In this document: positions 1 through 64,000 of the stretch, piece after piece
Position numbering within the stretch: the first letter of the stretch is position 1
How the letters are laid out: every line of letters begins with the position of its first letter
Assembly (NCBI GenBank): GCA_903855995.1
Contig: CAIOAN010000007.1
Span: 124,001 to 188,000, forward strand
Reading direction: 5' to 3'
DNA: 64,000 bases
Origin: an uncultured Opitutia bacterium
GTDB taxonomy: Bacteria; Verrucomicrobiota; Verrucomicrobiia; Opitutales; UBA953
Position numbers and translations under genes: made by a program
Notes under the pieces: model-generated
Told to the model about the DNA's origin: nothing
What the model saw: the letters and a program-made list of their open reading frames with translations, nothing else
The model's database searches: none

Positions 1-643
1 CGGCCGTCAGTTCGGCGAAGCTCTCGACCACCCGCACGCCTGCGCCCGTGAGCCGATCGCGGTGTTGGTGGCCGTGGGCGACCAGAACGCAGTCGACGCC
101 CATGGCGGCGGCGGCCTCGGCGTCGTGAGCGGTATCCCCGATATAAATCACCTCCTCGGGGTGCACCGCGAGGTCGGCCAGGTGGCGCCGCGCGCGCTCT
201 TCCTTACTGCCCGCGTGGATGTCGCTGCCGCCGCAGGTCTTGATGAAGTGCCGGGATAGATTGTACTGTGCGAGTGTGGTCGTGAGCAGGTTGAGCTCAT
301 AGGCCGAGAGCACCGAGTGCGTGAGGCCGGCGGCCGTGAGGCCGGCGAGGAGCGACTCCGCGTGCGGGTGGAGTTGGCACTCGTGCTTGCGGGCTTCATA
401 GGCGGCCATGAAGCGCACGGACATCGCGCGGAAAGAGGTCTCGTCGGGGGTGAAGCCGATGGCTTGGTAGACCTTGATGACTGGGAATTGGAAGATTTGG
501 CGATAGCGGACCGGGTCGACGAGCGGGTGGCCGTCTTCTTGCAGCAGCAAGTTCAGTGATTCACAGCAGAGCCAGGTGTCGTCGAGCAGCGTACCGTTCC
601 AATCCCAGACCGCGTGGCGGTAGTCTTTGAGTTTCTTACGCAT
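1..643 (-). CDS. HAD-family hydrolase, phosphoglycolate phosphatase-like (3' end cut by window)
   Basis: About 214 residues are visible and the C-terminus runs off the window start. Motif I is DWNGTLLDD at residues 14-22, with Asp14 as the expected nucleophile and Asn in place of the usual second Asp. The cap region follows, then a Lys in GSKEER and motif III as GDTAHDAEAA, which binds magnesium. This is the layout of phosphoglycolate phosphatase-like HAD enzymes acting on small phosphate esters in the cytoplasm; the substrate cannot be told. The ATG overlaps the stop of the upstream DUF2071 gene by 8 bases, so the two are probably translated together. HAD assignment is firm and substrate is unknown. 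Confidence 0.85.
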   Translation of the reverse strand, partial: MRKKLKDYRHAVWDWNGTLLDDTWLCCESLNLLLQEDGHPLVDPVRYRQIFQFPVIKVYQAIGFTPDETSFRAMSVRFMAAYEARKHECQLHPHAESLLAGLTAAGLTHSVLSAYELNLLTTTLAQYNLSRHFIKTCGGSDIHAGSKEERARRHLADLAVHPEEVIYIGDTAHDAEAAAAMGVDCVLVAHGHQHRDRLTGAGVRVVESFAELTA

Positions 644-1367
644 GGCCGGGCACTAGGGAGAAAGCCTCGATGGCGACGCCTTGGCAACAGTGGGCTAGGT
701 CAGGCGCCCGGCCGCCGACGTCAAAGCCATCCCAGCGGAGCGGCAGGTCGCTCCAGTCTTTGGAGACGGCCTGACTCAGTTCGTAGGGGGCGTGATGGAC
801 TTGGCCGCGCAGAAGCCGTCCGCCGCGCACGCAGAAGAAATTATAGCGTTCCGCCAGATGGAACTCGAGTGAGCCCGGGGGGGCGGCCTGTGGGGCCGAC
901 GTAGCCGACCAGGCGTAGCGGGCGACCTCGGTCGCACCTTGCCGGCGGCAGGTCAGCGCAAGCCCCGGGCCGAAGGCCATCGTCGCGTGTTCGTAGGGCA
1001 GGCCGAAGAGCTTGCGGGCGATCGCCACGGCAGGAGCCCGGTCGCAGTCGAGGGAGAAGAACCATACGCCTGGCTCGCCAGCGGCGTCGCGGACGTAGGT
1101 GCGGACGTTGAGTTCTTTAAAATATGAAAGCCAGGGTAAGGCCGGCAGAAAGGCTGGGCGCACCGCGTTCATGCGAAAGCCGACGACACCGAGGTGGGCT
1201 TTACCTGCGAACGTATCGACGGTCAGACCGGCGGGGAGCCGTGCCTGCATCGCTTCCGGAGCGTATTCCCAATGCAGGAACAGCAGGTCATCCCAGCGTT
1301 GGCGCATGACTGGCGGCCGCCTCGGCCGGACGCGGGCGCGGAGGATTCTTTCAGTGGCATCGCTCAC
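636..1367 (-). CDS. DUF2071 family protein (YqjF-like)
   Basis: A 243-residue protein matching the DUF2071 pattern: an early MRQRWDDLLFLHW segment, then RLPAGLTVDTFAGKAHLGVV and a later YFKELNVRTYV block, followed by a conserved FFSLDCDRAPAV strand. Members have an acetoacetate-decarboxylase-like beta fold and no settled reaction. The reading frame opens with GTG at 1367; no in-frame ATG precedes the conserved part. The stop overlaps the start of the downstream HAD gene, which suggests a two-gene operon. Family call is strong from sequence; function is unknown. Confidence 0.8.
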   Translation of the reverse strand: MSDATERILRARVRPRRPPVMRQRWDDLLFLHWEYAPEAMQARLPAGLTVDTFAGKAHLGVVGFRMNAVRPAFLPALPWLSYFKELNVRTYVRDAAGEPGVWFFSLDCDRAPAVAIARKLFGLPYEHATMAFGPGLALTCRRQGATEVARYAWSATSAPQAAPPGSLEFHLAERYNFFCVRGGRLLRGQVHHAPYELSQAVSKDWSDLPLRWDGFDVGGRAPDLAHCCQGVAIEAFSLVPGHA

Positions 1368-1414
1368 GCCATCACCCTCGCCGGAGGCTGGCGGCGGTCA
1401 AGCGGGTGGGGGGC

Positions 1415-2791
1415 TTATTTTCCTTTGGCGAAAGGCGGCTGCGAGAGGTCGAGCTGATAGAGCACCTGATTATATTCCCAGCGCGGGGTCGGCTGCTTGT
1501 TTGAGGAGAACATCACCGTGTACGTGCCCTCGAAGTGGATGATCGGCGAATCCTCGCGGAAGAATTCCGGATGCAGCACCGGATTGTAGAACGTGTAGTT
1601 GTCGTGCGAGAGCACCCGGCGGGCGTTGACCCAAGGGCCCGTGGGGGCGTCGGCTTCGGCGAGCCAGATTTCGCCGAGGAACGAGGACTGGCCGACCTTC
1701 TGCGTGAAGAGCGCGAGCCATTTGCGACTCCAGGGGTGCCAGGCGAGGTGGCCGCCGTGCACGGTGATATTCTCCCCTTGCGGCGTGCGGGCGACCGGGT
1801 CGGGGCTGATTGCGCGCCAGTTGGCTGGGTCTTGCCAGCCTTCGTAAGTGGCCGGCGTGCGCAGGAACGGGAATGGATTGCAGAACAGGATCCACTTGCG
1901 GCCGGCCGCATCGGTCCAGGGCACCGCGTGGCCATCGGGGACCGGGGGGGCCTTCGGTTGCTCGGCCGACTCCGTCCAGACCGTCGAGAGCGGATGGAAC
2001 GTCTCTTCATGCGGATCCCATTCGACGAGATCCCAGCGGTAGGCGTGCAGGGAGCCTTTCACCTTCACCGCGGAGCCGACCAGATGCGGAGCGCCTTTGG
2101 CGTCGGGCAGCGTCGTCAGGCCCCAGATCCAGGTGGGACCTTCGCCGGGCACTTGGGCCGTGCCGCGGGGGCGTGGGTCGTCTTGGGCGGATGGGCGGCC
2201 CGCGAAATATTTATAAGGCACGCGCAGGGGCGGGCGGGCCGGCGGGCGAAAGTGATCGGTCGTCGCGCCCGACACATTGAAGATGCCCAGCGGATAGTGC
2301 GGGAGATGGGTGTCGCCCCAGAACCAGAGCTGTTGGCCGCCGAGTTCCGCCGTCACCACGCTGTCGGAGCCGAGGACGCCGCTTTCCTTCCAGTCGAGTT
2401 GTTCGCCGACCTTCTGGCTTTCGGCGAAGAGCCCCGCTCCGGTGAGGCGACCGAGTCGGCGGGCGAGGATGGTGCGGGTGACCTCGACCTTAAGACGTTT
2501 GCCCGGGGCGGGTTTGAGGCGCACGCCGCGGTAGCCGAAGCCATCGGCCTTTACGCTGTAGCCTTGGCCGATGACCTCGAACCAGACTTCCCGGCCCATC
2601 AGTTCGGGGAGGTCCAGCGCGATCACCCCCGCATTGTCGGAGACGAAGCGCACGCCGTGGATGGTGCGAAGTTCGACGCCGGGCACGGGCCAGTCGGTGC
2701 CCTGTTCGATGACTTCGACGCGGCACATCTCCGCCGCCCGGAGCGGGCCGAGGAGACTGAGCAGGCCGAGGAGCCAAGGGAGGGGCCGCAT
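1415..2791 (-). CDS. secreted beta-propeller-like protein (DUF4185/glycosidase-like), tentative
   Basis: A 458-residue protein with a clear Sec signal (MRPLPWLLGLLSLLGPLRAA) and export to the periplasm or beyond. Residues about 20-110 look like a small beta domain resembling carboxypeptidase-regulatory or peptidase-associated folds. The remainder is rich in W/G beta motifs such as WFWGDTHLPHYPLGIF, WIWGLTTLPDAKG and YNPVLHPEFF, as in five-bladed propellers of DUF4185 and GH43-like proteins. No catalytic residues could be assigned. It reads away from hisN with an 89-base gap between the two starts. A carbohydrate-related role is inferred only from fold impression. Confidence 0.55.
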   Translation of the reverse strand: MRPLPWLLGLLSLLGPLRAAEMCRVEVIEQGTDWPVPGVELRTIHGVRFVSDNAGVIALDLPELMGREVWFEVIGQGYSVKADGFGYRGVRLKPAPGKRLKVEVTRTILARRLGRLTGAGLFAESQKVGEQLDWKESGVLGSDSVVTAELGGQQLWFWGDTHLPHYPLGIFNVSGATTDHFRPPARPPLRVPYKYFAGRPSAQDDPRPRGTAQVPGEGPTWIWGLTTLPDAKGAPHLVGSAVKVKGSLHAYRWDLVEWDPHEETFHPLSTVWTESAEQPKAPPVPDGHAVPWTDAAGRKWILFCNPFPFLRTPATYEGWQDPANWRAISPDPVARTPQGENITVHGGHLAWHPWSRKWLALFTQKVGQSSFLGEIWLAEADAPTGPWVNARRVLSHDNYTFYNPVLHPEFFREDSPIIHFEGTYTVMFSSNKQPTPRWEYNQVLYQLDLSQPPFAKGK

Positions 2792-2880
2792 GAGCGTAGT
2801 GTCGGTAATATCGGGTCTGGTTCAAGCGTGCACGGGGCTTTTCGCTTGGAGCGGGGGCGGGGGCGGCTTACCTCTGAAGC

Positions 2881-3654
2881 ATGCTCCCGGAAGCACGTCA
2901 GACCGAACTCAAGGCTTTCGCCGAATCGCTCGCCGACCTCGCCCGCGGCGTATTGGTCGCCGCACACGCCCGCCTCGAGACCGACGTCGAGTTCAAGTCG
3001 GACGGCACGCCCGTGACCGTCGCCGACAAGGAGGCCGAGCGGCTCATGCGTGCGGCCATCAAGAAGGCTTATCCAGAGCACGGCATCCTCGGCGAGGAAT
3101 TCGGCCCCGAGAATGTCGACGCCGAATTCTGCTGGGTGCTCGACCCCATCGACGGCACCAAGTCGTTCCTTTCGCGCGTGCCGCTTTACGTCACACTCAT
3201 CGGCTTGCGTTATGAAGGCCAGCCCGTGCTTGGGCTCATCGATCAGCCTATTCTCGGCGAGCGGATCATCGGAGATAACCGCACCGCTACTTTGAATGGA
3301 AGGCGCGTACGGGTCGCCGAGGCTTCGCTCAAGGATGCCGTCGTCGTCTCCACCGACCTCGATAATATTCGGCGTCGCCACCGTGATGTGCGTTGGAACC
3401 GCCTGGCTGACAGCGTCGCCCATGTGCGGACCTGGGGCGACGGCTACGGCCATCTGCTCGTGGCCTCCGGTCGCGCGCACGTCATGGCCGACCCGATCAT
3501 GAATCCGTGGGACCTCGTCCCCGTGCTACCCGTATTGCGCGGGGCCGGCGCGACCGTGACTTCGTGGACCGGCGGAGATCCCGTGAAGGCCGGCAATATC
3601 ATCGCCGCTGCGCCTGCGTTGCACGCCCAGGTGATGAGCACCCTGCGCGACTGA
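2881..3654 (+). CDS. hisN: histidinol-phosphatase, inositol monophosphatase family
   Basis: A 257-residue protein of the inositol monophosphatase superfamily. The magnesium-site motifs are present: GEEFG near residue 74, LDPIDGTKSF near residue 89 and the C-terminal NPWDLVPVLPVLRGAGA. In bacteria lacking the HAD-type HisB phosphatase this family supplies histidinol-phosphatase, which converts L-histidinol phosphate to L-histidinol. The gene converges on hisD, the next enzyme in the pathway, with a 7-base gap, and this supports the HisN call over a general inositol phosphatase. Soluble and cytoplasmic. Confidence 0.8.
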   Translation: MLPEARQTELKAFAESLADLARGVLVAAHARLETDVEFKSDGTPVTVADKEAERLMRAAIKKAYPEHGILGEEFGPENVDAEFCWVLDPIDGTKSFLSRVPLYVTLIGLRYEGQPVLGLIDQPILGERIIGDNRTATLNGRRVRVAEASLKDAVVVSTDLDNIRRRHRDVRWNRLADSVAHVRTWGDGYGHLLVASGRAHVMADPIMNPWDLVPVLPVLRGAGATVTSWTGGDPVKAGNIIAAAPALHAQVMSTLRD

Positions 3655-3661
3655 GCACCGG

Positions 3662-4954
3662 TCAGAGACGGAGGCGCAGCGAACGACCGTGGGCGTCGAG
3701 GCGCTCCATGCGGGCGAAAGCTTCGACCACTGCCGCCGCCTTCTTAAGCGACGCCGGGTCATACTGCACCAGGCTCGTGCGGCGGAGGAAGTCAGCCACG
3801 CGGAGACCGCTGAAGAATCGTCCCGTACCGCCGGTGGGGAGCGTGTGGCTTGGGCCTGCCGTGAAATCGCCGAGCACCGTGGGCGTGTGCGGCCCGAGCA
3901 GGATCGCACCGGCCGTGGTGACCGCGGCGGAGAGTTTTTTCAACTTCGTCTTGGCGACCATCAGCTCGAGGTGTTCGGGGGCGACGAGATTGGCGACTTC
4001 GGCGGCCTCCTCGATCTTGTCGACGAGTACCAGGCAGACCTTCGTGTCGAGGGCCAGGCGGATCTTCTCGCCGTGCGTGAGGGAATTGGACTGCGTGCGG
4101 GCGGCCGCGAGGCACTTGTCGGCGAACGCCGAGTTATCCGTGACCAGGTAGAGTTTCTCTTTGCCGCTGCCGTGTTCGGCCTGTGCGCAGAGATCGGCCG
4201 CGACCCATTCCGCCTGCGCGGTGCGGTCGGCGATGATCATGACCTCGCTCGGGCCAGGGAGGAGGTCGACGCCCACGATGCCGAAGAGCTGGCGCTTCGC
4301 CTCCGTGACGAACGCGTTGCCCGGGCCGAAGACCTTATCGACCGCGCGGATGGTGTCGGTACCGAGGGCCATCGCCGCGATCGCCTGGACGCCGCCGACC
4401 GCGTAGACCTCGCGGACTCCGCTCAGGTAGAGCGCGGCGAGGATGTCGGGATTGATTTTCCCATCCGGCTGGGGTGGCGTGCAGGCGCAGATTTCGGGGA
4501 CGCCGGCGACCTTTGCAGGCAGTGCGGTCATCAGCACCGTGGAGACCAGCGGAACCTGGCCGCCGGGAATATAGAGACCGCAGCGGCGGATGGCGTGGTG
4601 GCGTTCGCCGACCGTGGCGCCGTGGGGGTTCTTCGCCGTCCAGCCCTTGGGGAGGGTGCGGGCGTGGAAATGCGTGATGCACTTCGCGGCTTCCTCGAAG
4701 GATTTGCGTTTGGCCGGGTCGAGCTTGGCGGCGGCCTTCTCCAGTTCAGCGAGCGGGACGCGAATCTGCCGGACGTTGAGTTTCGCGTGATCGAATTTCG
4801 CGGTGTGGTGCAGGACGGCGATGTCGCCGCGTGCCTTCACGTCGGCAATGATCGTCGAGACCGCGGTCCGGATGTCTTGGGCGGCTTCGCCGTTGCCGAC
4901 GAACTCCCGGAGTTTGGCGCGAAAATCCTTATCGCTGGAGCGAAGGGTGGTCAT
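3662..4954 (-). CDS. hisD: histidinol dehydrogenase
   Basis: A 430-residue protein of normal HisD length. It oxidises L-histidinol to L-histidine with two NAD+ in the last two steps of histidine synthesis. Visible motifs are GPGNAFVTEAKRQLFG, DLLPGPSEVMIIAD, DLCAQAEHG, the catalytic APEHLEL (Glu-His pair) and GDFTAGPSHTLPTGG. The start at 4954 (MTTLRSSDKDF) is chosen because it lies 4 bases after the upstream stop and matches family length; the frame is open 16 codons further. It closes the minus-strand train that begins at coaD/tig. Confidence 0.95.
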   Translation of the reverse strand: MTTLRSSDKDFRAKLREFVGNGEAAQDIRTAVSTIIADVKARGDIAVLHHTAKFDHAKLNVRQIRVPLAELEKAAAKLDPAKRKSFEEAAKCITHFHARTLPKGWTAKNPHGATVGERHHAIRRCGLYIPGGQVPLVSTVLMTALPAKVAGVPEICACTPPQPDGKINPDILAALYLSGVREVYAVGGVQAIAAMALGTDTIRAVDKVFGPGNAFVTEAKRQLFGIVGVDLLPGPSEVMIIADRTAQAEWVAADLCAQAEHGSGKEKLYLVTDNSAFADKCLAAARTQSNSLTHGEKIRLALDTKVCLVLVDKIEEAAEVANLVAPEHLELMVAKTKLKKLSAAVTTAGAILLGPHTPTVLGDFTAGPSHTLPTGGTGRFFSGLRVADFLRRTSLVQYDPASLKKAAAVVEAFARMERLDAHGRSLRLRL

Positions 4955-4958
4955 GGGC

Positions 4959-5717
4959 TCAGAAAGTGGGGAAGTCGAAGACCTTCGGGTCGTTATCGGC
5001 ATTGAAGGTCACCTTGCGATAAGTGACCTCACCGGTTTGCTTGCCGTCGATGAAGACCGCTTCCTTGGTCGGCAGCTGCACGCCGTCGGTCGCGGCCATC
5101 GACACGACTTGTTGGCGCTGGATCTTGCCGTCGGGCGTGCGTTGGTCGGAGGCGACGAGGGCGAAAGTCTGGGCGTCGAAGTGGCGCGTAACCGAGAAGC
5201 CGCTGCGATAGGCATATTGGACCATCAGGGTCGGGTGGCCGGCGACTTCGGAGGTGCCAAGAAAGGTCGCCTGACCGAATTTTGGTTCTGGGACCGCGAA
5301 GAAAGCCAGGTCGTCGCGGGCCATATCCTGTAGTTTCTTAAACTCCTCAAAGGGGATCACTTTGAGTTCGCGGCGGGAGAGGGCGTCGGGCTTGCGGGTC
5401 ATCCAGCCGTCGAGGCGGCCGGCGCAGATGATGGATTCTGAATGGCGGTCATTATCGTAGCTGCGGAGCAGGCGGTACGCCGGGCTGACGAGCGTCAGTG
5501 TGATGAGCGTGGAGGGTCGGCCGCCGACCTCGGAGGCCGTGAACTCGATATACTGGCTCTTGATCGAGGCGAGTTTCGCGGGGTCGGAAGTCAGCGCCGC
5601 GCGGGCCTTCGTCACGATTTCCTGGACGGATGGACCGGCGCCGGCCGGGGTAGCATCGGCCGCGAAGACCATGGTCAGCAAGGGCAGCAGGGCGAGCCAT
5701 GAACGGAGAAAGGCCAT
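4959..5717 (-). CDS. secreted LolA-like protein of unknown function
   Basis: A 252-residue protein with a Sec signal (MAFLRSWLALLPLLTMVFAADA). The mature part starts with an amphipathic helix (VQEIVTKARAALTS) and continues as alternating beta strands containing TLTLVSPAYRLLRS, GHPTLMVQYAYRSGFSVTRHFD and a final VTYRKVTFNADNDPKVFDF. This resembles the LolA/LppX half-barrel used by periplasmic lipid or lipoprotein carriers, but no family-specific residue was recognised. It lies inside the histidine gene run between hisA and hisD, 4 bases before hisD, so it is probably co-transcribed. The start at 5717 gives a proper signal peptide. Confidence 0.6.
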   Translation of the reverse strand: MAFLRSWLALLPLLTMVFAADATPAGAGPSVQEIVTKARAALTSDPAKLASIKSQYIEFTASEVGGRPSTLITLTLVSPAYRLLRSYDNDRHSESIICAGRLDGWMTRKPDALSRRELKVIPFEEFKKLQDMARDDLAFFAVPEPKFGQATFLGTSEVAGHPTLMVQYAYRSGFSVTRHFDAQTFALVASDQRTPDGKIQRQQVVSMAATDGVQLPTKEAVFIDGKQTGEVTYRKVTFNADNDPKVFDFPTF

Positions 5718-5788
5718 CAGGAGCGGATGTTGGGGTGGGGCCTCCGGTTGGCAAGCATCGGTAGGCCCGCGGGGCCGCGGTGCGGGGC

Positions 5789-6520
5789 TCAGCGACCGCG
5801 GGTGACGGCCAGCAGACCCTGCACATCGCAACGGCCTTCGTAGAGGGCCTTGCCGACGATTGCACCGACGAGATTCGGGTAGGCCTTTGACATCTGGGCG
5901 AGGCGGGCGACATCTTCAGTGCCGGCGACGCCGCCGGAAGCGATGACGCCGCAGGGACAGACCTTGAGGACTTCCTCGAGTGACTTCCAGTTCGGGCCCG
6001 TGAGCATGCCGTCGGTCGCGATGTCGGTGTAGATCACCGTCGACACGCCGAGATCGCCAGCGGCCTTGGCGAATTCCGTGGCCTTGAGCGCGGTGACTGC
6101 GGTCCAGCCCTTGACGGCGACGAGGCCGTCCTTGGCGTCGATGCCGACGGCGAGGCGTGGGCCGTGGGCCTTCGCCATCTCGTTAAGAAAGGCCGGATCC
6201 GTCGCGGCGCGCGTGCCGATCACGATGCGGCTGGCGCCGGCGGCGTAGGCCGCTTCGGCAATGGCGCGATCGCGCATGCCGCCGCCGAACTGAATTTTCG
6301 GACCCAGCGCGGCGATGCGCTGGAGCGTGGGGAGATTGAGCGGGGCGCCGCCGAAGGCGCCATCGAGGTCGACGACGTGAATCCATTCCGCTCCGGCTCC
6401 GGCGAACTGGATGGCCGGCTCGACCGGGTCCTTATAATAATCGGTGCGCGCGTCGTCGCGACCTTGGCTGAGGCGGACGCAAGTGCCGCCGCGGATATCG
6501 ATGGCCGGATAGACGATCAT
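5789..6520 (-). CDS. hisA: phosphoribosylformimino-5-aminoimidazole carboxamide ribotide isomerase
   Basis: A 243-residue (beta/alpha)8 barrel enzyme of normal HisA size, catalysing the Amadori-type isomerisation of ProFAR to PRFAR in histidine synthesis. It begins MIVYPAIDIRGGTCVRLSQG with the catalytic Asp8, has the phosphate-binding GGGMRD after strand 3 and the second catalytic Asp in YTDIATDGMLTGPN. The C-terminal IASGGV and GAIVGKALYEG motifs close the barrel. It starts 6 bases after clpX ends, so the two are co-transcribed. No HisF or HisH gene is present in the window. Confidence 0.95.
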   Translation of the reverse strand: MIVYPAIDIRGGTCVRLSQGRDDARTDYYKDPVEPAIQFAGAGAEWIHVVDLDGAFGGAPLNLPTLQRIAALGPKIQFGGGMRDRAIAEAAYAAGASRIVIGTRAATDPAFLNEMAKAHGPRLAVGIDAKDGLVAVKGWTAVTALKATEFAKAAGDLGVSTVIYTDIATDGMLTGPNWKSLEEVLKVCPCGVIASGGVAGTEDVARLAQMSKAYPNLVGAIVGKALYEGRCDVQGLLAVTRGR

Positions 6521-6526
6521 GGGAAA

Positions 6527-7849
6527 TCAGGAAGCCTTCTTCTTCGGCGCCGACATGGACACCGGCTTCTCGCCGCGGATAGCCTCGGCCGTCACCGTGA
6601 ACTTCGAGCCCGGGGTCGCCTCGGGGAGCGAATACATCGTCTCTAGGAGTACCCCTTCGAGAACGGAGCGGAGGCCGCGGGCGCCCGTGCCGAGGGCGAG
6701 CGCCTTGTCGGCGGCGGCCTCGAGGGATTCGCGATTGAAATCCAGCGTCATGCCCGAGAGGGCGAAGAGCTTGCGATATTGTTTCGTCGCGGCGTTGCGC
6801 GGCTCGGTCAAGATGCGGATGAGCGCCTCGCGGTCGAGCGGTTCGAGCACCGAGATGACGGGCAGGCGGCCGACGAATTCCGGAATCATCCCGAAGGAGA
6901 AAAGATCTTCGGGCTGCAGGCCGGCGATAATCTGTTCCGCGGAAAGGGTCGGCTGGTCGTTCTGCGGGGCGACGAAGCCCAGGGACTTCGAGCCGGCGCG
7001 GCGGGCGATGATGCGATCGAGGCCCGCGAAGGCACCGCCGCAGATGAAGAGGATGTCGGACGTGTCGACGCGGATGCACTGCTGCTCCGGATGTTTGCGG
7101 CCGCCGGCGGGAGGCACGTTGCAGATCGTACCTTCGAGAAGTTTGAGCAGCGCCTGCTGGACGCCCTCTCCGGAGACATCGCGCGTGATCGAAGCCGAGT
7201 CTGACTTGCGGCCGATCTTATCGATCTCGTCGATGAAGACGATACCGCGCTGGGCGCGTTCGATATCCATGTCGGCCGCCTGCAGGAGGCGGAGTACGAC
7301 CGTCTCGACGTCGTCACCGACATAGCCCGCTTCGGTGAGGGTCGTCGCGTCGGCAATGGCGAAGGGCACGTCGAGCATGCGCGCGAGCGAACGGGCGAGG
7401 AGCGTCTTTCCGGTGCCCGTCGGGCCGATCAGCAGCACGTTACTCTTGTCGAGTTCGACGTCGGCGAGGTCGCCGGCCTGTTCGGCGGTGGCCTTCGTCA
7501 GGCGGTCGTTGAGGCGTTTGTAGTGGTTGAAGACGGCGACCGAGAGGACTTTCTTGGCGTGGTCCTGGCCGATCACATGGGCGTCGAGTTCAACGCGCAG
7601 CTGGGTCGGGGCGATGAGTTTGACCGGGGCGAGCGGGTTTTTCTTCGGGGCTTCCTGCAGGGCCGGGCCGCCGGGGGTAGCGGTGGCGGGAGCTTTGCCG
7701 TCGCGCGACTTCTCGCGTTCCAGCAGGCGGCCGCAGGTGGAGACGCAGGCATCGCAGATGCCCACGCCGCCGGGACCAGCGATCAGTTTGCCCGCCTGTG
7801 CGGCAGGCTTGCCGCAGAAAGAGCAGCTCTCGGCGCGGTCGCCGGCCAT
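6527..7849 (-). CDS. clpX: ATP-dependent Clp protease ATP-binding subunit ClpX
   Basis: A 440-residue AAA+ unfoldase that feeds substrates to ClpP. The N-terminal zinc-binding domain has four cysteines in the pattern CSFC and CDACVSTC. The AAA+ core has Walker A (GPTGTGKT), Walker B (VFIDEIDKI), a pore loop GYVGDD and the sensor/arginine region [18 protein letters not shown]. The loop IGF/VGF used to dock ClpP is not obvious in the usual place and should be checked by alignment. Its start lies 4 bases after clpP stops, and the tig-clpP-clpX order is the classical one. Confidence 0.97.
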
Positions 7850-7853
7850 ACGC

Positions 7854-8450
7854 TTAGGCGCGGCCCGTCTTGGGCGCGACCACGTGGTCGACGAGGCCGT
7901 AGGCCTTGGCCTGTTCGGCCGTCATGTAGAAATCGCGGTCGGAATCACGCTGCAGGTCTTCGGGCGTCTTGCCGCTGTGCTTGGCGAGGACGTGGTTGAG
8001 CGTGTCGCGCCAGCGGAGGATTTCCTTGGCGGCGATGGAGATGTCGGACGTCTGGCCTGTGGCGCCGCCGCTGGGCTGGTGGATCATCACGCGGCAGTTC
8101 GGGAGCGCGTGGCGCTTGCCCTTCGTGCCGGCGGCGAGGAGCACCGTGGCCATGCTGGCGGAGAGGCCGATGCAATACGTGTTTACTTCACAGGTTAGGA
8201 AATTGATCGTGTCGTAGATCGCCATGCCTGCGGTGATCGAGCCACCGGGGGAGTTGATGTAGATGGAGATATCCTTCTTCGGGTCTTCCATCTGGAGGAA
8301 GAGCAGCTGGGCGATGACCGCGTTGGCGACATCATCGTAGATCGGCGCACCCAGGAAGATGATGCGATCCTTGAGCAGGCGGCTGTAGATATCCCAGGCT
8401 CGTTCGCCACGGGCGTCGCGCTCGACTACGTTCGGAATGATGTACGACAT
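7854..8450 (-). CDS. clpP: ATP-dependent Clp protease proteolytic subunit
   Basis: A 198-residue serine protease subunit that forms the tetradecameric ClpP barrel. The catalytic triad can be read: Ser in GLSASMA, His in VMIHQPSGG and Asp in DSDRDFYMT. The N-terminal [14 protein letters not shown] and [15 protein letters not shown] motifs are standard. It lies between tig (48-base gap) and clpX (4-base gap). Length and motifs are normal for ClpP1-type proteins. Confidence 0.97.
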
Positions 8451-8498
8451 GGAAGTTGTGTGGAGGGTACTATGCCCGCTCGGCCCGAATTCTCAACC

Positions 8499-9788
8499 TC
8501 AGGCTGCGATTCCGCCGGCGAGGACGAGATCGAGGGCCTTGTTGAGGAGGGTGTCGCGACGGATCTCGGCGAGACGCTGGCGGTCTTTGACGAGCTTTTC
8601 GGGCGGAGTCTGGGTCGATTGGGCGGCCTGCATGATGGCGGAGCCCAATTCCTGCTGGGTGACCTGGAGTTTTTCCTCTTCGGCGATGCGGGAGAGTACG
8701 AACTGGGCGCGCACGCGGATGGCGGCGGCTTTCTTGGCTTCGGCGAGGATGTCGTCGCGCTGGGTTTCGAGCTCTTCGGGCTTCGTGCCGCTGCGCATGC
8801 GCATTTCGGCGTACTGGTAGAAGAGACCCTGAGCGACGGAGTTGATGGCGGATTCCGGCAGCGGGAAATCCAGGCCGGCGAGGAGGGCGTCGACGGCCTT
8901 TTCGCGGCGGGCGGTTTCGGCGGCCTGCTGTTTGGAGCCTTCGATGCCCTTGCGGAGCTGGTCGCGTAGTTCGGCTTCGTCCTTCACGCCGACGGACTTC
9001 AGGAAAGTCTCGTCGATCTTCGGGAGTTCCTTGCGGCGGACTTCGCTGGCGGTGATGGCGTACTGCACCGTCTTGCCACGGAGGGCTTCGCGCTCATGGG
9101 TGGCGGCGAAAGTGTGTTCAGCCTTGGCGGTGTCGCCGGCCTTGAGGCCGATGACGCCCTTGGCGATGGCCGGGACGGCGACGATATCGCCTTCCGCGCC
9201 GGCTTCTTCCCAGGTGGATTCGGCGCTGCCGTAGGACTTGGCCTCGGCGTCGATTTCGCTGACCGGCTTGCCGTCAATCGTGCCGATGTAGCCGATGCGC
9301 ACGTAGTCGCCCTTGGCGGCGGCATCCTCGGTCTTCTCGTAGCGGGCGCGCTGTTCGAGAATTTTCTTCAGATGGGTTTCGATGTCGGCGTCGGCGACCG
9401 CGATGGTCTCGACGGGGATTTTGACGGACTTCCAGTCGGGGGTCTTGAATTCAGGGACCACGTCGACTTCGTAGCGGAAGACCACGTCGGTGCCGGTGGC
9501 TTCTTCTTTCTGGACGTCGGCGACGGTGTAAACCGTGAAGCTCTTCTCCTGCTGGATGCGTTCGTAGCCCTGGGAGAGGAGGCGCTGACTGACCTCGTCG
9601 GCGATCTGCTTGCCGTACTTCAGGCGCACGACGGCTTCCGGGGCCTTGCCGGGGCGGAAGCCTGGGAGGGCGGCCTCGCGGGCGAAGCCCTTGAGGACTT
9701 CCTTCTCGGCGGCAGCGACGGTCGCGGCGGGGACCGTCACGGTGACGGAGCGGCGGGTCGGGTTAGTTTCTTGGATTTTGATGTCCAT
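8499..9788 (-). CDS. tig: trigger factor, ribosome-associated chaperone and peptidyl-prolyl isomerase
   Basis: A 429-residue protein with the trigger factor domain order. The N-terminal ribosome-binding domain carries GFRPGKAPEAVVRLKYG, which corresponds to the signature loop that docks near ribosomal protein L23. A middle FKBP-type isomerase domain starts at about AAKGDYVRIGYIGTIDG, and the C-terminal helical chaperone arms hold EEEKLQVTQQELGSAI. It binds nascent chains at the ribosome exit tunnel. It heads the tig-clpP-clpX run, the usual arrangement linking folding with proteolysis. Confidence 0.95.
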   Translation of the reverse strand: MDIKIQETNPTRRSVTVTVPAATVAAAEKEVLKGFAREAALPGFRPGKAPEAVVRLKYGKQIADEVSQRLLSQGYERIQQEKSFTVYTVADVQKEEATGTDVVFRYEVDVVPEFKTPDWKSVKIPVETIAVADADIETHLKKILEQRARYEKTEDAAAKGDYVRIGYIGTIDGKPVSEIDAEAKSYGSAESTWEEAGAEGDIVAVPAIAKGVIGLKAGDTAKAEHTFAATHEREALRGKTVQYAITASEVRRKELPKIDETFLKSVGVKDEAELRDQLRKGIEGSKQQAAETARREKAVDALLAGLDFPLPESAINSVAQGLFYQYAEMRMRSGTKPEELETQRDDILAEAKKAAAIRVRAQFVLSRIAEEEKLQVTQQELGSAIMQAAQSTQTPPEKLVKDRQRLAEIRRDTLLNKALDLVLAGGIAA

Positions 9789-9889
9789 GGTATGTAAAAG
9801 GCGATGTCCCCTAGGTCTTTGACCACGAAGGGGGAAGGGCCGAGCAAATAGAACTACCCCCCACGGTCAACAGCGGAGGCGGGGCCTTT

Positions 9890-10390
9890 TCAGCCCTTTT
9901 GGGCCAGCCTTTTGCGGAGATGGGGCAGGACGCAGCGGGGAACGAAGGCTGCGGCCTGCGATAGCTTATGGCGGGCGATGTCTTTGACGAAGCTGGAGGA
10001 GGTCACGAACTGGTCCTGACTGGGCATCAGGATGACCGTCTCGATTTCGGGGGCCATCAGTCGGTTCGCGTGGGCGAGGTCGAATTCGAACTCAAAATCG
10101 CTGAATTTACGGAGGCCGCGGATGATGGCGGCTGCGGCGTGCTTGCGGGCGAACTCCACCGTCAGGCCGTCCAACTCGAGGACTTTCACGTTGCGGATAC
10201 CCTTGCAGGCCTCGCGGGCCATGCGGAGACGTTCTTCGACCGTGAACCAAGGGTGCTTCGAATCGCTGGCGGCGACAGCCACGATGACCTTATCGAACAA
10301 GCGCGAAGCCCGGCGGAGGACGTCGAGGTGGCCCAGTGTGATCGGGTCGAAGGTGCCGGGGTAGACGGCGATGCGGGTCGGGCGGGACAT
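9890..10390 (-). CDS. coaD: pantetheine-phosphate adenylyltransferase
   Basis: A 166-residue nucleotidyltransferase of the usual CoaD length. It transfers AMP from ATP to 4'-phosphopantetheine, the penultimate step of coenzyme A synthesis. The start MSRPTRIAVYPGTFDPITLGHLDVLRRA carries the T/HxGH-type nucleotide motif (GTFDPITLGHLD), and the C-terminal MPSQDQFVTSSSFVKDIARH holds the second signature with the conserved SSS. The start at 10390 is preferred over an upstream ATG because the conserved region begins there. It is divergent from pgsA, with 54 bases between the starts. Confidence 0.95.
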   Translation of the reverse strand: MSRPTRIAVYPGTFDPITLGHLDVLRRASRLFDKVIVAVAASDSKHPWFTVEERLRMAREACKGIRNVKVLELDGLTVEFARKHAAAAIIRGLRKFSDFEFEFDLAHANRLMAPEIETVILMPSQDQFVTSSSFVKDIARHKLSQAAAFVPRCVLPHLRKRLAQKG

Positions 10391-10444
10391 CGTTTTCCTG
10401 TTGCGGCACACTCTCGGGCGGGAACATCCTTCCCGCAAGCCTGC

Positions 10445-11089
10445 ATGCGTTTTCTTCGGCATCTCCCCAACCTCCTCACCGCCGCCCGGCTGCCAGCGGT
10501 TTTCCTGATCACCCTGTGGACTTACTGGGCGGGGGTCTGGGCCAGCGCCGCCCTGGCATTATTCATCCTCGCGGCCCTGACAGACATCTTTGACGGCTGG
10601 ATCGCCCGCAAGTTGAACGCCGTGACCGATTTCGGACGCCTCATGGATGCGTTGGTCGACAAGATTTTCATCCTCGGACTCCTCGTCGGCCTGGCGGCCA
10701 TCAACTGCCTGCCCGTGACACGCTGGGATGATGCCGGTCAGCCCATTTCGCCAGATGGTGCGACGGTGCTCTACACTTCCTTCGGCGTGATGCTGATCAT
10801 CACGCGCGAATTCCTGATCACCGGCCTGCGTCTCGTCGCGGCGGCTTCTGGCCAGGTGCTCGAGGCCGAGGGGCTCGGCAAGATCAAGACCTTCCTCCAG
10901 ATCATCGCGATCGGGCATCTCATCGGCCTGCGCGCGTATGAGACGCATTGGAAACTCTCCGCCCTCTGGCATCAGCGCTGGGAGGTCATCATTATGTCGC
11001 TCTTCTGGCTCTCCGTCGCGCTCACGGTGATTTCGGGCACGAGCTATCTCATCCGCCACCGTCGTCACCTGCCGGGGCTGGCGTCATGA
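10445..11089 (+). CDS. pgsA: CDP-diacylglycerol--glycerol-3-phosphate 3-phosphatidyltransferase
   Basis: A 214-residue membrane enzyme with about five or six hydrophobic helices. The CDP-alcohol phosphotransferase signature is complete between Asp47 and Asp72, in the order D-xx-DG-xx-AR-x8-G-xxx-D-xxx-D. It condenses CDP-diacylglycerol with glycerol-3-phosphate to make phosphatidylglycerophosphate at the inner membrane. The start at 10445 (MRFLRHLPNLLTAARLP) is at the normal family N-terminus. Its stop overlaps the ATG of the next gene (ATGA), and that gene encodes the following phosphatase, which strengthens the PgsA call over PssA. Confidence 0.9.
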   Translation: MRFLRHLPNLLTAARLPAVFLITLWTYWAGVWASAALALFILAALTDIFDGWIARKLNAVTDFGRLMDALVDKIFILGLLVGLAAINCLPVTRWDDAGQPISPDGATVLYTSFGVMLIITREFLITGLRLVAAASGQVLEAEGLGKIKTFLQIIAIGHLIGLRAYETHWKLSALWHQRWEVIIMSLFWLSVALTVISGTSYLIRHRRHLPGLAS

Positions 11090-11559
11090 TCGTCCAGGTC
11101 GCGACACTCGGCCCGCTCGGCCGACTGAAAGCGCCGGGCACCTGGGGTTCGGCGGCCGGCGTTCTTTGGTGGGCGCTGGTCGTGCGGCTGGCTCATGTCA
11201 AGGGCTGGGAGCACGAGCTTGCGTTTGATGCGCTCGTCGTGATCACGGCGATCCTGCTGTGCGGCGTGGCCGCAGCGATCATCGGCAAGAAGGATCCGTC
11301 TGAAGTTATCCTCGATGAGTTCGCGGCGATGCCCTTGGTGTTCCTCTTCAATCCTTACGTCCAGCACGGCAAATCCTCGCTCCTCTTCATCCTGCTCGGG
11401 TTTCTCCTATTTCGCCTTTTCGATATTACGAAGCCGTTCGGTATCAAGGCGCTTGAGAAGCTACCCGGAGGTTTCGGCATCGTACTCGATGACGTGATGG
11501 CGGCTATCTATGCGAACCTTGTGCTGCATGGACTCGGTTCGCTTTGGGAGGTTCTCTGA
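11086..11559 (+). CDS. pgpA: phosphatidylglycerophosphatase A
   Basis: A 157-residue membrane protein of the PgpA family. It has GRLKAPGTWGSAAGVLWW near the N-terminus, the IGKKDPSEVILDEFAAMPLVF motif with the acidic residues proposed for metal-dependent catalysis, and FRLFDITKPFGIKALEKLPGG near the end. It removes the phosphate from phosphatidylglycerophosphate to give phosphatidylglycerol. The ATG overlaps the pgsA stop by 4 bases, so the two steps are encoded in one unit. It ends in a TGATG overlap with the ygfZ-like gene. Confidence 0.9.
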   Translation: MIVQVATLGPLGRLKAPGTWGSAAGVLWWALVVRLAHVKGWEHELAFDALVVITAILLCGVAAAIIGKKDPSEVILDEFAAMPLVFLFNPYVQHGKSSLLFILLGFLLFRLFDITKPFGIKALEKLPGGFGIVLDDVMAAIYANLVLHGLGSLWEVL

Positions 11560-12347
11560 TGTCGCCCCGCTGCGCAACAGCTGACACCACGGTCGTCCGG
11601 GTGACGGGTGAAGACGCGGCGGCTTTCCTGCAAGGTCAGTGCACGGCGGATTTGCGTAACGTAGTGCTGACCGATGCGCTTTGGTTGAATCGCAAGGGCA
11701 GGGTGTTGGCGCATACGGTCATCGTGAAGGAAACCGACGGCTCCTTTCTGCTGCTCTGTCCGCATCTACCCGCGGCCGAGCTCATGACCATCGTCACCGC
11801 CAACGTCATCGCCGACGATGTCCTCGCGACCGATGAATCGGCGGCTTGGCAGAAGTGGATCGCCTGGGGGGTGGAGCCTTCCGTGGCGGGTGCGAAAGTC
11901 TGGGCAACGAAGCGTTATGGGGTCGCCGCTTGGGACGTGTTAACTCCGGTCGGTGTGCCGCTCCCAGGGTTGCCAGCACCTTTTGCCGAGCTGGATGCGG
12001 AGCGCGTCGCCGCCGGCGTGCCTGCCGTATCTGCTGATTGCGGTGCCAATGAATTTCCCCAGGAGTGTGGTCTCGAGGCGTGGGTCAGTTATACCAAGGG
12101 CTGCTACCTCGGCCAAGAGGTCATGGCTCGGATCCAGTCCATGGGTTCGCTACGCCGCATCCTGCGTCGCGTGACCGGGCCGGTGTCTGTCGGCCAGGAG
12201 TTAAGAACGACGGAAGGGAAGGTCGTGGGTACGGTGCGTTCCGCCGCAGGTCAGATGGGGCTGGCCTTGGTGTCGGTCGATCTCGCCGAAGGGTCGGTCG
12301 TCGGCGAGGTGCGCCTCGGTGCACCGGCGCAGATGGCCGCGCGCTGA
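11559..12347 (+). CDS. ygfZ: YgfZ/GcvT-type folate-binding protein, iron-sulfur cluster assembly factor
   Basis: A 262-residue protein of the YgfZ family, related to the T protein of glycine cleavage. The diagnostic K-G-C-Y-x-G-Q-E motif is present ([16 protein letters not shown]), and the N-terminal [16 protein letters not shown] matches the family. Members use tetrahydrofolate in maintaining certain iron-sulfur enzymes. It is followed within 50 bases by an iron-sulfur fumarase, a plausible client. The ATG at 11559 overlaps the pgpA stop; a TTG 15 bases upstream is also in frame. Confidence 0.88.
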
Positions 12348-12393
12348 CCTGTTTCCGTTTGCGGGCGGAGAGTCGTCCCGTATTGTGACGCCG

Positions 12394-14037
<1,644 letters not shown>

Positions 14038-14054
14038 GTATCGGACATAGGCAT

Positions 14055-14084
14055 AAAAAGGGCGCCCGAGTGGGCGCCCTTTTT
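14055..14084. terminator. bidirectional rho-independent terminator
   Basis: A perfect hairpin with stem AAAAGGGCGCCC and its complement around a 3-5 base loop, flanked by A-runs and T-runs so that it can work on both strands. It lies between fumarase (plus) and the DUF5684 gene (minus, stop at 14103) that converge here. Its core is almost identical to the hairpin at 14665. Confidence 0.9.
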
Positions 14085-14102
14085 GTTTCGGTCCACGCCA
14101 GT

Positions 14103-14567
14103 TCAGGGCTGTTGATTGTAGGTCGACTTGTCGAAGGCCAGGGCCGTGCGGAAGTAGAAGTCTGTGATCGGGACGGCGAGGCCGAGGCCGAAGCCGATGC
14201 CCTTACCGAAGCGTTTCGCGATGCGTTGGCAGAGCCAAACCCACCAGGCGGCGAGCAAGGCGAGGCAGAGCAGCTTTGCGCCCGCGTTGTGCGCCTTGAG
14301 GAAAGGAATCACCAGCAGAAGCGGCAGCGTCCACCAAGCCGAGAGGCCGGCGATGCGCGTGAGGATCACGTGATGGTAGACCGGCACGATGGCCTTCCAG
14401 CCCTCGTGGCCGGCTTTCTCGAAGATCAGCCAGAGACCACGGATGCTGAAGGCAAGGGCGGCGACGAGCGCCACGGCGAGGAAGCACAGGACGAAGACTT
14501 GGCCTGAGGCCTTGTCATTCAGTTCTTTGGCGGCGAGGACGGAGGCGAACACAGGGGTGAGGTTCAT
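14103..14567 (-). CDS. DUF5684-like small membrane protein (paralog A)
   Basis: A 154-residue membrane protein with about four hydrophobic segments. The central LWLIFEKAGHEGWKAIVPVYHHVILTRIAG block is the DUF5684 signature: a helix, then the K/R-A-G-x-x-G-W-x-x-x-x-P-x-Y turn. The C-terminal ITDFYFRTALAFDKSTYN segment matches the YFRxxLAFG-type ending of the family. Members often sit next to signal peptidase I, which is not the case here. The function is unknown. Start at 14567 was chosen by match to the neighbour paralog at 14712-15149. Confidence 0.7.
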   Translation of the reverse strand: MNLTPVFASVLAAKELNDKASGQVFVLCFLAVALVAALAFSIRGLWLIFEKAGHEGWKAIVPVYHHVILTRIAGLSAWWTLPLLLVIPFLKAHNAGAKLLCLALLAAWWVWLCQRIAKRFGKGIGFGLGLAVPITDFYFRTALAFDKSTYNQQP

Positions 14568-14664
14568 GACGCCATTTCTAGGCTCAGTCCGAAGGGAGTC
14601 TACTGGCAATTGCAGCCCTATGGCCGAGGCGTCGCTTCTTGTGGCAATAGATATCTCTGGAAAC

Positions 14665-14693
14665 AAAAAGGGCGCCCGAATGGGCGCCCTTTT
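14665..14693. terminator. rho-independent terminator, copy of the one at 14055
   Basis: Hairpin AAAAAGGGCGCCC / GGGCGCCCTTTT with a short GAAT-type loop. It sits 18 bases past the stop of the second DUF5684 gene, the same spacing as the first copy has from its gene. It can terminate on the minus strand and weakly on the plus strand. Confidence 0.85.
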
Positions 14694-14711
14694 GAGGTGA
14701 TGTCGGGTGAC

Positions 14712-15149
14712 TCAGGCCTGGGCCGGCTGCTCGCCGAGGTACTTCGAGTCGCCGAAACCGAGGATCAGCCAGAAGATCGGGCCGAGCAGGGTGAGGCCAA
14801 TCGTGAAGCCAACTCCCTGACCGAAGCGGGTCGAGATGCGGTGGAGGAGCATGACTTGCAAAACTAATAATGCGAGGGCGCCGAGGAACGGGATGAATGG
14901 CAGGAATAAAGCGAAGACCCAATGCCAAGGGAGGCCGGCGACGCGGAGTAGCACGATGACGTTGTAGATGGGAATCAGCGCAGCCCAGCCCGGCTGGCCG
15001 GCCTTGGCGAAAACCTTCCATAGGCCGATAACGCAGATGATGTAGATCGCGAAGAGGATCAGGGCGAAGCCGGCAAGGACGGCGATGATGCCTGTGGCGA
15101 CGGCGGCGTCGTTTCTAGATACTTGGGCGAGGGTGGTAGCGAGGAGCAT
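14712..15149 (-). CDS. DUF5684-like small membrane protein (paralog B)
   Basis: A 145-residue paralog of the gene at 14103-14567. It has the same order: N-terminal hydrophobic helix, LWKVFAKAGQPGWAALIPIYNVIVLLRVAG signature, two more helices and a HRISTRFGQGVGFTIGLTLLGPIFWLILGFGDSKY tail that matches the paralog's RIAKRFGKGIGFGLGLAVPITDFYF. It ends GDSKYLGEQPAQA in the cytoplasm or periplasm. Function is unknown. It is followed by its own copy of the local terminator. The 88-base gap upstream to nuoA holds nothing I could identify beyond an AT-rich patch near 15185-15200 that may be a promoter. Confidence 0.7.
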   Translation of the reverse strand: MLLATTLAQVSRNDAAVATGIIAVLAGFALILFAIYIICVIGLWKVFAKAGQPGWAALIPIYNVIVLLRVAGLPWHWVFALFLPFIPFLGALALLVLQVMLLHRISTRFGQGVGFTIGLTLLGPIFWLILGFGDSKYLGEQPAQA

Positions 15150-15237
15150 GTGGTAACGCTCTAACGCATCTTGGCCTCCTTCAATCCTATTTTAATAGAT
15201 GAGCCCCGCGATTGACTGAAAGCGGACTAATCGCCGC

Positions 15238-15630
15238 TTACTTCTCCCACTCCAGCGCGCCGCGCTTGAACTCGTAAGCGAGGCCGAGGACGAGCACGCC
15301 GAGGAAGACTGCGGTGGCGGCCGTGATGGCGATGCCGGCCGCGAGGAATTCGCGGTAGACCAGCGCCCACGGCACGAGGAAGACGACTTCGATGTCGAAG
15401 AGGATGAAGAGCATCGCCGTCACGTAGAACTTCACGGCGAATCGAGGGTGGGGTTTTCCTTCCATTGGCAGGCCGCACTCGTAGGCCTTGTCCTTGATGT
15501 AGTTGCCCTTGGCGCGCTGGCCGAAGACGTGGCTGACGATGAGGATGATCGCGGGGATGGAGAGACCCAGGACGATCTGCACGAGGGCGGGCAGGTAGGT
15601 GCTGAGGGACTGGGATTCGGCGGCGGCCAT
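15238..15630 (-). CDS. nuoA: NADH-quinone oxidoreductase subunit A (isolated copy)
   Basis: A 130-residue membrane protein of normal NuoA size with three hydrophobic helices. The hallmark motifs are present: DKAYECGLP after helix 1 and LFILFDIEVVFLVPWA in helix 2, where the acidic residues belong to the complex I proton path. It would form part of the membrane arm of complex I. None of nuoB-N is nearby: it stands alone between a terminator and the DUF5684 genes. The start at 15630 lies only 10-12 bases after the T-run of the terminator at 15641. A longer frame from 15669 would begin inside that hairpin. Confidence 0.88.
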   Translation of the reverse strand: MAAAESQSLSTYLPALVQIVLGLSIPAIILIVSHVFGQRAKGNYIKDKAYECGLPMEGKPHPRFAVKFYVTAMLFILFDIEVVFLVPWALVYREFLAAGIAITAATAVFLGVLVLGLAYEFKRGALEWEK

Positions 15631-15640
15631 CGGTAGCAGA

Positions 15641-15677
15641 CACAAAAAAGCCCTCGCCTCGGGAGGCAAGGGCTTTT
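15641..15677 (-). terminator. rho-independent terminator after the DUF4340 gene, in front of nuoA
   Basis: On the minus strand AAAAGCCCTTGCCTC pairs with GAGGCGAGGGCTTTT around a very small loop, followed by a run of six T. It lies 14 bases past the DUF4340 stop and ends just before the nuoA start codon. Confidence 0.88.
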
Positions 15678-15690
15678 GCGGAAGCCGGGC

Positions 15691-16731
15691 TTATTTCACC
15701 TTAATCTCCGGCGAAGTCACAATCGTCGGGCTGGGGCCCGGAATCTGAATCGTCGGGGCGGTCTGCCCCGCCTCGGCCTGGGCTTGTTGCGATTTCTTGA
15801 AGTCGGCGGCGGAGGCGGGGACCTGCTCGGCGAGCCAGGACTGGGCGATGAACTCGCCCTTGGCGGCGAGGCTGTTCGTCTTATGCTTCGGGTCGGAGTG
15901 CGCGACACGCACGAAGACCTTACCCTGTTCGTTGGGCGTCTTACCAGCGAGTTTGGCGAAAGTCAGCACCACGTTGCCGCCGTCAAAGAGTCCGAGCTTC
16001 ACCTGCCATGATTTGGCGAAGGCGGTCTCGGTTTCTTTGTCGCCCTTGGCGACGACGTCAGCGCAGCGCACGTTGCCGATGGTGCTGCACATCTCTTCGA
16101 TGGCCTGGCCTTCTTTGCCCGCGAAGGGCTGGCCCTTGGCCGGGCGGGCGTATGCCGCTTTGCCGTCGGCCCAGGTGAAGCTGACGGATTTAATTTCCTC
16201 GGGCTTCGCCGAGAAGAGCGTCAAATCGGTCCACGAAGTCGGATCGCCGTCGAGGTAGCCGGTGAAGTCGGTGCGGATCGCGTACGGCTGGCCTTGGAGG
16301 CGGGCGCTGTTGCCGAGGCCATCTTCGGTCTGCTTACCGATTTCCAGCGCGAGTGACTTGCCGTCGGTACTTGTGAGTGTGAGGGAGGAATCGGTGAGGC
16401 CGAGTTTCTCGAGGCGCTTGGCGTTCGACGTCAGCAGGCCGTAGTTATTGGCCTTCTGGAGCGAGCGGATGAGTGGTGTCAGGTGATTTTCCACGTCGGC
16501 CGGCAGCGAAAACTTCTCGCGCACGGTCCAGGAGCCATCGGCGGCCTTATCGACCGTGACCGCTTTACTGTTGGCCTTGATCGAGAGCGTTTGCAGCGAG
16601 TCGAGCAGGGCGGCCGGCACGAGCGGCTGTTTGTCGGCGGAAGTTTTCTTCGGTTCGCGGTTGAGTTGCACCGCCGCGAAGGCGAGCACGCCCAAGACGA
16701 GGGTGGCGATGAGCAGGTTCTTGTTGCGCAT
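15691..16731 (-). CDS. DUF4340 domain protein of a Gld-like ABC transport locus
   Basis: A 346-residue protein anchored by one N-terminal helix (KNLLIATLVLGVLAFAAVQL). Its outer part has the DUF4340 pattern: an early VDKAADGSWTVREKFSLPADVENHLTPLI stretch, then ANNYGLLTSNAKRLEKLGL and GKQTEDGLGNSARLQG. The C-terminus is Gln/Pro-rich and low in complexity. DUF4340 proteins are regularly encoded after GldG-like proteins of ABC-2 exporters; the substrate is unknown. The start is 5 bases after the GldG-like stop, and a strong terminator ends the unit. Confidence 0.8.
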   Translation of the reverse strand: MRNKNLLIATLVLGVLAFAAVQLNREPKKTSADKQPLVPAALLDSLQTLSIKANSKAVTVDKAADGSWTVREKFSLPADVENHLTPLIRSLQKANNYGLLTSNAKRLEKLGLTDSSLTLTSTDGKSLALEIGKQTEDGLGNSARLQGQPYAIRTDFTGYLDGDPTSWTDLTLFSAKPEEIKSVSFTWADGKAAYARPAKGQPFAGKEGQAIEEMCSTIGNVRCADVVAKGDKETETAFAKSWQVKLGLFDGGNVVLTFAKLAGKTPNEQGKVFVRVAHSDPKHKTNSLAAKGEFIAQSWLAEQVPASAADFKKSQQAQAEAGQTAPTIQIPGPSPTIVTSPEIKVK

Positions 16732-16736
16732 GGCGA

Positions 16737-18626
16737 TTAGGAGAGCTTGCGGCGGCGGGCCAGGGTGTAGAGCAGGCCGAAGAGCAGCGCGAGGGCCGGA
16801 CCAGCGAGGAGGTTGAGTACCTCCAGATGGCGGCCGAGGGAATTGACGTCTTCGCTGAGCCCGCGGCGGATGATGCGGCGCTCTTCGGAGAGCTTATCCG
16901 ACTCGGCTTGGAATTTCTCGATTTCGCGCTGCATCTCAGGCGTGATCACGATGCCCTTCGTGTTGCCCGGACCGGATTGGCGGGAGAGTTCCGCAATCTT
17001 CGCATTGGCCACTTCGAGGCTTTTTTCGATCTCATCGAGCTTGGCCTGATAGCGCATCTGGGCGACGCGTTCGAGTTCTTGGACGCGCTTGAACGGGCGG
17101 ATGGACGAGCCCTTGGAGCGGAGCGAGACGAGTTCATCGCTGCCGCCGAGGGTTTCGAGGGCGCTCAGCACGAAGGCCAGATTGTCGTTCACCGTCTCCA
17201 TCGCGTTCTGGCGCTGGCGGACGGTGAAGGGGTCGAGGAGGAAGTCGGAATCTCCGGCGACGATGAGGCGTCCGGGCTTCTTGCTTTCCGCGAGATGGGC
17301 GGTCGCGGGCGTCTTCACGGCCAGTTTGGGCACTTCGCCCGGCTTGGTCGGTTCGACCGGCGCGGCTGGGGCACCCTTGGGGAAGGCGCTCTTAAAGGTG
17401 CCGGAGACCGAGGCGACCACCACGCGCGACTTGCCGTCGGGCTTGAAGGAAAGTGCTACCTTCTCGAAAGGCCCTGCGTTGGCGGTCATCGAAGGCACCG
17501 TGCCGACCGTGGGTCCCGCGAGGGTCACAAGCGGTTCGAACTTCAAATTCTTTTCTGCGCCGGAAATCAGCGTGATCTCGCCGGCTTCCATGAAGCCGAG
17601 CTCGTGAAGGTCGCTGGTCAGCGGGGAATCTTTGGAAAAGCTCGCCGGTCCGACCGAGAAAGCCGGCTGGTATTGCGTCGGCTCGCCGCGGGAGCCGCGG
17701 ATCGTGACGGAATTAGCCGAGTCGGCGAGGACCGCCTCCATCTCGACGTTGACGCCCCAGGCGCGGAGCAGCGCGGGGTCGCTCGAAGCCGTCATCGCCA
17801 TCGGGGCCATCATGAAGGGCATGTTGCCCTGCTGGAATTTCTGGATGCGGGAGAGCGGGTCGACGGCGGCGAAGACCGGGCCGCCGTTCATCAGGAACTG
17901 GTCGACCGCGTAGGTCAGCTGCTCCGTCATGTGGTGCGTGTGGATGAGTGCGACGACGGCGGTGTCTTTCGGCAGTTCGGTCGCCTGGGTGTTGATGGTG
18001 ATCACCTCGAACGTCTGGCCGAGTTCCGAGACCAGGAAGTCGGCGGGTCCTGGTTGTTGCTCGCCGCCGGCGGGAGTCTGATTCGTGATGGGCAGGGAGC
18101 TGATCAGGGCGAGCTTCGGGCGATCGAGGCGCGAAGCCGAAGCGATCAACTTCGAGATGTCGAACTCCAGGAACTTTTCGCGGCTCGGGTCGAGCACCGG
18201 GATGGCTTTCACCGTCTCGGCCTGCTGGGCGGTGAGCCCCAGGTAGGCGTTGCCTTGCGCGGCGCGCATGCCGCCGAGGTTATGGCGCTGGGCGCGCTGC
18301 TCTTCCTTGGTGTCAGGACGAGGGTCGGTGACAATCAGGCGCACCTTGCCGCCGGAGGCGGCGACGTATTCACGCAGCAATGTCTCGATGCGGCGCGAGT
18401 AGCTTTCCAGGTAGGGGCGGAGTTTGACGTCGGAGCGGCTGGCGAAGAGCTCGAGCGTGACCGGCTCCTCGAGGCGGGCGACGATGCGGCGCGAGCCCGG
18501 GGAGAGCGTGAACGTGCGGTCTTCGGTCAGGTCGGCGCGGAAGCCGACGGAACTGAAGATCAGGTTGAGGAAGAACGCAGCCGCGAGGACGGCGAAGGCG
18601 GCGAGGAGGGCTTGGGAGCGATTCAT
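16737..18626 (-). CDS. GldG-like ABC transporter auxiliary protein (ABC_transp_aux)
   Basis: A 629-residue protein with an N-terminal membrane anchor (ALLAAFAVLAAAFFLNLIFS), a large periplasmic region and a C-terminal helix (LLAGPALALLFGLLYTLARRR). The periplasmic part starts with the family pattern LTEDRTFTLSPGSRRIVARLEEPVTLELFAS, then VRLIVTDPRPDT. A helical segment near residues 500-590 looks coiled-coil (YQAKLDEIEKSLEVANAKIAEL in two blocks). It belongs with the GldG/ABC_transp_aux group found with ABC-2 permeases. It lies between the permease and DUF4340 genes with gaps of 15 and 5 bases, so the four form one operon. Confidence 0.82.
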   Translation of the reverse strand: MNRSQALLAAFAVLAAAFFLNLIFSSVGFRADLTEDRTFTLSPGSRRIVARLEEPVTLELFASRSDVKLRPYLESYSRRIETLLREYVAASGGKVRLIVTDPRPDTKEEQRAQRHNLGGMRAAQGNAYLGLTAQQAETVKAIPVLDPSREKFLEFDISKLIASASRLDRPKLALISSLPITNQTPAGGEQQPGPADFLVSELGQTFEVITINTQATELPKDTAVVALIHTHHMTEQLTYAVDQFLMNGGPVFAAVDPLSRIQKFQQGNMPFMMAPMAMTASSDPALLRAWGVNVEMEAVLADSANSVTIRGSRGEPTQYQPAFSVGPASFSKDSPLTSDLHELGFMEAGEITLISGAEKNLKFEPLVTLAGPTVGTVPSMTANAGPFEKVALSFKPDGKSRVVVASVSGTFKSAFPKGAPAAPVEPTKPGEVPKLAVKTPATAHLAESKKPGRLIVAGDSDFLLDPFTVRQRQNAMETVNDNLAFVLSALETLGGSDELVSLRSKGSSIRPFKRVQELERVAQMRYQAKLDEIEKSLEVANAKIAELSRQSGPGNTKGIVITPEMQREIEKFQAESDKLSEERRIIRRGLSEDVNSLGRHLEVLNLLAGPALALLFGLLYTLARRRKLS

Positions 18627-18641
18627 GGCTTGGGTTTCCGA

Positions 18642-19400
18642 TTAGCGGCGTTCGACGATGATGGTACTGAGCCCGAGGCCGGCGAGGGCGACGGACACAA
18701 AGTAGGAGATGGGGCGGATGTCGATCAGCCCGAGCGTGAAAGGTTCCAGATTACGCCAGAGACCGAGGCGCCGAATCTCATCGATGCTGCCCGAGCCGAG
18801 CAGGCCCGCGAGGAGCTCGTCGAAGACGCCGTAGCCGACGAGCACGAGGATGAAGCAGGCGAGGAAGCCCGTGACGAAGGCGATGACTTGGCTGCGCGTG
18901 AGGGCGGAGGCGATCGCGGCGATGCCGAGGCAGGCGCCCGCGCAGAGCAGCGAGCCGATATAGCCCGAGGCGATCACGCCCCAGTCCGGTTTACCGAGCC
19001 AGCCGACCGTGAAGGCGATGGGTAACGTCATCAGCAAGGCGCACGCGAGGAAAGCCCAGGCGGCGAGGAACTTGCCGAGGGCGGCCTGCCAGACCGTGAC
19101 GGGCCACGTGAGCAGGAGTTCGATCGTGCCTTGGCGGCGTTCTTCCGCCCAGAGGCGGGCGCCCGCGGCGGGCGCGAGGAAGGCCCACAGCCACGGGTGG
19201 TAGAGGAAGAACCGGTCGAGGCTCGCGATGCCGGATTCGTAGAGTCCGCCGACGAAGAACGCCAGGGACACCGCGAAGGCGTTGAACACGGCAAGGAAGA
19301 CGTAGGCGAGCGGCGTGCGGAAGTAGCCGGCGAATTCACGGCGCAGGATGGCGGTGAACGGCGCGAGGCCGACGGACGGGGATTTTTCGGAAGAAGACAT
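18642..19400 (-). CDS. ABC-2 type permease (GldF-like)
   Basis: A 252-residue integral membrane protein with six hydrophobic helices. The start FTAILRREFAGYFRTPLAYVFLAVF is typical of the ABC2-membrane family linked to GldF/NosY, and it has GARLWAEERRQGTIELLLTWPVTVWQAALGKFLAAW, the conserved cytoplasmic loop that contacts the ATPase. It should form the export channel with the ATPase at 19412-20116. The gap to that gene is 11 bases. Substrate is unknown; gliding is not implied. Confidence 0.85.
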   Translation of the reverse strand: MSSSEKSPSVGLAPFTAILRREFAGYFRTPLAYVFLAVFNAFAVSLAFFVGGLYESGIASLDRFFLYHPWLWAFLAPAAGARLWAEERRQGTIELLLTWPVTVWQAALGKFLAAWAFLACALLMTLPIAFTVGWLGKPDWGVIASGYIGSLLCAGACLGIAAIASALTRSQVIAFVTGFLACFILVLVGYGVFDELLAGLLGSGSIDEIRRLGLWRNLEPFTLGLIDIRPISYFVSVALAGLGLSTIIVERR

Positions 19401-19411
19401 CGGGAGAGGAA

Positions 19412-20116
19412 TTAGGCGGTGAGTTGGCGGAAGACGGCGTTGAGGTCGGGGCCGCGGGCGAGGAACTTATCACGCGACTCGTCGCAGCGGACTTCGCCCT
19501 TGGCGATGACGACGACGCGCGTGCAGAGTTCGCCGACTTCTTCGAGGATGTGGGTCGAGACGATGACAGCCTTGCGGGCGGCCATTTCCTTGAGGATGCG
19601 GCGCACTTCGAATTTCTGGTTCGGGTCGAGGCCATCGGTGGGCTCATCGAGAATCAGCACCTCGGGATCATGCAGCACGGCCTGGGCGAAGCCCACGCGC
19701 ATGCGGTAGCCCTTGGAGAGTGTATCGATTGTCTGGGCGGCGACTTCCTTGAGGCGGCAGAGCTCGAGCGTCTGGCGCACGCTTTCGGCGGGGTCGCTCA
19801 GCCCGCGCAGGTCAGCGGCGAAGCGGAGGAATTCGCGGACGGTCATTTCGCCGTAGGCCGGGGCGCCTTCAGGTGAGTAGCCCAGATGCTGCTTCGCGCG
19901 GACAGAGTTTTCGGCGACGTCGAAACCGGCGATCACCGCGCTACCGGCGTCGGCACGAAGGTGGCCCGTGAGCATTTTCATCGTGGTGGATTTCCCGGCG
20001 CCGTTGGGCCCGAGGAAACCGACGACTTCGCCGCGGTCGACGGAGAAGGAGACGTCGTGCACGGCGCGGATCGCGCCGTAGGATTTGCAGAGGTTTTTGG
20101 CTTCGATGAGGGGCAT
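19412..20116 (-). CDS. ABC transporter ATP-binding protein (GldA-like)
   Basis: A 234-residue ATPase. Walker A is GPNGAGKSTTMK, the signature is reduced to LSKGYRMRVGFAQAVLHDPEVLILDEPTDGLDP in two consecutive blocks, and the H-loop is VSTHILEEV. LSKGYRxRxGxA is the form seen in ABC-2 exporter ATPases of the GldA/CcmA type. It starts at 20116 (MPLIEAKNLCKSYG). It lies directly behind mscS (11-base gap) and in front of the permease; the four transporter genes and mscS look like one transcription unit. Confidence 0.9.
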   Translation of the reverse strand: MPLIEAKNLCKSYGAIRAVHDVSFSVDRGEVVGFLGPNGAGKSTTMKMLTGHLRADAGSAVIAGFDVAENSVRAKQHLGYSPEGAPAYGEMTVREFLRFAADLRGLSDPAESVRQTLELCRLKEVAAQTIDTLSKGYRMRVGFAQAVLHDPEVLILDEPTDGLDPNQKFEVRRILKEMAARKAVIVSTHILEEVGELCTRVVVIAKGEVRCDESRDKFLARGPDLNAVFRQLTA

Positions 20117-20127
20117 GGTCGGAAAGT

Positions 20128-21261
20128 TCAGCGGTTCTGGGGGGTACCCATGACGGCGAGGCGGATGTCTGCCTTGTGGAGGCGCTCGACGATCTGCAGG
20201 ATGAGCTTCTGGTTGAAGTCGAGCTGGCGAACGGCGTTGGCCGGGTAATACCAATACATCAGGCGGATATTCACGGCCCAGTCGGCAAACTCGACGACAT
20301 GGACGAGGGGAGGGTGGCTCGCGTGGTGGCCTTCGTGGTTCACGAGCAGTTCGCGGATGATCTCGACCGCTTGGGCGACTTTCTCGGCCGGGGTGTTGGT
20401 TTCGAGGTGGACGAGGTCCTGGCCCCGGATGAAGTCGCGTCGGGTGATGTTCACGATGGGACGCGTGGCGAGGTCTCCGTTCGGGATGGCGAGTTTCTGC
20501 CCATCCATCAGCACGATTACCGTGGAGCGCAGGCCGAGGGCTTCGACCTTACCTTCATGCGTGCCGGTGTTGATGATATCGCCGAGCGTGAAAGGCTGGT
20601 CGATGATGAGCATCACGGCGCCGAAGACGTTCTTGATGGTGTCTTGCGAGGCGAAGGCCAGGCCGACGACGGCGCCGGCCAGCAGGCCCAGGATCGCATC
20701 GGAGGCTTTTGGGTCGACGATCGAGATGGCCTTGAAGGAACCGACGAGCACGACCGCGATGCGGATGACCGTCGCGAACATCGGCACAAGGATGTCGTCG
20801 AGTTTGTTCTCCGTCTGGTCGGCCAGTTTCTGGGCCCAGGCGATTGGGATGGCCACCAGGTAGAAGACGGCGGTCGTGTGGGCGAGGGAGCAGAGGAAGA
20901 TCGCGGCGGTCGCGGCAAACTCCAGCGAGCCGGCGTGGGCGAGGTAGGCCTTGTTATCCCGGATCAGGTAAAGAATTGTGTAGGCGGGTAGGATGGCGGG
21001 GAGGGCCTTGCCGACTGCGCCGACGGTGGCCTCGATGATCGGGCTGGCGCTGAAATTGCCAGCCATCCAACGGAGGTTTTTTTTGGCCGCCCAGCCGACG
21101 ACGTAGGCCATGGCGATGTAGCCGATCGAGTGGACGATGATATTGACCCAGTCTTGCGGAGCCGAGCCGACGACGTTATGAATATCCCCGATGATGAAGG
21201 GATTGGCGGGGGGTGCCGCGGGGGCGGGGGTTGCGGACGACGCAGCTTCGGCGAGGAACAT
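20128..21261 (-). CDS. MscS-family mechanosensitive channel
   Basis: A 377-residue protein. Three or four hydrophobic helices occupy residues 40-190, and the pore helix and following beta domain read DAILGLLAGAVVGLAFASQDTIKNVFGAVMLIIDQPFTLGD in consecutive blocks, then GLRSTVIVLMDGQKLAIPNGDLATRPIVNITRR, typical of MscS. The C-terminal alpha/beta domain follows (LMYWYYPAN). It releases ions at high membrane tension in the inner membrane. The start at 21261 (MFLAEAASSATPAPAAPP) was chosen over a much longer open frame that has no such motifs. It heads the Gld-like operon, an unusual pairing. Confidence 0.88.
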   Translation of the reverse strand: MFLAEAASSATPAPAAPPANPFIIGDIHNVVGSAPQDWVNIIVHSIGYIAMAYVVGWAAKKNLRWMAGNFSASPIIEATVGAVGKALPAILPAYTILYLIRDNKAYLAHAGSLEFAATAAIFLCSLAHTTAVFYLVAIPIAWAQKLADQTENKLDDILVPMFATVIRIAVVLVGSFKAISIVDPKASDAILGLLAGAVVGLAFASQDTIKNVFGAVMLIIDQPFTLGDIINTGTHEGKVEALGLRSTVIVLMDGQKLAIPNGDLATRPIVNITRRDFIRGQDLVHLETNTPAEKVAQAVEIIRELLVNHEGHHASHPPLVHVVEFADWAVNIRLMYWYYPANAVRQLDFNQKLILQIVERLHKADIRLAVMGTPQNR

Positions 21262-21378
21262 GGGTGGGACTTGGGGGCGAGGTTCTATGTAGTCAGGTCG
21301 TTTCCTTATTTCAAGCGTCACCCGCCGCCCAATCCGCTTGATGCGGGGCGGGCCCCTTGCCACGCTGGGCCCATAGGA

Positions 21379-22398
21379 ATGAGCGAAATCAGCGAAAAAA
21401 AGGCCGCCAAGCCCGTGGTTCTGACCTGTGCCCAGCCGACGGGCCGACTGCATCTGGGTAATTACCTTGGGGCGGTCTTGAACTGGGGGCGGATGCAGGA
21501 CGACTACGAGTGCTATTTCGGCATCGTGGACCAACACGCCATCACGGTCGCCCACGTCCCGGCCCAGCTTCGGGAGAATACCTACTCCTGCCTGGCACAG
21601 TATGTCGCCTGCGGGCTCGACCCGGCGCGCAGCCGTCTCTTCGTCCAGTCGCACGTCATCGGCCATACCGAACTCGCTTGGATCCTGGGCTGTCTCTGCC
21701 CGCTGGGCCAGCTCGAGCGCATGACTCAGTTCAAGGACAAGTCGCGCAAGCATGAGTCCGTTGACGCCGGGCTGCTGTTCTACCCCGTGCTCATGGCGGC
21801 GGATATTCTACTTTATAACGCCTCGCTGGTGCCGGTGGGTGACGACCAGAAGCAGCACCTCGAACTCGCCCGCGACCTCGCGGAGAAGTTCAATCACCGT
21901 TACTCCGAAACCTTCAAGGTGCCCGAGCCCTTTATTTCCAAGGTCGGTTCGCGCATCATGTCGCTGCAGGACCCGACGGCCAAGATGTCGAAGTCGGATC
22001 CTAACCATGCCGCCACCGTATTCATCACGGACCGCCCAGAGGAGGTGCGGAAGAAGATCATGTCGGCCGTCACCGACTCCTCGGCCGAGGTGCGTTCCGG
22101 GCCGGATAAACCCGGAGTCACCAATCTGCTTTCCATCATGTCGGCCTGCACGGGCCGCCCGGTGGCCATCCTGGAAGCGGAGTTCACCGGCAAGGGTTAC
22201 GGCGATTTCAAGAAGGCTGTGGCGGACGCCGTCGTGGCCACGCTCGACCCGGTCCGGGTGCGTTACGATGAGCTGATCAAGGACCGCGCGGAACTCGACC
22301 GTATCTTCAAGTCCGGCGCCGAACAGGCCCAGGCCGCGGCTTTCCGGACGCTCTCGAAGGTCAATCGCAAGGTTGGCTTTGTCGAACGGCCCCGTTAG
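21379..22398 (+). CDS. trpS: tryptophan--tRNA ligase
   Basis: A 339-residue class I aminoacyl-tRNA synthetase of normal TrpS length. The HIGH-type motif is GRLHLGNYLGA near residue 23, the KMSKS motif is AKMSKSDPN near residue 205, and the tryptophan pocket holds YPVLMAADILLY and GDDQKQHLELARDLA. It charges tRNA-Trp in the cytoplasm. The ATG at 21379 follows an AGGAA-like ribosome binding site (CATAGGAATG). The 117 bases upstream, shared with divergent mscS, hold no clear promoter match. Confidence 0.96.
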   Translation: MSEISEKKAAKPVVLTCAQPTGRLHLGNYLGAVLNWGRMQDDYECYFGIVDQHAITVAHVPAQLRENTYSCLAQYVACGLDPARSRLFVQSHVIGHTELAWILGCLCPLGQLERMTQFKDKSRKHESVDAGLLFYPVLMAADILLYNASLVPVGDDQKQHLELARDLAEKFNHRYSETFKVPEPFISKVGSRIMSLQDPTAKMSKSDPNHAATVFITDRPEEVRKKIMSAVTDSSAEVRSGPDKPGVTNLLSIMSACTGRPVAILEAEFTGKGYGDFKKAVADAVVATLDPVRVRYDELIKDRAELDRIFKSGAEQAQAAAFRTLSKVNRKVGFVERPR

Positions 22399-22418
22399 GA
22401 ATTTCCCCACTCCCCTCC

Positions 22419-23582
22419 ATGAACCGCGAACTCCAGAAACTGCTCAGAGAAAAATGGTTCCTCGTCGCCGCCGACCTTATCGCCGTCATCGCTATTCTGT
22501 GCGTGATGCCGGATAAGCGCGACGGCTTCGACACCTTCCTCGCCATCACGGCGATCCTGGCCGCCTCCCTGATCGTGGTGATTCCGGTGCTCAAGGATGG
22601 CGGCGGCAAGGCGGAGCGGCTGGCCGAGCAGGCGCGCCTGCGCGCGCAGCTCGCTGAGGAGATCGACCGACAGCGCGAGAGCGTCCGGGCCGGCGCCGAT
22701 GCGCTGAACCGCCGTATCGTCGAAGTGGAGCTGTCCTCGCAGAAGGCGGCGGAGGCCGCCGCGACGGCGGTGGCGCAGCGCGCATCGACTGAAATCAACG
22801 CCCTGAAAGCGACCGTGGCCGAATTGGAGAAGAAGTTGCATCAGGTCGCGGCCGCCGCGAAATCCAATGAAGCGGTCGAAGAAATTTCCAGCAAGGTCGA
22901 CGCGCTCGCCACGACCCTGCGCGGCGTGGTGGCCGACGTCGATGAAGCGACGGTCGCCGCGAATGCGGGCCGCGAAGAGGCGGCCCGGGTGCTGGAATCC
23001 GAATGGAAGACCGTGCGCGAGGAGGTCAAGAAGTCGGCCAAGCAGTCGGCCAAGGAGTTCGACAAGCTGGAGGAGGCGATCACTTCCGTGCGCGAGGAGG
23101 TGCGTCAGATCCGCGAAAACCCTTCGGTGGCCTCCGCTCCTAGCGTTCCGTCTGCGACGGCGCCCGAGACGGAGGCCGAGGTGGACGCCCCTGCGGGGAC
23201 TTCCCTGCGAGGGGAAGCGCTGGACGATGATGAAGAAGAGGTCATCGCCGAAATTCAAGAAGAGGAGGCCGAGGAGGCTGCCGCCGTCGAGGCGCCCGCC
23301 GCCGCCCCTTCGACCGATGGCGCTGGAACCTCTCTGATTATCAATCTTATGATCGGCATCGGCAACAAGCCGTACGTCCGTGGTACGGGCCCTGGTCTGA
23401 GTCAGGACAAAGGCGTGCTGATGAATTTCCTCGGCATCGGCCGCTGGCAGTGGGTCTCGCCGAATCCAGAGGCGCCCGCCACGATCGAAGTCTGGAAGAA
23501 CGACCAGACGCCGATGGGCGAGCCGTTGCATCTTTCCGGCGGCGAACCGGTCGAGGTGGACGAAGGTCACTTCAGCGCCTAA
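22419..23582 (+). CDS. membrane-anchored coiled-coil protein of unknown function
   Basis: A 387-residue protein not recognised as a family. Two hydrophobic helices (FLVAADLIAVIAILCVM and FLAITAILAASLIVVIPVL) lie near the N-terminus. Residues about 65-230 are Ala/Glu/Lys/Arg-rich with heptad spacing and look like a long coiled coil. A very acidic linker follows (DDDEEEVIAEIQEEEAEEA), then a C-terminal domain of about 90 residues rich in G/W (LMIGIGNKPYVRGTGPGL, FLGIGRWQWVSPNP) resembling beta domains seen in chromosome or envelope scaffold proteins. It starts 20 bases after trpS and is followed after 3 bases by another unknown gene. Confidence 0.75.
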   Translation: MNRELQKLLREKWFLVAADLIAVIAILCVMPDKRDGFDTFLAITAILAASLIVVIPVLKDGGGKAERLAEQARLRAQLAEEIDRQRESVRAGADALNRRIVEVELSSQKAAEAAATAVAQRASTEINALKATVAELEKKLHQVAAAAKSNEAVEEISSKVDALATTLRGVVADVDEATVAANAGREEAARVLESEWKTVREEVKKSAKQSAKEFDKLEEAITSVREEVRQIRENPSVASAPSVPSATAPETEAEVDAPAGTSLRGEALDDDEEEVIAEIQEEEAEEAAAVEAPAAAPSTDGAGTSLIINLMIGIGNKPYVRGTGPGLSQDKGVLMNFLGIGRWQWVSPNPEAPATIEVWKNDQTPMGEPLHLSGGEPVEVDEGHFSA

Positions 23583-23585
23583 GCG

Positions 23586-24683
23586 ATGGTCGGTCTTCTG
23601 GCCACGGTCGCCTGGCTGGCGGCGGCCCCTCCGGCTGCTGCTCAGACGGTGGTGGCCGGGCCGGCGCATGTGTTCACCGCGGATACCCGCGTCGCCGTGG
23701 TGGTCAGCGAAAAACTCCCCGAGGTGAGTTTTCTCGCCGCGCATTGCGAGGCGCTGCAGCGTCACCTTGAGTTTTCATTAAGCATGCCGGCCGTGCCGCC
23801 GCCGCTGGCGCGCATCGAATCGGATGACGTCAAAGGATTCGGCCCGGTGGAAAGCAGGGTCGTAGCCGGCACCGTGCTCATCGTCGTGCGGCTCGGGGAT
23901 GGCCTGACCGCGCCGGAGCGTGCCTCGGCCGCCGCCGCCCAGGCCTGGTTGGCGCGGGTCGCTTTGGCGGGAGGGCAGGCCGCCTCGGCGAGCGAGCCTT
24001 GGACGCGCCAGGCGCTCGCGTGCGAGACGCTCGCGCAGCTCCGTCCAGCGATGAATGATTTCTGGTATCGGGAAGGCCGGCAGGAGGCGCCATCGACGAT
24101 CGTTGATATCGTCGCGGGGCGCGCGCCGGAGCGGGAGGCATTCCTTTTCTGGCGGGCCTTGCGATCGGTGCTGGGTGCATCTTCCGAGCAAGCGAAGGCG
24201 CTGATCGCGTCGGCACAGGGTGGCTCCGTATTGAAGCTCATCGGTGGTTTCGCCAAGTCGCCCCAGGAGTGGTGGTTGATCCATCGTGCCGATTTGTTGC
24301 TCTCGCGTAGCCCCGTCAGCCTGGGCGTTCGTGAATCCGCGGAATCCCTGGATGACATTGCGCGGTTCGTTTTCGATTTCGGCAAAGGCGACGAACTTAT
24401 CACGGGCGACGGCCTTCTCAAGTATCGCGCACTGCCAGCCGTAAGGACGAGTGTCGCTGCTCGCTTGTCTTCGTTGCGTCGCGAGATCCTGCGGCAGAAT
24501 CCCGTCTACCATAACTCATGGAGGACGTTCGGCGCCTGGCTCGAAGGCTTTGGTTCGTCGACGCCGGAGGAATTCGCGCACCTGTGGGCTGACTACGTCG
24601 CCGAGCGGCGTTTGGCGGACGACTTGCGGAAAGACGTCGAGGCGGCCTTGGCGGCCCCGGTGACGGCGCCCACGGCCAAGTAG
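23586..24683 (+). CDS. secreted protein of unknown function
   Basis: A 365-residue protein with a signal peptide (MVGLLATVAWLAAAPPAAAQT). The mature part is mixed alpha/beta early (ADTRVAVVVSEKLP, GTVLIVVRLGDGL) and helical later, with LACETLAQLRPAMNDFWYREGR, SSLRREILRQNPVYHNSWRTFGAWLEGFG and no cysteine-based motif. No enzyme signature was found. It begins 3 bases after the coiled-coil gene and is almost certainly co-transcribed with it, so the two may act together at the envelope. That is context inference only. Confidence 0.72.
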   Translation: MVGLLATVAWLAAAPPAAAQTVVAGPAHVFTADTRVAVVVSEKLPEVSFLAAHCEALQRHLEFSLSMPAVPPPLARIESDDVKGFGPVESRVVAGTVLIVVRLGDGLTAPERASAAAAQAWLARVALAGGQAASASEPWTRQALACETLAQLRPAMNDFWYREGRQEAPSTIVDIVAGRAPEREAFLFWRALRSVLGASSEQAKALIASAQGGSVLKLIGGFAKSPQEWWLIHRADLLLSRSPVSLGVRESAESLDDIARFVFDFGKGDELITGDGLLKYRALPAVRTSVAARLSSLRREILRQNPVYHNSWRTFGAWLEGFGSSTPEEFAHLWADYVAERRLADDLRKDVEAALAAPVTAPTAK

Positions 24684-24685
24684 GC

Positions 24686-24713
24686 CAAAAAGAAGCCGGC
24701 TAAAGCCGGCTTC
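24686..24713 (-). terminator. rho-independent terminator of the small membrane gene
   Basis: Hairpin GAAGCCGGC / GCCGGCTTC with a 4-base loop. On the minus strand it is followed by TTTTTGG, so it mainly serves the gene at 24737-25000; on the plus strand it lacks a T-run. Confidence 0.8.
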
Positions 24714-24736
24714 AAGGGGGAGGGCGAGAAGGCCGT

Positions 24737-25000
24737 TCAGAGTGCTTCCTTCGAGTCAGCGCTCTTCGGGAGCATCTGGTCGGCGAGGGTCACGCGGAAG
24801 AGGCTCAAGGCCATCCAGAAGACGCCCGACAGGCAGAGCCCGCAATAGGCGGCGCCGAGCAGCACGGCGGTGGGGCCGGCTTCAGCCCAAGGCACGTGCT
24901 TCTTGAGAATCGAGGTGATCCAGACGAAGAATACCACCGTCAGGATGAGGTCGATGATGACCCCCTGCTTGGTGACGAGCTTAGGCTTCATGTTTTCCAT
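24737..25000 (-). CDS. small two-helix membrane protein, unknown function
   Basis: An 87-residue protein with two predicted membrane helices (GVIIDLILTVVFFVWITSIL and AVLLGAAYCGLCLSGVFWMAL) joined by a short KKHVPWAEAGPT loop. The ends are hydrophilic. No family is recognised. It is divergent from ileS with 156 bases between the starts, where a ribosome binding site could not be singled out. A good terminator follows it, which supports real expression. Confidence 0.65.
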   Translation of the reverse strand: MENMKPKLVTKQGVIIDLILTVVFFVWITSILKKHVPWAEAGPTAVLLGAAYCGLCLSGVFWMALSLFRVTLADQMLPKSADSKEAL

Positions 25001-25156
25001 GGGGGTTCATTGCTGGCTTTCTCTCCCCCTCTGTCAATCCCGCCCAGAATGGGGTTGGCTCCCTATCTCCGCCCTTGCCACGCTGGCCTGGCCGTTCACC
25101 CTGCCCGCCCCGAGGGGTGACATCATCCCCGGAACCATCTAACACCCTCTTTATAC

Positions 25157-27979
25157 ATGGCCGAAGAGCTCAAGGACACCCTCAACCTACCGGTTACCGA
25201 CTTCCCGATGCGTGCCGGGCTGGCCGAACGCGAGCCTGTCCGCCTCGCCCACTGGGAGCGCCAGGGGCTTTATGCTCAGATTCAGGCTCGGGCCGCCGGT
25301 AAGAAGGCCTTCGTCCTGCATGACGGCCCGCCGTTCACGAATGGCGACGTCCATATTGGTACGGCGCTCAATAAACTCCTGAAGGATTCCATCCTGCGTT
25401 ATAAGTCCATGCGCGGATTCCGGACGCCCTATGTGCCGGGCTGGGATTGTCACGGTCTGCCCATCGAGCACAAGGTGATGAAGGAATTGCAGGCGAAGAA
25501 AGAGTCGCTCGACGCCCTCGGCGTGCGCAAGGCCTGCGCGGAATTTTCGGCTGCCTTCATCGAACGTCAGCGCGGGCAGTTCAAGCGCCTCGGCATTCTC
25601 GCGGATTGGAAGTCGGAGTATCGGACGATGGATCCGGCCTACGAGGCGGAGATTCTCGGCGGGTTCGCGTGCTTCGTCGAAAAGGGTTTGGTCTACCGTT
25701 CCAAGAAGCCGGTGTACTGGTCGATTCCCTGCCAGACCGCCCTCGCGGAGGCCGAGATCGAATATAAGGACAAGCGTTCGCATTCCGTGTGGGTCGCTTT
25801 CCCGGTCGCCAATCCCGGGGCGAAGCAGCTCGCGCCGGCGCATCCTCTTTCCGTCGTCATCTGGACCACCACACCTTGGACGCTGCCGGCGAACCTCGCC
25901 ATCGCCGTGCACCCTGACCTCGAATACGTCGAGGTCCGTCATGGTGACCGTTCCTTCCTGGTCGCCACCGCGCTGCGCGACGCGTTCGTCGCCGCCTGCG
26001 CCCTGGAGGGGGCGACCGACGGTTTCCGTGTGAAGGGTCGCGCGCTCGAAGGCCTACTGCCTCACCACCCCTTCATCGACCGCGACGCCCCGATCGTCCT
26101 TGCGGATTATGTCACGACCGACGCCGGCACGGGCTGTGTGCATACCGCTCCGGGCCACGGTCTGGAGGATTATCAGACCGGCCTAAAGTATGGCCTGGAG
26201 CCTTACTGCCCGGTGCTTGATGACGGCACTTACGCGGACGACGGCAAGATTCCCGCCGCGCTTGTGGGCATCACCGTGCTCGAGACGGATGGCAAGAATC
26301 CGGCGAACATCGCCGTGATGGAATTACTTCGCGCCAACGGGGCGCTGCTGAAGGCACAGAGCTTTGAGCACTCCTATCCGCATTGCTGGCGCTCGAAGAC
26401 GCCGGTGGTATTCCGGGCGCTCGACCAGTGGTTTGTCGGACTGGATCGGGGTGATCTCCGAAAGAAGGCCCTCGCCGCGGTCGGCGAAGTGAAGTGGATC
26501 CCCGCCTCGGGTGAGAATCGTATCCGCGCTGCGCTTGAAGGCCGTCCGGATTGGTGCATCTCACGTCAGCGCGCCTGGGGCGTGCCGATCCCGGCTTTCT
26601 ATTCTCCTTCCGCCGGCGAATCTTATCTCGATGCGGGCGTCGTACGTCACGTCGCCAAACAGGTCGCCACCCGTGGCGGCGATTGGTGGTGGGCGGCTTC
26701 CGTCGAAGAAGTGCTGGCGGGTGCGCCCGTGCCGGCCTCCTGGCCGAAGGATCTCCGCAAGGGAAGCGACACGCTTGATGTCTGGATTGATTCCGGCTCC
26801 AGTCACCTCGCCGTTTGCGCCCGCCACCCCGACTTACACTGGCCGGCCGATCTCTACCTCGAAGGCTCCGACCAGCATCGCGGCTGGTTCCAGTCTTCCC
26901 TCTGGACCGCCATCGCGGTCAAAGGCTCCGCTCCTTATCGCGCGGTCCTTACGCACGGCTTCGTCGTCAACGAGAAGCGCCAGAAAATCTCCAAGTCCGA
27001 CGGCAAGCCGCAGGCTGCTGACGATTACGTGAAGAAATATGGCGCCGACATCGTGCGTCTCTGGGTCGGTTCGGAGAACTACCAGAGCGATATCCCGCTT
27101 TCGGACGCGATCTTCGAGACGGTCTCCAATCAGTATCGCGGCATGCGCAACTCCCTGCGCTACCAGCTCGGCAACCTATTTGATTTCGACGCCGCGCAGC
27201 ATGCCGTGCCGGTTGCCCAACTCACCCCGATCGACCGCTGGGTCCTGATCGAGACCGCCAAACTCATCCGTGAGGTCACCGATGCCTGTGAGCGTAATGA
27301 GTTCCACCGCGCCGCCGCCGCCATCGCCGGCTTCACCACCGGCACGCTTTCCGCGACCTATCATAACGTCGTGAAGGATCGTCTTTACACCACGGCGCCC
27401 AACGACCCCGTCCGTCGTTCGACGCAGACCGCGATCGACCTCGTGTTGCGCGCTTACCTTAAACTCATCGCGCCGTTCGTGCCTTTCACCGCCGATGAAG
27501 CCTGGTCGCACCTTCTCACCAAGGCCGAGTATACGGATACTTCCAGCATTCATCTGCAGGACTGGCCCGTCGTCCCCGCCGACTGGGAGGATGCCGCTGG
27601 CACCGCCGCACATACCGCGTTTGCGCGCATCCAGGCTTTGGCCGCTCAGGTTAATGTGCCGCTCGAAAAGCTCCGGCAGGAGAAAAAGATCGGCCAGTCG
27701 CTGGAAGCCGCCGTCGTTGTCTCGGGTGACCCCGCGGATGCCGATTTTGCCCTCCTCGCCGCCCATCTGGACTTGCTGACCGAGATTTGGATCGTCTCCT
27801 CGGTCCGCCTCGCCCCCCAGGCCGGTGCCGCCCTGGCCTTCGCGGTCGACAAGACGGAAGGCGTCCGTTGCCCGCGTTCCTGGAGATGGGTTCCCGCACT
27901 TGTGGACGCCGGGAGATTTGGTATGGTGTCTCCACGTTGCCGCGAAGCCCTTGTCGCCAAATATAACCAACTTTCCTAA
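25157..27979 (+). CDS. ileS: isoleucine--tRNA ligase, with a half-lost C-terminal zinc site
   Basis: A 940-residue class I synthetase of typical IleRS length. It has the HIGH motif as NGDVHIGTALNKLLKD, the editing domain (WTTTPWTLPANLAIAVHP, TGCVHTAPGHGLEDY) and the KMSKS motif as KRQKISKSDGKP. The C-terminal zinc finger normally reads CxxCW...CxxC; here it reads RCPRSW...SPRC, so two of the four cysteines are serines. It charges tRNA-Ile in the cytoplasm. It starts the ileS-dksA-lspA run, an order seen in many bacteria. A DNA stretch from 25001 to 25156 holds no clear promoter. Confidence 0.96.
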   Translation: MAEELKDTLNLPVTDFPMRAGLAEREPVRLAHWERQGLYAQIQARAAGKKAFVLHDGPPFTNGDVHIGTALNKLLKDSILRYKSMRGFRTPYVPGWDCHGLPIEHKVMKELQAKKESLDALGVRKACAEFSAAFIERQRGQFKRLGILADWKSEYRTMDPAYEAEILGGFACFVEKGLVYRSKKPVYWSIPCQTALAEAEIEYKDKRSHSVWVAFPVANPGAKQLAPAHPLSVVIWTTTPWTLPANLAIAVHPDLEYVEVRHGDRSFLVATALRDAFVAACALEGATDGFRVKGRALEGLLPHHPFIDRDAPIVLADYVTTDAGTGCVHTAPGHGLEDYQTGLKYGLEPYCPVLDDGTYADDGKIPAALVGITVLETDGKNPANIAVMELLRANGALLKAQSFEHSYPHCWRSKTPVVFRALDQWFVGLDRGDLRKKALAAVGEVKWIPASGENRIRAALEGRPDWCISRQRAWGVPIPAFYSPSAGESYLDAGVVRHVAKQVATRGGDWWWAASVEEVLAGAPVPASWPKDLRKGSDTLDVWIDSGSSHLAVCARHPDLHWPADLYLEGSDQHRGWFQSSLWTAIAVKGSAPYRAVLTHGFVVNEKRQKISKSDGKPQAADDYVKKYGADIVRLWVGSENYQSDIPLSDAIFETVSNQYRGMRNSLRYQLGNLFDFDAAQHAVPVAQLTPIDRWVLIETAKLIREVTDACERNEFHRAAAAIAGFTTGTLSATYHNVVKDRLYTTAPNDPVRRSTQTAIDLVLRAYLKLIAPFVPFTADEAWSHLLTKAEYTDTSSIHLQDWPVVPADWEDAAGTAAHTAFARIQALAAQVNVPLEKLRQEKKIGQSLEAAVVVSGDPADADFALLAAHLDLLTEIWIVSSVRLAPQAGAALAFAVDKTEGVRCPRSWRWVPALVDAGRFGMVSPRCREALVAKYNQLS

Positions 27980-27987
27980 TTCTACCG

Positions 27988-29076
27988 ATGTCCAAGAAAC
28001 CTGACCCCAAGAAGGCTGCCAAGAAAGCCGCCCCCGCTACCTCGAAGGCCAAGGCCAAGCCGAATCCGTTGCCGAAGGCACCGTTGAAGCCTGCCGCCAA
28101 GGGCAAGCCGCCTGTCGCCAGTAAGACCGCCGCCAAGGCTCCCGTCGTGACGACGAAGGGCAAGAAGGACGCCCCCCTCGCCAAGGCTGCGAAGGGTGCG
28201 CCCCTTCCAGTTGTCGCCAAAGACGCCAAGGCCGCCAAAGGTGCCAAGGCCGCCAAGGGTGCCAAGGCCCAGAAGGTCGATCATGAGGCGCAGAAGAAGA
28301 TTCTGGATAAGCATCGCGGCGACCACGACCAGTCGGGCGTCACGGATGTGGCACCCCGGGCGAAGCTCCAGTTCTACACCATCGCCGACCTGAAGTCGTT
28401 CCTTGAGAAGCGTAACAAGGCCAAGGTGAAGCTGAACGTCTGGGTGCCGGAGGAAGAGCGCAAGGCGCGCGAGAAGGCCGCCGCCGCCGCCCGCTCCCAG
28501 GGTAATCGTTCGAACAACGTCGCCACCGCCTCCATCGCCGACCTCCTTGGCGGTGCGAATCCTTTCCGCAAGGGCGCGGGCTTCGTCGATGAGTCGAAGC
28601 AGGTTCCGGAGAAATTCCGCCGCTACTACCGCCTCCTCGCCGACATGCGCGACGCGCTGCACAAGGGTCTCGCCTTCCACTCCGAGGAGGCGCTGAAGAA
28701 GTCCGGCAAGGACGACGCCGGTGATCTCTCCGGTTACTCCCAGCATCTTGCCGACGCCGGCACCGACACCGCCGACCGCGACTTCGCACTTTCCCTGATC
28801 TCCAATGAGCAGGAGGGTTTGAAGGAAATCGCCGACGCCATCGAGCGCATGAAGAACGGCACCTACGGCACCTGCGAAATCACCGGCAAGGTGATCCCGC
28901 CCGCCCGACTCATAGCCGTGCCTTTCACGCGCTATTCCCTTGAAGGCCAGAAGGAGCTTGAGCGCAATCGCCGCGCCCATCGCCGCCGTGGCGGTAATCC
29001 GCTCGGCGAAATCAGCGACGAAGTCGGCTTCGGCACCGGCGGCGGAGGCGGCGAAGAAGAGCCCAGCGATTCCTGA
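27988..29076 (+). CDS. DksA/TraR-like protein with K/A-rich histone-like N-terminus
   Basis: A 362-residue protein. Residues 1-95 are Lys/Ala/Pro-rich repeats (KKAAKKAAP, AKAAKGAKAAKGAKA) like histone H1-type tails. Residues about 210-335 match the DksA/TraR fold: a coiled coil with DTADRDFALSLISNEQEGLKEI, then AIERMKNGTYGTCEITGKVIPPARL. The zinc finger has only one of the four usual cysteines (CxxT and later YSLE), so it probably does not bind zinc. DksA proteins act at the RNA polymerase secondary channel; the basic tail may add nucleic-acid contact. It sits between ileS and lspA with gaps of 8 and 14 bases. Confidence 0.85.
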   Translation: MSKKPDPKKAAKKAAPATSKAKAKPNPLPKAPLKPAAKGKPPVASKTAAKAPVVTTKGKKDAPLAKAAKGAPLPVVAKDAKAAKGAKAAKGAKAQKVDHEAQKKILDKHRGDHDQSGVTDVAPRAKLQFYTIADLKSFLEKRNKAKVKLNVWVPEEERKAREKAAAAARSQGNRSNNVATASIADLLGGANPFRKGAGFVDESKQVPEKFRRYYRLLADMRDALHKGLAFHSEEALKKSGKDDAGDLSGYSQHLADAGTDTADRDFALSLISNEQEGLKEIADAIERMKNGTYGTCEITGKVIPPARLIAVPFTRYSLEGQKELERNRRAHRRRGGNPLGEISDEVGFGTGGGGGEEEPSDS

Positions 29077-29090
29077 GCGCTCGCCGCCTC

Positions 29091-29636
29091 ATGATTTCAA
29101 GGCTCCGCCCGTATCTCGCCTTCTGGGTGGTATGCCTATCCGCGATCGCGGCGGACGTCGGCACGAAGCTGCTGATCGTCCGCAAGCTGCCTTTCGGCAC
29201 TTATTTCGCGAGCGATCCCGCCCGCCCGCCGGTCATATTGACCGATCGAATCTGGATTGTGCACGTCGGGAACAAGGGCGCCGCTTGGGGCCTCGGGGCA
29301 GATCACGACGTGCGTCCGTTTCTGATCTTTCTGGCGATCGCGGTGCTCGCGCTGGTGTGGCGCTGGCGCCGGCCTTTGCTACGCGAACTGCAAGGCGGCC
29401 AGATAGCCTTCGGCTTGTTCGTCGGCGGCACGCTCGGCAACGTGCGCGACCGGCTGCTCGGAGACCACGTCATCGATTTCATCGACGTCCATCTGCCGTA
29501 TTACCGTTTCCCGGCCTTCAACGTCGCCGACTCCTGCATCTGCGTCGGGGTCTCGATTTATCTCATCATGTCGTATCGCCATGACCGGGTGCGGCGCGAG
29601 GCGATCATCTCGCACGCCGGCGATCCGCCCGCCTGA
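29091..29636 (+). CDS. lspA: lipoprotein signal peptidase II
   Basis: A 181-residue membrane aspartic protease that removes the signal peptide of lipidated prolipoproteins. Four hydrophobic helices are visible. The family motifs are GGTLGNVRDRLLGDHVIDFID and YRFPAFNVADSCICVGV; the catalytic pair should be Asp129 (VIDFID) and Asp147 (FNVAD). Length is slightly above the usual 160 because of an extra loop near FASDPARPPVILTDR. It follows the DksA-like gene by 14 bases and precedes the flavin reductase by 2 bases. Confidence 0.93.
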   Translation: MISRLRPYLAFWVVCLSAIAADVGTKLLIVRKLPFGTYFASDPARPPVILTDRIWIVHVGNKGAAWGLGADHDVRPFLIFLAIAVLALVWRWRRPLLRELQGGQIAFGLFVGGTLGNVRDRLLGDHVIDFIDVHLPYYRFPAFNVADSCICVGVSIYLIMSYRHDRVRREAIISHAGDPPA

Positions 29637-29638
29637 GC

Positions 29639-30253
29639 ATGAGCCTGCGTTTTGACGTCGCAGCCCATCCGGGTGGTCTGGCGTACAAGCTGCTCGCCGG
29701 CCTGGTCGTGCCTCGGCCGATCGCACTCGTCACGACCGTGGATGCCGCGGGCAACGTGAACGCCGCGCCGTTCTCTTTCTTCAACGTCATGGGGACGGAG
29801 CCGCCGATGGCCGTGCTCGCCCCAGGCGATCGCGACGACGGTACGCCGAAGGACACCGCAGCTAATCTCGCGGCCAACGGCGAGTGCGTCATCCATCTTT
29901 GCGACGAGGCGGTGGCGGCCATGATGGTGGAATGCGCGCGGCCTTTACCTCCGGGCGTGAGCGAGGTGACGCGCGCTGGTTTTACCCTGCGGCCTGCCGA
30001 GCGGGTGCGGGTGCCGATCTTGACGGAATGCCCGGTGGCCTTGGAATGCCGAGTGATGGATATTCGTCGCTATGGCGAAAATCGCCTCGTCGTGGTCGAG
30101 CTTCTGCTCGCACATGTGCGGGAAGGCGTGGCCGACCCAGTGACGTGGAAAGTGGATTACGCCCAGTATGCGCCGATCGGGCGGCTCAATAGCCCGGATG
30201 GTTACGCGCGGACGCTTGATCGGTTCACGCTCCGGCTGCCGGCGGCGGACTGA
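29639..30253 (+). CDS. flavin reductase-like, FMN-binding split-barrel protein
   Basis: A 204-residue protein of the DIM6/NTAB flavin reductase family. It has PRPIALVTTVDAAGNVNAAPFSFFNVMGTEPP, the flavin phosphate-binding segment, and KDTAANLAANGECVIHL, the usual second block. Such proteins bind FMN and reduce flavins or act as redox partners of oxygenases; the exact partner is not visible here. It starts 2 bases after lspA, so it is the last gene of the ileS run, and converges on the pseudouridine synthase-like gene, whose stop begins at 30254. Confidence 0.85.
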   Translation: MSLRFDVAAHPGGLAYKLLAGLVVPRPIALVTTVDAAGNVNAAPFSFFNVMGTEPPMAVLAPGDRDDGTPKDTAANLAANGECVIHLCDEAVAAMMVECARPLPPGVSEVTRAGFTLRPAERVRVPILTECPVALECRVMDIRRYGENRLVVVELLLAHVREGVADPVTWKVDYAQYAPIGRLNSPDGYARTLDRFTLRLPAAD

Positions 30254-31060
30254 TCAGATTCCCTTCGAGAGCCGCTTGACCACCGTCGCAAAATCATCGG
30301 GCCGCGGCGAGTGGACTTCGAATTTCTTGCCATCCAGTTTGCCCGAGACGCGCGAGAGGCGCAGGAGCAGCCCGCGGTGCAACGGCTTGTCTTCGCCCTT
30401 GTTGAGCCGACCCTTGATGGTGGTGTCCGTCAGCGTCACGCGTCCAGTGCGGCCGTATTTCAATTCACCGGCGATACGGATGCCGCATTCGGAGGCGTGG
30501 ATGCGGATCTGGTCGCGGCGAGGGAATGGGGATTGCGCCGTCCAGATGCGCCAGCGTCCGCAGGCGCGGCCTGGTGTGAAACGGGTTTCGGCGTGCTTGC
30601 CGTTACGATGGGAGACGAAGGCGCGGCCCTGGGAGTCATCCATGCCGACGGGCAGGTCGCAGAGGCCGGGATCTTCGGGTGCGTCTTCGGTGCGGGCCAC
30701 GAATTCGTAATCGAAGCTGAAAGCGCCTGAGCCGAGGGCTTCGCGCCAGGCGGCCATCGTGGTGGCGCGGTCGGCGAGGATGGCGATGCCGGAAGATTCT
30801 GGCTCGGGGCCGAAGACCGCGGCCGGCTCGGCGAGGCCCAGTCGGACCATCTCCGGTTTGCCGGCTTCAAGTTGGGTGCGGAGCTGGCCGAGAATCGTCG
30901 CCGCGCCGTTCTGCCAGGGATGTTCCTCGAAGGCGATGCCGGCGGGTTTATTGATCGCCACCCAGCCTGGGCCGTGGGCCAGCACGTCCATGCGCACGGC
31001 TTCTTCGCCGAGCAAGCCGGCGGCGAAACCGATGGAGGAGGGTGGCTGGTGGTCGGACAT
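30254..31060 (-). CDS. RluA-type pseudouridine synthase homolog with altered catalytic motif
   Basis: A 268-residue protein that follows the RluA domain order: VLAHGPGWVAINKPAGIAFEEH matches the KPAG block, SSGIAILAD matches the TSGLLLLAK block, and RIHASECGIRIAGELKYG matches the QLRxHxxxxGxPIxGDxxYG block. The catalytic HRLDxxTSG is FGPEPESSG here, so the active Asp is replaced by Glu86 and the nearby His and Arg are lost. It may be an inactive or repurposed paralog that binds RNA. The start at 31060 is the first ATG outside the terminator of rpsT. Confidence 0.75.
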   Translation of the reverse strand: MSDHQPPSSIGFAAGLLGEEAVRMDVLAHGPGWVAINKPAGIAFEEHPWQNGAATILGQLRTQLEAGKPEMVRLGLAEPAAVFGPEPESSGIAILADRATTMAAWREALGSGAFSFDYEFVARTEDAPEDPGLCDLPVGMDDSQGRAFVSHRNGKHAETRFTPGRACGRWRIWTAQSPFPRRDQIRIHASECGIRIAGELKYGRTGRVTLTDTTIKGRLNKGEDKPLHRGLLLRLSRVSGKLDGKKFEVHSPRPDDFATVVKRLSKGI

Positions 31061-31070
31061 ATCCGGGGAC

Positions 31071-31101
31071 AAAAAAACCCCGGCGCCTAGGCGACGGGGT
31101 T
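31071..31101 (-). terminator. rho-independent terminator of rpsT
   Basis: On the minus strand, ACCCCGTCGCC and GGCGCCGGGGT form a strong stem with one mismatch around a TA-centred loop, followed by seven T. It lies 21 bases past the rpsT stop and just before the pseudouridine synthase-like start. Confidence 0.87.
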
Positions 31102-31121
31102 GAGGAGAGGCCGCGCGGGCA

Positions 31122-31367
31122 TTACTTCTTGGCCGCAGCGAGTTTCTTAGCGAGGCGCGCCTTGATGCGGTTCGCCTTGTTGCGATGAATCACGCCGGTC
31201 TTGGCGGCCTTGTCGGCGGCGGAGGCGACGGCGGACGCGCTGGCAGCGACGTTCTCGCCGGTCAGGCTCTTCACGAGGGACTTGAGGCGGGTGCGGACGA
31301 CCTTGTTGTGCTCAGCACGACGGGCGGTCTGACGGATGCTCTTTTTGTTAGCTTTGATGTTGGCCAT
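31122..31367 (-). CDS. rpsT: small ribosomal subunit protein bS20
   Basis: An 81-residue basic protein of the S20 family that binds 16S rRNA early in 30S assembly. Its start MANIKANKKSIRQTARRAEHNKVVRTRLKSL and the later GVIHRNKANRIKARLAKKL are standard S20 sequence. It is a single-gene unit on the minus strand: tRNA-Tyr lies 98 bases upstream in the same direction and a strong terminator follows. Confidence 0.95.
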   Translation of the reverse strand: MANIKANKKSIRQTARRAEHNKVVRTRLKSLVKSLTGENVAASASAVASAADKAAKTGVIHRNKANRIKARLAKKLAAAKK

Positions 31368-31464
31368 GTGTGTCAGTAGGGAAGCCGTGGGCGGCCCTCG
31401 GAGTCAACGCGGATTTGAGGGTTTAGGCGTCCTGAGGCCCTTGAGGGGCCTTTGAACGTCCTGC

Positions 31465-31551
31465 TGGTGGAAGGGGTGGGATTCGAACCCACGAACAGCG
31501 AAGCTGAACGGATTTACAGTCCGCGACCTTTAGCCACTTGGATACCCTTCC
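31465..31551 (-). tRNA. tRNA-Tyr (anticodon GTA), with CCA encoded
   Basis: Minus-strand tRNA. The acceptor stem pairs GGAAGGG with CCCTTCC, followed by A and an encoded CCA. The anticodon arm is CGGACTGTAAATCCG with anticodon GTA. There is a long variable arm (AGCTTCGCT region) as expected for tyrosine, and the T arm is CGTGGGTTCGAATCCCACC. The 318-base gap between rpsT and the DCC gene otherwise contains only this tRNA and unassigned flanks. A possible weak -35 (TTGTCA) lies near 31591 on the minus strand. Confidence 0.95.
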
Positions 31552-31686
31552 GGCCAACAGGATGGGCAACTTGGCACCCCGGCGGACTCATGACAAGCGC
31601 TTTCGCTGTAGTAAAAGGCCCTTTCTGAAGTCGAGGGGGGCGATATTGCCCCTTCACAGCCGCGAGGCATCGCTTAGGCTCCGCCT

Positions 31687-32073
31687 ATGCGGAAAACGCC
31701 TCTGGTCGTGCTGATCGACGGCACCTGCGCCCTGTGTAACGGGACGGCGGCCTGGTTGGCCCGCCGCAACGCCAGAGGCGATATGATCTTCGCGGCGAAC
31801 CAGGGCGAAGTCGCCCGGATTGCCGGCGAGCCGCCGGGCGGAGACCAGGGCACTCTCGTCGTGTGGGATGGGTCTCGGCGGCTGGTGCGATCGTGCGCGG
31901 TGCTCGTCTTATTGCGGGCGCTCGGCGGGGGTTGGCGTCTGCTGGCCTGGCTGGCTTGGTGCTGCCCGGTCTCGCTGCGCGACTTCATCTACAATCAGGT
32001 CGCTCGCCGCCGCCATCGTTTCGCCGGCCCGGCCACCTGTAAGCGCTTGAGCCCCTTCGACCTTGCCGAATAG
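31687..32073 (+). CDS. DCC-family thiol-disulfide oxidoreductase-like protein (DUF393)
   Basis: A 128-residue protein. The hallmark DxxCxLCN motif is present as IDGTCALCNGTAAWL (residues 10-24) with Cys14 and Cys17. The FIYNQVARRRHRFAG tail matches the end of the family, whose members often finish with a basic YxxVAxNRxRxFG stretch. Redox activity has been suggested for the family from the CxxC pair but the substrate is unknown. It is followed 4 bases later by a small lipoprotein. Confidence 0.85.
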   Translation: MRKTPLVVLIDGTCALCNGTAAWLARRNARGDMIFAANQGEVARIAGEPPGGDQGTLVVWDGSRRLVRSCAVLVLLRALGGGWRLLAWLAWCCPVSLRDFIYNQVARRRHRFAGPATCKRLSPFDLAE

Positions 32074-32077
32074 AACC

Positions 32078-32371
32078 ATGCCGATGCCTCCCGTCGCGCG
32101 CCCTACGTTGCTCATCTTGACCCTGCTCTGCGTCGGCTGTGCCGGCATGATGGACAGTAAGCGCAACCAGAAGGAAGCCGAGGAGAAGATGCTTGATGAT
32201 AACGACGAGCGAAAGGCGCGACTGCAGGCGGAAGGCAGCCTGAGTCCGGAAGCCTACCAGGCGTTGGCGCTGAAGATGGGATGGACGACGAAGGGTGCGA
32301 ACGGATTACCGCCGCCGCCCACGACCGAAGAGCTCGAGAAGCGCGTGCGCGACGCGAAGTCCAAGCCCTGA
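32078..32371 (+). CDS. small lipoprotein
   Basis: A 97-residue protein with a lipobox (LTLLCVGC) after a short hydrophobic signal; Cys near residue 21 would be lipidated after LspA cleavage. The rest is charged and helical (KRNQKEAEEKMLDDNDERKARLQAEG) and Pro-rich near the end. No family is recognised. The stop overlaps the ATG of the oppB-like permease (TGATG), so it is co-translated with the transporter and may be an accessory component. The start is the ATG at 32078. Confidence 0.72.
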   Translation: MPMPPVARPTLLILTLLCVGCAGMMDSKRNQKEAEEKMLDDNDERKARLQAEGSLSPEAYQALALKMGWTTKGANGLPPPPTTEELEKRVRDAKSKP

Positions 32372-33288
32372 TGGCCTACATGCTGCGCAGGCTGCTGGAG
32401 ATGATCCCAGTCCTGCTGGTGGTGGTGACGGCGACTTTCTTCCTCGCGCACGCCGTGCCGGGCGGACCTTTCGACAAAGACCGGCCCATGCCGGCCGAGG
32501 TGAAGGCGCGGCTCGAACAATATTATGGACTGGACCGCCCGCCCCATGTGCAGCTCGGCAAGTACATGCTCCATCTGGCGCAGGGGGATCTCGGACCTTC
32601 GATTAAATATCCGGGCTGGTCGGTACGTGAGATCATCGGATCGCGCATGGGGGTGTCATGCTCGCTCGGCCTGGTCGCTTTGCTCCTCGCGGTTTTGATC
32701 GGCGTGCCGGTGGGTGTGCTCGCGGCCTCCCGGCCTAACAGCTGGCTCGATCGGGTGCCGATGGGTTTCACCTTGGTGGGAATCTGCGTGCCGTCTTTCG
32801 TGCTTGGCCCGATTCTGGCCTTGGTATTTTCACTGGGTCTCGGCTGGCTGCCGCCCTGCGGCTGGGGCTCCGTGGTTCATTATGTATTGCCCGCCTGCAC
32901 GCTCGGCCTGATCACCGCCGCGCCCTTGGCCCGGCTGACGCGCGGCTCGCTGATGGAAGTGCGCTCGCTCGATTATGTGCGCACCGCGCGAGCAAAGGGC
33001 GTCCCGCCGCTCCGGGTGTGGTTTGTCCATGCCCTCCGCAATGCGTTGCTCCCGGTCGTCACTTATCTCGGCCCCGCCGCCGCCGGCCTCGTCTCCGGGT
33101 CCTTCGTCGTCGAATCCCTTTTCGACGTGCCGGGCATGGGACGCCTGTTCGTGTCGGCGATCATCAATCGCGATGTGATGCTCATCCTGGGCACCACCAT
33201 TATCTACGCCGTCGCGCTGCTCTTCCTTAATCTCGTCGCCGACCTCGTGAACGCGGCGCTCAACCCCAAGGTGGCCCGCGGACGATGA
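32371..33288 (+). CDS. oppB: Opp/Dpp-type peptide ABC transporter permease, subunit B
   Basis: A 305-residue permease with six hydrophobic helices. The family start MLRRLLEMIPVLLVVVTATFFLAHAVPGGP and the cytoplasmic EAA-type loop (LDYVRTARAKGVPPLRVWFVHALRNALLPVVTYLG, in consecutive blocks) are present. It would import oligopeptides or similar small molecules, together with the C subunit that overlaps it by 4 bases. No ATP-binding or solute-binding gene is near. The substrate cannot be told. Confidence 0.88.
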   Translation: MAYMLRRLLEMIPVLLVVVTATFFLAHAVPGGPFDKDRPMPAEVKARLEQYYGLDRPPHVQLGKYMLHLAQGDLGPSIKYPGWSVREIIGSRMGVSCSLGLVALLLAVLIGVPVGVLAASRPNSWLDRVPMGFTLVGICVPSFVLGPILALVFSLGLGWLPPCGWGSVVHYVLPACTLGLITAAPLARLTRGSLMEVRSLDYVRTARAKGVPPLRVWFVHALRNALLPVVTYLGPAAAGLVSGSFVVESLFDVPGMGRLFVSAIINRDVMLILGTTIIYAVALLFLNLVADLVNAALNPKVARGR

Positions 33289-34151
33289 GTGAAGCCCCTG
33301 CCACGCCTATCGTCGCCTCCGAGAGCGGGTGGCAGCGCTTCTGGCGTGACCGGGCGGCGGTCTGGTCGGGTGGCTTCCTGATCCTTGTCGCACTGATCTG
33401 TTTCCTGTCCCCTTTGATCGCCCCTTATGATTACAAGGCGCAGGATCTCGCGCACAGCGCGATGGCGCCGTCCTCCACGCATTGGCTCGGTACGGATCTC
33501 CTCGGCCGCGACGTGCTTTCTCGGCTGATGCAGGGCGGCATGATCTCCCTTTTCGTGGGCCTTATCGCCACGACCGTGGCACTGTTGGTGGGCATCTGTT
33601 ACGGCGTCCTGGCGGCGGAAGTCGGTGGGCGGGCCGAGGACTTCATGATGCGCGGGGTTGATGTTGTGAGTACGCTACCGCTCACGCTCATTGTGATCCT
33701 CTGTACGGTCGTCTTCGGGCAGAATATGCCGATGATCTTCCTGGCCGTCGGTGGCGTGTCGTGGCTGACCATGGCACGGATCATCCGCAATCAGACTCGG
33801 GAACTGCGTGGTTCTCAGTTTGTGCAGGCGGCCGAAGCGCTGGGGCAATCGCGGCTCGGTATCTTCCGGCGGCATTACCTGCCCAACCTCGCCGGGACCA
33901 TCGCCGTCTGCGCGACCCTGACCGTGCCCGGAGTGATGCTTCTCGAGGCCTTTGTGAGCTTCCTGGGCCTGGGCGTGAAGGCACCCATGACTTCCTGGGG
34001 GTTGATGATCAAGGAGGGGGCCGACATCATGGAGGAGTGCCCCTGGCTGCTCATTTCGCCGTCGGTCGTGTTCGCCCTCACGCTGCTCTCCTTGAATTTC
34101 CTGGGCGATGGTTTGCGCGATGCCTTTGATCCGCGTTCCTCCCGCAAGTAA
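33285..34151 (+). CDS. oppC: Opp/Dpp-type peptide ABC transporter permease, subunit C
   Basis: A 288-residue permease with six hydrophobic helices. It has SSTHWLGTDLLGRDVLSRLMQGG, the OppC-type periplasmic loop, and the EAA-type loop SQFVQAAEALGQSRLGIFRRHYLPNLAG. The end NFLGDGLRDAFDPRSSRK is normal for DppC/OppC. The ATG overlaps the oppB stop (ATGA), so the pair is translated together. Followed 4 bases later by a small unknown gene. Confidence 0.9.
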   Translation: MSEAPATPIVASESGWQRFWRDRAAVWSGGFLILVALICFLSPLIAPYDYKAQDLAHSAMAPSSTHWLGTDLLGRDVLSRLMQGGMISLFVGLIATTVALLVGICYGVLAAEVGGRAEDFMMRGVDVVSTLPLTLIVILCTVVFGQNMPMIFLAVGGVSWLTMARIIRNQTRELRGSQFVQAAEALGQSRLGIFRRHYLPNLAGTIAVCATLTVPGVMLLEAFVSFLGLGVKAPMTSWGLMIKEGADIMEECPWLLISPSVVFALTLLSLNFLGDGLRDAFDPRSSRK

Positions 34152-34155
34152 CCCC

Positions 34156-34419
34156 ATGCCTCTTCGCCGTTATATCGTAATCAAGCCCGACGGCGCCGAA
34201 GGCGGCGAGTTCGAGGTGGACCTGCCGCCCGAGGCGCCTGACTTCATCCAGCATCCCGTGACGAAGGAAGCCTGCCGCCGGGTGTTGGAGACGCCGACGC
34301 TCACCGTGAAATATGGCGAAGGTGCCATGAAGCAGTCCGTCAATGATCAGCGGCTGGCCCGGGCTGGCTTTCAGAAGTTGGAAAAGGACGGTAAGGGCGG
34401 TTGGACGAAGACCAATTGA
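34156..34419 (+). CDS. small protein, possibly an FmdB-like zinc ribbon that lost its cysteines
   Basis: An 87-residue basic protein starting MPLRRYIVIKPDG. The second half (ACRRVLETPTLTVKYGEGAMKQSV, then ARAGFQKLEKDGKGGW) is similar in layout to the tail of FmdB-type regulators, which carry an N-terminal CxxC...CxxC ribbon; here only one Cys is present. The likeness is weak and the role is unknown. It lies 4 bases after oppC, so it is probably the last gene of that operon. A hairpin follows 34 bases on. Confidence 0.55.
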   Translation: MPLRRYIVIKPDGAEGGEFEVDLPPEAPDFIQHPVTKEACRRVLETPTLTVKYGEGAMKQSVNDQRLARAGFQKLEKDGKGGWTKTN

Positions 34420-34453
34420 ATCGCCGAGGCCGTCCGTAAGCTTCCCAAATGAA

Positions 34454-34477
34454 TCACCCCGCCGGGTGGCGGGGTGA
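34454..34477. terminator. hairpin between convergent genes, probable terminator
   Basis: Stem TCACCCCGCC / GGCGGGGTGA with a very short loop. T-runs are weak on both strands, so termination may be partial. It lies between the small plus-strand gene and rpsP on the minus strand. Confidence 0.65.
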
Positions 34478-34516
34478 AGCATCGTCAGGGTGGGCGTTTC
34501 CGCCGTGTAAATTAAC

Positions 34517-34783
34517 TTAGGCCTTGGCCGGAGCGGCCGCTTCTTCGCGGGCGCGCTTCACGAGCGACTTCGCCGTATCGGAAGGCTGGGCGCCCAGTTT
34601 GACCCAATGGTCCACGCGCTCGACGTTGATCACCAGACCCGGGGACTTGCCACGGGCGCGGGGGTTGTAATTGCCGAGGACTTCGACAAAACGTCCGTCG
34701 CGGCGGATGGCTTGTTCGGCAACGACGAGTCGATAGGTCGGCTCGTTTTTCGTTCCGAAGCGTTGGAGGCGGATGCGTAGCAT
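34517..34783 (-). CDS. rpsP: small ribosomal subunit protein bS16
   Basis: An 88-residue protein with the S16 start MLRIRLQRFGTKNEPTYRLVV and the RDGRFVEVLGNYNPR motif, plus a short Ala-rich C-terminal tail. It binds 16S rRNA in the 30S body. Usually rpsP opens the rpsP-rimM-trmD-rplS operon; here it is downstream of rplS behind a terminator and has a 236-base intergenic leader of its own, and no rimM is present in the window. Confidence 0.95.
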   Translation of the reverse strand: MLRIRLQRFGTKNEPTYRLVVAEQAIRRDGRFVEVLGNYNPRARGKSPGLVINVERVDHWVKLGAQPSDTAKSLVKRAREEAAAPAKA

Positions 34784-34948
34784 GGGGAGGAGAAGGTGGT
34801 GTGTAGGACTGTCGGGAGGTTTCCCAAAACAGGGACGTGGAAAGACGCAGGGCGGGAGGGGGGAGTCAAGCCTTCCTCGGCTGTTTGGGGGAAATATTTA
34901 TGAACATCCCTAAGGCCGCGCCCTGAAACACGCAAATCAACCTACTGA

Positions 34949-34977
34949 TTTACAGCGACTTAACATGTGTTTCTCAA
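34949..34977 (-). promoter_or_regulatory. possible promoter for rpsP
   Basis: Minus-strand boxes TTGAGA (34972-34977) and TGTAAA (34949-34954) with a 17-base spacer. An inverted repeat AAATCA...TGATTT (34934-34951) overlaps the downstream box. This would give a leader of about 160 bases to rpsP. Match quality is moderate and no experiment supports it. The rest of the 34784-35019 gap is AT-richer than its surroundings and holds no gene I can see. Confidence 0.3.
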
Positions 34978-35019
34978 ATAGGACTCCAGGGGCATTTTAA
35001 ATCCCGGCAGTCTGTCCAT

Positions 35020-35048
35020 AAAAAAACCCCGCCGTAGGCAGGGTTTTT
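35020..35048 (-). terminator. rho-independent terminator of rplS
   Basis: On the minus strand AAAAACCCTGCC pairs with GGCGGGGTTTTT around a TAC-type loop and is followed by a T-run. It separates the trmD-rplS unit from rpsP. Confidence 0.87.
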
Positions 35049-35067
35049 AGGAGCCTTTTAGCGAGGC

Positions 35068-35478
35068 TTACTTGGCAGCGGCGGCAGCGGCCTGCTGAGC
35101 GGCGTGCTCGGTCGGGTCGAATCGCTTTTCCTTAACCTTGGTGGCGGACTTGCCCTGGCGATCACGGAGGTAGAAGAGGCGGGCGCGCATGACCTGCGAA
35201 ACGCGTTCGACTTCGATCTTCTCGATGTTCGGAGAGTGGACCGGGAAAGTGCGCTCAACGCCTTCGCCGAAGGAGACGCGGCGGACAGTGAAGGTCTCGT
35301 GGATGCCGCCGCCCTTGCGCTGGATGACGATGCCAGAGAAGGTCTGGGTGCGTTCCTTGTCGCCTTCGCGAACCTTGGTGGCGACCTTGACGCCGTCGCC
35401 GACCTTGAAGGCGTCGTCGCCGCGGGCGGTCTTCAGCTGGGGCTGGGTGGCAAATTGGATGAGGGGATGGTTGCTCAT
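35068..35478 (-). CDS. rplS: large ribosomal subunit protein bL19
   Basis: A 136-residue protein of the L19 family with [26 protein letters not shown] and [27 protein letters not shown] motifs. It sits at the 30S-50S interface. A C-terminal Ala/Lys-rich extension ([12 protein letters not shown]) follows the conserved core. Its ATG overlaps the trmD stop by 4 bases (ATGA), so the two are translated together, and a terminator follows. Confidence 0.95.
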
Positions 35479-36167
35479 GGCTGGTGTTCTTGGTCTTTCA
35501 TCAGGTCCGGTCTGCGGTCTTTTGTCTTCTCAATTTGCCTTTCCCGGCGCCATTTTTCGATTTCGGCGTGATTTCCTCCTAGGAGGACCGGGGGCACCTC
35601 GAGACCATCATAAACAGCGGGTCGGGTGAACTGCGGAAAGGCGAGCAACTTGCCGTTGTAGCTGTCCCCCGTCAAGGAGTTTTCCTCCCCAAGGACGCCG
35701 GGAATCTGCCGGCCGAGGCAATCGACCAGAACGCAGGCCGGCAAAGTGCCATTTGTGAGCACATAATCACCGATGGAGACCTCGCGGGTGACTTTGCGGT
35801 CCCGGAAGCGCTGGTCGATCCCCTCATAATGTCCGGAAATGAGGATAATATGGCTTTTTTGAGCCAACTCGCGGGCTAGGGCGTTGGTCAGCTGTTCGCC
35901 GTCGGGGCAAAGGTAGATGACTTCGCAATCAGGGGTGGCCAGGGCGTCCACGGCGTCAAAGAGGGGCTGGCAGGTCATGAGCATGCCTGGTCCGCCCCCA
36001 TAGGGCATATCGTCGACCTTGCGGTGCTTGTCCTTGGAGTAGGCCCGGAGGTCGTGGGCCTTGAACTGGATCAGACCCTTATCCATGGCCCGGCCGATGA
36101 CGGATTCCTGGAGGAACCCGTCGGCCATGCCAGGGAAGAGGGTGACTAGGTCGATGCGGATGGCCAC
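35475..36167 (-). CDS. trmD: tRNA (guanine-N1)-methyltransferase
   Basis: A 230-residue SPOUT enzyme that makes m1G37 in tRNA. Motifs: [33 protein letters not shown] and the knotted [19 protein letters not shown]. In most TrmD the last one reads SGGELPA; NGT here is a mild variant. The start GTG at 36167 begins just before the conserved [10 protein letters not shown]; an ATG at 36209 would add 14 residues. It overlaps rplS by 4 bases. Cytoplasmic, essential in many bacteria. Confidence 0.93.
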
Positions 36168-36226
36168 GGGAGTATGGCTATCCAACAGCCGAAAGTCGTG
36201 CGAGGGCAAGCCGTCCGTGCACCGGA

Positions 36227-37291
36227 TTATTTCTTCTTCTTGCTCTGCTGGTCCATCCGTACGCCTGGTTCCGGGGCGACGGGCTTGCCGACCTCGTCTA
36301 CCGAGGAGGTGAAGAGATAGCGCCAGACGTCATCCTGCAGGTTATTGCCCTTGGCGTCCTTGGGAGAGCCTTTGCTTGGCGTCACGTAGCCGTGGCCGCG
36401 AGCGGCTTGTTCTTTCTCGGTGCCTTTGAGCGGCGCATCGGAAATCAGACGACGGGTGTGATCGTAGGGGGCCTTTTCTTTTTCGGCATTCACGATCGGC
36501 CCGAACTTATTCAAGCCCAACAGCAGCCAGGAGCGTTCGTAGTGGTCTTCCGTCCAGCCGCCGTCGAGGACGTGGCTGTAGCCAAAGAATCGGTTGGCGG
36601 GCGTGGCGGGCGGCAAGGCCTGCCAGTTGTCGAGGTTGTCGCGAGGGCCGCAGAACATGACGATGCGGGCGCATTTCTGGTAGATGCCGAAGCGGGCGGC
36701 AGAAGTGGAGCCGTGCGAGGAGCCGGCGACGACGACTTTCTCCCAGTCGAGGGATTTGCCGTCTTTCGTGAGGAAGAATTCCCATCGGCCCTGCGGATGC
36801 GTCTTCGCCAGATGCTTCACGAATTGGAAGGCGCGCTCCTTCATGCTGTCGGGTGCGGGGATGTCGATGTCCTTGCTGGCGTCGACGCCAGCGGTGGCTT
36901 CAAGGCGGATATTGCCGAGATGCTGCGGGTCGTTGGCGGGTTCGGTGTTCAGTTTTGCGAACCAGCCGTTGGCGTAGCTGACCTGGATGTAATGGAGGCC
37001 GTAGCTGTTCACTTTGTCGGCGAGCACCTGGTTGTGACCCATCAGCCAGACGACCAGCTGGCCGCGCGGAGCCACGTGGGTGTCGACGCTGGCGTTCTCG
37101 ACGTCGGCGGGTTTGCCGCCTTTCTCGAACACGAAATCAATCTCGGGGTGCGGCTTGCAGCGCGTGTCGATTTCGCTGGCGCGGGCCTTGAGCTGGTAAG
37201 CCTGCGGCTTGGGGTCGGCGAATTTCAGCGGTGCTTCCGCGGCGAAGGTCGCGACTAAGCCGAGGAACAGGAAGGCGAGGGCGGAGCGCAT
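36227..37291 (-). CDS. secreted alpha/beta-hydrolase-like protein (BPSS1187-like)
   Basis: A 354-residue protein with a signal peptide (MRSALAFLFLGLVATFAAEA). The fold of an alpha/beta hydrolase is suggested by VVWLMGHNQVL, then a nucleophile elbow VVVAGSSHGSTSAARFG (Ser in GSSHGS) and IVMFCGPRDN further on. The C-terminal Lys-rich tail (QQSKKKK) is odd. The substrate is unknown; secreted esterase or depolymerase are possible. It is convergent on nothing close and precedes trmD by 60 bases on the same strand. Confidence 0.65.
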   Translation of the reverse strand: MRSALAFLFLGLVATFAAEAPLKFADPKPQAYQLKARASEIDTRCKPHPEIDFVFEKGGKPADVENASVDTHVAPRGQLVVWLMGHNQVLADKVNSYGLHYIQVSYANGWFAKLNTEPANDPQHLGNIRLEATAGVDASKDIDIPAPDSMKERAFQFVKHLAKTHPQGRWEFFLTKDGKSLDWEKVVVAGSSHGSTSAARFGIYQKCARIVMFCGPRDNLDNWQALPPATPANRFFGYSHVLDGGWTEDHYERSWLLLGLNKFGPIVNAEKEKAPYDHTRRLISDAPLKGTEKEQAARGHGYVTPSKGSPKDAKGNNLQDDVWRYLFTSSVDEVGKPVAPEPGVRMDQQSKKKK

Positions 37292-37342
37292 GGGGTGGCA
37301 TCCTTGATGCCCGCGCCGCCGACCGAAGGCAAGAGCGCTCCG

Positions 37343-38068
37343 TTATTTAGGCAGGTGCGAGTCGACGTAATCCAGGGCCTTCTCGATTACTTCTTTCGGA
37401 GCCCACTGGTGGCCGCCTTCGAAGTCGAAGACCTGCAGGCGATCGCCCTGCGATTCGCGCAGGCCGGCAATCTCGCCGCGGTTCGGATCCTTCTTGCCCA
37501 TCGTCAGCGCCACCGCGGGAATCTGAACGCCGGTGAGTCCGCGCAGGCCGTTGTCGAGCGTGCCGGTACCGGCGCCTTGCAGGACGACCCCGCCGAAGTT
37601 TTCGCCGATGGTCACGAAGATGGAGCTCGCGCGGGAGCCGCCGGAAAAGCCGGTGCAGATTTTGCGGCCTTCGCCGATGTGCAGGCGTTTCACGGCATCT
37701 TGATGCGCGGCGAGAAAATTACCGACGCTGGGATCCCAGGGACCATTTTTTGATTCTTCCAGCATGATGGCGATGTAGCCGTGTCGCTTGATCCAATCGG
37801 CCATGTTGCCCATGGTCGCGTTGCCGCCGGGCGAGGCGATGAAGAGCGCCGGCCAGGTTTTCTTGGGGTCGGCGTTGTAGCCTTTCGGCAGCCAGACTTT
37901 ATAATGATAGATGCCAGAATATTTGGAGAAGCCGCCGTTGTGGTCGCAGGCGATGCGTGTCTCGACACCCTCTTTGAGGGCGAGTTCGAGCGGCGTCGTG
38001 CGGCTGGCGGTGGGTTCGGCGGCCTGGGCGAGCACGGCGAGAAGCAGGAGGGCGGGGGTCCAGCGCAT
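37343..38068 (-). CDS. secreted alpha/beta-hydrolase-like esterase
   Basis: A 241-residue protein with a signal peptide (MRWTPALLLLAVLAQAAE). The pattern YKVWLPKGYNADPKKTWPALFIASPGG is that of secreted dienelactone/poly-esterase-like hydrolases (PHB-depolymerase/feruloyl esterase style). The nucleophile elbow reads ICTGFSGGSRASS (Ser in GFSGG); a C-terminal GGHQW gives a likely catalytic His. It follows 51 bases upstream of the other secreted hydrolase and the two form a pair. Substrate is unknown. Confidence 0.75.
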   Translation of the reverse strand: MRWTPALLLLAVLAQAAEPTASRTTPLELALKEGVETRIACDHNGGFSKYSGIYHYKVWLPKGYNADPKKTWPALFIASPGGNATMGNMADWIKRHGYIAIMLEESKNGPWDPSVGNFLAAHQDAVKRLHIGEGRKICTGFSGGSRASSIFVTIGENFGGVVLQGAGTGTLDNGLRGLTGVQIPAVALTMGKKDPNRGEIAGLRESQGDRLQVFDFEGGHQWAPKEVIEKALDYVDSHLPK

Positions 38069-38157
38069 GCCTACGTGGTAGGCGGGCGGGTCGCGGAGGG
38101 CAAGTGTGCTTGCGCGGCTTTGCGACTTGGAAGCTCGCCTGCCTTGCCTCATAGCCA

Positions 38158-38967
38158 TTGGCCGTGGCCCAAACCTGTCCCCAGTCGCCGGTGCTCGAGG
38201 TGTCGCGTCTGCGCATCGCCCGCGAAGGCAAAGTCATCTTGCGCGGGCTCGATTGGAAGATGTCGGCCGGCGAGCACTGGGTGATTCTCGGACCCAACGG
38301 CTCGGGCAAATCATCTTTGCTCGCCGCGCTCACGGGATATTTCGCGCCGACCTCCGGTTCGCTCTCCGTCCTAGGCGAGACGTTTGGTCGAAGTGATTGG
38401 CGTGAGTTGCGTCGTCGCATCGGTCTTGTGGGTCCGTCCGTGGCCTCGATGATCCAGCCGGCCGAGCCGGCGTTATCCGTCGTCGCGGGCGGCGTCGACG
38501 GGCTTATTAATCTCTGGCGCAAGCCGAAGCGCGCCGTCATCGCCCGCGCCCGCCGCTTGCTGCGGCTGCTCAAGGTCGGCGACCTGGCCGCGCGCCCGTG
38601 GGGGCATCTTTCCCAGGGTGAAAGGCAGCGCGTGCTGATCGCCCGGGCGCTGGCTTCGTCGCCGGCGCTGCTCATTCTTGACGAGTCGTGTGCCGGGCTT
38701 GATCCCGTCGCCCGTGCAGAGTTCCTCTCCTTGGTGGAGCGACTGCCGAGACTCCGGCCTGGCCTAGCTGTCATCTTCGTCACGCATCACGTGGAAGAGA
38801 TTCTCCCGGTGTTCACGCATGCATTGCTCCTGCGCGCCGGCACCGCTCTCGCCTCCGGGAAGATCGGCGAAGTCCTGCAACCGGCGGCTCTGGCCAAATT
38901 ATTCGGCCGCAAGGTCCGCCTTTCGCATGGCCGCACGGGCTGGTCGCTGACAGTCGCGGGAAAGTAG
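38158..38967 (+). CDS. ABC-type ATP-binding protein, ModF/YlmA-like
   Basis: A 269-residue ATPase with Walker A (GPNGSGKSSL), signature LSQGERQRVLIARAL, Walker B LLILDESCAGLDP and the H-loop VTHHVEEI. This pattern is that of stand-alone ATPases such as ModF/YlmA, and no permease is encoded nearby. The open frame begins with TTG at 38158; GTG at 38164 is an equally likely start and no ribosome binding site decides between them. It is divergent from the esterase, with 90 bases between the starts. Confidence 0.82.
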   Translation: MAVAQTCPQSPVLEVSRLRIAREGKVILRGLDWKMSAGEHWVILGPNGSGKSSLLAALTGYFAPTSGSLSVLGETFGRSDWRELRRRIGLVGPSVASMIQPAEPALSVVAGGVDGLINLWRKPKRAVIARARRLLRLLKVGDLAARPWGHLSQGERQRVLIARALASSPALLILDESCAGLDPVARAEFLSLVERLPRLRPGLAVIFVTHHVEEILPVFTHALLLRAGTALASGKIGEVLQPAALAKLFGRKVRLSHGRTGWSLTVAGK

Positions 38968-39039
38968 CCGTCCGGTCAGTTTGACCGCTTTCGACTTCCC
39001 CTTAACCCCTGCTTCGTCCTACTTCACCCTGTTCCCGCA

Positions 39040-40530
39040 ATGCCTTCGCCGTTCGACAATCTCCTTCCGCGCTATGACGCCATCGTCATCGGCGCCGGTC
39101 TGGGCGGGATGACCGCCGCGAACAATCTCGCGAAATTCGGCCGCAAGGTGCTCCTCCTCGAGCACCATTACCAGCTCGGCGGTCTGGCCACCTTCTTCAA
39201 GCGCGCCGGCGGCCATGTCTTCGATATCTCGCTGCACGGTTTCCCCCACGGGATGATCAAGTCGACGCGCCGCTACTGGACGAAGGAAATCTCGGACCGC
39301 ATTCATCAGCTTAAAGACGTCCGTTTCATCAATCCGGATTTCGACGTACGCACCACCTTCGACCGCGCGGATTTCACGCGCATCCTGATCGAGCAGTTCA
39401 AGCTTTCCGCCGAGACCGTCGAGGCTTTCTTCGCGCACCTGCGCGAGATGAACTACTACGACAACGACGCCCGCACCACGCGGCAGTTGTTCGAGCAGTT
39501 CTTTCCCGGCCGCCCGGATGTGCAGCGTCTGCTCCTCGAGCCCATCGCCTATGCGAACGGCTCGACGCTCGACGACCCCGCCATCACGTTCGGCATCGTC
39601 TTCTCCAATTTCATGTCGAAAGGCGTGTTCATCTTCCAGGGCGGCACCGACACGATGATTAATCTCATGACGGTCGAGATGAAGGCCAATGGTGTGGACA
39701 TTCGCCGCAACGTGCTGGTCGAGAAAGTCCTGACGGAGAAGGATGCCGCCGGCCGCCGTCGCGTGGTCGGCGTCAAGCTTCGCGGCACCCGTCTGGGCGA
39801 GGAGGCTGAAGTCGCCTGTTCCACGGTCGTCTCGAACGCGAACATCAAGGATACGGTCCTGAAGATGGGCGGCGCAGATGCTTTCGAAGCCCCGTTTCTC
39901 GAAGAGGCCCGCAAGGTGCGCGTGAACACTTCTTCCTGTCAGGTCTACATGGGCGTACGCGAAGGCGAGAGCATCCCACATATCGGCGATCTCGTCTTCA
40001 CCTCGGAGGCCAAGCCTTTCTCCAGTCATGAGTTGGTCGATTTCCACACCACCTCGCGTACTTACTCCGTTTATTATCCGGACACCCGGCCGCACACGAA
40101 GAAGCCGCGCTACGCGATCGTGACGTCGATCAACCAGAAGTGGGATGACTGGGCGAATCTCTCCGACGCGGATTATGCCGCCAATAAAGAGCGCGTCATT
40201 GAGGAGTCTTTCTGCGGTTTGGAGAAATTCATCCCCGATATCCGTTCAAAAGTGGACCACGCCGAAGCCGCCACGCCGCGCACGGTGAACCGCTATGTCC
40301 GTCACGTGGGTGGAACCTCGTTCGGCACCAAGTTCGAAGGCCTCAAGGTTTCGATGGCCTTGCCCGAGCAGGTCGGAGGTTTCTATCATGCCGGCAGCGT
40401 CGGCATCATCATGTCCGGCTGGCTGGGCACGATTAACTACGGTGTCATCGTGTCCGCGAAGGCCGACGCCTATCTGCGCGACCCTTCCGCCAATCCGCTC
40501 GGCGACGCCGCTGCGAGCGCTGGAATCTGA
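39040..40530 (+). CDS. FAD-dependent phytoene desaturase / carotenoid isomerase-like oxidoreductase
   Basis: A 496-residue flavoprotein with the dinucleotide-binding motif [32 protein letters not shown] at residues 12-43 and a C-terminal FAD motif around [23 protein letters not shown]. This is the CrtI/CrtISO/retinol-saturase-like group, which desaturates or isomerises polyene chains. No other carotenoid gene is near, so the substrate is not established. It is separated from the ABC gene by 72 bases and converges on the next unknown gene. Confidence 0.78.
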
Positions 40531-40532
40531 CG

Positions 40533-41342
40533 TCAAGACGCCTTGGGCATCAGGTCACTGACCCAGCCCACCTGATAGCGTTCGATTTCGGCCGACCAGC
40601 CGTAGTGGATTCGAAGCCGGTTGCCTGCCGGGTTTGGCTTGGAGTCGATGGTCGCGTTGAGGCCGACCTTATGGCCGGCATGTGCCACGAGCATGGCGGC
40701 CTTCCCCGTTAGACCTTGCCGCGTCGGGTGGCGCAGGTGCGGCGGAATCTCGTCGCCCTCGCAGGCGCTGCCGATGCCGCCCTCCATGCGCACCATGCGC
40801 ATGAAGTCCAGTGCGCGCATCGCCGCATGGATGTGTTCAAAGCAGTCGAAATCGCAGGCCAGTCCGGCGTCGATGGCCGACTCCAGGATGACATGGTCCG
40901 CCATGCTGGGCATGCACGACGCCCAGGCGAGGAAGTGGCCGACGTTCGGCTGGAAGCCGGCGACGGTGTGTCCCATCAGTTGTTGGCGTGGGCGGCGTAC
41001 CTTGGCCTCGATGAGCTCCGGACCGAAGCACGCGACGAGCACCTGGACGACCGTCTTATCCGCGGCGCGGAAATCAATCGTGACTTCGGTGGTGTTCCCC
41101 GTGAAGGTCGCCAGCGCGGTCTGGCTGGTGGCCAGACGCACATGGATGTCGCCGTGGAGCTCGGGCCCGCTCAGGCGAACAGATTCCTTGACGGAAGGCA
41201 GGACGAAGAGCGCCGGCAGGGTGGTTTCGGTGCAGACGCGTTCCTCCAGGCGGGCACGGACGACCGCCGGCGGTAGTGCGGTGTCGAAGCGGCGGCGGAG
41301 GAGAGGGCGGGGGCGAGAGGGAGGAGAGGATCGGCGTTTCAT
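40533..41342 (-). CDS. protein of unknown function
   Basis: A 269-residue soluble protein with a basic Arg/Pro-rich N-terminus (MKRRSSPPSRPRPLLRRRFD). The rest is mixed beta and alpha: VTIDFRAADKTVVQVLVACFG, GHFLAWASCMPSMADHVILESAIDAGLACDFDCFEHIHAAMRALDFMRMV in consecutive blocks, and a C-terminal IHYGWSAEIERYQVGWVSDL strand. Several cysteines lie in the middle. No family is recognised. It follows a long, structured leader and has a recognisable promoter (41483-41510), so it is likely expressed and regulated as a single gene. Confidence 0.7.
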   Translation of the reverse strand: MKRRSSPPSRPRPLLRRRFDTALPPAVVRARLEERVCTETTLPALFVLPSVKESVRLSGPELHGDIHVRLATSQTALATFTGNTTEVTIDFRAADKTVVQVLVACFGPELIEAKVRRPRQQLMGHTVAGFQPNVGHFLAWASCMPSMADHVILESAIDAGLACDFDCFEHIHAAMRALDFMRMVRMEGGIGSACEGDEIPPHLRHPTRQGLTGKAAMLVAHAGHKVGLNATIDSKPNPAGNRLRIHYGWSAEIERYQVGWVSDLMPKAS

Positions 41343-41436
41343 GGTTGGGTTTTAAAAAGAAGTGAGGGAGGCCCCGCCGTGCGGTCCGTGGAAAACGGCG
41401 CGCGGCTGGTGCGAAGCGTGAATAGAATGGAGGGTC

Positions 41437-41475
41437 TCGAGCAGGGACGCCGGGAAAGGGCGGAGAACTGCTCGA
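41437..41475 (-). promoter_or_regulatory. 5' leader hairpin upstream of the unknown gene
   Basis: On the minus strand TCGAGCAG pairs with CTGCTCGA, and inside it CGCC pairs with GGCG, giving a nested 39-base stem-loop. It starts at the expected transcription start of the promoter at 41483-41510, so the transcript would begin with it. It may protect the RNA or regulate it. The rest of the 41343-41560 gap shows no open frame of interest. Confidence 0.45.
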
Positions 41476-41482
41476 AGCGGAT

Positions 41483-41510
41483 ATTATGCCCGGCGGGGGA
41501 GGGTTGTCCA
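41483..41510 (-). promoter_or_regulatory. candidate sigma-70-type promoter
   Basis: Minus-strand boxes TGGACA (41505-41510) and CATAAT (41483-41488) with a 16-base spacer; each is one base from consensus. It faces the unknown gene at 40533-41342, about 135 bases upstream of the start codon. Confidence 0.45.
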
Positions 41511-41559
41511 GTGGGGCGCGGGCACTTTCTTAAAATAATATAAACCCCTGATTATGGGC

Positions 41560-41595
41560 AAAAAAGAAGGGCTTCCCCGTCGGGGAAGCCCTTCT
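41560..41595 (-). terminator. rho-independent terminator of hppA
   Basis: A 15-base-pair perfect stem, AGAAGGGCTTCCCCG with its complement, followed on the minus strand by six T. It lies 22 bases past the hppA stop. Confidence 0.9.
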
Positions 41596-41617
41596 GGTGC
41601 CCGGGAGGCCGGTTTAT

Positions 41618-44050
41618 TTATTCGGACTTCCCGTCGACCGGGATACGCATGCCGTAGAAGCTGCGGTGGACGAAGAAGAGGGCGACCAAGAAGGTGACGA
41701 CCCCGAGGGCGAGGCGGGGGCCGGGAGCCATCTGCACGGCGATCTCGACGGCGAGGAGACCGAAGAGCGTCGTGAACTTGATCACCGGGTTGAGTGAGAC
41801 GGAGGAGGTGTCCTTGAAAGGATCGCCCACGGTGTCTCCGACGACCGTCGCGGCGTGGTGATCGGTACCCTTCGCCTTGAGGTCCACCTCGACGATTTTC
41901 TTGGCATTATCCCAGGCGCCGCCGGCGTTCGCCATGAAGATTGCCTGGAAGAGCCCGAAGAAGGCCATGCCCACGAGATAGCCGATGAAGAAGAACGCAT
42001 CGAACAAGGCCAGTGACAGCGATAGGCAGAAGATGACGATGAAGATGTTGATCATGCCTTTCTGGGCGTACTGGGTGCAAATCCGCACGACTTCCTTGGA
42101 GGACTCCGTGGTCGCCGTGGTGACGTCGAGCTTCATGTTTTCCTTGATGTAGACCACGGCGCGGTAGGCGCCGGTGACGACGGCCTGCATGGACGCGCCG
42201 GTGAACCAGTAGATGACGGCGCCGCCCATGAGGAGTCCCATCAGGGCCTCGGGGTGCACGAGGGAAAGTTTTTCCAGCACGTTGAATTTCGCATCCAGGG
42301 ACTGGTAGTGCTCCTGCAGCATCATGATGATGCCGAACACCATCGTGGTGGCGCCCACGACCGCCGTACCGATGAGCACCGGCTTGGCGGTGGCTTTGAA
42401 GGTGTTGCCCGCTCCGTCGCCCTTCTCGAGCTGGTGCTTGGCTGCTTCGAAGTCCGGACGGAAACCAAAATCACGTTCGAGTTCCGCAATAATGCCCGCC
42501 TGTTTCTCGATCTGCGAGAGCTCGTAGACGGACTGGGCGTTGTCGGTGACCGGGCCGAAGGAATCCACCGCAATGGTCACGGGGCCCATGCCGAGGAAGC
42601 CGAAGGCCACGAGACCGAAGGCGAAGATCGGCGCGGCGAAGGCGAACTGGGGCGGCATGATCGTCGCGACGGCGGCGTGTCCGGAAAGCAGGTAGGCCCC
42701 GAGCATGAGACCGAGGATGCACAGGCCCGTCCAGAAGGCGGAGAAGTTGCCGGCCACCAGTCCAGAGAGGATGTTCAGCGAGGCGCCGCCCTTGTCGGAC
42801 GATGTGACGACTTCCTTCACGTGGTCGCTTTCGGTGGAGGTGAAGACCTTGGTGAATTCAGGAATCAGCGCGCCCGCGAGCGTGCCGAGGGAGATGATTG
42901 TGGAGAGCACCCACCAGAGGCCGGCGTGTTCGGGCAGCGGCGCGAGCAGCAGGTAGCTAGCGGCATAGGTGACGGCGATGGAGATGCCCGAGGTGATCCA
43001 GACGAGATTCGTCAGCGGCTGCTCGAGGTTGAAATCTTTGGCGTCGCCCCAGAGCGCCTGGCTGACGGCGTTGTTCACCCAGTAGCTGACCACGGAGGTT
43101 ATGACCATCAGGATGCGCATGGCGAAGAGCCAGATAATGAGGGTAGCGCAGAGGGCTGGGCTGGCGGCGAGCGCCAGGGCGAGGAAGGCGATCAGCGCCA
43201 CGCCGGTCACGCCGTAGGTCTCGAAGCCGTCGGCGGTCGGGCCGACCGAGTCGCCGGCGTTGTCGCCCGTGCAGTCGGCGATGACGCCAGGATTACGGGG
43301 GTCGTCTTCGGGCAGCTTGAAGGTGATCTTCATCAGGTCCGCCCCGATGTCGGCAATCTTGGTGAAGATGCCTCCACAGATCCGCAGCGCCGAGGCGCCG
43401 AGTGATTCGCCGATGGCGAAGCCGATGAAGCACGGGCCAGCGAGTTCCTTGGGCAGGAACGCCAGGATGCAGATCATGAAGAAGAGCTCGATGGCGACGA
43501 GCACCAGGCCGACGCTCATGCCTGACTTGAGGGGGATCAGTAACGTGGCGAGCGGATTGCCCTTGAGTGCGGCGAAAGCGGCGCGGGAATTGGCGACGGT
43601 GTTGATGCGGATACCGAACCAAGCGACTCCGTAGCTGCCGAGGATGCCGAGCACGGAAGTCGCGAGAATGGTGGCGATACTGCCGGCCGATTTGTGTTCG
43701 AGCGCGCCGAAGTAATAAATCATGCAGGCGGCGATGAGCACCCAGAGCGCGGCGAGGAACTTACCTTGCTGCCAGAGGTACGTCTTGCAGGTTTCCCAGA
43801 TGAGCTGCGAGACCTCCGCCATGGAGCGGTGCACCGGCAGGGCGCGGGTCTGGACGTATTGCCACCAGCCGTAGGCCACGCCAAGTGCGCAGACCGCCAG
43901 GCCCAGCATCAGCACCTGATGGCCGTTGAGGGCGCCGTTCAGGAAGGAGACCGTGCCGAGGTCGGGAATCTTGATGTCAGCTTCGCCGGCATAGGCGAGG
44001 ACAGGGCAGGACAGCAGCAGCGCCGCCGTGAGTTTCTTCACGCAGTTCAT
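41618..44050 (-). CDS. hppA: membrane-bound proton-translocating pyrophosphatase, divergent type
   Basis: An 810-residue integral membrane protein with about 16 helices and a signal-like N-terminus (MNCVKKLTAALLLSCPVLA). It has the pyrophosphate site motifs GGIFTKIADIGADLMK, PEDDPRNPGVIADCTGDNAGDSVG in two blocks, and the later DNAGGAWDNAKK-like ANAGGAWDNAKK and GDTVGDPFKDTS. The GNTF-K-AT region carries the Lys that makes canonical enzymes K+-independent. It couples pyrophosphate hydrolysis to ion pumping, probably protons. The layout differs from the usual DxxxxxxxKxE segment, as in the divergent Na+-regulated H+-PPase clade. Start at 44050. The 120 bases upstream hold no clear promoter. 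Confidence 0.88.
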   Translation of the reverse strand: MNCVKKLTAALLLSCPVLAYAGEADIKIPDLGTVSFLNGALNGHQVLMLGLAVCALGVAYGWWQYVQTRALPVHRSMAEVSQLIWETCKTYLWQQGKFLAALWVLIAACMIYYFGALEHKSAGSIATILATSVLGILGSYGVAWFGIRINTVANSRAAFAALKGNPLATLLIPLKSGMSVGLVLVAIELFFMICILAFLPKELAGPCFIGFAIGESLGASALRICGGIFTKIADIGADLMKITFKLPEDDPRNPGVIADCTGDNAGDSVGPTADGFETYGVTGVALIAFLALALAASPALCATLIIWLFAMRILMVITSVVSYWVNNAVSQALWGDAKDFNLEQPLTNLVWITSGISIAVTYAASYLLLAPLPEHAGLWWVLSTIISLGTLAGALIPEFTKVFTSTESDHVKEVVTSSDKGGASLNILSGLVAGNFSAFWTGLCILGLMLGAYLLSGHAAVATIMPPQFAFAAPIFAFGLVAFGFLGMGPVTIAVDSFGPVTDNAQSVYELSQIEKQAGIIAELERDFGFRPDFEAAKHQLEKGDGAGNTFKATAKPVLIGTAVVGATTMVFGIIMMLQEHYQSLDAKFNVLEKLSLVHPEALMGLLMGGAVIYWFTGASMQAVVTGAYRAVVYIKENMKLDVTTATTESSKEVVRICTQYAQKGMINIFIVIFCLSLSLALFDAFFFIGYLVGMAFFGLFQAIFMANAGGAWDNAKKIVEVDLKAKGTDHHAATVVGDTVGDPFKDTSSVSLNPVIKFTTLFGLLAVEIAVQMAPGPRLALGVVTFLVALFFVHRSFYGMRIPVDGKSE

Positions 44051-44170
44051 GGGGGTAGGGTAATGGATGGGACCGCGGGGCACGGCCGTGGTTCCAGATT
44101 TGTCCCCCGGGGCGGGATTGCGAGGGGAATTCACTTACACGCCCCGCCATTTTTAATCGTATAAGAACCC

Positions 44171-46096
44171 TTATTTCAACAGGTGGGCCTGGAGGAACAG
44201 CACGGTGGCCTCGAATTGGTAGTCCACGTTGCCTTTCTTGCTGAACCCGTGGCCCTCGTCGGTGGCCATGACATACCAGACGGTGCCACCCTTGGCCCGG
44301 ACGGCGTCGCGCATGCGTTCGGCTTCCGTGACGGGGACTCGTGGGTCGTTCTTGCCTTGGACAATGAGCAACGGCGCGCGAATCTGGTCCGCATGGTTGG
44401 CCGGGGAGATCTCTTCGAGGAACGCGCGTACCTCGGGTTTGCGTTCGTCGCCGTATTCTACTCGCCGGGCGTTGCGGCGATAGTCGGAGGTGTCGCGGAG
44501 AAAGGTCACGAAATTGGCGATACCGACGTTGTCGACGCCGCAGCAGAAGCGGTCGGCGTAGTTCGTCAGGCAGGCCAGGCTCATGAACCCGCCGTAACTG
44601 CCGCCGTAGGCCGCGACGCGGGAGGCGTCGAGGCGTTCGGAGCGGCGCACCCAGTCCAGGATGGCCGCCACATCTTTCAGGGCGTCGCCCCGCTTGACGG
44701 AGTCATCGAGCGACATGTAGCGACGCCCGTAGCCGGTGGATCCACGGATATTTGGGTAGACCAGCGCGACCCCCAGCTCATTCAGGTAATAGTGAAAACT
44801 GCCGCGGTAGCCAGGGCGCGACTGGCCTTCGGGCCCGCCGTGGAAGATCATCAATGACGGCCGCTTGCCGGGGAATTTGCGCGCATCAGGATAGTAGACG
44901 AGTGCCGGGATGCTGAGGCCGTCGAAGCTACGGACGCGGGCAATCTGCGGATCAGGCACGGGAATTTCCTTCTTGGCCTTCCGGGTACGGTTGGTCCAGC
45001 GGGTGACGGCGCCGGTGTCGAGGTCCGCCGTCCAGGCATCGCTGGCGGATTCTTCGCTGTTCAAGGTGAAGCCCAGCTCGTGGCTGCCGGGTCGGAAGAG
45101 GATGTTAGTGAGCACGCCCGTTTTGATTTTGGGAGCAGGCAATTCCTTGCCGGAGGGGATTTCCCAGCAGTGCAGTTCGGAGAAGCCCTCGACATTGAGA
45201 CTCACGGCCAGCCGCTGGCCGTCGGCTGAGACGGCGAGTTCTTCACCGTCCCACTTCGCCTGGCCGCCGATGGTGCGGATGGCGCCCGTGGTGAGGTCGA
45301 TACGGATCGGCGTGAGGAAGTCCGATTCGAAGTTGGAGAGGGCGAAGACGGCGCGGCTGTTCTCGCCGAAGGCCATCTGGGCGAAGTAGTGGCGGCTGGA
45401 TTTCGGAGTGATCTGCGTGCGCTTGCCGGTAGCCCATTCGAGGGTCCAGATGCGCGACTCTTCCTGCCCCATCGATTGGCGCAGCAGGAGTAGCTTGCCG
45501 TCGTCGGACCATTCGACGGGCGACCAACCGGAGGAGGTTCCGGTCAGCACGACTTTCTCGGCATGCGGCGCGGCGGTCTCGATCACCACGATGTCGCTGT
45601 CTTTGCCATTGCGCCGGTTGGTGGAGAACGCGAGTCGCTGGCCATCCTTGGACCAGCAGGCTTCGATGTTGCGCGACTTGCCGTCGGTCAGGCGCTCCGG
45701 ACTTTTCTTCGCATCGGCGGTGTCGGTCAGGTAGAGCTGGAAATTTTCGCTGCCCCCCACGTCGGCGCTGTAGAGTAAGAGCGTCCCACGCGGTTGCATC
45801 CAGCCGCTCCGCACGGGCTCCGTCCCGCGGGTCAGCGGGAGCCGGTTCGCGAGCGGGGCGGACATGAGATGGAGGTGCGTGGCGTCGCCGATCCGGGTGG
45901 TCACGATGGCTTCGCGCCGCGTGGCATGCCAGCCGCGGAAGCTGGCCCCGCCGAGATCCATGTAAGGGGCGAGTTCGGAGACGAGCGCAGCCGGGACGGC
46001 GGGCACGCCTTCGACGACCATGTTGGCCGGCGGGGCCGCCGGGCAGAGGGCGGCGAGCAGGAGCAGGCAGCCGGAACGAAGGGCGGGGATACCCAT
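44171..46096 (-). CDS. secreted S9-family prolyl oligopeptidase-like peptidase
   Basis: A 641-residue protein with a signal peptide (MGIPALRSGCLLLLAALCPA). The first half is a WD-like beta propeller (WSKDGQRLAFSTNRR, WSDDGKLLLLRQS). The catalytic domain has LMIFHGGPEGQSRPGY, then YGGSYGGFMSLACLT with the active Ser, KNDPRVPVTEAERM with the Asp, and DEGHGFSKKGN with the His. It acts on short peptides in the periplasm or outside. It is divergent from the DUF1080 gene; the 85-base gap between them is AT-rich and probably holds both promoters. Confidence 0.9.
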   Translation of the reverse strand: MGIPALRSGCLLLLAALCPAAPPANMVVEGVPAVPAALVSELAPYMDLGGASFRGWHATRREAIVTTRIGDATHLHLMSAPLANRLPLTRGTEPVRSGWMQPRGTLLLYSADVGGSENFQLYLTDTADAKKSPERLTDGKSRNIEACWSKDGQRLAFSTNRRNGKDSDIVVIETAAPHAEKVVLTGTSSGWSPVEWSDDGKLLLLRQSMGQEESRIWTLEWATGKRTQITPKSSRHYFAQMAFGENSRAVFALSNFESDFLTPIRIDLTTGAIRTIGGQAKWDGEELAVSADGQRLAVSLNVEGFSELHCWEIPSGKELPAPKIKTGVLTNILFRPGSHELGFTLNSEESASDAWTADLDTGAVTRWTNRTRKAKKEIPVPDPQIARVRSFDGLSIPALVYYPDARKFPGKRPSLMIFHGGPEGQSRPGYRGSFHYYLNELGVALVYPNIRGSTGYGRRYMSLDDSVKRGDALKDVAAILDWVRRSERLDASRVAAYGGSYGGFMSLACLTNYADRFCCGVDNVGIANFVTFLRDTSDYRRNARRVEYGDERKPEVRAFLEEISPANHADQIRAPLLIVQGKNDPRVPVTEAERMRDAVRAKGGTVWYVMATDEGHGFSKKGNVDYQFEATVLFLQAHLLK

Positions 46097-46181
46097 GGGT
46101 TGTATCTTTATTATGAGAATAGCAGGAGTCTACGGAAAGATGCGGGCTCGCCTTCGCCGGCCGGTCGGCTACCCAGATGGC

Positions 46182-46853
46182 ATGCCCCGCCTCGTTCTGC
46201 TGGCCTTGCTCGCTCCTCTGGCTCTCTGCGCCGCCCAGGAGAATTTCCCGGTCAGCCCGACCGTTGCCGCCGTGCCGCACCCGCCGGCCGCCGCCCCTGG
46301 TTTCGCGCCCCTCTTTAATGGCAAGGATCTGGCCGGCTGGCGGACCAAGGGCAACTGGGTCTACGACCCGGACGGCACCGTCACCCTGAAGCCTCGTGAA
46401 GGCGAGAAGGGCTGGCAGCGCTACGACGCCTATATTTTCACCGAACGTAAATACCGCGATTACGTGCTCGATCTGGAATTCAAGATCGAGCCGACGGGCA
46501 ACTCCGGCGTCTTCTTCTGCGTCGCCGATCCGCTTGATCCGGTGGCCCAGGGCATCGAACTACAGATTCTGGACACCTTCGGCCTCGCGAAGCCCGGCAA
46601 CCACGATTGCGGCGGCATCATCCGCGCGATGGCCCCTTCGAAGAACATGGTGAAGGCACCCGGCGAGTGGAATCGCTACACGCTTACGCTCAAGCAGCGT
46701 CACCTCACGGTGGACTTCAACGGCGAGCGCACCATCGTCCTCGACCTCGACAGTTCTCCGATGAAGAATCGTCCGGCCGACGGGCACATCGGTTTCCAGG
46801 ATGAGGCTAAGCGCGTCTGGTACCGCAATGTGCGCATCCAGGAATTGAAGTAA
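46182..46853 (+). CDS. DUF1080 (3-keto-disaccharide hydrolase-like) secreted protein
   Basis: A 223-residue protein with a signal peptide (MPRLVLLALLAPLALCAA). The DUF1080 pattern is clear: FAPLFNGKDLAGWRTKG, then YRDYVLDLEFKIEPTGNSGVFF, GIELQILDTFG and a final GHIGFQDEAKRVWYRNVRIQEL. The fold is a concanavalin-type beta sandwich; some family members are reported 3-keto-glycoside hydrolases. It is secreted and probably acts on sugars. The start at 46182 gives the proper signal. Confidence 0.87.
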   Translation: MPRLVLLALLAPLALCAAQENFPVSPTVAAVPHPPAAAPGFAPLFNGKDLAGWRTKGNWVYDPDGTVTLKPREGEKGWQRYDAYIFTERKYRDYVLDLEFKIEPTGNSGVFFCVADPLDPVAQGIELQILDTFGLAKPGNHDCGGIIRAMAPSKNMVKAPGEWNRYTLTLKQRHLTVDFNGERTIVLDLDSSPMKNRPADGHIGFQDEAKRVWYRNVRIQELK

Positions 46854-46860
46854 GCCGTCT

Positions 46861-47268
46861 TCAGCTGCCGCGAATCTTGTCCCAGGGCGACACGCCGCTC
46901 ACATCGACCATGAACGGCCCTTGGCTCGCACCGGGCGAGAGGATCGCCAGGATGGTCGCGTCGGCCTTGGACGAGTTGAAGGTCGCGTGCACGATGCCGG
47001 CCGGAATGTGCGCGGCATCGCCGGGTTTGAGGATGCGTTTCTCCCGTTCGATCCATTGCTCCACTTCTCCGGCGAGCACGTAGATCATCTCCTCGAGTTC
47101 CGGGTGGGTGTGGAAGGCATGGCCTTCGCCGGGCGGTAGCGTCGCCTCGCAGACCTGCAGGTCTTTCGCGCCCGTGAGCTCCGGTTTGGTCAGCCAATAA
47201 TTGGTCCGCCCTTTGTACTCTTCCTTAATGGCCTCGGCCTTGGTCACGAAACGCAGGGGTTTGCTCAT
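46861..47268 (-). CDS. cupin-domain protein
   Basis: A 135-residue single-domain cupin. The first cupin motif is PPGEGHAFHTHPELEEMIYVLAGEVE, carrying the metal-binding His and Glu, and the second is LKPGDAAHIPAGIVHATFNSS with the last His. It may bind metal and a small ligand. Soluble, no signal. The substrate is unknown. It converges on the DUF1080 gene with a 7-base gap and is divergent from the SGNH hydrolase. Confidence 0.85.
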   Translation of the reverse strand: MSKPLRFVTKAEAIKEEYKGRTNYWLTKPELTGAKDLQVCEATLPPGEGHAFHTHPELEEMIYVLAGEVEQWIEREKRILKPGDAAHIPAGIVHATFNSSKADATILAILSPGASQGPFMVDVSGVSPWDKIRGS

Positions 47269-47320
47269 GCTGTTTCCTATGTCAGCTCGGCGAGGGTGAG
47301 CAAGCCCGCGGGGCCTGGCG

Positions 47321-47348
47321 TTGACAGAGGGGAACTCTGGGGCGAAAT
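47321..47348 (+). promoter_or_regulatory. possible promoter for the SGNH hydrolase gene
   Basis: A perfect TTGACA (47321-47326) with a weak -10 box (CGAAAT at 47343-47348 with 16 bases, or GAAATG with 17). The TTGACA match is strong and the -10 is poor. Confidence 0.35.
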
Positions 47349-47370
47349 GGTTGTCCCTCAAGATACCCCC

Positions 47371-48162
47371 ATGAAACGCACCCTATCCCTCCTCCTCGGG
47401 CTTTCCCTGTTTGCCGCGACCTCCGTCGTCGCTCAGGAAGCCAAGAAAGACGCCCCTAAGAAGGTCGCCGCTCCGGCCGTCAAGTTGCCCGCGCAGCAGG
47501 CCGATGTCGCTGCTCCCAAGTTCGACGGCAAGACCGGTGAGATCAACGTCGGCTTCGCCAAGTCCCACGAGGCCTTCGTCGCGATCGCCCAGAAGGGCGA
47601 AGCGCAGGTCGTCTTCCTCGGTGATTCAATCACCGCGGGCTGGAACGGCCAGAAGGCTCTCTTCGACAAAGAATACGCCCAGTATAAAGCCGCTAACTTC
47701 GGTATCGGTGGCGACCAGGTCCAGCATGTGCTGTGGCGCGTCGAGAATGGCGAGTTCGAAGGCATCAAGCCCAAGGCCGTCGTCCTGATGATCGGAACCA
47801 ATAACGTCGGCAGCGCCGCCCATACCCCTGAGATGATCGCCAATGGTATCAAGAATATCATCGCCGCCATCCATAAGCGCTCGCCTGACACGAAGGTCCT
47901 CCTCCTCGCGATCTTCCCTCGCGGCGAGAAGGAAGACCCGAAGCTCAACCCAGCTCGTGCCAAGAATCAGGCCGTGAACGCGATCATTGCTAAACTAGAT
48001 AACGGTAAGACCATCCAGTACTTCGACATCGGTCAGAAGTTCCTGCAGCCCGACGGCACTCTGACGGTTGAGATCATGAAGGACCGTCTGCACCTGACGG
48101 CCGCTGGTTATCAGATCGAAGCCGACGCGATTCGCGAGAAGCTCGCCTCGCTCGTCAAGTAA
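47371..48162 (+). CDS. secreted SGNH/GDSL-family hydrolase
   Basis: A 263-residue protein with a signal peptide (MKRTLSLLLGLSLFAATSVVAQ) and a short Lys/Ala/Pro-rich linker. The four family blocks are present: VVFLGDSITAGW (active Ser), FGIGGDQVQHVLWRV (Gly), MIGTNNVG (Asn) and MKDRLHLTAAGY (Asp and His). Such enzymes are esterases of polysaccharide acetyl groups or lipids. Secreted location and DUF1080 neighbour suggest sugar acyl ester substrates; this is inference. Confidence 0.9.
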   Translation: MKRTLSLLLGLSLFAATSVVAQEAKKDAPKKVAAPAVKLPAQQADVAAPKFDGKTGEINVGFAKSHEAFVAIAQKGEAQVVFLGDSITAGWNGQKALFDKEYAQYKAANFGIGGDQVQHVLWRVENGEFEGIKPKAVVLMIGTNNVGSAAHTPEMIANGIKNIIAAIHKRSPDTKVLLLAIFPRGEKEDPKLNPARAKNQAVNAIIAKLDNGKTIQYFDIGQKFLQPDGTLTVEIMKDRLHLTAAGYQIEADAIREKLASLVK

Positions 48163-48185
48163 GCCGACCGCAGGTCGCCATGATC

Positions 48186-48216
48186 GGTCGGGCCTCTGCA
48201 AGGCCCGGCCTTTTTT
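48186..48216 (+). terminator. rho-independent terminator of the SGNH hydrolase gene
   Basis: Stem GGTCGGGCCT / AGGCCCGGCC (one G-T pair) with a 5-base loop and six T after it. It lies 23 bases past the stop at 48162. Confidence 0.9.
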
Positions 48217-48225
48217 GTGCCAGAA

Positions 48226-49521
48226 TCACTTCCCCCAGTCGGCGGGCAGGTCGGGTAGGGTGGCGGTCAGAATTTCGTGAATGGCCGCGCGCTCGGCTTC
48301 GTCCAGATGCGCAAAGTTCTCGGAGGGCGGAAAAGCGCGCAAGCCTGCGGACAGCTTGCGGAGGATGAGTTCGCGCAAGGGCTTCGGCAGCGTGGCGAAA
48401 CTCTGCGAATAAATCAGCGGGCTGCAGCGGTAGCGGAAAAGGCGGGTGGCTAGCTCCAGGTCGCGCAGGGAGCGATTCTGTGCGTCGGCTTTGCGGGTGC
48501 GGGCGTAGGTCTTTTCAAACACGCCGTCGCCGTGGATTCCTTGCGGGGGGAAGGCGGCCTCGTCTTTACAGAGCAGAGCTTCGATGACCTTATCGGCCTG
48601 GCTGTTGAAGACGACCAGGCACGAGCCGGAGGGAGGGGCGTTAACCGGCAGGCCGAGAATTTCGCGCATCGCCGGCCAGCGGTAGAGCGCGATCCGCGCG
48701 TCCTGACTCGCCGTCGCAAGGACGTTGTGCACGTGCACCTGGTGGTCGTGCATGAGCAGGGCGACGATGTCGCTGGTGTTCAGCGGATAACGGTGGGTGT
48801 CGACGACATCCTTGAGGGACGGGAGGGTTCGCCCGACTTTCGCGGTCGGCCCTTCAAAGTCGGCGATGCTCGCGCCGATGATATTGCCGTGGTGCTGGAG
48901 TTGGCTGCTGGCGCCTGTGACGTACCATCCACCCCAGCGTTCGGAGAGGGGGGTTGACGGTTCAATGTTGGAGCCGCCAGAGCCACTGAGGGGCTCGCCG
49001 TTGGCGTCGGGAAAGACACTGCGTGTCCGGAGTGAGGGGGTGTGCTCGTGGCGCGTGTGGCAGAGCAGGCATTCTCCGCTGCGATTGAACAGCGGCGCCG
49101 ACCCTGTTTCATGTTGATCCAGCAGATAGAAAGTGGTGCCGAGTTCCGGATCGAAGACGGTGATTTCAAAGCCGCCGCCGACGGCCCAGCCGACGTAGGC
49201 TTCGTCGGAGAAGAACAGGGCGCGGGGGGTTTCGGGTGAAATCAGATTCCGTTGCAGGCTGGTTTTGCTGAAGACCAGGAGCTGGGATTCGATGGGAACG
49301 TCGAGTTGCTCGAGCAGCCAGCGCAGCCGCTTCTTGGCGGGCAGGCTCCGGATCTCGTCGGCTTGCTTTTGGAAGGTCGCGCTGAGGCGGGCGATGCGAT
49401 CCCGCGGCTGGGTGGCTGTATAGTTGATGGGCGCATCCTCGAAGGGTTCCCGCTCCTGAGCGAGGGCGCGCACTCCGTCCCAGGAGAGCAGCGCGCAGGT
49501 CAAGAGCAGGCGAGGATTCAC
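48226..49521 (-). CDS. secreted protein with a single CxxCH haem motif
   Basis: A 431-residue protein with a signal peptide (MNPRLLLTCALLSWDGVRALAQ). A single CLLCH motif lies at residues 151-155, which fits covalent c-type haem in the periplasm. The surrounding RSGECLLCHTRHEHTPSLRTRSVFPD layout resembles hypothetical Verrucomicrobial and Planctomycete secreted proteins with a cytochrome-like motif and no assigned role. The rest has no recognised domain. It converges on the SGNH gene and ends 38 bases before the sigma-factor stop. Redox function is likely; partner unknown. Confidence 0.7.
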   Translation of the reverse strand: MNPRLLLTCALLSWDGVRALAQEREPFEDAPINYTATQPRDRIARLSATFQKQADEIRSLPAKKRLRWLLEQLDVPIESQLLVFSKTSLQRNLISPETPRALFFSDEAYVGWAVGGGFEITVFDPELGTTFYLLDQHETGSAPLFNRSGECLLCHTRHEHTPSLRTRSVFPDANGEPLSGSGGSNIEPSTPLSERWGGWYVTGASSQLQHHGNIIGASIADFEGPTAKVGRTLPSLKDVVDTHRYPLNTSDIVALLMHDHQVHVHNVLATASQDARIALYRWPAMREILGLPVNAPPSGSCLVVFNSQADKVIEALLCKDEAAFPPQGIHGDGVFEKTYARTRKADAQNRSLRDLELATRLFRYRCSPLIYSQSFATLPKPLRELILRKLSAGLRAFPPSENFAHLDEAERAAIHEILTATLPDLPADWGK

Positions 49522-49563
49522 GCTCTCATGCTATCGACCGCCGCCGCTGCCGCAAGACTTCGC

Positions 49564-50544
49564 TCAGCTGCGGGCCGCGACGCGAAGCTTGCGCATGGCC
49601 GATTCCTCAAGCTGGCGGATGCGTTCGCGGGAAACATTCTGGCGCTGGCCGATGGCCTCGAGGGTCTGGGCTTCACAGCCCAGGCCGTTGCGGAGGCGAA
49701 TAATCTCGCTTTCGCGCTCCGTGAGGAAGCCGAACAGCTTGTGCAGGAGTACTAGGTCATCGGACTGGGCCGCGGCTTCCGCGGGCGTCATCGCGCCTTC
49801 ATCCGTCAGAGTGTCGCCAAGCGTCGTTTCACCTTCGTCGGCCAGCGGCGCGTCCAGTGAGCGGCCGCATTGTTGAAGGCTCTGCAGTTCGGTGAGTTTC
49901 TCCGGGGCGCAGCCGACGGCCTCGGCGAGTTCGTTGTCGGCGGGCACGCGGCCGAGCTCCAGTGTGAGCCGGCGGGTCTCTTTCCGAATCTTGGCGAATT
50001 GCTCGTGGATGTTCCGCGGCAGGCGGACCGTGCGGAACTGAAAATTAAGTTCCGACATGATGGCGGCACGAATACCCCAGTAGGCATAGGTGCTGAAGCG
50101 CAGGCCTTTGCTGGCGTCGTAGTTGCGGGCGGACTCAAGCAGAGCGACGTTGCCAGCGCTGAGCAGGGAGAGCACGAGGTCGCGGTGCACGCTGAACTGC
50201 ATGATGGCGTGGTGCACGAGACGCAGGTTGGAGCAGACGAGATGATCCAGGGCCGCCTGTCCGGCACGGTCATAGTTGCCTGCGCTGTCCCGTCCGGACT
50301 GGGCGAGTCGGCCGAGGCGGAGTTCTTCCTCGGCGCTGAGGCGCGTCCAGCGTCCGGCCCGGTCGAGATAACGGGTGAGTTCATCGATCGGCTCACCCGC
50401 CAGCTCCGCGGTACTCGACGGGTCGAGGTCCGCCGTCAGCGTGTCGCCGCGGAGGTGGATTTCTCCCAGGTCGGGCATTCGGGAGCGGAGGAGGGAGGTG
50501 AGTTCGTCGGTTTTGGGGGTGGCGGGGGCGGTGTGGTTGATCAT
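49564..50544 (-). CDS. sigma-70 family alternative sigma factor with altered regions 2.3/2.4
   Basis: A 326-residue group 2/3 sigma factor. Region 1.2 is PIDELTRYLDRAGRWTRLSAEEELRLGRL, region 2 is VCSNLRLVHHAIMQFSVHR...NYDASKGLRFSTYAYWGIRAAI in pieces, and region 4 holds LTERESEIIRLRNGLGCEAQTLEAIGQRQNVSRERIRQLEESAMRKLR. The usual TWWIRQAITR of region 2.4 is YWGIRAAIMS, so the Gln and Thr that read the -12 base are changed, and the DLIQEGN core motif is SLLSAGN. The start at 50544 (MINHTAPATPKTDE) is chosen; the frame is open 15 codons further. It is divergent from the sulfatase gene. Confidence 0.85.
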   Translation of the reverse strand: MINHTAPATPKTDELTSLLRSRMPDLGEIHLRGDTLTADLDPSSTAELAGEPIDELTRYLDRAGRWTRLSAEEELRLGRLAQSGRDSAGNYDRAGQAALDHLVCSNLRLVHHAIMQFSVHRDLVLSLLSAGNVALLESARNYDASKGLRFSTYAYWGIRAAIMSELNFQFRTVRLPRNIHEQFAKIRKETRRLTLELGRVPADNELAEAVGCAPEKLTELQSLQQCGRSLDAPLADEGETTLGDTLTDEGAMTPAEAAAQSDDLVLLHKLFGFLTERESEIIRLRNGLGCEAQTLEAIGQRQNVSRERIRQLEESAMRKLRVAARS

Positions 50545-50798
50545 GAGAAATTGTAAGACCTCTATACTATAGGGGCAAAAAACACCCATTTCGGGGACGT
50601 GTTTTCCTAAGCCGCTGATAGTAAAAGAAATAAATATCGAAGATTTTTGGAGGGTCGGGGGTGCGGGAGCGGGGGACTGTCGTCAGCGGGTGCTCGGGCA
50701 GGGACCATTATGCACGGCCGCTGAGGTTTGTCAAAAGGCCCGCCCGCACTTTCCTTTTATACTTAATAATAAGAAAGAGCGGAACGCCGGGCCGGGCG
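50545..50798. promoter_or_regulatory. divergent regulatory region with two inverted repeats
   Basis: This 254-base gap separates the sigma factor start from the sulfatase start. It holds a near-perfect 17-base inverted repeat CCTCTATACTATAGGGG (50559-50575) and a second repeat AAAACAC...GTGTTTT (50579-50605), both just upstream of the sigma gene, and AT-rich stretches near 50620-50645 and 50750-50775. No open frame or RNA gene was found here. They look like operator-type sites. Confidence 0.4.
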
Positions 50799-52109
50799 AT
50801 GGGTCTACGGGCCATGCCTCGCTGCCTTGGCCTTATTATCCTCCTCGGGCTTTTTGCGCCCGCCGGTTCGGCGGTGGAAACCCGCGCGCCGAACATCCTT
50901 GTGATCATTTCCGATGACCAAGCGTGGACCGACTACAGCTTCCTCGGTTCGACCAACGTGCGGACCCCTCATATCGACCAGCTCGCCGCCGAGAGCCGGG
51001 TCTTCCCGCGAGGCTATGACACCAATTCGCTCTGTTCGCCGAGCCTCGCTTCGATTCTGACCGGCCGGCATGTCCATCGCCATGGCGTCACGGGCAACGA
51101 TCCGCCCATGACGGCGGCCGCCGGTGCCGGGAAACAGAAATCCGCGGCCTTTCTCCAGGGGCGCGAGCAACTCATCAAACTTTACGATCAGTCCCCCCAG
51201 TTGCCGCGTCTGCTCGCCGAGCGAGGTTATGTCAGCCTGCAGACGGGTAAATGGTGGATGGGGGATTACACGCACGGCGGCTTTACCGAGGGTATGACGA
51301 AGGGAGGCCGCCACGGTGACGACGGCCTGACCATCGGACGCCAGACGCTGGCGCCGCTCACGGAGTTCATCTCCCGCGCCAAGAAGGATCAGAAGCCCTT
51401 CTTCGTCTGGTATGCACCGATGATGCCGCACGACCCGCATAATCCGCCGGAGAGGATTCTGGCCAAATACCGCGGGAAGGCGCCGACGCTCTGGGCGGAC
51501 CGTTATTATGCGATGTGTGAATGGTTTGATGAGACGGTGGGGGAAGTCCGCGCCCATCTCGAGAAGGAGGGGCTGACCAACGATACCATCATTGTCTATC
51601 TTTCAGATAACGGATGGATTCCAGATGCCAAGAAGCCCAAGGTCGATTTCGAACGTTCGAAACTTTCGCCGTTTGACGGCGGGGTGCGCTCGCCGCTGCT
51701 GGTTAGCTGGCCGGGCCACATCAAGCCCATCACCCTCGATTATGCGGTCAGCGCCGTCGACATCATGCCGACGCTGTTGAAATTGGCGGGCGCCCGGATC
51801 CCGGCGGATGGCGACGGCATCGACCTTATGGACGAGGAGGCCCTGCGCCGCCGCCCGTTCGTGGCTGGGCAGAACTCGACCCACGATATTATCGAAATCG
51901 GCAAGCCCGCTTCGAGCCTGCGTTACCGCTGGTTGGTGGCCGGAGACCTGAAGCTCATCGTTTCCAGCGGCCTCAACGGCGCCACGGAGCCCCCTCGGCT
52001 TTTTGACCTCCGGGCCGATGCGGCCGAACTGCATGATCTGGCCGGCGCTCGTCCCGCTGAGGTCAAGCGCCTGACGGCCTTATTGGACGGCTGGTGGGAT
52101 GGCCGCTGA
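50799..52109 (+). CDS. secreted sulfatase (CSPSL-type active site)
   Basis: A 436-residue protein with a signal peptide (LGLIILLGLFAPAGSA). Sulfatase blocks: APNILVIISDDQAWTDY with the metal-binding Asp pair, LCSPSLASILTGRHVHRHG, LQTGKWWMGD, WYAPMMPHDPHNPPE and IVYLSDNGWIPD. The residue converted to formylglycine should be Cys79, but the usual CxPxR reads CSPSL, with Leu83 instead of Arg. It would remove sulfate esters, probably from carbohydrates. The ATG at 50799 precedes another at 50814. It begins a plus-strand run with the lactonase and PSD1. Confidence 0.87.
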   Translation: MGLRAMPRCLGLIILLGLFAPAGSAVETRAPNILVIISDDQAWTDYSFLGSTNVRTPHIDQLAAESRVFPRGYDTNSLCSPSLASILTGRHVHRHGVTGNDPPMTAAAGAGKQKSAAFLQGREQLIKLYDQSPQLPRLLAERGYVSLQTGKWWMGDYTHGGFTEGMTKGGRHGDDGLTIGRQTLAPLTEFISRAKKDQKPFFVWYAPMMPHDPHNPPERILAKYRGKAPTLWADRYYAMCEWFDETVGEVRAHLEKEGLTNDTIIVYLSDNGWIPDAKKPKVDFERSKLSPFDGGVRSPLLVSWPGHIKPITLDYAVSAVDIMPTLLKLAGARIPADGDGIDLMDEEALRRRPFVAGQNSTHDIIEIGKPASSLRYRWLVAGDLKLIVSSGLNGATEPPRLFDLRADAAELHDLAGARPAEVKRLTALLDGWWDGR

Positions 52110-52167
52110 TTTTCCTTTTTAAACGCCCCGACACCTTTACCGTCCTATCACCCCGCCAACCCCCATT

Positions 52168-53271
52168 ATGCGTCACGCCCTCCGCCTGCTCTCCCTCATG
52201 TCTGTCATCTCCGCCGCTGGAGCCGCCGAACTCACCTATTACATCGGCACTTCAGGCGCTCAGGCCCAGGGCATTCTACGTGGCACGATCGACTCCGCGA
52301 CGGGTAAGCTCACCGAGCCCACCCTGCTCGCGGCGGCCAAGGGCGCTTCCTATCTGGCGATCAGCAAGGACGGCAAAGTGATCTACTCCACCTCAGAGGT
52401 CGCCGGCGGCGGCGTCGCCGCTTACCGTATTTTGGCAGACGGCAAGGGGCAGCTGATCAATGCAGAGGACACCAAGGGCAAGGGCTGCACCCACCTCTCC
52501 ATTGACCCAGCGGGGCATAATCTGCTGGCGGCCAATTATGGCTCCGGCTCCGTCGCCTGCCTGCCGATCAAGGCGGACGGATCGCTTGCGGCCGTTTCCA
52601 GCTTTGACCAGCATGTCGGCACGGGACCCGACGTGAAGCGCCAGGCCGGACCGCACGCCCACGGCATTTATCCCGATGCGGCCGGAAAATTCGTCTACGT
52701 GCCCGACCTCGGCACCGACGACGTCTTTATCTATCGCCTCAATGCCGGTAAGGGAACGTTGACCCTGAACGCGCCGCAGTCTGGCCGCGTCGCGCCGGGG
52801 AGCGGCCCTCGCCACCTTGCTTTCCATCCGCAGGGAGGTTTCGCCTATGTCTGCAACGAGATGGCGCTGACCGTCAGCACTTTCGCCGTGAATGCGGATA
52901 CGGGCGCGATGAAAGAAATCCAGACCCTGCCGACGCTGCCTTCGGACGCTTACTCCGCCGGTGCCTCGACCGCGGAAATCTTCTGTCTGCCGAACGGCAA
53001 GGCGCTCTACGTCTCCAATCGTGGGAATGATTCGCTGGCAGTTTTTGCGATCGGCGCCGACGGCAAGCTGTCGCTCAGCCAGCATATGATGAACACCCCA
53101 GCGACGCCCCGCGGTTTTGGCCTCAGTAATGACGGCCGCTGGTTGGTCTGCGCCGGACAGAAGTCCGGGACGATCAACGCCTACCGCGTGAACGCTTCGA
53201 CTGGTCGGCTCGACGACACATATCAGTCCGTGAAGGCGGCGGCATCTTGCTGCATCATCTTCGCCCCGTGA
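52168..53271 (+). CDS. secreted beta-propeller lactonase (YbhE-like)
   Basis: A 367-residue protein with a signal peptide (LLSLMSVISAAGAAE). It has seven repeats of the lactonase type, including YLAISKDGKVIYSTSEV, THLSIDPAGHNLLAANYGSGSV, PHAHGIYPDAAGKFVYVPDLG and GPRHLAFHPQGGFAYVCNE. The family includes 6-phosphogluconolactonase, but the export signal suggests a lactone of extracellular origin. It is 58 bases after the sulfatase and 25 before the PSD1 start. Confidence 0.87.
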   Translation: MRHALRLLSLMSVISAAGAAELTYYIGTSGAQAQGILRGTIDSATGKLTEPTLLAAAKGASYLAISKDGKVIYSTSEVAGGGVAAYRILADGKGQLINAEDTKGKGCTHLSIDPAGHNLLAANYGSGSVACLPIKADGSLAAVSSFDQHVGTGPDVKRQAGPHAHGIYPDAAGKFVYVPDLGTDDVFIYRLNAGKGTLTLNAPQSGRVAPGSGPRHLAFHPQGGFAYVCNEMALTVSTFAVNADTGAMKEIQTLPTLPSDAYSAGASTAEIFCLPNGKALYVSNRGNDSLAVFAIGADGKLSLSQHMMNTPATPRGFGLSNDGRWLVCAGQKSGTINAYRVNASTGRLDDTYQSVKAAASCCIIFAP

Positions 53272-53296
53272 TTTGCCCGTGGGTCGCCTGAGCGTC

Positions 53297-55735
53297 ATGC
53301 GGGGTGTTTCGCTGGCCTGGGGCTGCGCGGCCTCGGTCGTCGCCGTGTGCGGCGCTCCGGTCGATTTCTCGCATGAGGTCGTGCCGATCCTGCGCAAGCA
53401 TTGCGTCGAGTGTCACGCCGGGGATAAGAAGAAGGGGGGGCTTTCGATGAACACCCGCGCCTCGCTGCTTGAGGGTAGTGAGAACGGTGCGGTCATCACT
53501 CCCGGCCAGGGCGCGAAAGGTAAACTGGTCGAGGCGATCATCAGCACCGACCCCGATGTGCGCATGCCGCCCAAGGGCGAGCGTCTCCCGCCGGCCGAAG
53601 TCGCGATCTTGCGCGAGTGGGTCGGGCAGGGGGCCGTCTGGGATGAAGGGTTCGCGTTCAAGCGGCCGGCCTACGAGCCTCTGCTGCGTCCTCGCCAGCC
53701 TGTATTACCCGTGGCGCAGCCCGGTCGCGATCATCCCGTCGACCGGGTTCTTGATGCGTCGCTGGTGGCCCATGGTCAGCCGATTCCAGCCCGCGCCACC
53801 GATGCGGCTTTTCTGCGCCGCGTTTATCTGGACCTGATTGGCTTGCTGCCCGCCGAGGCCGAAGCCAAGTCGTTCGCAGCGGATAACCGACCTGATAAGC
53901 GCGCCTTGCTGGTGCGCGCCCTGCTGTCTCGTAATATAGATTACGCTGATCACTGGATGGTTTTCTGGAATGACCTGCTCCGCAATGATTACGCCGGCAC
54001 GGGGTATATCGACGGCGGTCGCAAGCAGATCACCAGTTGGCTCTACGTCTCCCTGCTCGCCAACAAGCCATACGACCAGTTCGCACGGGAACTGATCGCT
54101 CCTTCGCCTGATAGCGAGGGTTTCGCCAAGGGCATCATCTGGCGCGGCGCCGTGAGCGCGGCGCAGGTCCCGGAGCTTCAGTTCTCCCAGAGCGTCTCGC
54201 AGACCTTCCTTGGGATTAATATGAAGTGCGCCTCGTGCCATGATAGTTTCGTCGATCGATGGAAGCTGAAGGATGCCTATGGTCTGGCCGCGATTTACTC
54301 GGATCACCCGATGGAACTCGTGCGCTGCGACATTCCGACGGGCAAGCCCGCCGCCGCCGCGTGGCCTTTCCCGGAACTCGGTCAGATTGACGCCGCGAAG
54401 CCGCGCGGTGACCGGCTGACCCAGCTGGCCGGATTGATCACGCATCCGGAGAACGGTCGATTCCAACGCACCATCGTGAACCGGCTCTGGCATCGGCTCA
54501 TGGGCCGAGGGGTCGTGCACCCCGTCGATGCGATGCAGACGGAGCCCTGGAACCAGGATCTGCTCGACGTGCTCGCAAACCAACTCGTGGCTTCCAAGTA
54601 TGACCTCAAGGCGGTCTTGGAATTCATCGCCACCTCCCAGGCCTACCAGTCGCAGGCCGAAGTGCTCGGCCAGGATGCCGATGCCAAGGGGTATGTTTAC
54701 CGCGGCCCGCGCGGCAAGCGCCTGACCGCCGAGCAATTCGTCGACGCCCTCTGGCGCCTGACCCAGACCACGCCGGCGAAAATGGAATTACGGGTGCCGC
54801 GCATCTTGCCTTCGGCCGAGGGCAAGAAAGCCCCGGTCGTGGAGATGCTCGCAGCGCAACCCATCTGGTCGAACGATATTGCGGGCCGTTTGCCGGCGGT
54901 CGGCGAGACGCGTTCATTCCGCAAAGTGTTCAACCTCGAAGCCACGGTGGAGACGGCACTATGCGTGGCCACCTGCGACAACAGCTTTGATCTCTGGGTG
55001 AACGGCCGTAAGGTTGGCTCCGGTGATAATTGGGCCGTGCCGCAGAGTTTTGATATCGGCGATTTGCTCAACAAGGGCAGCAACCAGTTCGTCCTCGTGG
55101 GGCGCAATGGGGGAACGGTCCCGAATCTCGCGGCTGCGTGGCTCCAGGCGAGCATCGAGCTCAAGGGAGGCGTCCGCGTGAAGGTCGCCACGGATCTTTC
55201 CTGGGAATGGTCAGAAGCCCAGCCGAATGCGCGCGGGGTCATTCCGGAGCCCAAGGGAGCCAAGGCCGCCAAGACGCTCTGGAAGCCGGTGGCGCTCGTG
55301 AAGGCTGAGGTTTGGGGCAAGGCCGAGACGCGCATGTCGCAGATGCTGGCCGGAGTCAGCGGCGGCACCTCTGTTCTCGCGCGGGCCAGTTTGATGAAGT
55401 CAGATTTACTGCAGCGCTCGCTGGGGCGCCCCAACCGCGAGCAGATCGTTTCCATGCGACCGAACGAACTGAGCACGCTCGAGGCCATCGATCTCTCGAA
55501 CGGCCAGGCGCTCACTAATCTGCTGGGAGCTGGTGCGACGAACCTCGCGAAACGCAAGTGGGCCTCGGCGGATCAATTCATTCAGTGGCTTTACTTGTCC
55601 GCCTTGTGTCGCGAGCCCTCCGCAGACGAGCTCAAGGTGTCGCGGGGGATCCTCGGACCCGAGTTTTCCCAGCAAGGCATCGCCGATCTTCTCTGGTCGG
55701 TGTGCATGCTCCCTGAGTTTCAGACCATCCGCTAA
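53297..55735 (+). CDS. PSCyt1/DUF1549/DUF1553 (PSD1) protein with inserted jelly-roll domain
   Basis: An 812-residue secreted protein with signal MRGVSLAWGCAASVVAVCGA. PSCyt1 carries haem motif CVECH at residues 36-40, and DUF1549 holds FLRRVYLDLIGLLP plus a second CxxCH (KCASCHDSF). DUF1553 (HRLMGRGVVHPVDAMQTEPWNQDLLDVLA) follows. Residues about 520-640 are a beta sandwich (ATCDNSFDLWVNGRKVGSG, DIGDLLNKGSNQFVLVGRN) like the sugar-binding module of glycosidases; it interrupts DUF1553. The start at 53297 is preferred over TTG at 53273. It forms a pair with the DUF1501 gene (5-base gap). Confidence 0.88.
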   Translation: MRGVSLAWGCAASVVAVCGAPVDFSHEVVPILRKHCVECHAGDKKKGGLSMNTRASLLEGSENGAVITPGQGAKGKLVEAIISTDPDVRMPPKGERLPPAEVAILREWVGQGAVWDEGFAFKRPAYEPLLRPRQPVLPVAQPGRDHPVDRVLDASLVAHGQPIPARATDAAFLRRVYLDLIGLLPAEAEAKSFAADNRPDKRALLVRALLSRNIDYADHWMVFWNDLLRNDYAGTGYIDGGRKQITSWLYVSLLANKPYDQFARELIAPSPDSEGFAKGIIWRGAVSAAQVPELQFSQSVSQTFLGINMKCASCHDSFVDRWKLKDAYGLAAIYSDHPMELVRCDIPTGKPAAAAWPFPELGQIDAAKPRGDRLTQLAGLITHPENGRFQRTIVNRLWHRLMGRGVVHPVDAMQTEPWNQDLLDVLANQLVASKYDLKAVLEFIATSQAYQSQAEVLGQDADAKGYVYRGPRGKRLTAEQFVDALWRLTQTTPAKMELRVPRILPSAEGKKAPVVEMLAAQPIWSNDIAGRLPAVGETRSFRKVFNLEATVETALCVATCDNSFDLWVNGRKVGSGDNWAVPQSFDIGDLLNKGSNQFVLVGRNGGTVPNLAAAWLQASIELKGGVRVKVATDLSWEWSEAQPNARGVIPEPKGAKAAKTLWKPVALVKAEVWGKAETRMSQMLAGVSGGTSVLARASLMKSDLLQRSLGRPNREQIVSMRPNELSTLEAIDLSNGQALTNLLGAGATNLAKRKWASADQFIQWLYLSALCREPSADELKVSRGILGPEFSQQGIADLLWSVCMLPEFQTIR

Positions 55736-55740
55736 CCCTC

Positions 55741-57195
55741 ATGAATAACCCGTTGTCGCTTGACCCTTCGCTGCCCGAGCCGCTGGCCCGCCGTGAATTC
55801 CTGCGTATGCTCGCCGGCGCCAGCGCCGCCACCTTATCCATGGGTGCCCCGCGTCTGCTCGGCGCGGAAACCAAGTTCATCCAACCTAAGGCCAAGGCCG
55901 ATGCTTGCATCCTAATCTGGCTCGCTGGCGGGATGGCCGCGCCGGAGACTTTCGACCCGAAGCGTTATGCGCCCTATGAGAAGGGCCTTTCTTATGAGCA
56001 CGTGCTGAGCACGTTCCCTTCGATTCCCACCGCCGTCGACGGCATGCGCATCTGTCAGGGGATGGAGAATATCGCGACGGTGATGGATCGCGCGACGCTG
56101 ATCCGTTCGGCGGTGCAGCCCGACCTCGGCAGCATCCTGCATTCGCGCCACCAGTTCCACTGGCATACCGGGTACGTGCCGCCTCAGACCGTCGCCTGCC
56201 CGCACATCGGCGCCTGGATGGCCCGCGTGCTCGGTCCGCGCAATCCAGTGATGCCCGCTTTTATTAATATTGGCCAGCGGCTCGAAGGGGTGGGGGAGAG
56301 CGAGGAGCTTAAGGCCTTCACGACCGGCGGTTTCTTCGGCGGCGAGTTCGGGCCCATGAATCTACCTTTCCCGGAAGATGCCGCCGCCGCGGTTCGCCCG
56401 CCGAAGGGGATGGACCCCGCGCGCTTCGTGAATCGCGACCGCGAATTCCGCCGCCTGGTGGACGCCAATCCGAACCGCGCCGTACTCAGTGATTATCAGC
56501 AGGAGTCGATGCTGCGCGCGATGGACAACGCCTACCGCCTGCTCAGCGCCAAGGAACGCGCCGCCTTCGATATCTCCCTTGAAGCCAAGGAAGTGCAGCA
56601 GGATTACGACACAGGCCGATTCGGACGCGGCTGTCTGCTTGCGCGGCGGCTCGTCGAGAACGGCGCCCGTTTCGTCGAAGTCACGACGGAGTACGTGCCC
56701 TTCTTTCAGTGGGATACGCACGGCAAGGGTCACGAGACGGTGGCCAAGATGCACGCCGAGATTGACCGGCCGATCGCCCGCCTGATCCGCGATCTCGAAC
56801 AGCGCGGCCTCCTGGATCGCACGCTCGTCGTGATCGCGAGCGAGTTCAGCCGCGACGCGATGATCGAGGGTCGTCCGGGATCGAAGGCCGGAGACCAGGC
56901 CTTCAATAAGGGCAAGACCATGGAAAGCCCCGACCATTACGGGCTCCACCGCCACTTCACCGGCGGCACGAGCGTCGTGATGTTCGGTGGAGGTGTGAAG
57001 CGCGGCAATATTTACGGGGCGACCGCGGATGAGCGGCCGCTGGTCGCGATCAAGGATCCGGTCTCGATCTCGGACATGCACGCCACAATCTTCCACGCGA
57101 TGGGCATCAGTCCCAAGACTGCTTATGATATCGAGGGCCGTCCGTTCTACGCGACGGTGGACGGAAAGGGCGTGCCCGCGCCGATCTTCAGCTAA
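55741..57195 (+). CDS. DUF1501 secreted protein (Tat signal)
   Basis: A 484-residue protein with a twin-arginine signal: RREFLRMLAGASAATL at residues 17-32. The DUF1501 pattern is clear: DACILIWLAGGMAAPETFDPK, SILHSRHQFHWHTGY, GRGCLLARRLVENGARFVEV and VVIASEFSRDAMIEG. The fold is related to sulfatases/alkaline phosphatases, but the nucleophile is not conserved. PSD1 and DUF1501 genes regularly occur as neighbours in Planctomycetota and Verrucomicrobiota; function is unknown. It overlaps the glycerate kinase stop by 8 bases at the 3' end. Confidence 0.9.
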   Translation: MNNPLSLDPSLPEPLARREFLRMLAGASAATLSMGAPRLLGAETKFIQPKAKADACILIWLAGGMAAPETFDPKRYAPYEKGLSYEHVLSTFPSIPTAVDGMRICQGMENIATVMDRATLIRSAVQPDLGSILHSRHQFHWHTGYVPPQTVACPHIGAWMARVLGPRNPVMPAFINIGQRLEGVGESEELKAFTTGGFFGGEFGPMNLPFPEDAAAAVRPPKGMDPARFVNRDREFRRLVDANPNRAVLSDYQQESMLRAMDNAYRLLSAKERAAFDISLEAKEVQQDYDTGRFGRGCLLARRLVENGARFVEVTTEYVPFFQWDTHGKGHETVAKMHAEIDRPIARLIRDLEQRGLLDRTLVVIASEFSRDAMIEGRPGSKAGDQAFNKGKTMESPDHYGLHRHFTGGTSVVMFGGGVKRGNIYGATADERPLVAIKDPVSISDMHATIFHAMGISPKTAYDIEGRPFYATVDGKGVPAPIFS

Positions 57196-58306
57196 GCTTC
57201 CCCAGTCGGCGAAATTCCGCCGCGTGTTGCGCCACGGCTTGCTCGATCAGTTCGCCGGTACGGCTCATCGCTTCTGCGAGCGGCATCGCCGCTGGCTTAA
57301 TGCTGATCAACAGGTCGAAGGCCGCGCGCAGTTCGGGGGAGTCCTCGCAGGTTCCGGCCACACCGACGATTTTCTTGCCGTGCTGACGCGCCATGCGCGC
57401 CACGCCGACGGGGCCTTTGCCTTGCAGGCTTTGGGCGTCGAGTCGTCCTTCGCCGGTGATCACGATGTCAGCGGCGCCGATCCGCGCCTCGAGTCCGAGT
57501 TGTTTGGCGATGAGCTCGAAGCCACTGGTGAGTTTTCCGTTCGCGAAGGCCATTAACCCGAACCCGAGTCCGCCGGCGGCACCGGCGCCGGGAATGTTTT
57601 GCGGATCAAGACCAAGGTCTTGTCTCACCAGGTGAGCCAGATGCTCCAGTCGGGCTTCAAACCAGCCGAAGTCTTGGACGCCTTTTTGCGGACCATAGAC
57701 ACGGGTTGCGCCGCGCGGGCCGAGCAGCGGGTTGTCGACGTCGCAGGCCACGGTCACCTCGACGCTCCAAGGTGAGCAGGGTGGGGTGATGCGATCGGCC
57801 TCCAAGAGGGTCTCCAGGGTGGGGGTGAAACTGATTCCTTGCCGGCTAAAGCCATAGCCCATGGCGATGGCTACACCTAAGCCGCCGTCATTGGTAGCGC
57901 TGCCGCCGATACCAATGAGAATGTGTCGCGCCCCTTTGTCTCGAGCTGAAACCATGAGATTTCCAGTTCCTAAAGTGCTTGCTGATAATGGCTTAAGTTT
58001 AATATCAGCAACTTGGGTCAGGCCGCTGGCCGCGGACATTTCCATCATCGCGAGCCCCGATGGGGCGAGCCATCCATAAGTGGCCTTAAGGGGGCGATTC
58101 TGAGCATCGGTGGTGCTGATTTCGACCGTTTCGGCCCCGAGCGCCGCGGTCATCGCCGCGGTCGTGCCTTCGCCGCCGTCGGCGATCGGACAAATATCAA
58201 AATCTGCCACAATTCCGGCCGTTTCCAGGCCTTTTTTGACAGAAAAAGCGACATTTTCAGCCTCGAGCGAACCTTTGAATTTATCCATGGCGATGAGGAT
58301 ACGCAT
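57188..58306 (-). CDS. glxK: glycerate kinase (GarK/GlxK type)
   Basis: A 372-residue kinase with the family start MRILIAMDKFKGSLEAENVAFSVKKGL, the glycerate site ADGGEGTTAAMTAALGA, and the later IGIGGSATNDGGLGVAIAMGYGF, GPRGATRVYGPQKGV and PGAGAAGGLGFGL. It phosphorylates D-glycerate to 2-phosphoglycerate in the cytoplasm, a step in glyoxylate, glucarate and serine routes. Start at 58306. It has its own promoter (58325-58353) and ends 8 bases inside the DUF1501 gene on the other strand. Confidence 0.9.
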   Translation of the reverse strand: MRILIAMDKFKGSLEAENVAFSVKKGLETAGIVADFDICPIADGGEGTTAAMTAALGAETVEISTTDAQNRPLKATYGWLAPSGLAMMEMSAASGLTQVADIKLKPLSASTLGTGNLMVSARDKGARHILIGIGGSATNDGGLGVAIAMGYGFSRQGISFTPTLETLLEADRITPPCSPWSVEVTVACDVDNPLLGPRGATRVYGPQKGVQDFGWFEARLEHLAHLVRQDLGLDPQNIPGAGAAGGLGFGLMAFANGKLTSGFELIAKQLGLEARIGAADIVITGEGRLDAQSLQGKGPVGVARMARQHGKKIVGVAGTCEDSPELRAAFDLLISIKPAAMPLAEAMSRTGELIEQAVAQHAAEFRRLGKLS

Positions 58307-58324
58307 CAGTCTGGGGCGGCGTGG

Positions 58325-58353
58325 ATTCTCTCGGCTAGGGTGTTTCTTATCAA
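58325..58353 (-). promoter_or_regulatory. candidate promoter of glycerate kinase
   Basis: Minus-strand TTGATA (58348-58353) and GAGAAT (58325-58330) with a 17-base spacer, 18 bases upstream of the start codon. Confidence 0.4.
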
Positions 58354-58373
58354 TCCTATAGGCCAAGTGTCGC

Positions 58374-58401
58374 TTGATTCTTCGCAGGCTCGGCCTACAT
58401 T
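58374..58401 (+). promoter_or_regulatory. candidate promoter of the second PSD1 gene
   Basis: Plus-strand TTGATT (58374-58379) and TACATT (58396-58401) with a 16-base spacer. It faces the PSD1 gene at 58466 and lies back to back with the glycerate kinase promoter. Confidence 0.35.
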
Positions 58402-58465
58402 TGCCCAACGGTCCAAACTGCTTGGACTGTTTCCTTACCTCCGCTCCTCTCCCCCCTTTTTTTTA

Positions 58466-61400
58466 ATGAAGACGTTCCACCGCTCGGCCATCCTGGCCAC
58501 CCTGCTGGTCTCCTCCTTCGCCCTCGCCGCCGACGAGCCGACAAAGGAAGGCCTCGAGTTTTTCGAGAAGAACGTCCGCCCGATCTTGTCAGACCGATGC
58601 TTCGAGTGCCACTCCGCCGATAAGGGTTCATCCAAGGGCGGGCTGATTCTTGATTCCAAGGACGGCGCCTACAAGGGCGGCGATGAAGGGCCCTCGGTCG
58701 TTCCTGGCAATCTGGAGAAATCCCTACTCATCAAGGCGGTCCGTTATACTGATCCGGAATTCGCGATGCCGCCCAAGAAGACCGGCGGTAAGCTGCCCGA
58801 CGAGAAAATCGCCATCCTGGAGGAATGGGTTAAGATGGGTGCCCCGATGCCTTCCGGCGGTGCGGCGAAACTGACCGGACTCACGGGCAAGGCGCGTCAG
58901 CACTGGGCTTTCCAGCCAATCAAGAAGGCGACCGTGCCTGTGGTGAAGGACAAGAGTTGGGCCAAGAATCCGATCGATGCCTTCGTGCTCGCGAAGCTTG
59001 AAGAGAAGGGGCTGGTGCCTAATCCGGTCGCTGATCCCGAGTCCTTCTTGCGCCGCGTCTCCTATGATCTCATCGGCCTGCCTCCGACCTCCGAGCAGGT
59101 CGAGACTTTCGTCAAGGCCTACGAGGCCGCCATCTCTGCCGACGCCATCGCCGCACGCGCTGGTAAGCCGACGAACAACATCGAAAACGTCGTCGCGACC
59201 CGGGTGGATGAGCTGCTCGCCTCGCCTCACTACGGCGAACGCTGGGCCCGCCACTGGCTCGATACCGCTCGCTACTCCGATACCCGCGGGTTGCAGGTCG
59301 ACCAGGGCGACTCGCTTTTCCGTGACTATCGTTACGCCTACGCCTGGACCTATCGTGATTACGTCATCAACGCCTTCAACGACGATAAGCCCTACGACAA
59401 GTTCGTCGTCGAGCAGCTGGCGGCTGACCGTCTGCCAGACATCGCTCCGGATGACGCTCGCCTTGCGGCCCTCGGCTTCATCACCGTCGGCAAGCGCTTT
59501 GACGATCCGAACGACACCATTGATGAACGCATCGACACGGCGACCAAGGCCTTCCTTGGCCTGACCGTCGCCTGTGCCCGCTGCCACGACCATAAGTTCG
59601 ACCCGATTCCGACGGCGGATTATTACTCCCTGCACGGCATCTTCGCTTCAATCGTCGAGCCGCTCCAGCATCCGACCATCGCGGCCACGGGCAAGACCGG
59701 CGCCGCCGCCCGCAATGACTTTATCAAGCGCCTTCACCAGCTGCAGGACGAGCAGGTGGCCGGCTTCTTCCGTTACATGCGCGAAACGCGCGCCCGCTAT
59801 GACCACGAGATGGCCGGCCGCATGATGCTCTCCGTCGTCCGCCGCGGCTCGTCCGAGGCCGGAGACTATTCCGCGAAGTATAAGATCGACCTCCAGTCCG
59901 ACGTGGATTTCGCCGCGATGCGCATCCAGAAGGATTCCCCGATCACCGGCCCTTTCGCCGCCGCCGCCGCTGTGCCGCTGGTGTATTTCGCTGAACGCGC
60001 TCCGGCCGCCATCGAGGAGTCGCTCAAGGACCCCGACCATCCGGTCAACCCAATCATTGCGGCCGCTCTGCGCAGCCTGAAGCCCAAGACCTTGGATGAC
60101 GTCGCCATGGCTTACCAGCGCGTCTACAACGAGAACAAGGCCGCCATTCTCGCCCACCTCGCACTTCTCGCCAAGCCTGGCGAAGAATGGAAGAAGACCT
60201 CTCCGGCCATCGCCCAGATGACGGGTTACCCGTGGGCGATTCCCTCTTACGACGAAGTCTTCGATAACGAGGAGATGATCTCGCTCTTCAGCACGCGCAA
60301 GTTCTGCGCCGACTGGCAGAACCGTCCGATCTACGGCGGCATCGGTAACCGCGCCCCGGTCGCTTATTTCCGCCACGCCCAGATCAATGAGCTGCGTCTT
60401 TCGCACCCCGGAGTTCCCGGTGAAGCGATGGCCGTTCAGGATTCGGAAGCACCGAAGGACAGCTACGTCTTCATCCGCGGTGATAAGAATAAGAAAGGCG
60501 CCATGGTGCCTCGTCGCTTCCTGGACATCCTCACCGCCGGCGATCGCCGTCCGTATGTCGATGGCAGCGGTCGTCTCGAGTTCGCCCAGTCCATCGTCTC
60601 GAAGGATAACCCCATCACGGCGCGCGTCGCCGTGAACCGCATCTGGATGAAGCATTTCGGCGAAGGCTTCGTCAACACGCCTGACGATCTCGGCAATATG
60701 TCGGAGAAGCCGAGCCATCCTGAGCTACTGGACTATCTGGCCGCTGAACTCGTGGAGAACGGCTGGAAGCTCAAGCGCCTCCAGCGCATGATTGTGATGA
60801 GCAATGCCTACCGTCTGGATTCCAATCCTTCGGTCAATCCGCTGGTCGCCAAGAAGGCCGCGGTCGATCCGCTGAAGCTTGACGCGGGCAACCGCTTGCT
60901 CTGGCGTGCGAATCTTCGCCGTCTCGACTTCGAGGCAATCCGTGATTCGATGATCCTGCTCACCGGCAAGATGAACCCCGCCGTGGGTGGGCAGCCGGCT
61001 AACATCACGGAAGAGCCCTTTAGCTATCGCCGCAGTCTCTACGGGTATGTCGACCGTCGGCGCTTGAGTGACACGCTCTCGCAGTTCGATTACGGCGACC
61101 CCGACCAGCCCAACTCCAAGCGCAACTCGACAATCGTTCCTCAGCAGGCGCTGTTCTTTATGAATAATGCCTTGTCGGTGGAGGCCGCTCGGGCCGTGGC
61201 CTCTCGCAAGGATGTCGTGAATGCGATGTCCGAAGATCAGCGAATCGTCGCGATGTTCCGCGCGCTCTTCCAGCGACGTCCGTCCACCGCAGAGATCCGC
61301 ATGGCCCAGGAGTTTGTCACCAAGCAGAAGATGCAGGCGGCTACTTCCAATCTTAAGGCCGCCACGAAATCGGTGGCGGCGGGTGCGAAGCCTAAGTCTG

Positions 61401-61630
61401 CCGTCGCGGCCACCAAGGCCCCTGCCGTCGGCGCCAAGGGCGGCAAGGCGGCCGGCCCCGCGATGATGGCTGAGGGTGGGGAAGAATCGATGATGGCCGC
61501 TTCGACTGGACCTGGGGCCGAAGGCATGCTCCGCAATGCAGGGGAATTGATTTCGCGTAACCCATTGACTCCTATGGAGTTGCTGGCTCAGGCGTTGATC
61601 CTCTCCAACGAGTTTGTCTACGTGAACTAA
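58466..61630 (+). CDS. PSCyt1/DUF1549/DUF1553 (PSD1) protein, long form
   Basis: A 1054-residue secreted protein. Signal MKTFHRSAILATLLVSSFALA, PSCyt1 with CFECH at residues 45-49 and PKKTGGKLPDEKIAILEEWVKMGAP, DUF1549 with LLASPHYGERWARHWLDTARYSDT and a second motif VACARCHDHKFDPI, then DUF1553 with PKDSYVFIRGDKNKKGAMVPRRF and VAVNRIWMKHFGEGFVNTPDD. Residues about 958-1015 are Ala/Lys/Gly-rich low-complexity linker inside the C-terminal part. The start at 58466 is the first ATG with a signal peptide. A paralog follows at 61814. Confidence 0.9.
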   Translation: MKTFHRSAILATLLVSSFALAADEPTKEGLEFFEKNVRPILSDRCFECHSADKGSSKGGLILDSKDGAYKGGDEGPSVVPGNLEKSLLIKAVRYTDPEFAMPPKKTGGKLPDEKIAILEEWVKMGAPMPSGGAAKLTGLTGKARQHWAFQPIKKATVPVVKDKSWAKNPIDAFVLAKLEEKGLVPNPVADPESFLRRVSYDLIGLPPTSEQVETFVKAYEAAISADAIAARAGKPTNNIENVVATRVDELLASPHYGERWARHWLDTARYSDTRGLQVDQGDSLFRDYRYAYAWTYRDYVINAFNDDKPYDKFVVEQLAADRLPDIAPDDARLAALGFITVGKRFDDPNDTIDERIDTATKAFLGLTVACARCHDHKFDPIPTADYYSLHGIFASIVEPLQHPTIAATGKTGAAARNDFIKRLHQLQDEQVAGFFRYMRETRARYDHEMAGRMMLSVVRRGSSEAGDYSAKYKIDLQSDVDFAAMRIQKDSPITGPFAAAAAVPLVYFAERAPAAIEESLKDPDHPVNPIIAAALRSLKPKTLDDVAMAYQRVYNENKAAILAHLALLAKPGEEWKKTSPAIAQMTGYPWAIPSYDEVFDNEEMISLFSTRKFCADWQNRPIYGGIGNRAPVAYFRHAQINELRLSHPGVPGEAMAVQDSEAPKDSYVFIRGDKNKKGAMVPRRFLDILTAGDRRPYVDGSGRLEFAQSIVSKDNPITARVAVNRIWMKHFGEGFVNTPDDLGNMSEKPSHPELLDYLAAELVENGWKLKRLQRMIVMSNAYRLDSNPSVNPLVAKKAAVDPLKLDAGNRLLWRANLRRLDFEAIRDSMILLTGKMNPAVGGQPANITEEPFSYRRSLYGYVDRRRLSDTLSQFDYGDPDQPNSKRNSTIVPQQALFFMNNALSVEAARAVASRKDVVNAMSEDQRIVAMFRALFQRRPSTAEIRMAQEFVTKQKMQAATSNLKAATKSVAAGAKPKSAVAATKAPAVGAKGGKAAGPAMMAEGGEESMMAASTGPGAEGMLRNAGELISRNPLTPMELLAQALILSNEFVYVN

Positions 61631-61648
61631 GGTTTATTTAGCATTTTT

Positions 61649-61680
61649 TAACAAGCCCGGCCTTTCGGCCGGGCTTGTTA
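61649..61680. terminator. hairpin after the second PSD1 gene
   Basis: A 14-base-pair perfect stem, TAACAAGCCCGGCC and its complement around TTTC, with a weak T-rich tail. It lies 18 bases past the stop. Confidence 0.8.
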
Positions 61681-61813
61681 TTGATAGGGTAAAAGACCCT
61701 CAATCTATGGGTTGAAGTCTGTCAGAAGAAGTTGAGAATTATTATTAATAAGGAGCCCCTTGGCGCATGATGCGTCAAAACCTTACCCCCATCATTTAAT
61801 CTAAAATTAAGGT

Positions 61814-64000
61814 ATGTTACATCTCCGCTCCATTCTCCGAAGCCTGGCCGTCGTTACTTCTTTCGTCTGCGTCGGCGTTCGGGCCGCGGATGCCAAGCCC
61901 GAGGAGAAGATGGATCCCGCCGGCTTGGAGTTCTTCGAGAAGAATGTCCGCCCGATTTTCACCGAGCATTGTTACAAGTGTCACTCGACGGCTGAAGGCG
62001 TCTCCAAGGGCGGCCTTTTGATGGATACGCGTGCTGGCATGCTTTCGGGTGGCGACCAGGGGCCGGCGGCCGTGCCCGGTGACCTCAAGAAGTCCTTGCT
62101 CATCGTCGCGGTGCATCAGACCGATCCCGAGCTTTCGATGCCGCCCCGGAAGTCTGGCCCGAAGCTTTCGGACGCGAAGATCGCGACGCTCGAGAAGTGG
62201 ATCATGATGGGCGCCCCGGCCCCTGCTGGTGCGGGTGCCGCCAAGCTGACCGGCCTTTCCCAGAAAGCCCGCGACCATTGGGCGTTCAAGCCCGTCGGTA
62301 GTTATCCCGTGCCGACCAAACTCAGCATGCCCGGATGGTGCCAGAACGAGGTCGATGCTTTTGTCATGGCGAAGCTTGACCAGTTCGGTCTCAAGCCGAG
62401 CCCTTCCGCCGACGGCGAAGCTCTGCTGCGCCGCCTTAATTACGATCTGATCGGCCTGCCGCCCTCTAATTCCGAAGCCGAAAGCTTCGGTCGCGAGTAT
62501 GATGCCGCCGCCGCCCGTGATGCGCTTTCGCTGCGCAGCGGCCAGCCCGCCCGCGCCGCTACGGCGGTCGTTGAGCGTGCCGTGGACCGTCTGCTCGCCT
62601 CGCCTCACTACGGCGAGCGCTGGGCCCGCCACTGGCTCGATACCGCCCGTTACTCCGACACCAAGGGGCTGCGCCGCAACGGAACCATCGAGAACTTCGA
62701 AAGTTCCTGGACCTACCGCGATTACGTCATCGACGCCTTCAATGCGGACAAGCCCTACGACCAGTTCATCATCGAGCAGCTGGCGGCCGACCGCCTGCCC
62801 GACCTCGCCAAGGATGACCCACGTCTTTCCGCCCTCGGCTTCATCACCGTCGGCAAGCGTTTCCAGAATAACGATGACACCATCGACGAGCGCATCGATG
62901 CGACCACCAAGGGCTTCCTCGGTTTGACCGTGGCTTGCGCCCGTTGTCACGACCACAAGTTTGATCCAATTCCCGCCGCGGATTACTATTCGTTGCACGG
63001 CATCTTCTCCTCCATCGGCGAGCCCCTGCAGAATCCGGTGGTGCGTGATCCGTTGCTCGCCGGCAAGAACGCGCCCAGCAACGCCTACCGTGCCGACTTC
63101 GAGAAAAAGCACGCCGAACTCATCAACGACACCGCCCGCGGCTACTACAAGCACATCGCTGGCCTGATGAACAGTTTCCATAAGGAATTCGCGCCCCGCG
63201 CCATGGCTTCGATGCTCGGCGGCTACCGCAGCACCGCAGGTTACGACATCTTGAAGAAGTACGACCTGCAGGATTACCGCGAAATCGACAGTTCCTACAT
63301 GGTCCGCCCGGATTCGCCCATCACGGGTCCGCTCGCTCGCTTGAAGCGCGTCAGCGACAAGAATTTCGAGAAAGAGGCCCCCGGGGTGATTGCCGACGCC
63401 CTTGCCGACAAGAAGTCCCCCGTCAACCCGCTCATCGCCGACGCCCTGCGCAACCTCAAGCCGCGCACGCTCGAGGAAGTGGCTCTGGCCTACCAGGCCG
63501 TGTTCCTTAAGAACCACGACAAGATTTTCGCCCACATCCAGCTTCGCGCCGCTCCGGGGCGCAAGGGCGACAAAGATGACCCGGCCATCGCCCAGTTGGC
63601 CTCCTATCCCTGGCCGCTGCCCAACATCGAGGACATCAGCACCGTCCCGCTCCTCGAACTACTGACCGAAGCCCGCACCTTCTGCGAAAACTGGCAGGCT
63701 GCCCCCAGTCAGACTTTCCGGAACGGGAACAAGCCTGCGAAGTATTTCAAGTTCAAGGAACTCAATGACCTGGACATCACCCACAAGGGCGGACCTGGCA
63801 CCGCGATGGTCGTCACCGACAACGAGAAGCCCCGCGATAGTTACGTCTTCATCCGCGGCGATCGTAACAAGCGCGGGGCCGTCACGCCTCGCCAGTTCCT
63901 GGAAGTTCTCGCGGGCCCGGAACGTCTGCCCTTCTACGAAGGTAGCGGACGACGCGAACTTGCCTTGGCCATCGCCAGTCGCACCAATCCGCTCACCTCT
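61814..64000 (+). CDS. PSCyt1/DUF1549/DUF1553 (PSD1) protein, cut by window end
   Basis: 729 residues are visible and the frame is open to the last base. Signal MLHLRSILRSLAVVTSFVC, PSCyt1 with CYKCH at residues 53-57, DUF1549 with LLASPHYGERWARHWLDTARYSDTKG and LTVACARCHDHKFDPIPA, and the start of DUF1553 with PRDSYVFIRGDRNKRGAVTPRQF. It is a paralog of the gene at 58466 with nearly identical bases in the best-kept blocks. A ribosome binding site AAGG lies 5 bases upstream. The 183-base gap before it is AT-rich and holds a terminator and probably a promoter near 61725-61760. Confidence 0.88.
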   Translation, partial: MLHLRSILRSLAVVTSFVCVGVRAADAKPEEKMDPAGLEFFEKNVRPIFTEHCYKCHSTAEGVSKGGLLMDTRAGMLSGGDQGPAAVPGDLKKSLLIVAVHQTDPELSMPPRKSGPKLSDAKIATLEKWIMMGAPAPAGAGAAKLTGLSQKARDHWAFKPVGSYPVPTKLSMPGWCQNEVDAFVMAKLDQFGLKPSPSADGEALLRRLNYDLIGLPPSNSEAESFGREYDAAAARDALSLRSGQPARAATAVVERAVDRLLASPHYGERWARHWLDTARYSDTKGLRRNGTIENFESSWTYRDYVIDAFNADKPYDQFIIEQLAADRLPDLAKDDPRLSALGFITVGKRFQNNDDTIDERIDATTKGFLGLTVACARCHDHKFDPIPAADYYSLHGIFSSIGEPLQNPVVRDPLLAGKNAPSNAYRADFEKKHAELINDTARGYYKHIAGLMNSFHKEFAPRAMASMLGGYRSTAGYDILKKYDLQDYREIDSSYMVRPDSPITGPLARLKRVSDKNFEKEAPGVIADALADKKSPVNPLIADALRNLKPRTLEEVALAYQAVFLKNHDKIFAHIQLRAAPGRKGDKDDPAIAQLASYPWPLPNIEDISTVPLLELLTEARTFCENWQAAPSQTFRNGNKPAKYFKFKELNDLDITHKGGPGTAMVVTDNEKPRDSYVFIRGDRNKRGAVTPRQFLEVLAGPERLPFYEGSGRRELALAIASRTNPLTS

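Follow-up and report, generated by a model that had tools for sequence, protein, structure and literature searches.

A genus-restricted alternative sigma factor of an Opitutales bacterium with conserved −35-reading residues and clade-wide changes at the −12 and −14 readers

Does the sigma factor gene in this stretch of DNA encode a protein that combines ordinary −35 recognition with altered reading of the −10 element, as had been proposed from its letters alone, and is this a property of a single sequence or of a lineage? The gene, hereafter called sigma3, lies in a 64,000-nucleotide stretch from an uncultured Opitutia bacterium (the window, to which all coordinates refer), and the sequence-only reading had placed it correctly at 49564..50544, on what proved to be the minus strand (326 aa, stop codon included in the coordinates); the ATG at 50544 is backed by a start context kept in six aligned species. 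The product, P0001, contains sigma-70 regions 1.2 (residues 56–86), 2, 3 and 4, each above the Pfam cut-off (lowest for region 2 at 30.5 bits and region 1.2 at 22.8 bits) and with regions 2, 3 and 4 in the expected order, which upholds its assignment as an alternative sigma factor, while a Pfam search gave no match to region 1.1. The best PDB sequence matches are primary or group 2 sigma-70 factors. The AlphaFold2 model (55 sequences; mean pLDDT 77.4, pTM 0.46) has block pLDDT values of 90–97 over residues 61–160 and predicts the first 49 residues to be disordered (pLDDT <50). A Foldseek search with this model retrieved sigma in initiation complexes (E 2.8e-14, probability 1.00), with low global TM-scores (about 0.3–0.35 by query) as would be expected if the domain arrangement in the free model differs from that bound to polymerase. 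The host genome (2.7 Mb) has seven region-2 matches, and a search of it with P0001 returned three factors, namely P0001 itself and intact RpoS-like (36% identity) and RpoD (34%) factors. The organism belongs to the Verrucomicrobiota, the nearest named record (86% identity) being a metagenome genome of an uncultured member of the Opitutae.

We compared P0001 with E. coli RpoD (NC_000913, the numbering of which is used throughout). The region 2.3–2.4 segment (50053..50082, minus strand, calculated from the gene start; residues 155–164) reads YWGIRAAIMS, with T432 replaced by Tyr, W433 retained, and the substitutions W434G, Q437A, T440M and R441S. The region 2.2 segment (50149..50169, minus strand, residues 126–132) reads SLLSAGN in place of DLIQEGN (D403S, Q406S, E407A), and the region 3.0 segment (50002..50022, minus strand, residues 175–181) reads LPRNIHE (V454R, H455N, E458 kept), while the DNA-opening residues F427, Y430 and W433 are all present. 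Both of the motifs singled out earlier are thus in the protein, as is the replacement of the −12-reading Gln and Thr and of one of the two neighbouring aromatic residues. According to PMC2613000, position −12 is read by Q437 and T440 and position −14 by H455 and E458, with W434, R436, R441 and R451 affecting duplex binding, and according to PMC4496690 W433 acts as the wedge and Y430 stacks on −11A; these roles are carried over here from E. coli to sigma3. The change in region 2.2 need not stop binding to the core enzyme, since mutations at these positions do no more than weaken coiled-coil binding and E407A is present in natural sigma factors (PMC8321222).

We extended the comparison to 45 orthologues, taken from 44 genomes plus the locus of the closest relative (L038; L104 of G076 was dropped as apparently the same assembly). 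The −35-reading residues of region 4.2 (R584, E585, R586, R588 and Q589) are present in all 45, as are F427, T429, N383 and E458, with V450 and R448 likewise constant, W433 found in 42/45 and Y430 in 40/45. W434 and Q437 are found in none of the orthologues: position 434 has Gly, Ala or His among its replacements, and position 437 has Ser in 43 and Ala in two (P0001 and the closest relative, CAIRLQ). T440 is kept in 2/45 and R441 in 23/45, H455 survives once and is Asn in the other 44, and V454 is always Arg or Lys. The genus's own RpoD and RpoS-like factors keep Q437 and both tryptophans. As the loss of W434 and Q437 is common to all orthologues, chance can be excluded, and across the clade the −12 readers (Q437, T440), W434 and the extended −10 reader H455 are replaced while the base-flipping residues are largely kept, a pattern that is invisible from a single sequence. 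The earlier view that regions 1.2, 3 and 4 are normal goes too far, as region 3.0 has changes at 454 and 455. Similarly, SLLSAGN is a real feature of P0001, but in exactly this form it is found only here and in CAIRLQ/G076, the nearest relative; the majority of orthologues have (D/E)L(I/V/M)(S/A)AGN or similar, position 403 being Glu in 33, Asp in 10 and Ser in two, and the constant change is E407A (45/45).

To delimit the clade, orthologues were surveyed in 79 genomes of the family, with calls based on match strength and on the motifs read. Sigma3 was found in 45/55 genomes of the genus, and the inspected matches from the rest of the family and order proved to be RpoD, RpoS-like factors or factors that differ in other ways. 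Among 286 genomes spread over the class, clear matches came from genus members only; outside the genus the match in G037 (8.4e-47) is a standard WWIKQ factor, and there was a further match in G312 (5.9e-47). The ten genus genomes without sigma3 are 66–96% complete, and single absences among them may be gaps. Two other sigma factors seen in this survey deserve mention: another genus of the family has an odd factor in which both Trp are kept, the Q437 position is Arg and the 3.0 segment is unusual (L133, G047:C2), and one species of the genus has a second, diverged RpoD-like factor besides its normal RpoD (L056, G004:C122). We found no paper on sigma3 among open-licence publications.

The gene neighbourhood is the same in all 21 loci with wide flanks, in the order H+-pyrophosphatase, S9 peptidase, 3-keto-disaccharide hydrolase, cupin, GDSL lipase, a 431-aa CXXCH protein and sigma3, followed on the other side by divergent genes for a sulfatase, a lactonase, a PSCyt/PSD1 protein, a DUF1501 protein and glycerate kinase, with some loci incomplete or only partly covered and the sulfatase not detected in CAIRLQ or G002. 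The 431-aa gene (48226..49521, minus strand, downstream of sigma3) has a signal-like N-terminal stretch and one CXXCH motif by eye and no Pfam match. It adjoins sigma3 on the same strand in 21/21 loci, so that sigma3 versions of 38–44% identity are orthologues by position too. The divergent sulfatase, lactonase, PSCyt1/PSCyt2/PSD1 and DUF1501 genes (50814..57195, plus strand, starts approximate) are probably what had previously been called a secreted locus beside the sigma factor gene.

The best conserved promoter near sigma3 is its own, TTGAC(A/G)-N16-(C/T)ATAAT, which in this genome reads TTGACA-N16-CATAATG (50706..50734, minus strand) and in most orthologues with the site has 188–191 nt from TTGAC to the ATG. 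The tmRNA genes of the genus (L245, L248) have a conserved promoter of similar design, TTGAC(A/T)-N16-GATAAT, with spacer 16 and G at −12. A search for TTGAC-N15-17-G(C/G/T)ATAAT(A/G) in the 55 genus genomes gave 33 matches, of which 17 are by position the promoter of sigma3 itself, 12 share the tmRNA-type layout (two are tmRNA according to Rfam and ARAGORN, and two others are identified by sharing their downstream sequence) and four lie elsewhere. Because of its resemblance to the tmRNA promoter, we read the sigma3 promoter not as the sign of a new −10 element but as being of the primary-sigma type, from which the gene looks to be transcribed; the G at −12 of the tmRNA promoter makes a base other than T at this position look normal for the primary sigma. 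Autoregulation through the CATAAT box was considered and rejected as unproven, since the tmRNA promoter has the same layout.

Cross-species comparison of the leaders also revealed a conserved near-palindromic element just upstream of the start codon, CCTATAGTATAGAGG (50559..50573, minus strand). Its general form, CCTATA(N)TATASAGG, is present as a single copy in 28/55 genomes, directly upstream of sigma3 in 27 and elsewhere in one (G089), and there is no exact match in 18/45 sigma3-bearing genomes; this genome and CAIRLQ/G076 have an extra G. A structured RNA element in the 5′ leader was considered and rejected, as RNAalifold found essentially no structure in 25 leaders (−0.66 kcal/mol). At 50627–50647 (minus strand), where the leader of most species has a conserved AT-rich block, AATATWATACGTTTTTAT, this genome and the closest relative have another AT-rich sequence instead. 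In that relative (L038) there is an in-frame stop near 6001–6085, in the variable N-terminal part of sigma3; the conserved regions are intact, and the true start may be downstream of this stop.

Sigma3 probably switches on its own set of genes, and we searched for shared promoter motifs in the host genome. The cytochrome and sulfatase gene family is one candidate target set. Copies of PSCyt2 number 3–26 in the 45 genomes with sigma3 and 0–3 in the ten without it. The presence of sigma3 thus coincides with an expanded cytochrome gene family; seven of the ten genomes lacking the gene could be placed, and on the RpoS-like tree these fall into a single group (support 89, by a quick method), which makes the coincidence one evolutionary transition and weak evidence of a functional link. 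The host genome itself has about 22–23 PSCyt2 genes and about 30 sulfatases. A comparison of the regions upstream of 22 PSCyt2 and 30 sulfatase genes with 173 background regions gave no shared regulon motif, the best word p values of the 52 candidate regions falling within the range of 20 random splits; operon-internal genes had not been filtered out of this set, and it excluded L163, a PSCyt2 match with a low score, as well as two partial matches to sulfatases that have no locus (both in G000:C12). TTGAC occurred in 3/52 candidate vs 31/173 background regions, from which, with the candidates unfiltered for operons, nothing is drawn. A search for a general −10 consensus of the genome in 192 upstream regions gave three near-canonical pairs vs four in the control, and −35-like words were enriched upstream while no clear −10 appeared. 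The proposal of a −35-like box combined with an altered −10 is backed by the intact −35 readers and the changed region 2.4, but these searches turned up no promoter whose −10 is distinct. Other upstream features were noted in passing: three regions (L200, L211 and L213) contain repeated TTGACC/GGTTGACC units followed by TTG(A/G)CAAGGGAG, and the word TGTCCCTA/TCCCTACC is over-represented in upstream regions of this genome.

Taken together, we consider it reasonably probable that sigma3 is a functional, genus-restricted alternative sigma factor which retains the −35 and melting functions and in which reading of −12/−14 has changed; the residues themselves support this division well. Sigma3 would associate with core RNA polymerase in the manner of other sigma-70 factors, dock its region 4 on a TTGACA-like −35 box and open the DNA with W433, Y430 and F427, while the −14 to −12 stretch would be read by different contacts. 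As region 2.4 is altered and the −35 readers are intact, the natural expectation is that the promoters served have a −35-like box and a −10 element altered at its upstream edge. That the −12 readers are lost does not reveal which sequence is recognized in place of the usual one, and FliA and RpoH also differ at these positions. A rather unlikely alternative is that sigma3 is an ordinary group 2 (RpoS-like) stress factor serving standard promoters, in which the changes in region 2.4 are without consequence and tolerated because recognition of the −10 element depends in large part on −11A and −7T. The largely kept −11A-flipping residues and the invariant −35 reader would suit such a factor, as would the tmRNA and sigma3 promoters, which mostly have G or C rather than T at −12, so that reading of this position may matter little even for RpoD. 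Group 2 sigma factors closely match the primary sigma in regions 2.4 and 4.2, lack region 1.1 and have region 1.2. P0001 agrees in its lack of region 1.1, its region 1.2 and its region 4.2, but not in region 2.4, where alignment with RpoD, RpoH, RpoS and relatives confirmed the changes and where E. coli RpoS and the RpoS-like and RpoD factors of the genus all differ from it. The tryptophan and glutamine that those factors of the genus keep are lost from every sigma3, along with the replacement of H455, and this argues against the group 2 view.

Descent from group 3 (FliA/SigB-type) factors, rather than change of an RpoD/RpoS-type factor, is improbable. E. coli FliA has Ala at 407, a residue other than Trp at 434, Gly at 437 and Arg at 454, and a phylogenetic tree placed the FliA row among the sigma3 rows, but on a very long branch and with weak support (88/24), in a tree where every sigma3 row lies on one side of a 100/98 branch, apart from RpoD and RpoS-like factors. 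The top-scoring NCBIfam models for P0001, all far under their own cut-offs, are those for RpoD/SigA and RpoS (RpoD_Cterm 176 bits, rpoS_proteo 154 bits), as against 86 bits each for FliA_WhiG and SigBFG (cut-offs 189.6 and 234.35, so that the group 3 models are not reached), and P0001 keeps region 1.2 and an RpoD-type region 4.2. The RpoH models gave 102 bits (cut-offs 323 and 241).

Sigma factors are usually conserved within a genus. Sigma3 is 38–55% identical to the version in this genome and the lowest of the syntenic genes in 19/20 species, the exception being G016, whose glycerate kinase is broken up into several frames and has 52% vs 53% for sigma3; in CAIRLQ, the closest relative, it is 88% identical and not the lowest. 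The RpoS-like paralogues are 72–91% identical over 20 genomes. Over the genus as a whole, sigma3 diverges more rapidly than almost every gene around it and than this paralogue. The dN/dS ratio of sigma3 is 0.059–0.190 in 13 close pairs, and in two distant pairs it is 0.39 and 0.41 at a dS near 0.9, which may be saturated; from these longer comparisons, relaxed constraint may account for part of the fast divergence. That sigma3 is a factor on its way to loss, with relaxed selection eroding region 2 as in endosymbionts with tiny genomes, is very improbable, as its fast divergence, the ten genomes without the gene and the E407A and 437/440 changes in the sigma factors of Hodgkinia and Carsonella (PMC8321222) would fit such decay, whereas the low dN/dS in close pairs, the invariant residues of region 4.2, the constancy of E407A, V450, R448 and N383 and the single group of gene-lacking genomes, with no sign of repeated loss, speak against it.

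The genus-restricted factor with its probably changed −12/−14 reading sits in the same locus wherever the flanks were compared and is under purifying selection, yet its −10-reading half changes greatly while its −35-reading residues do not. One speculative idea, to which we attach little probability, is that this is a promoter reader re-tuned from species to species, in which the −12/−14 surface and its target sites would co-evolve fast against a frozen −35 reader, so that every lineage would have a −10 code of its own for a regulon, for instance the PSCyt/sulfatase genes, with the near-palindromic element as an autoregulatory site. The genomes with the extra G in this element, this one and the nearest relative, are precisely those with Ala rather than Ser at 437. 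Some 45 natural variants provide a ready series on how residues of regions 2.4 and 3.0 set −12/−14 preferences, and the same series could show whether promoters follow the residue changes.

Compared with known systems, sigma3 shares with primary and group 2 factors (RpoD/SigA, RpoS) the order 1.2-2-3-4, the sigma-finger region, the RERIRQ motif of region 4.2 and the melting residues, and differs from them in giving no Pfam match to region 1.1 and in the replacement of W434, Q437 and E407 (45/45), T440 (43/45) and H455 (44/45). With FliA (sigma-28) it has in common Ala at 407, the loss of W434 and Q437 and Arg at 454, but it has region 1.2 and an RpoD-type region 4.2, and the FliA models reach half the bit score. 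E. coli RpoH (sigma-32) has Ala at the Q437 position, as P0001 does, but keeps Trp at 434, unlike sigma3. Finally, the Hodgkinia sigma has E407A as in sigma3, and position 437 or 440 is changed in the Hodgkinia and Carsonella sigma factors (PMC8321222), but these serve extremely reduced genomes, whereas sigma3 is additional to the intact RpoD and RpoS-like factors of a 2.7 Mb genome.
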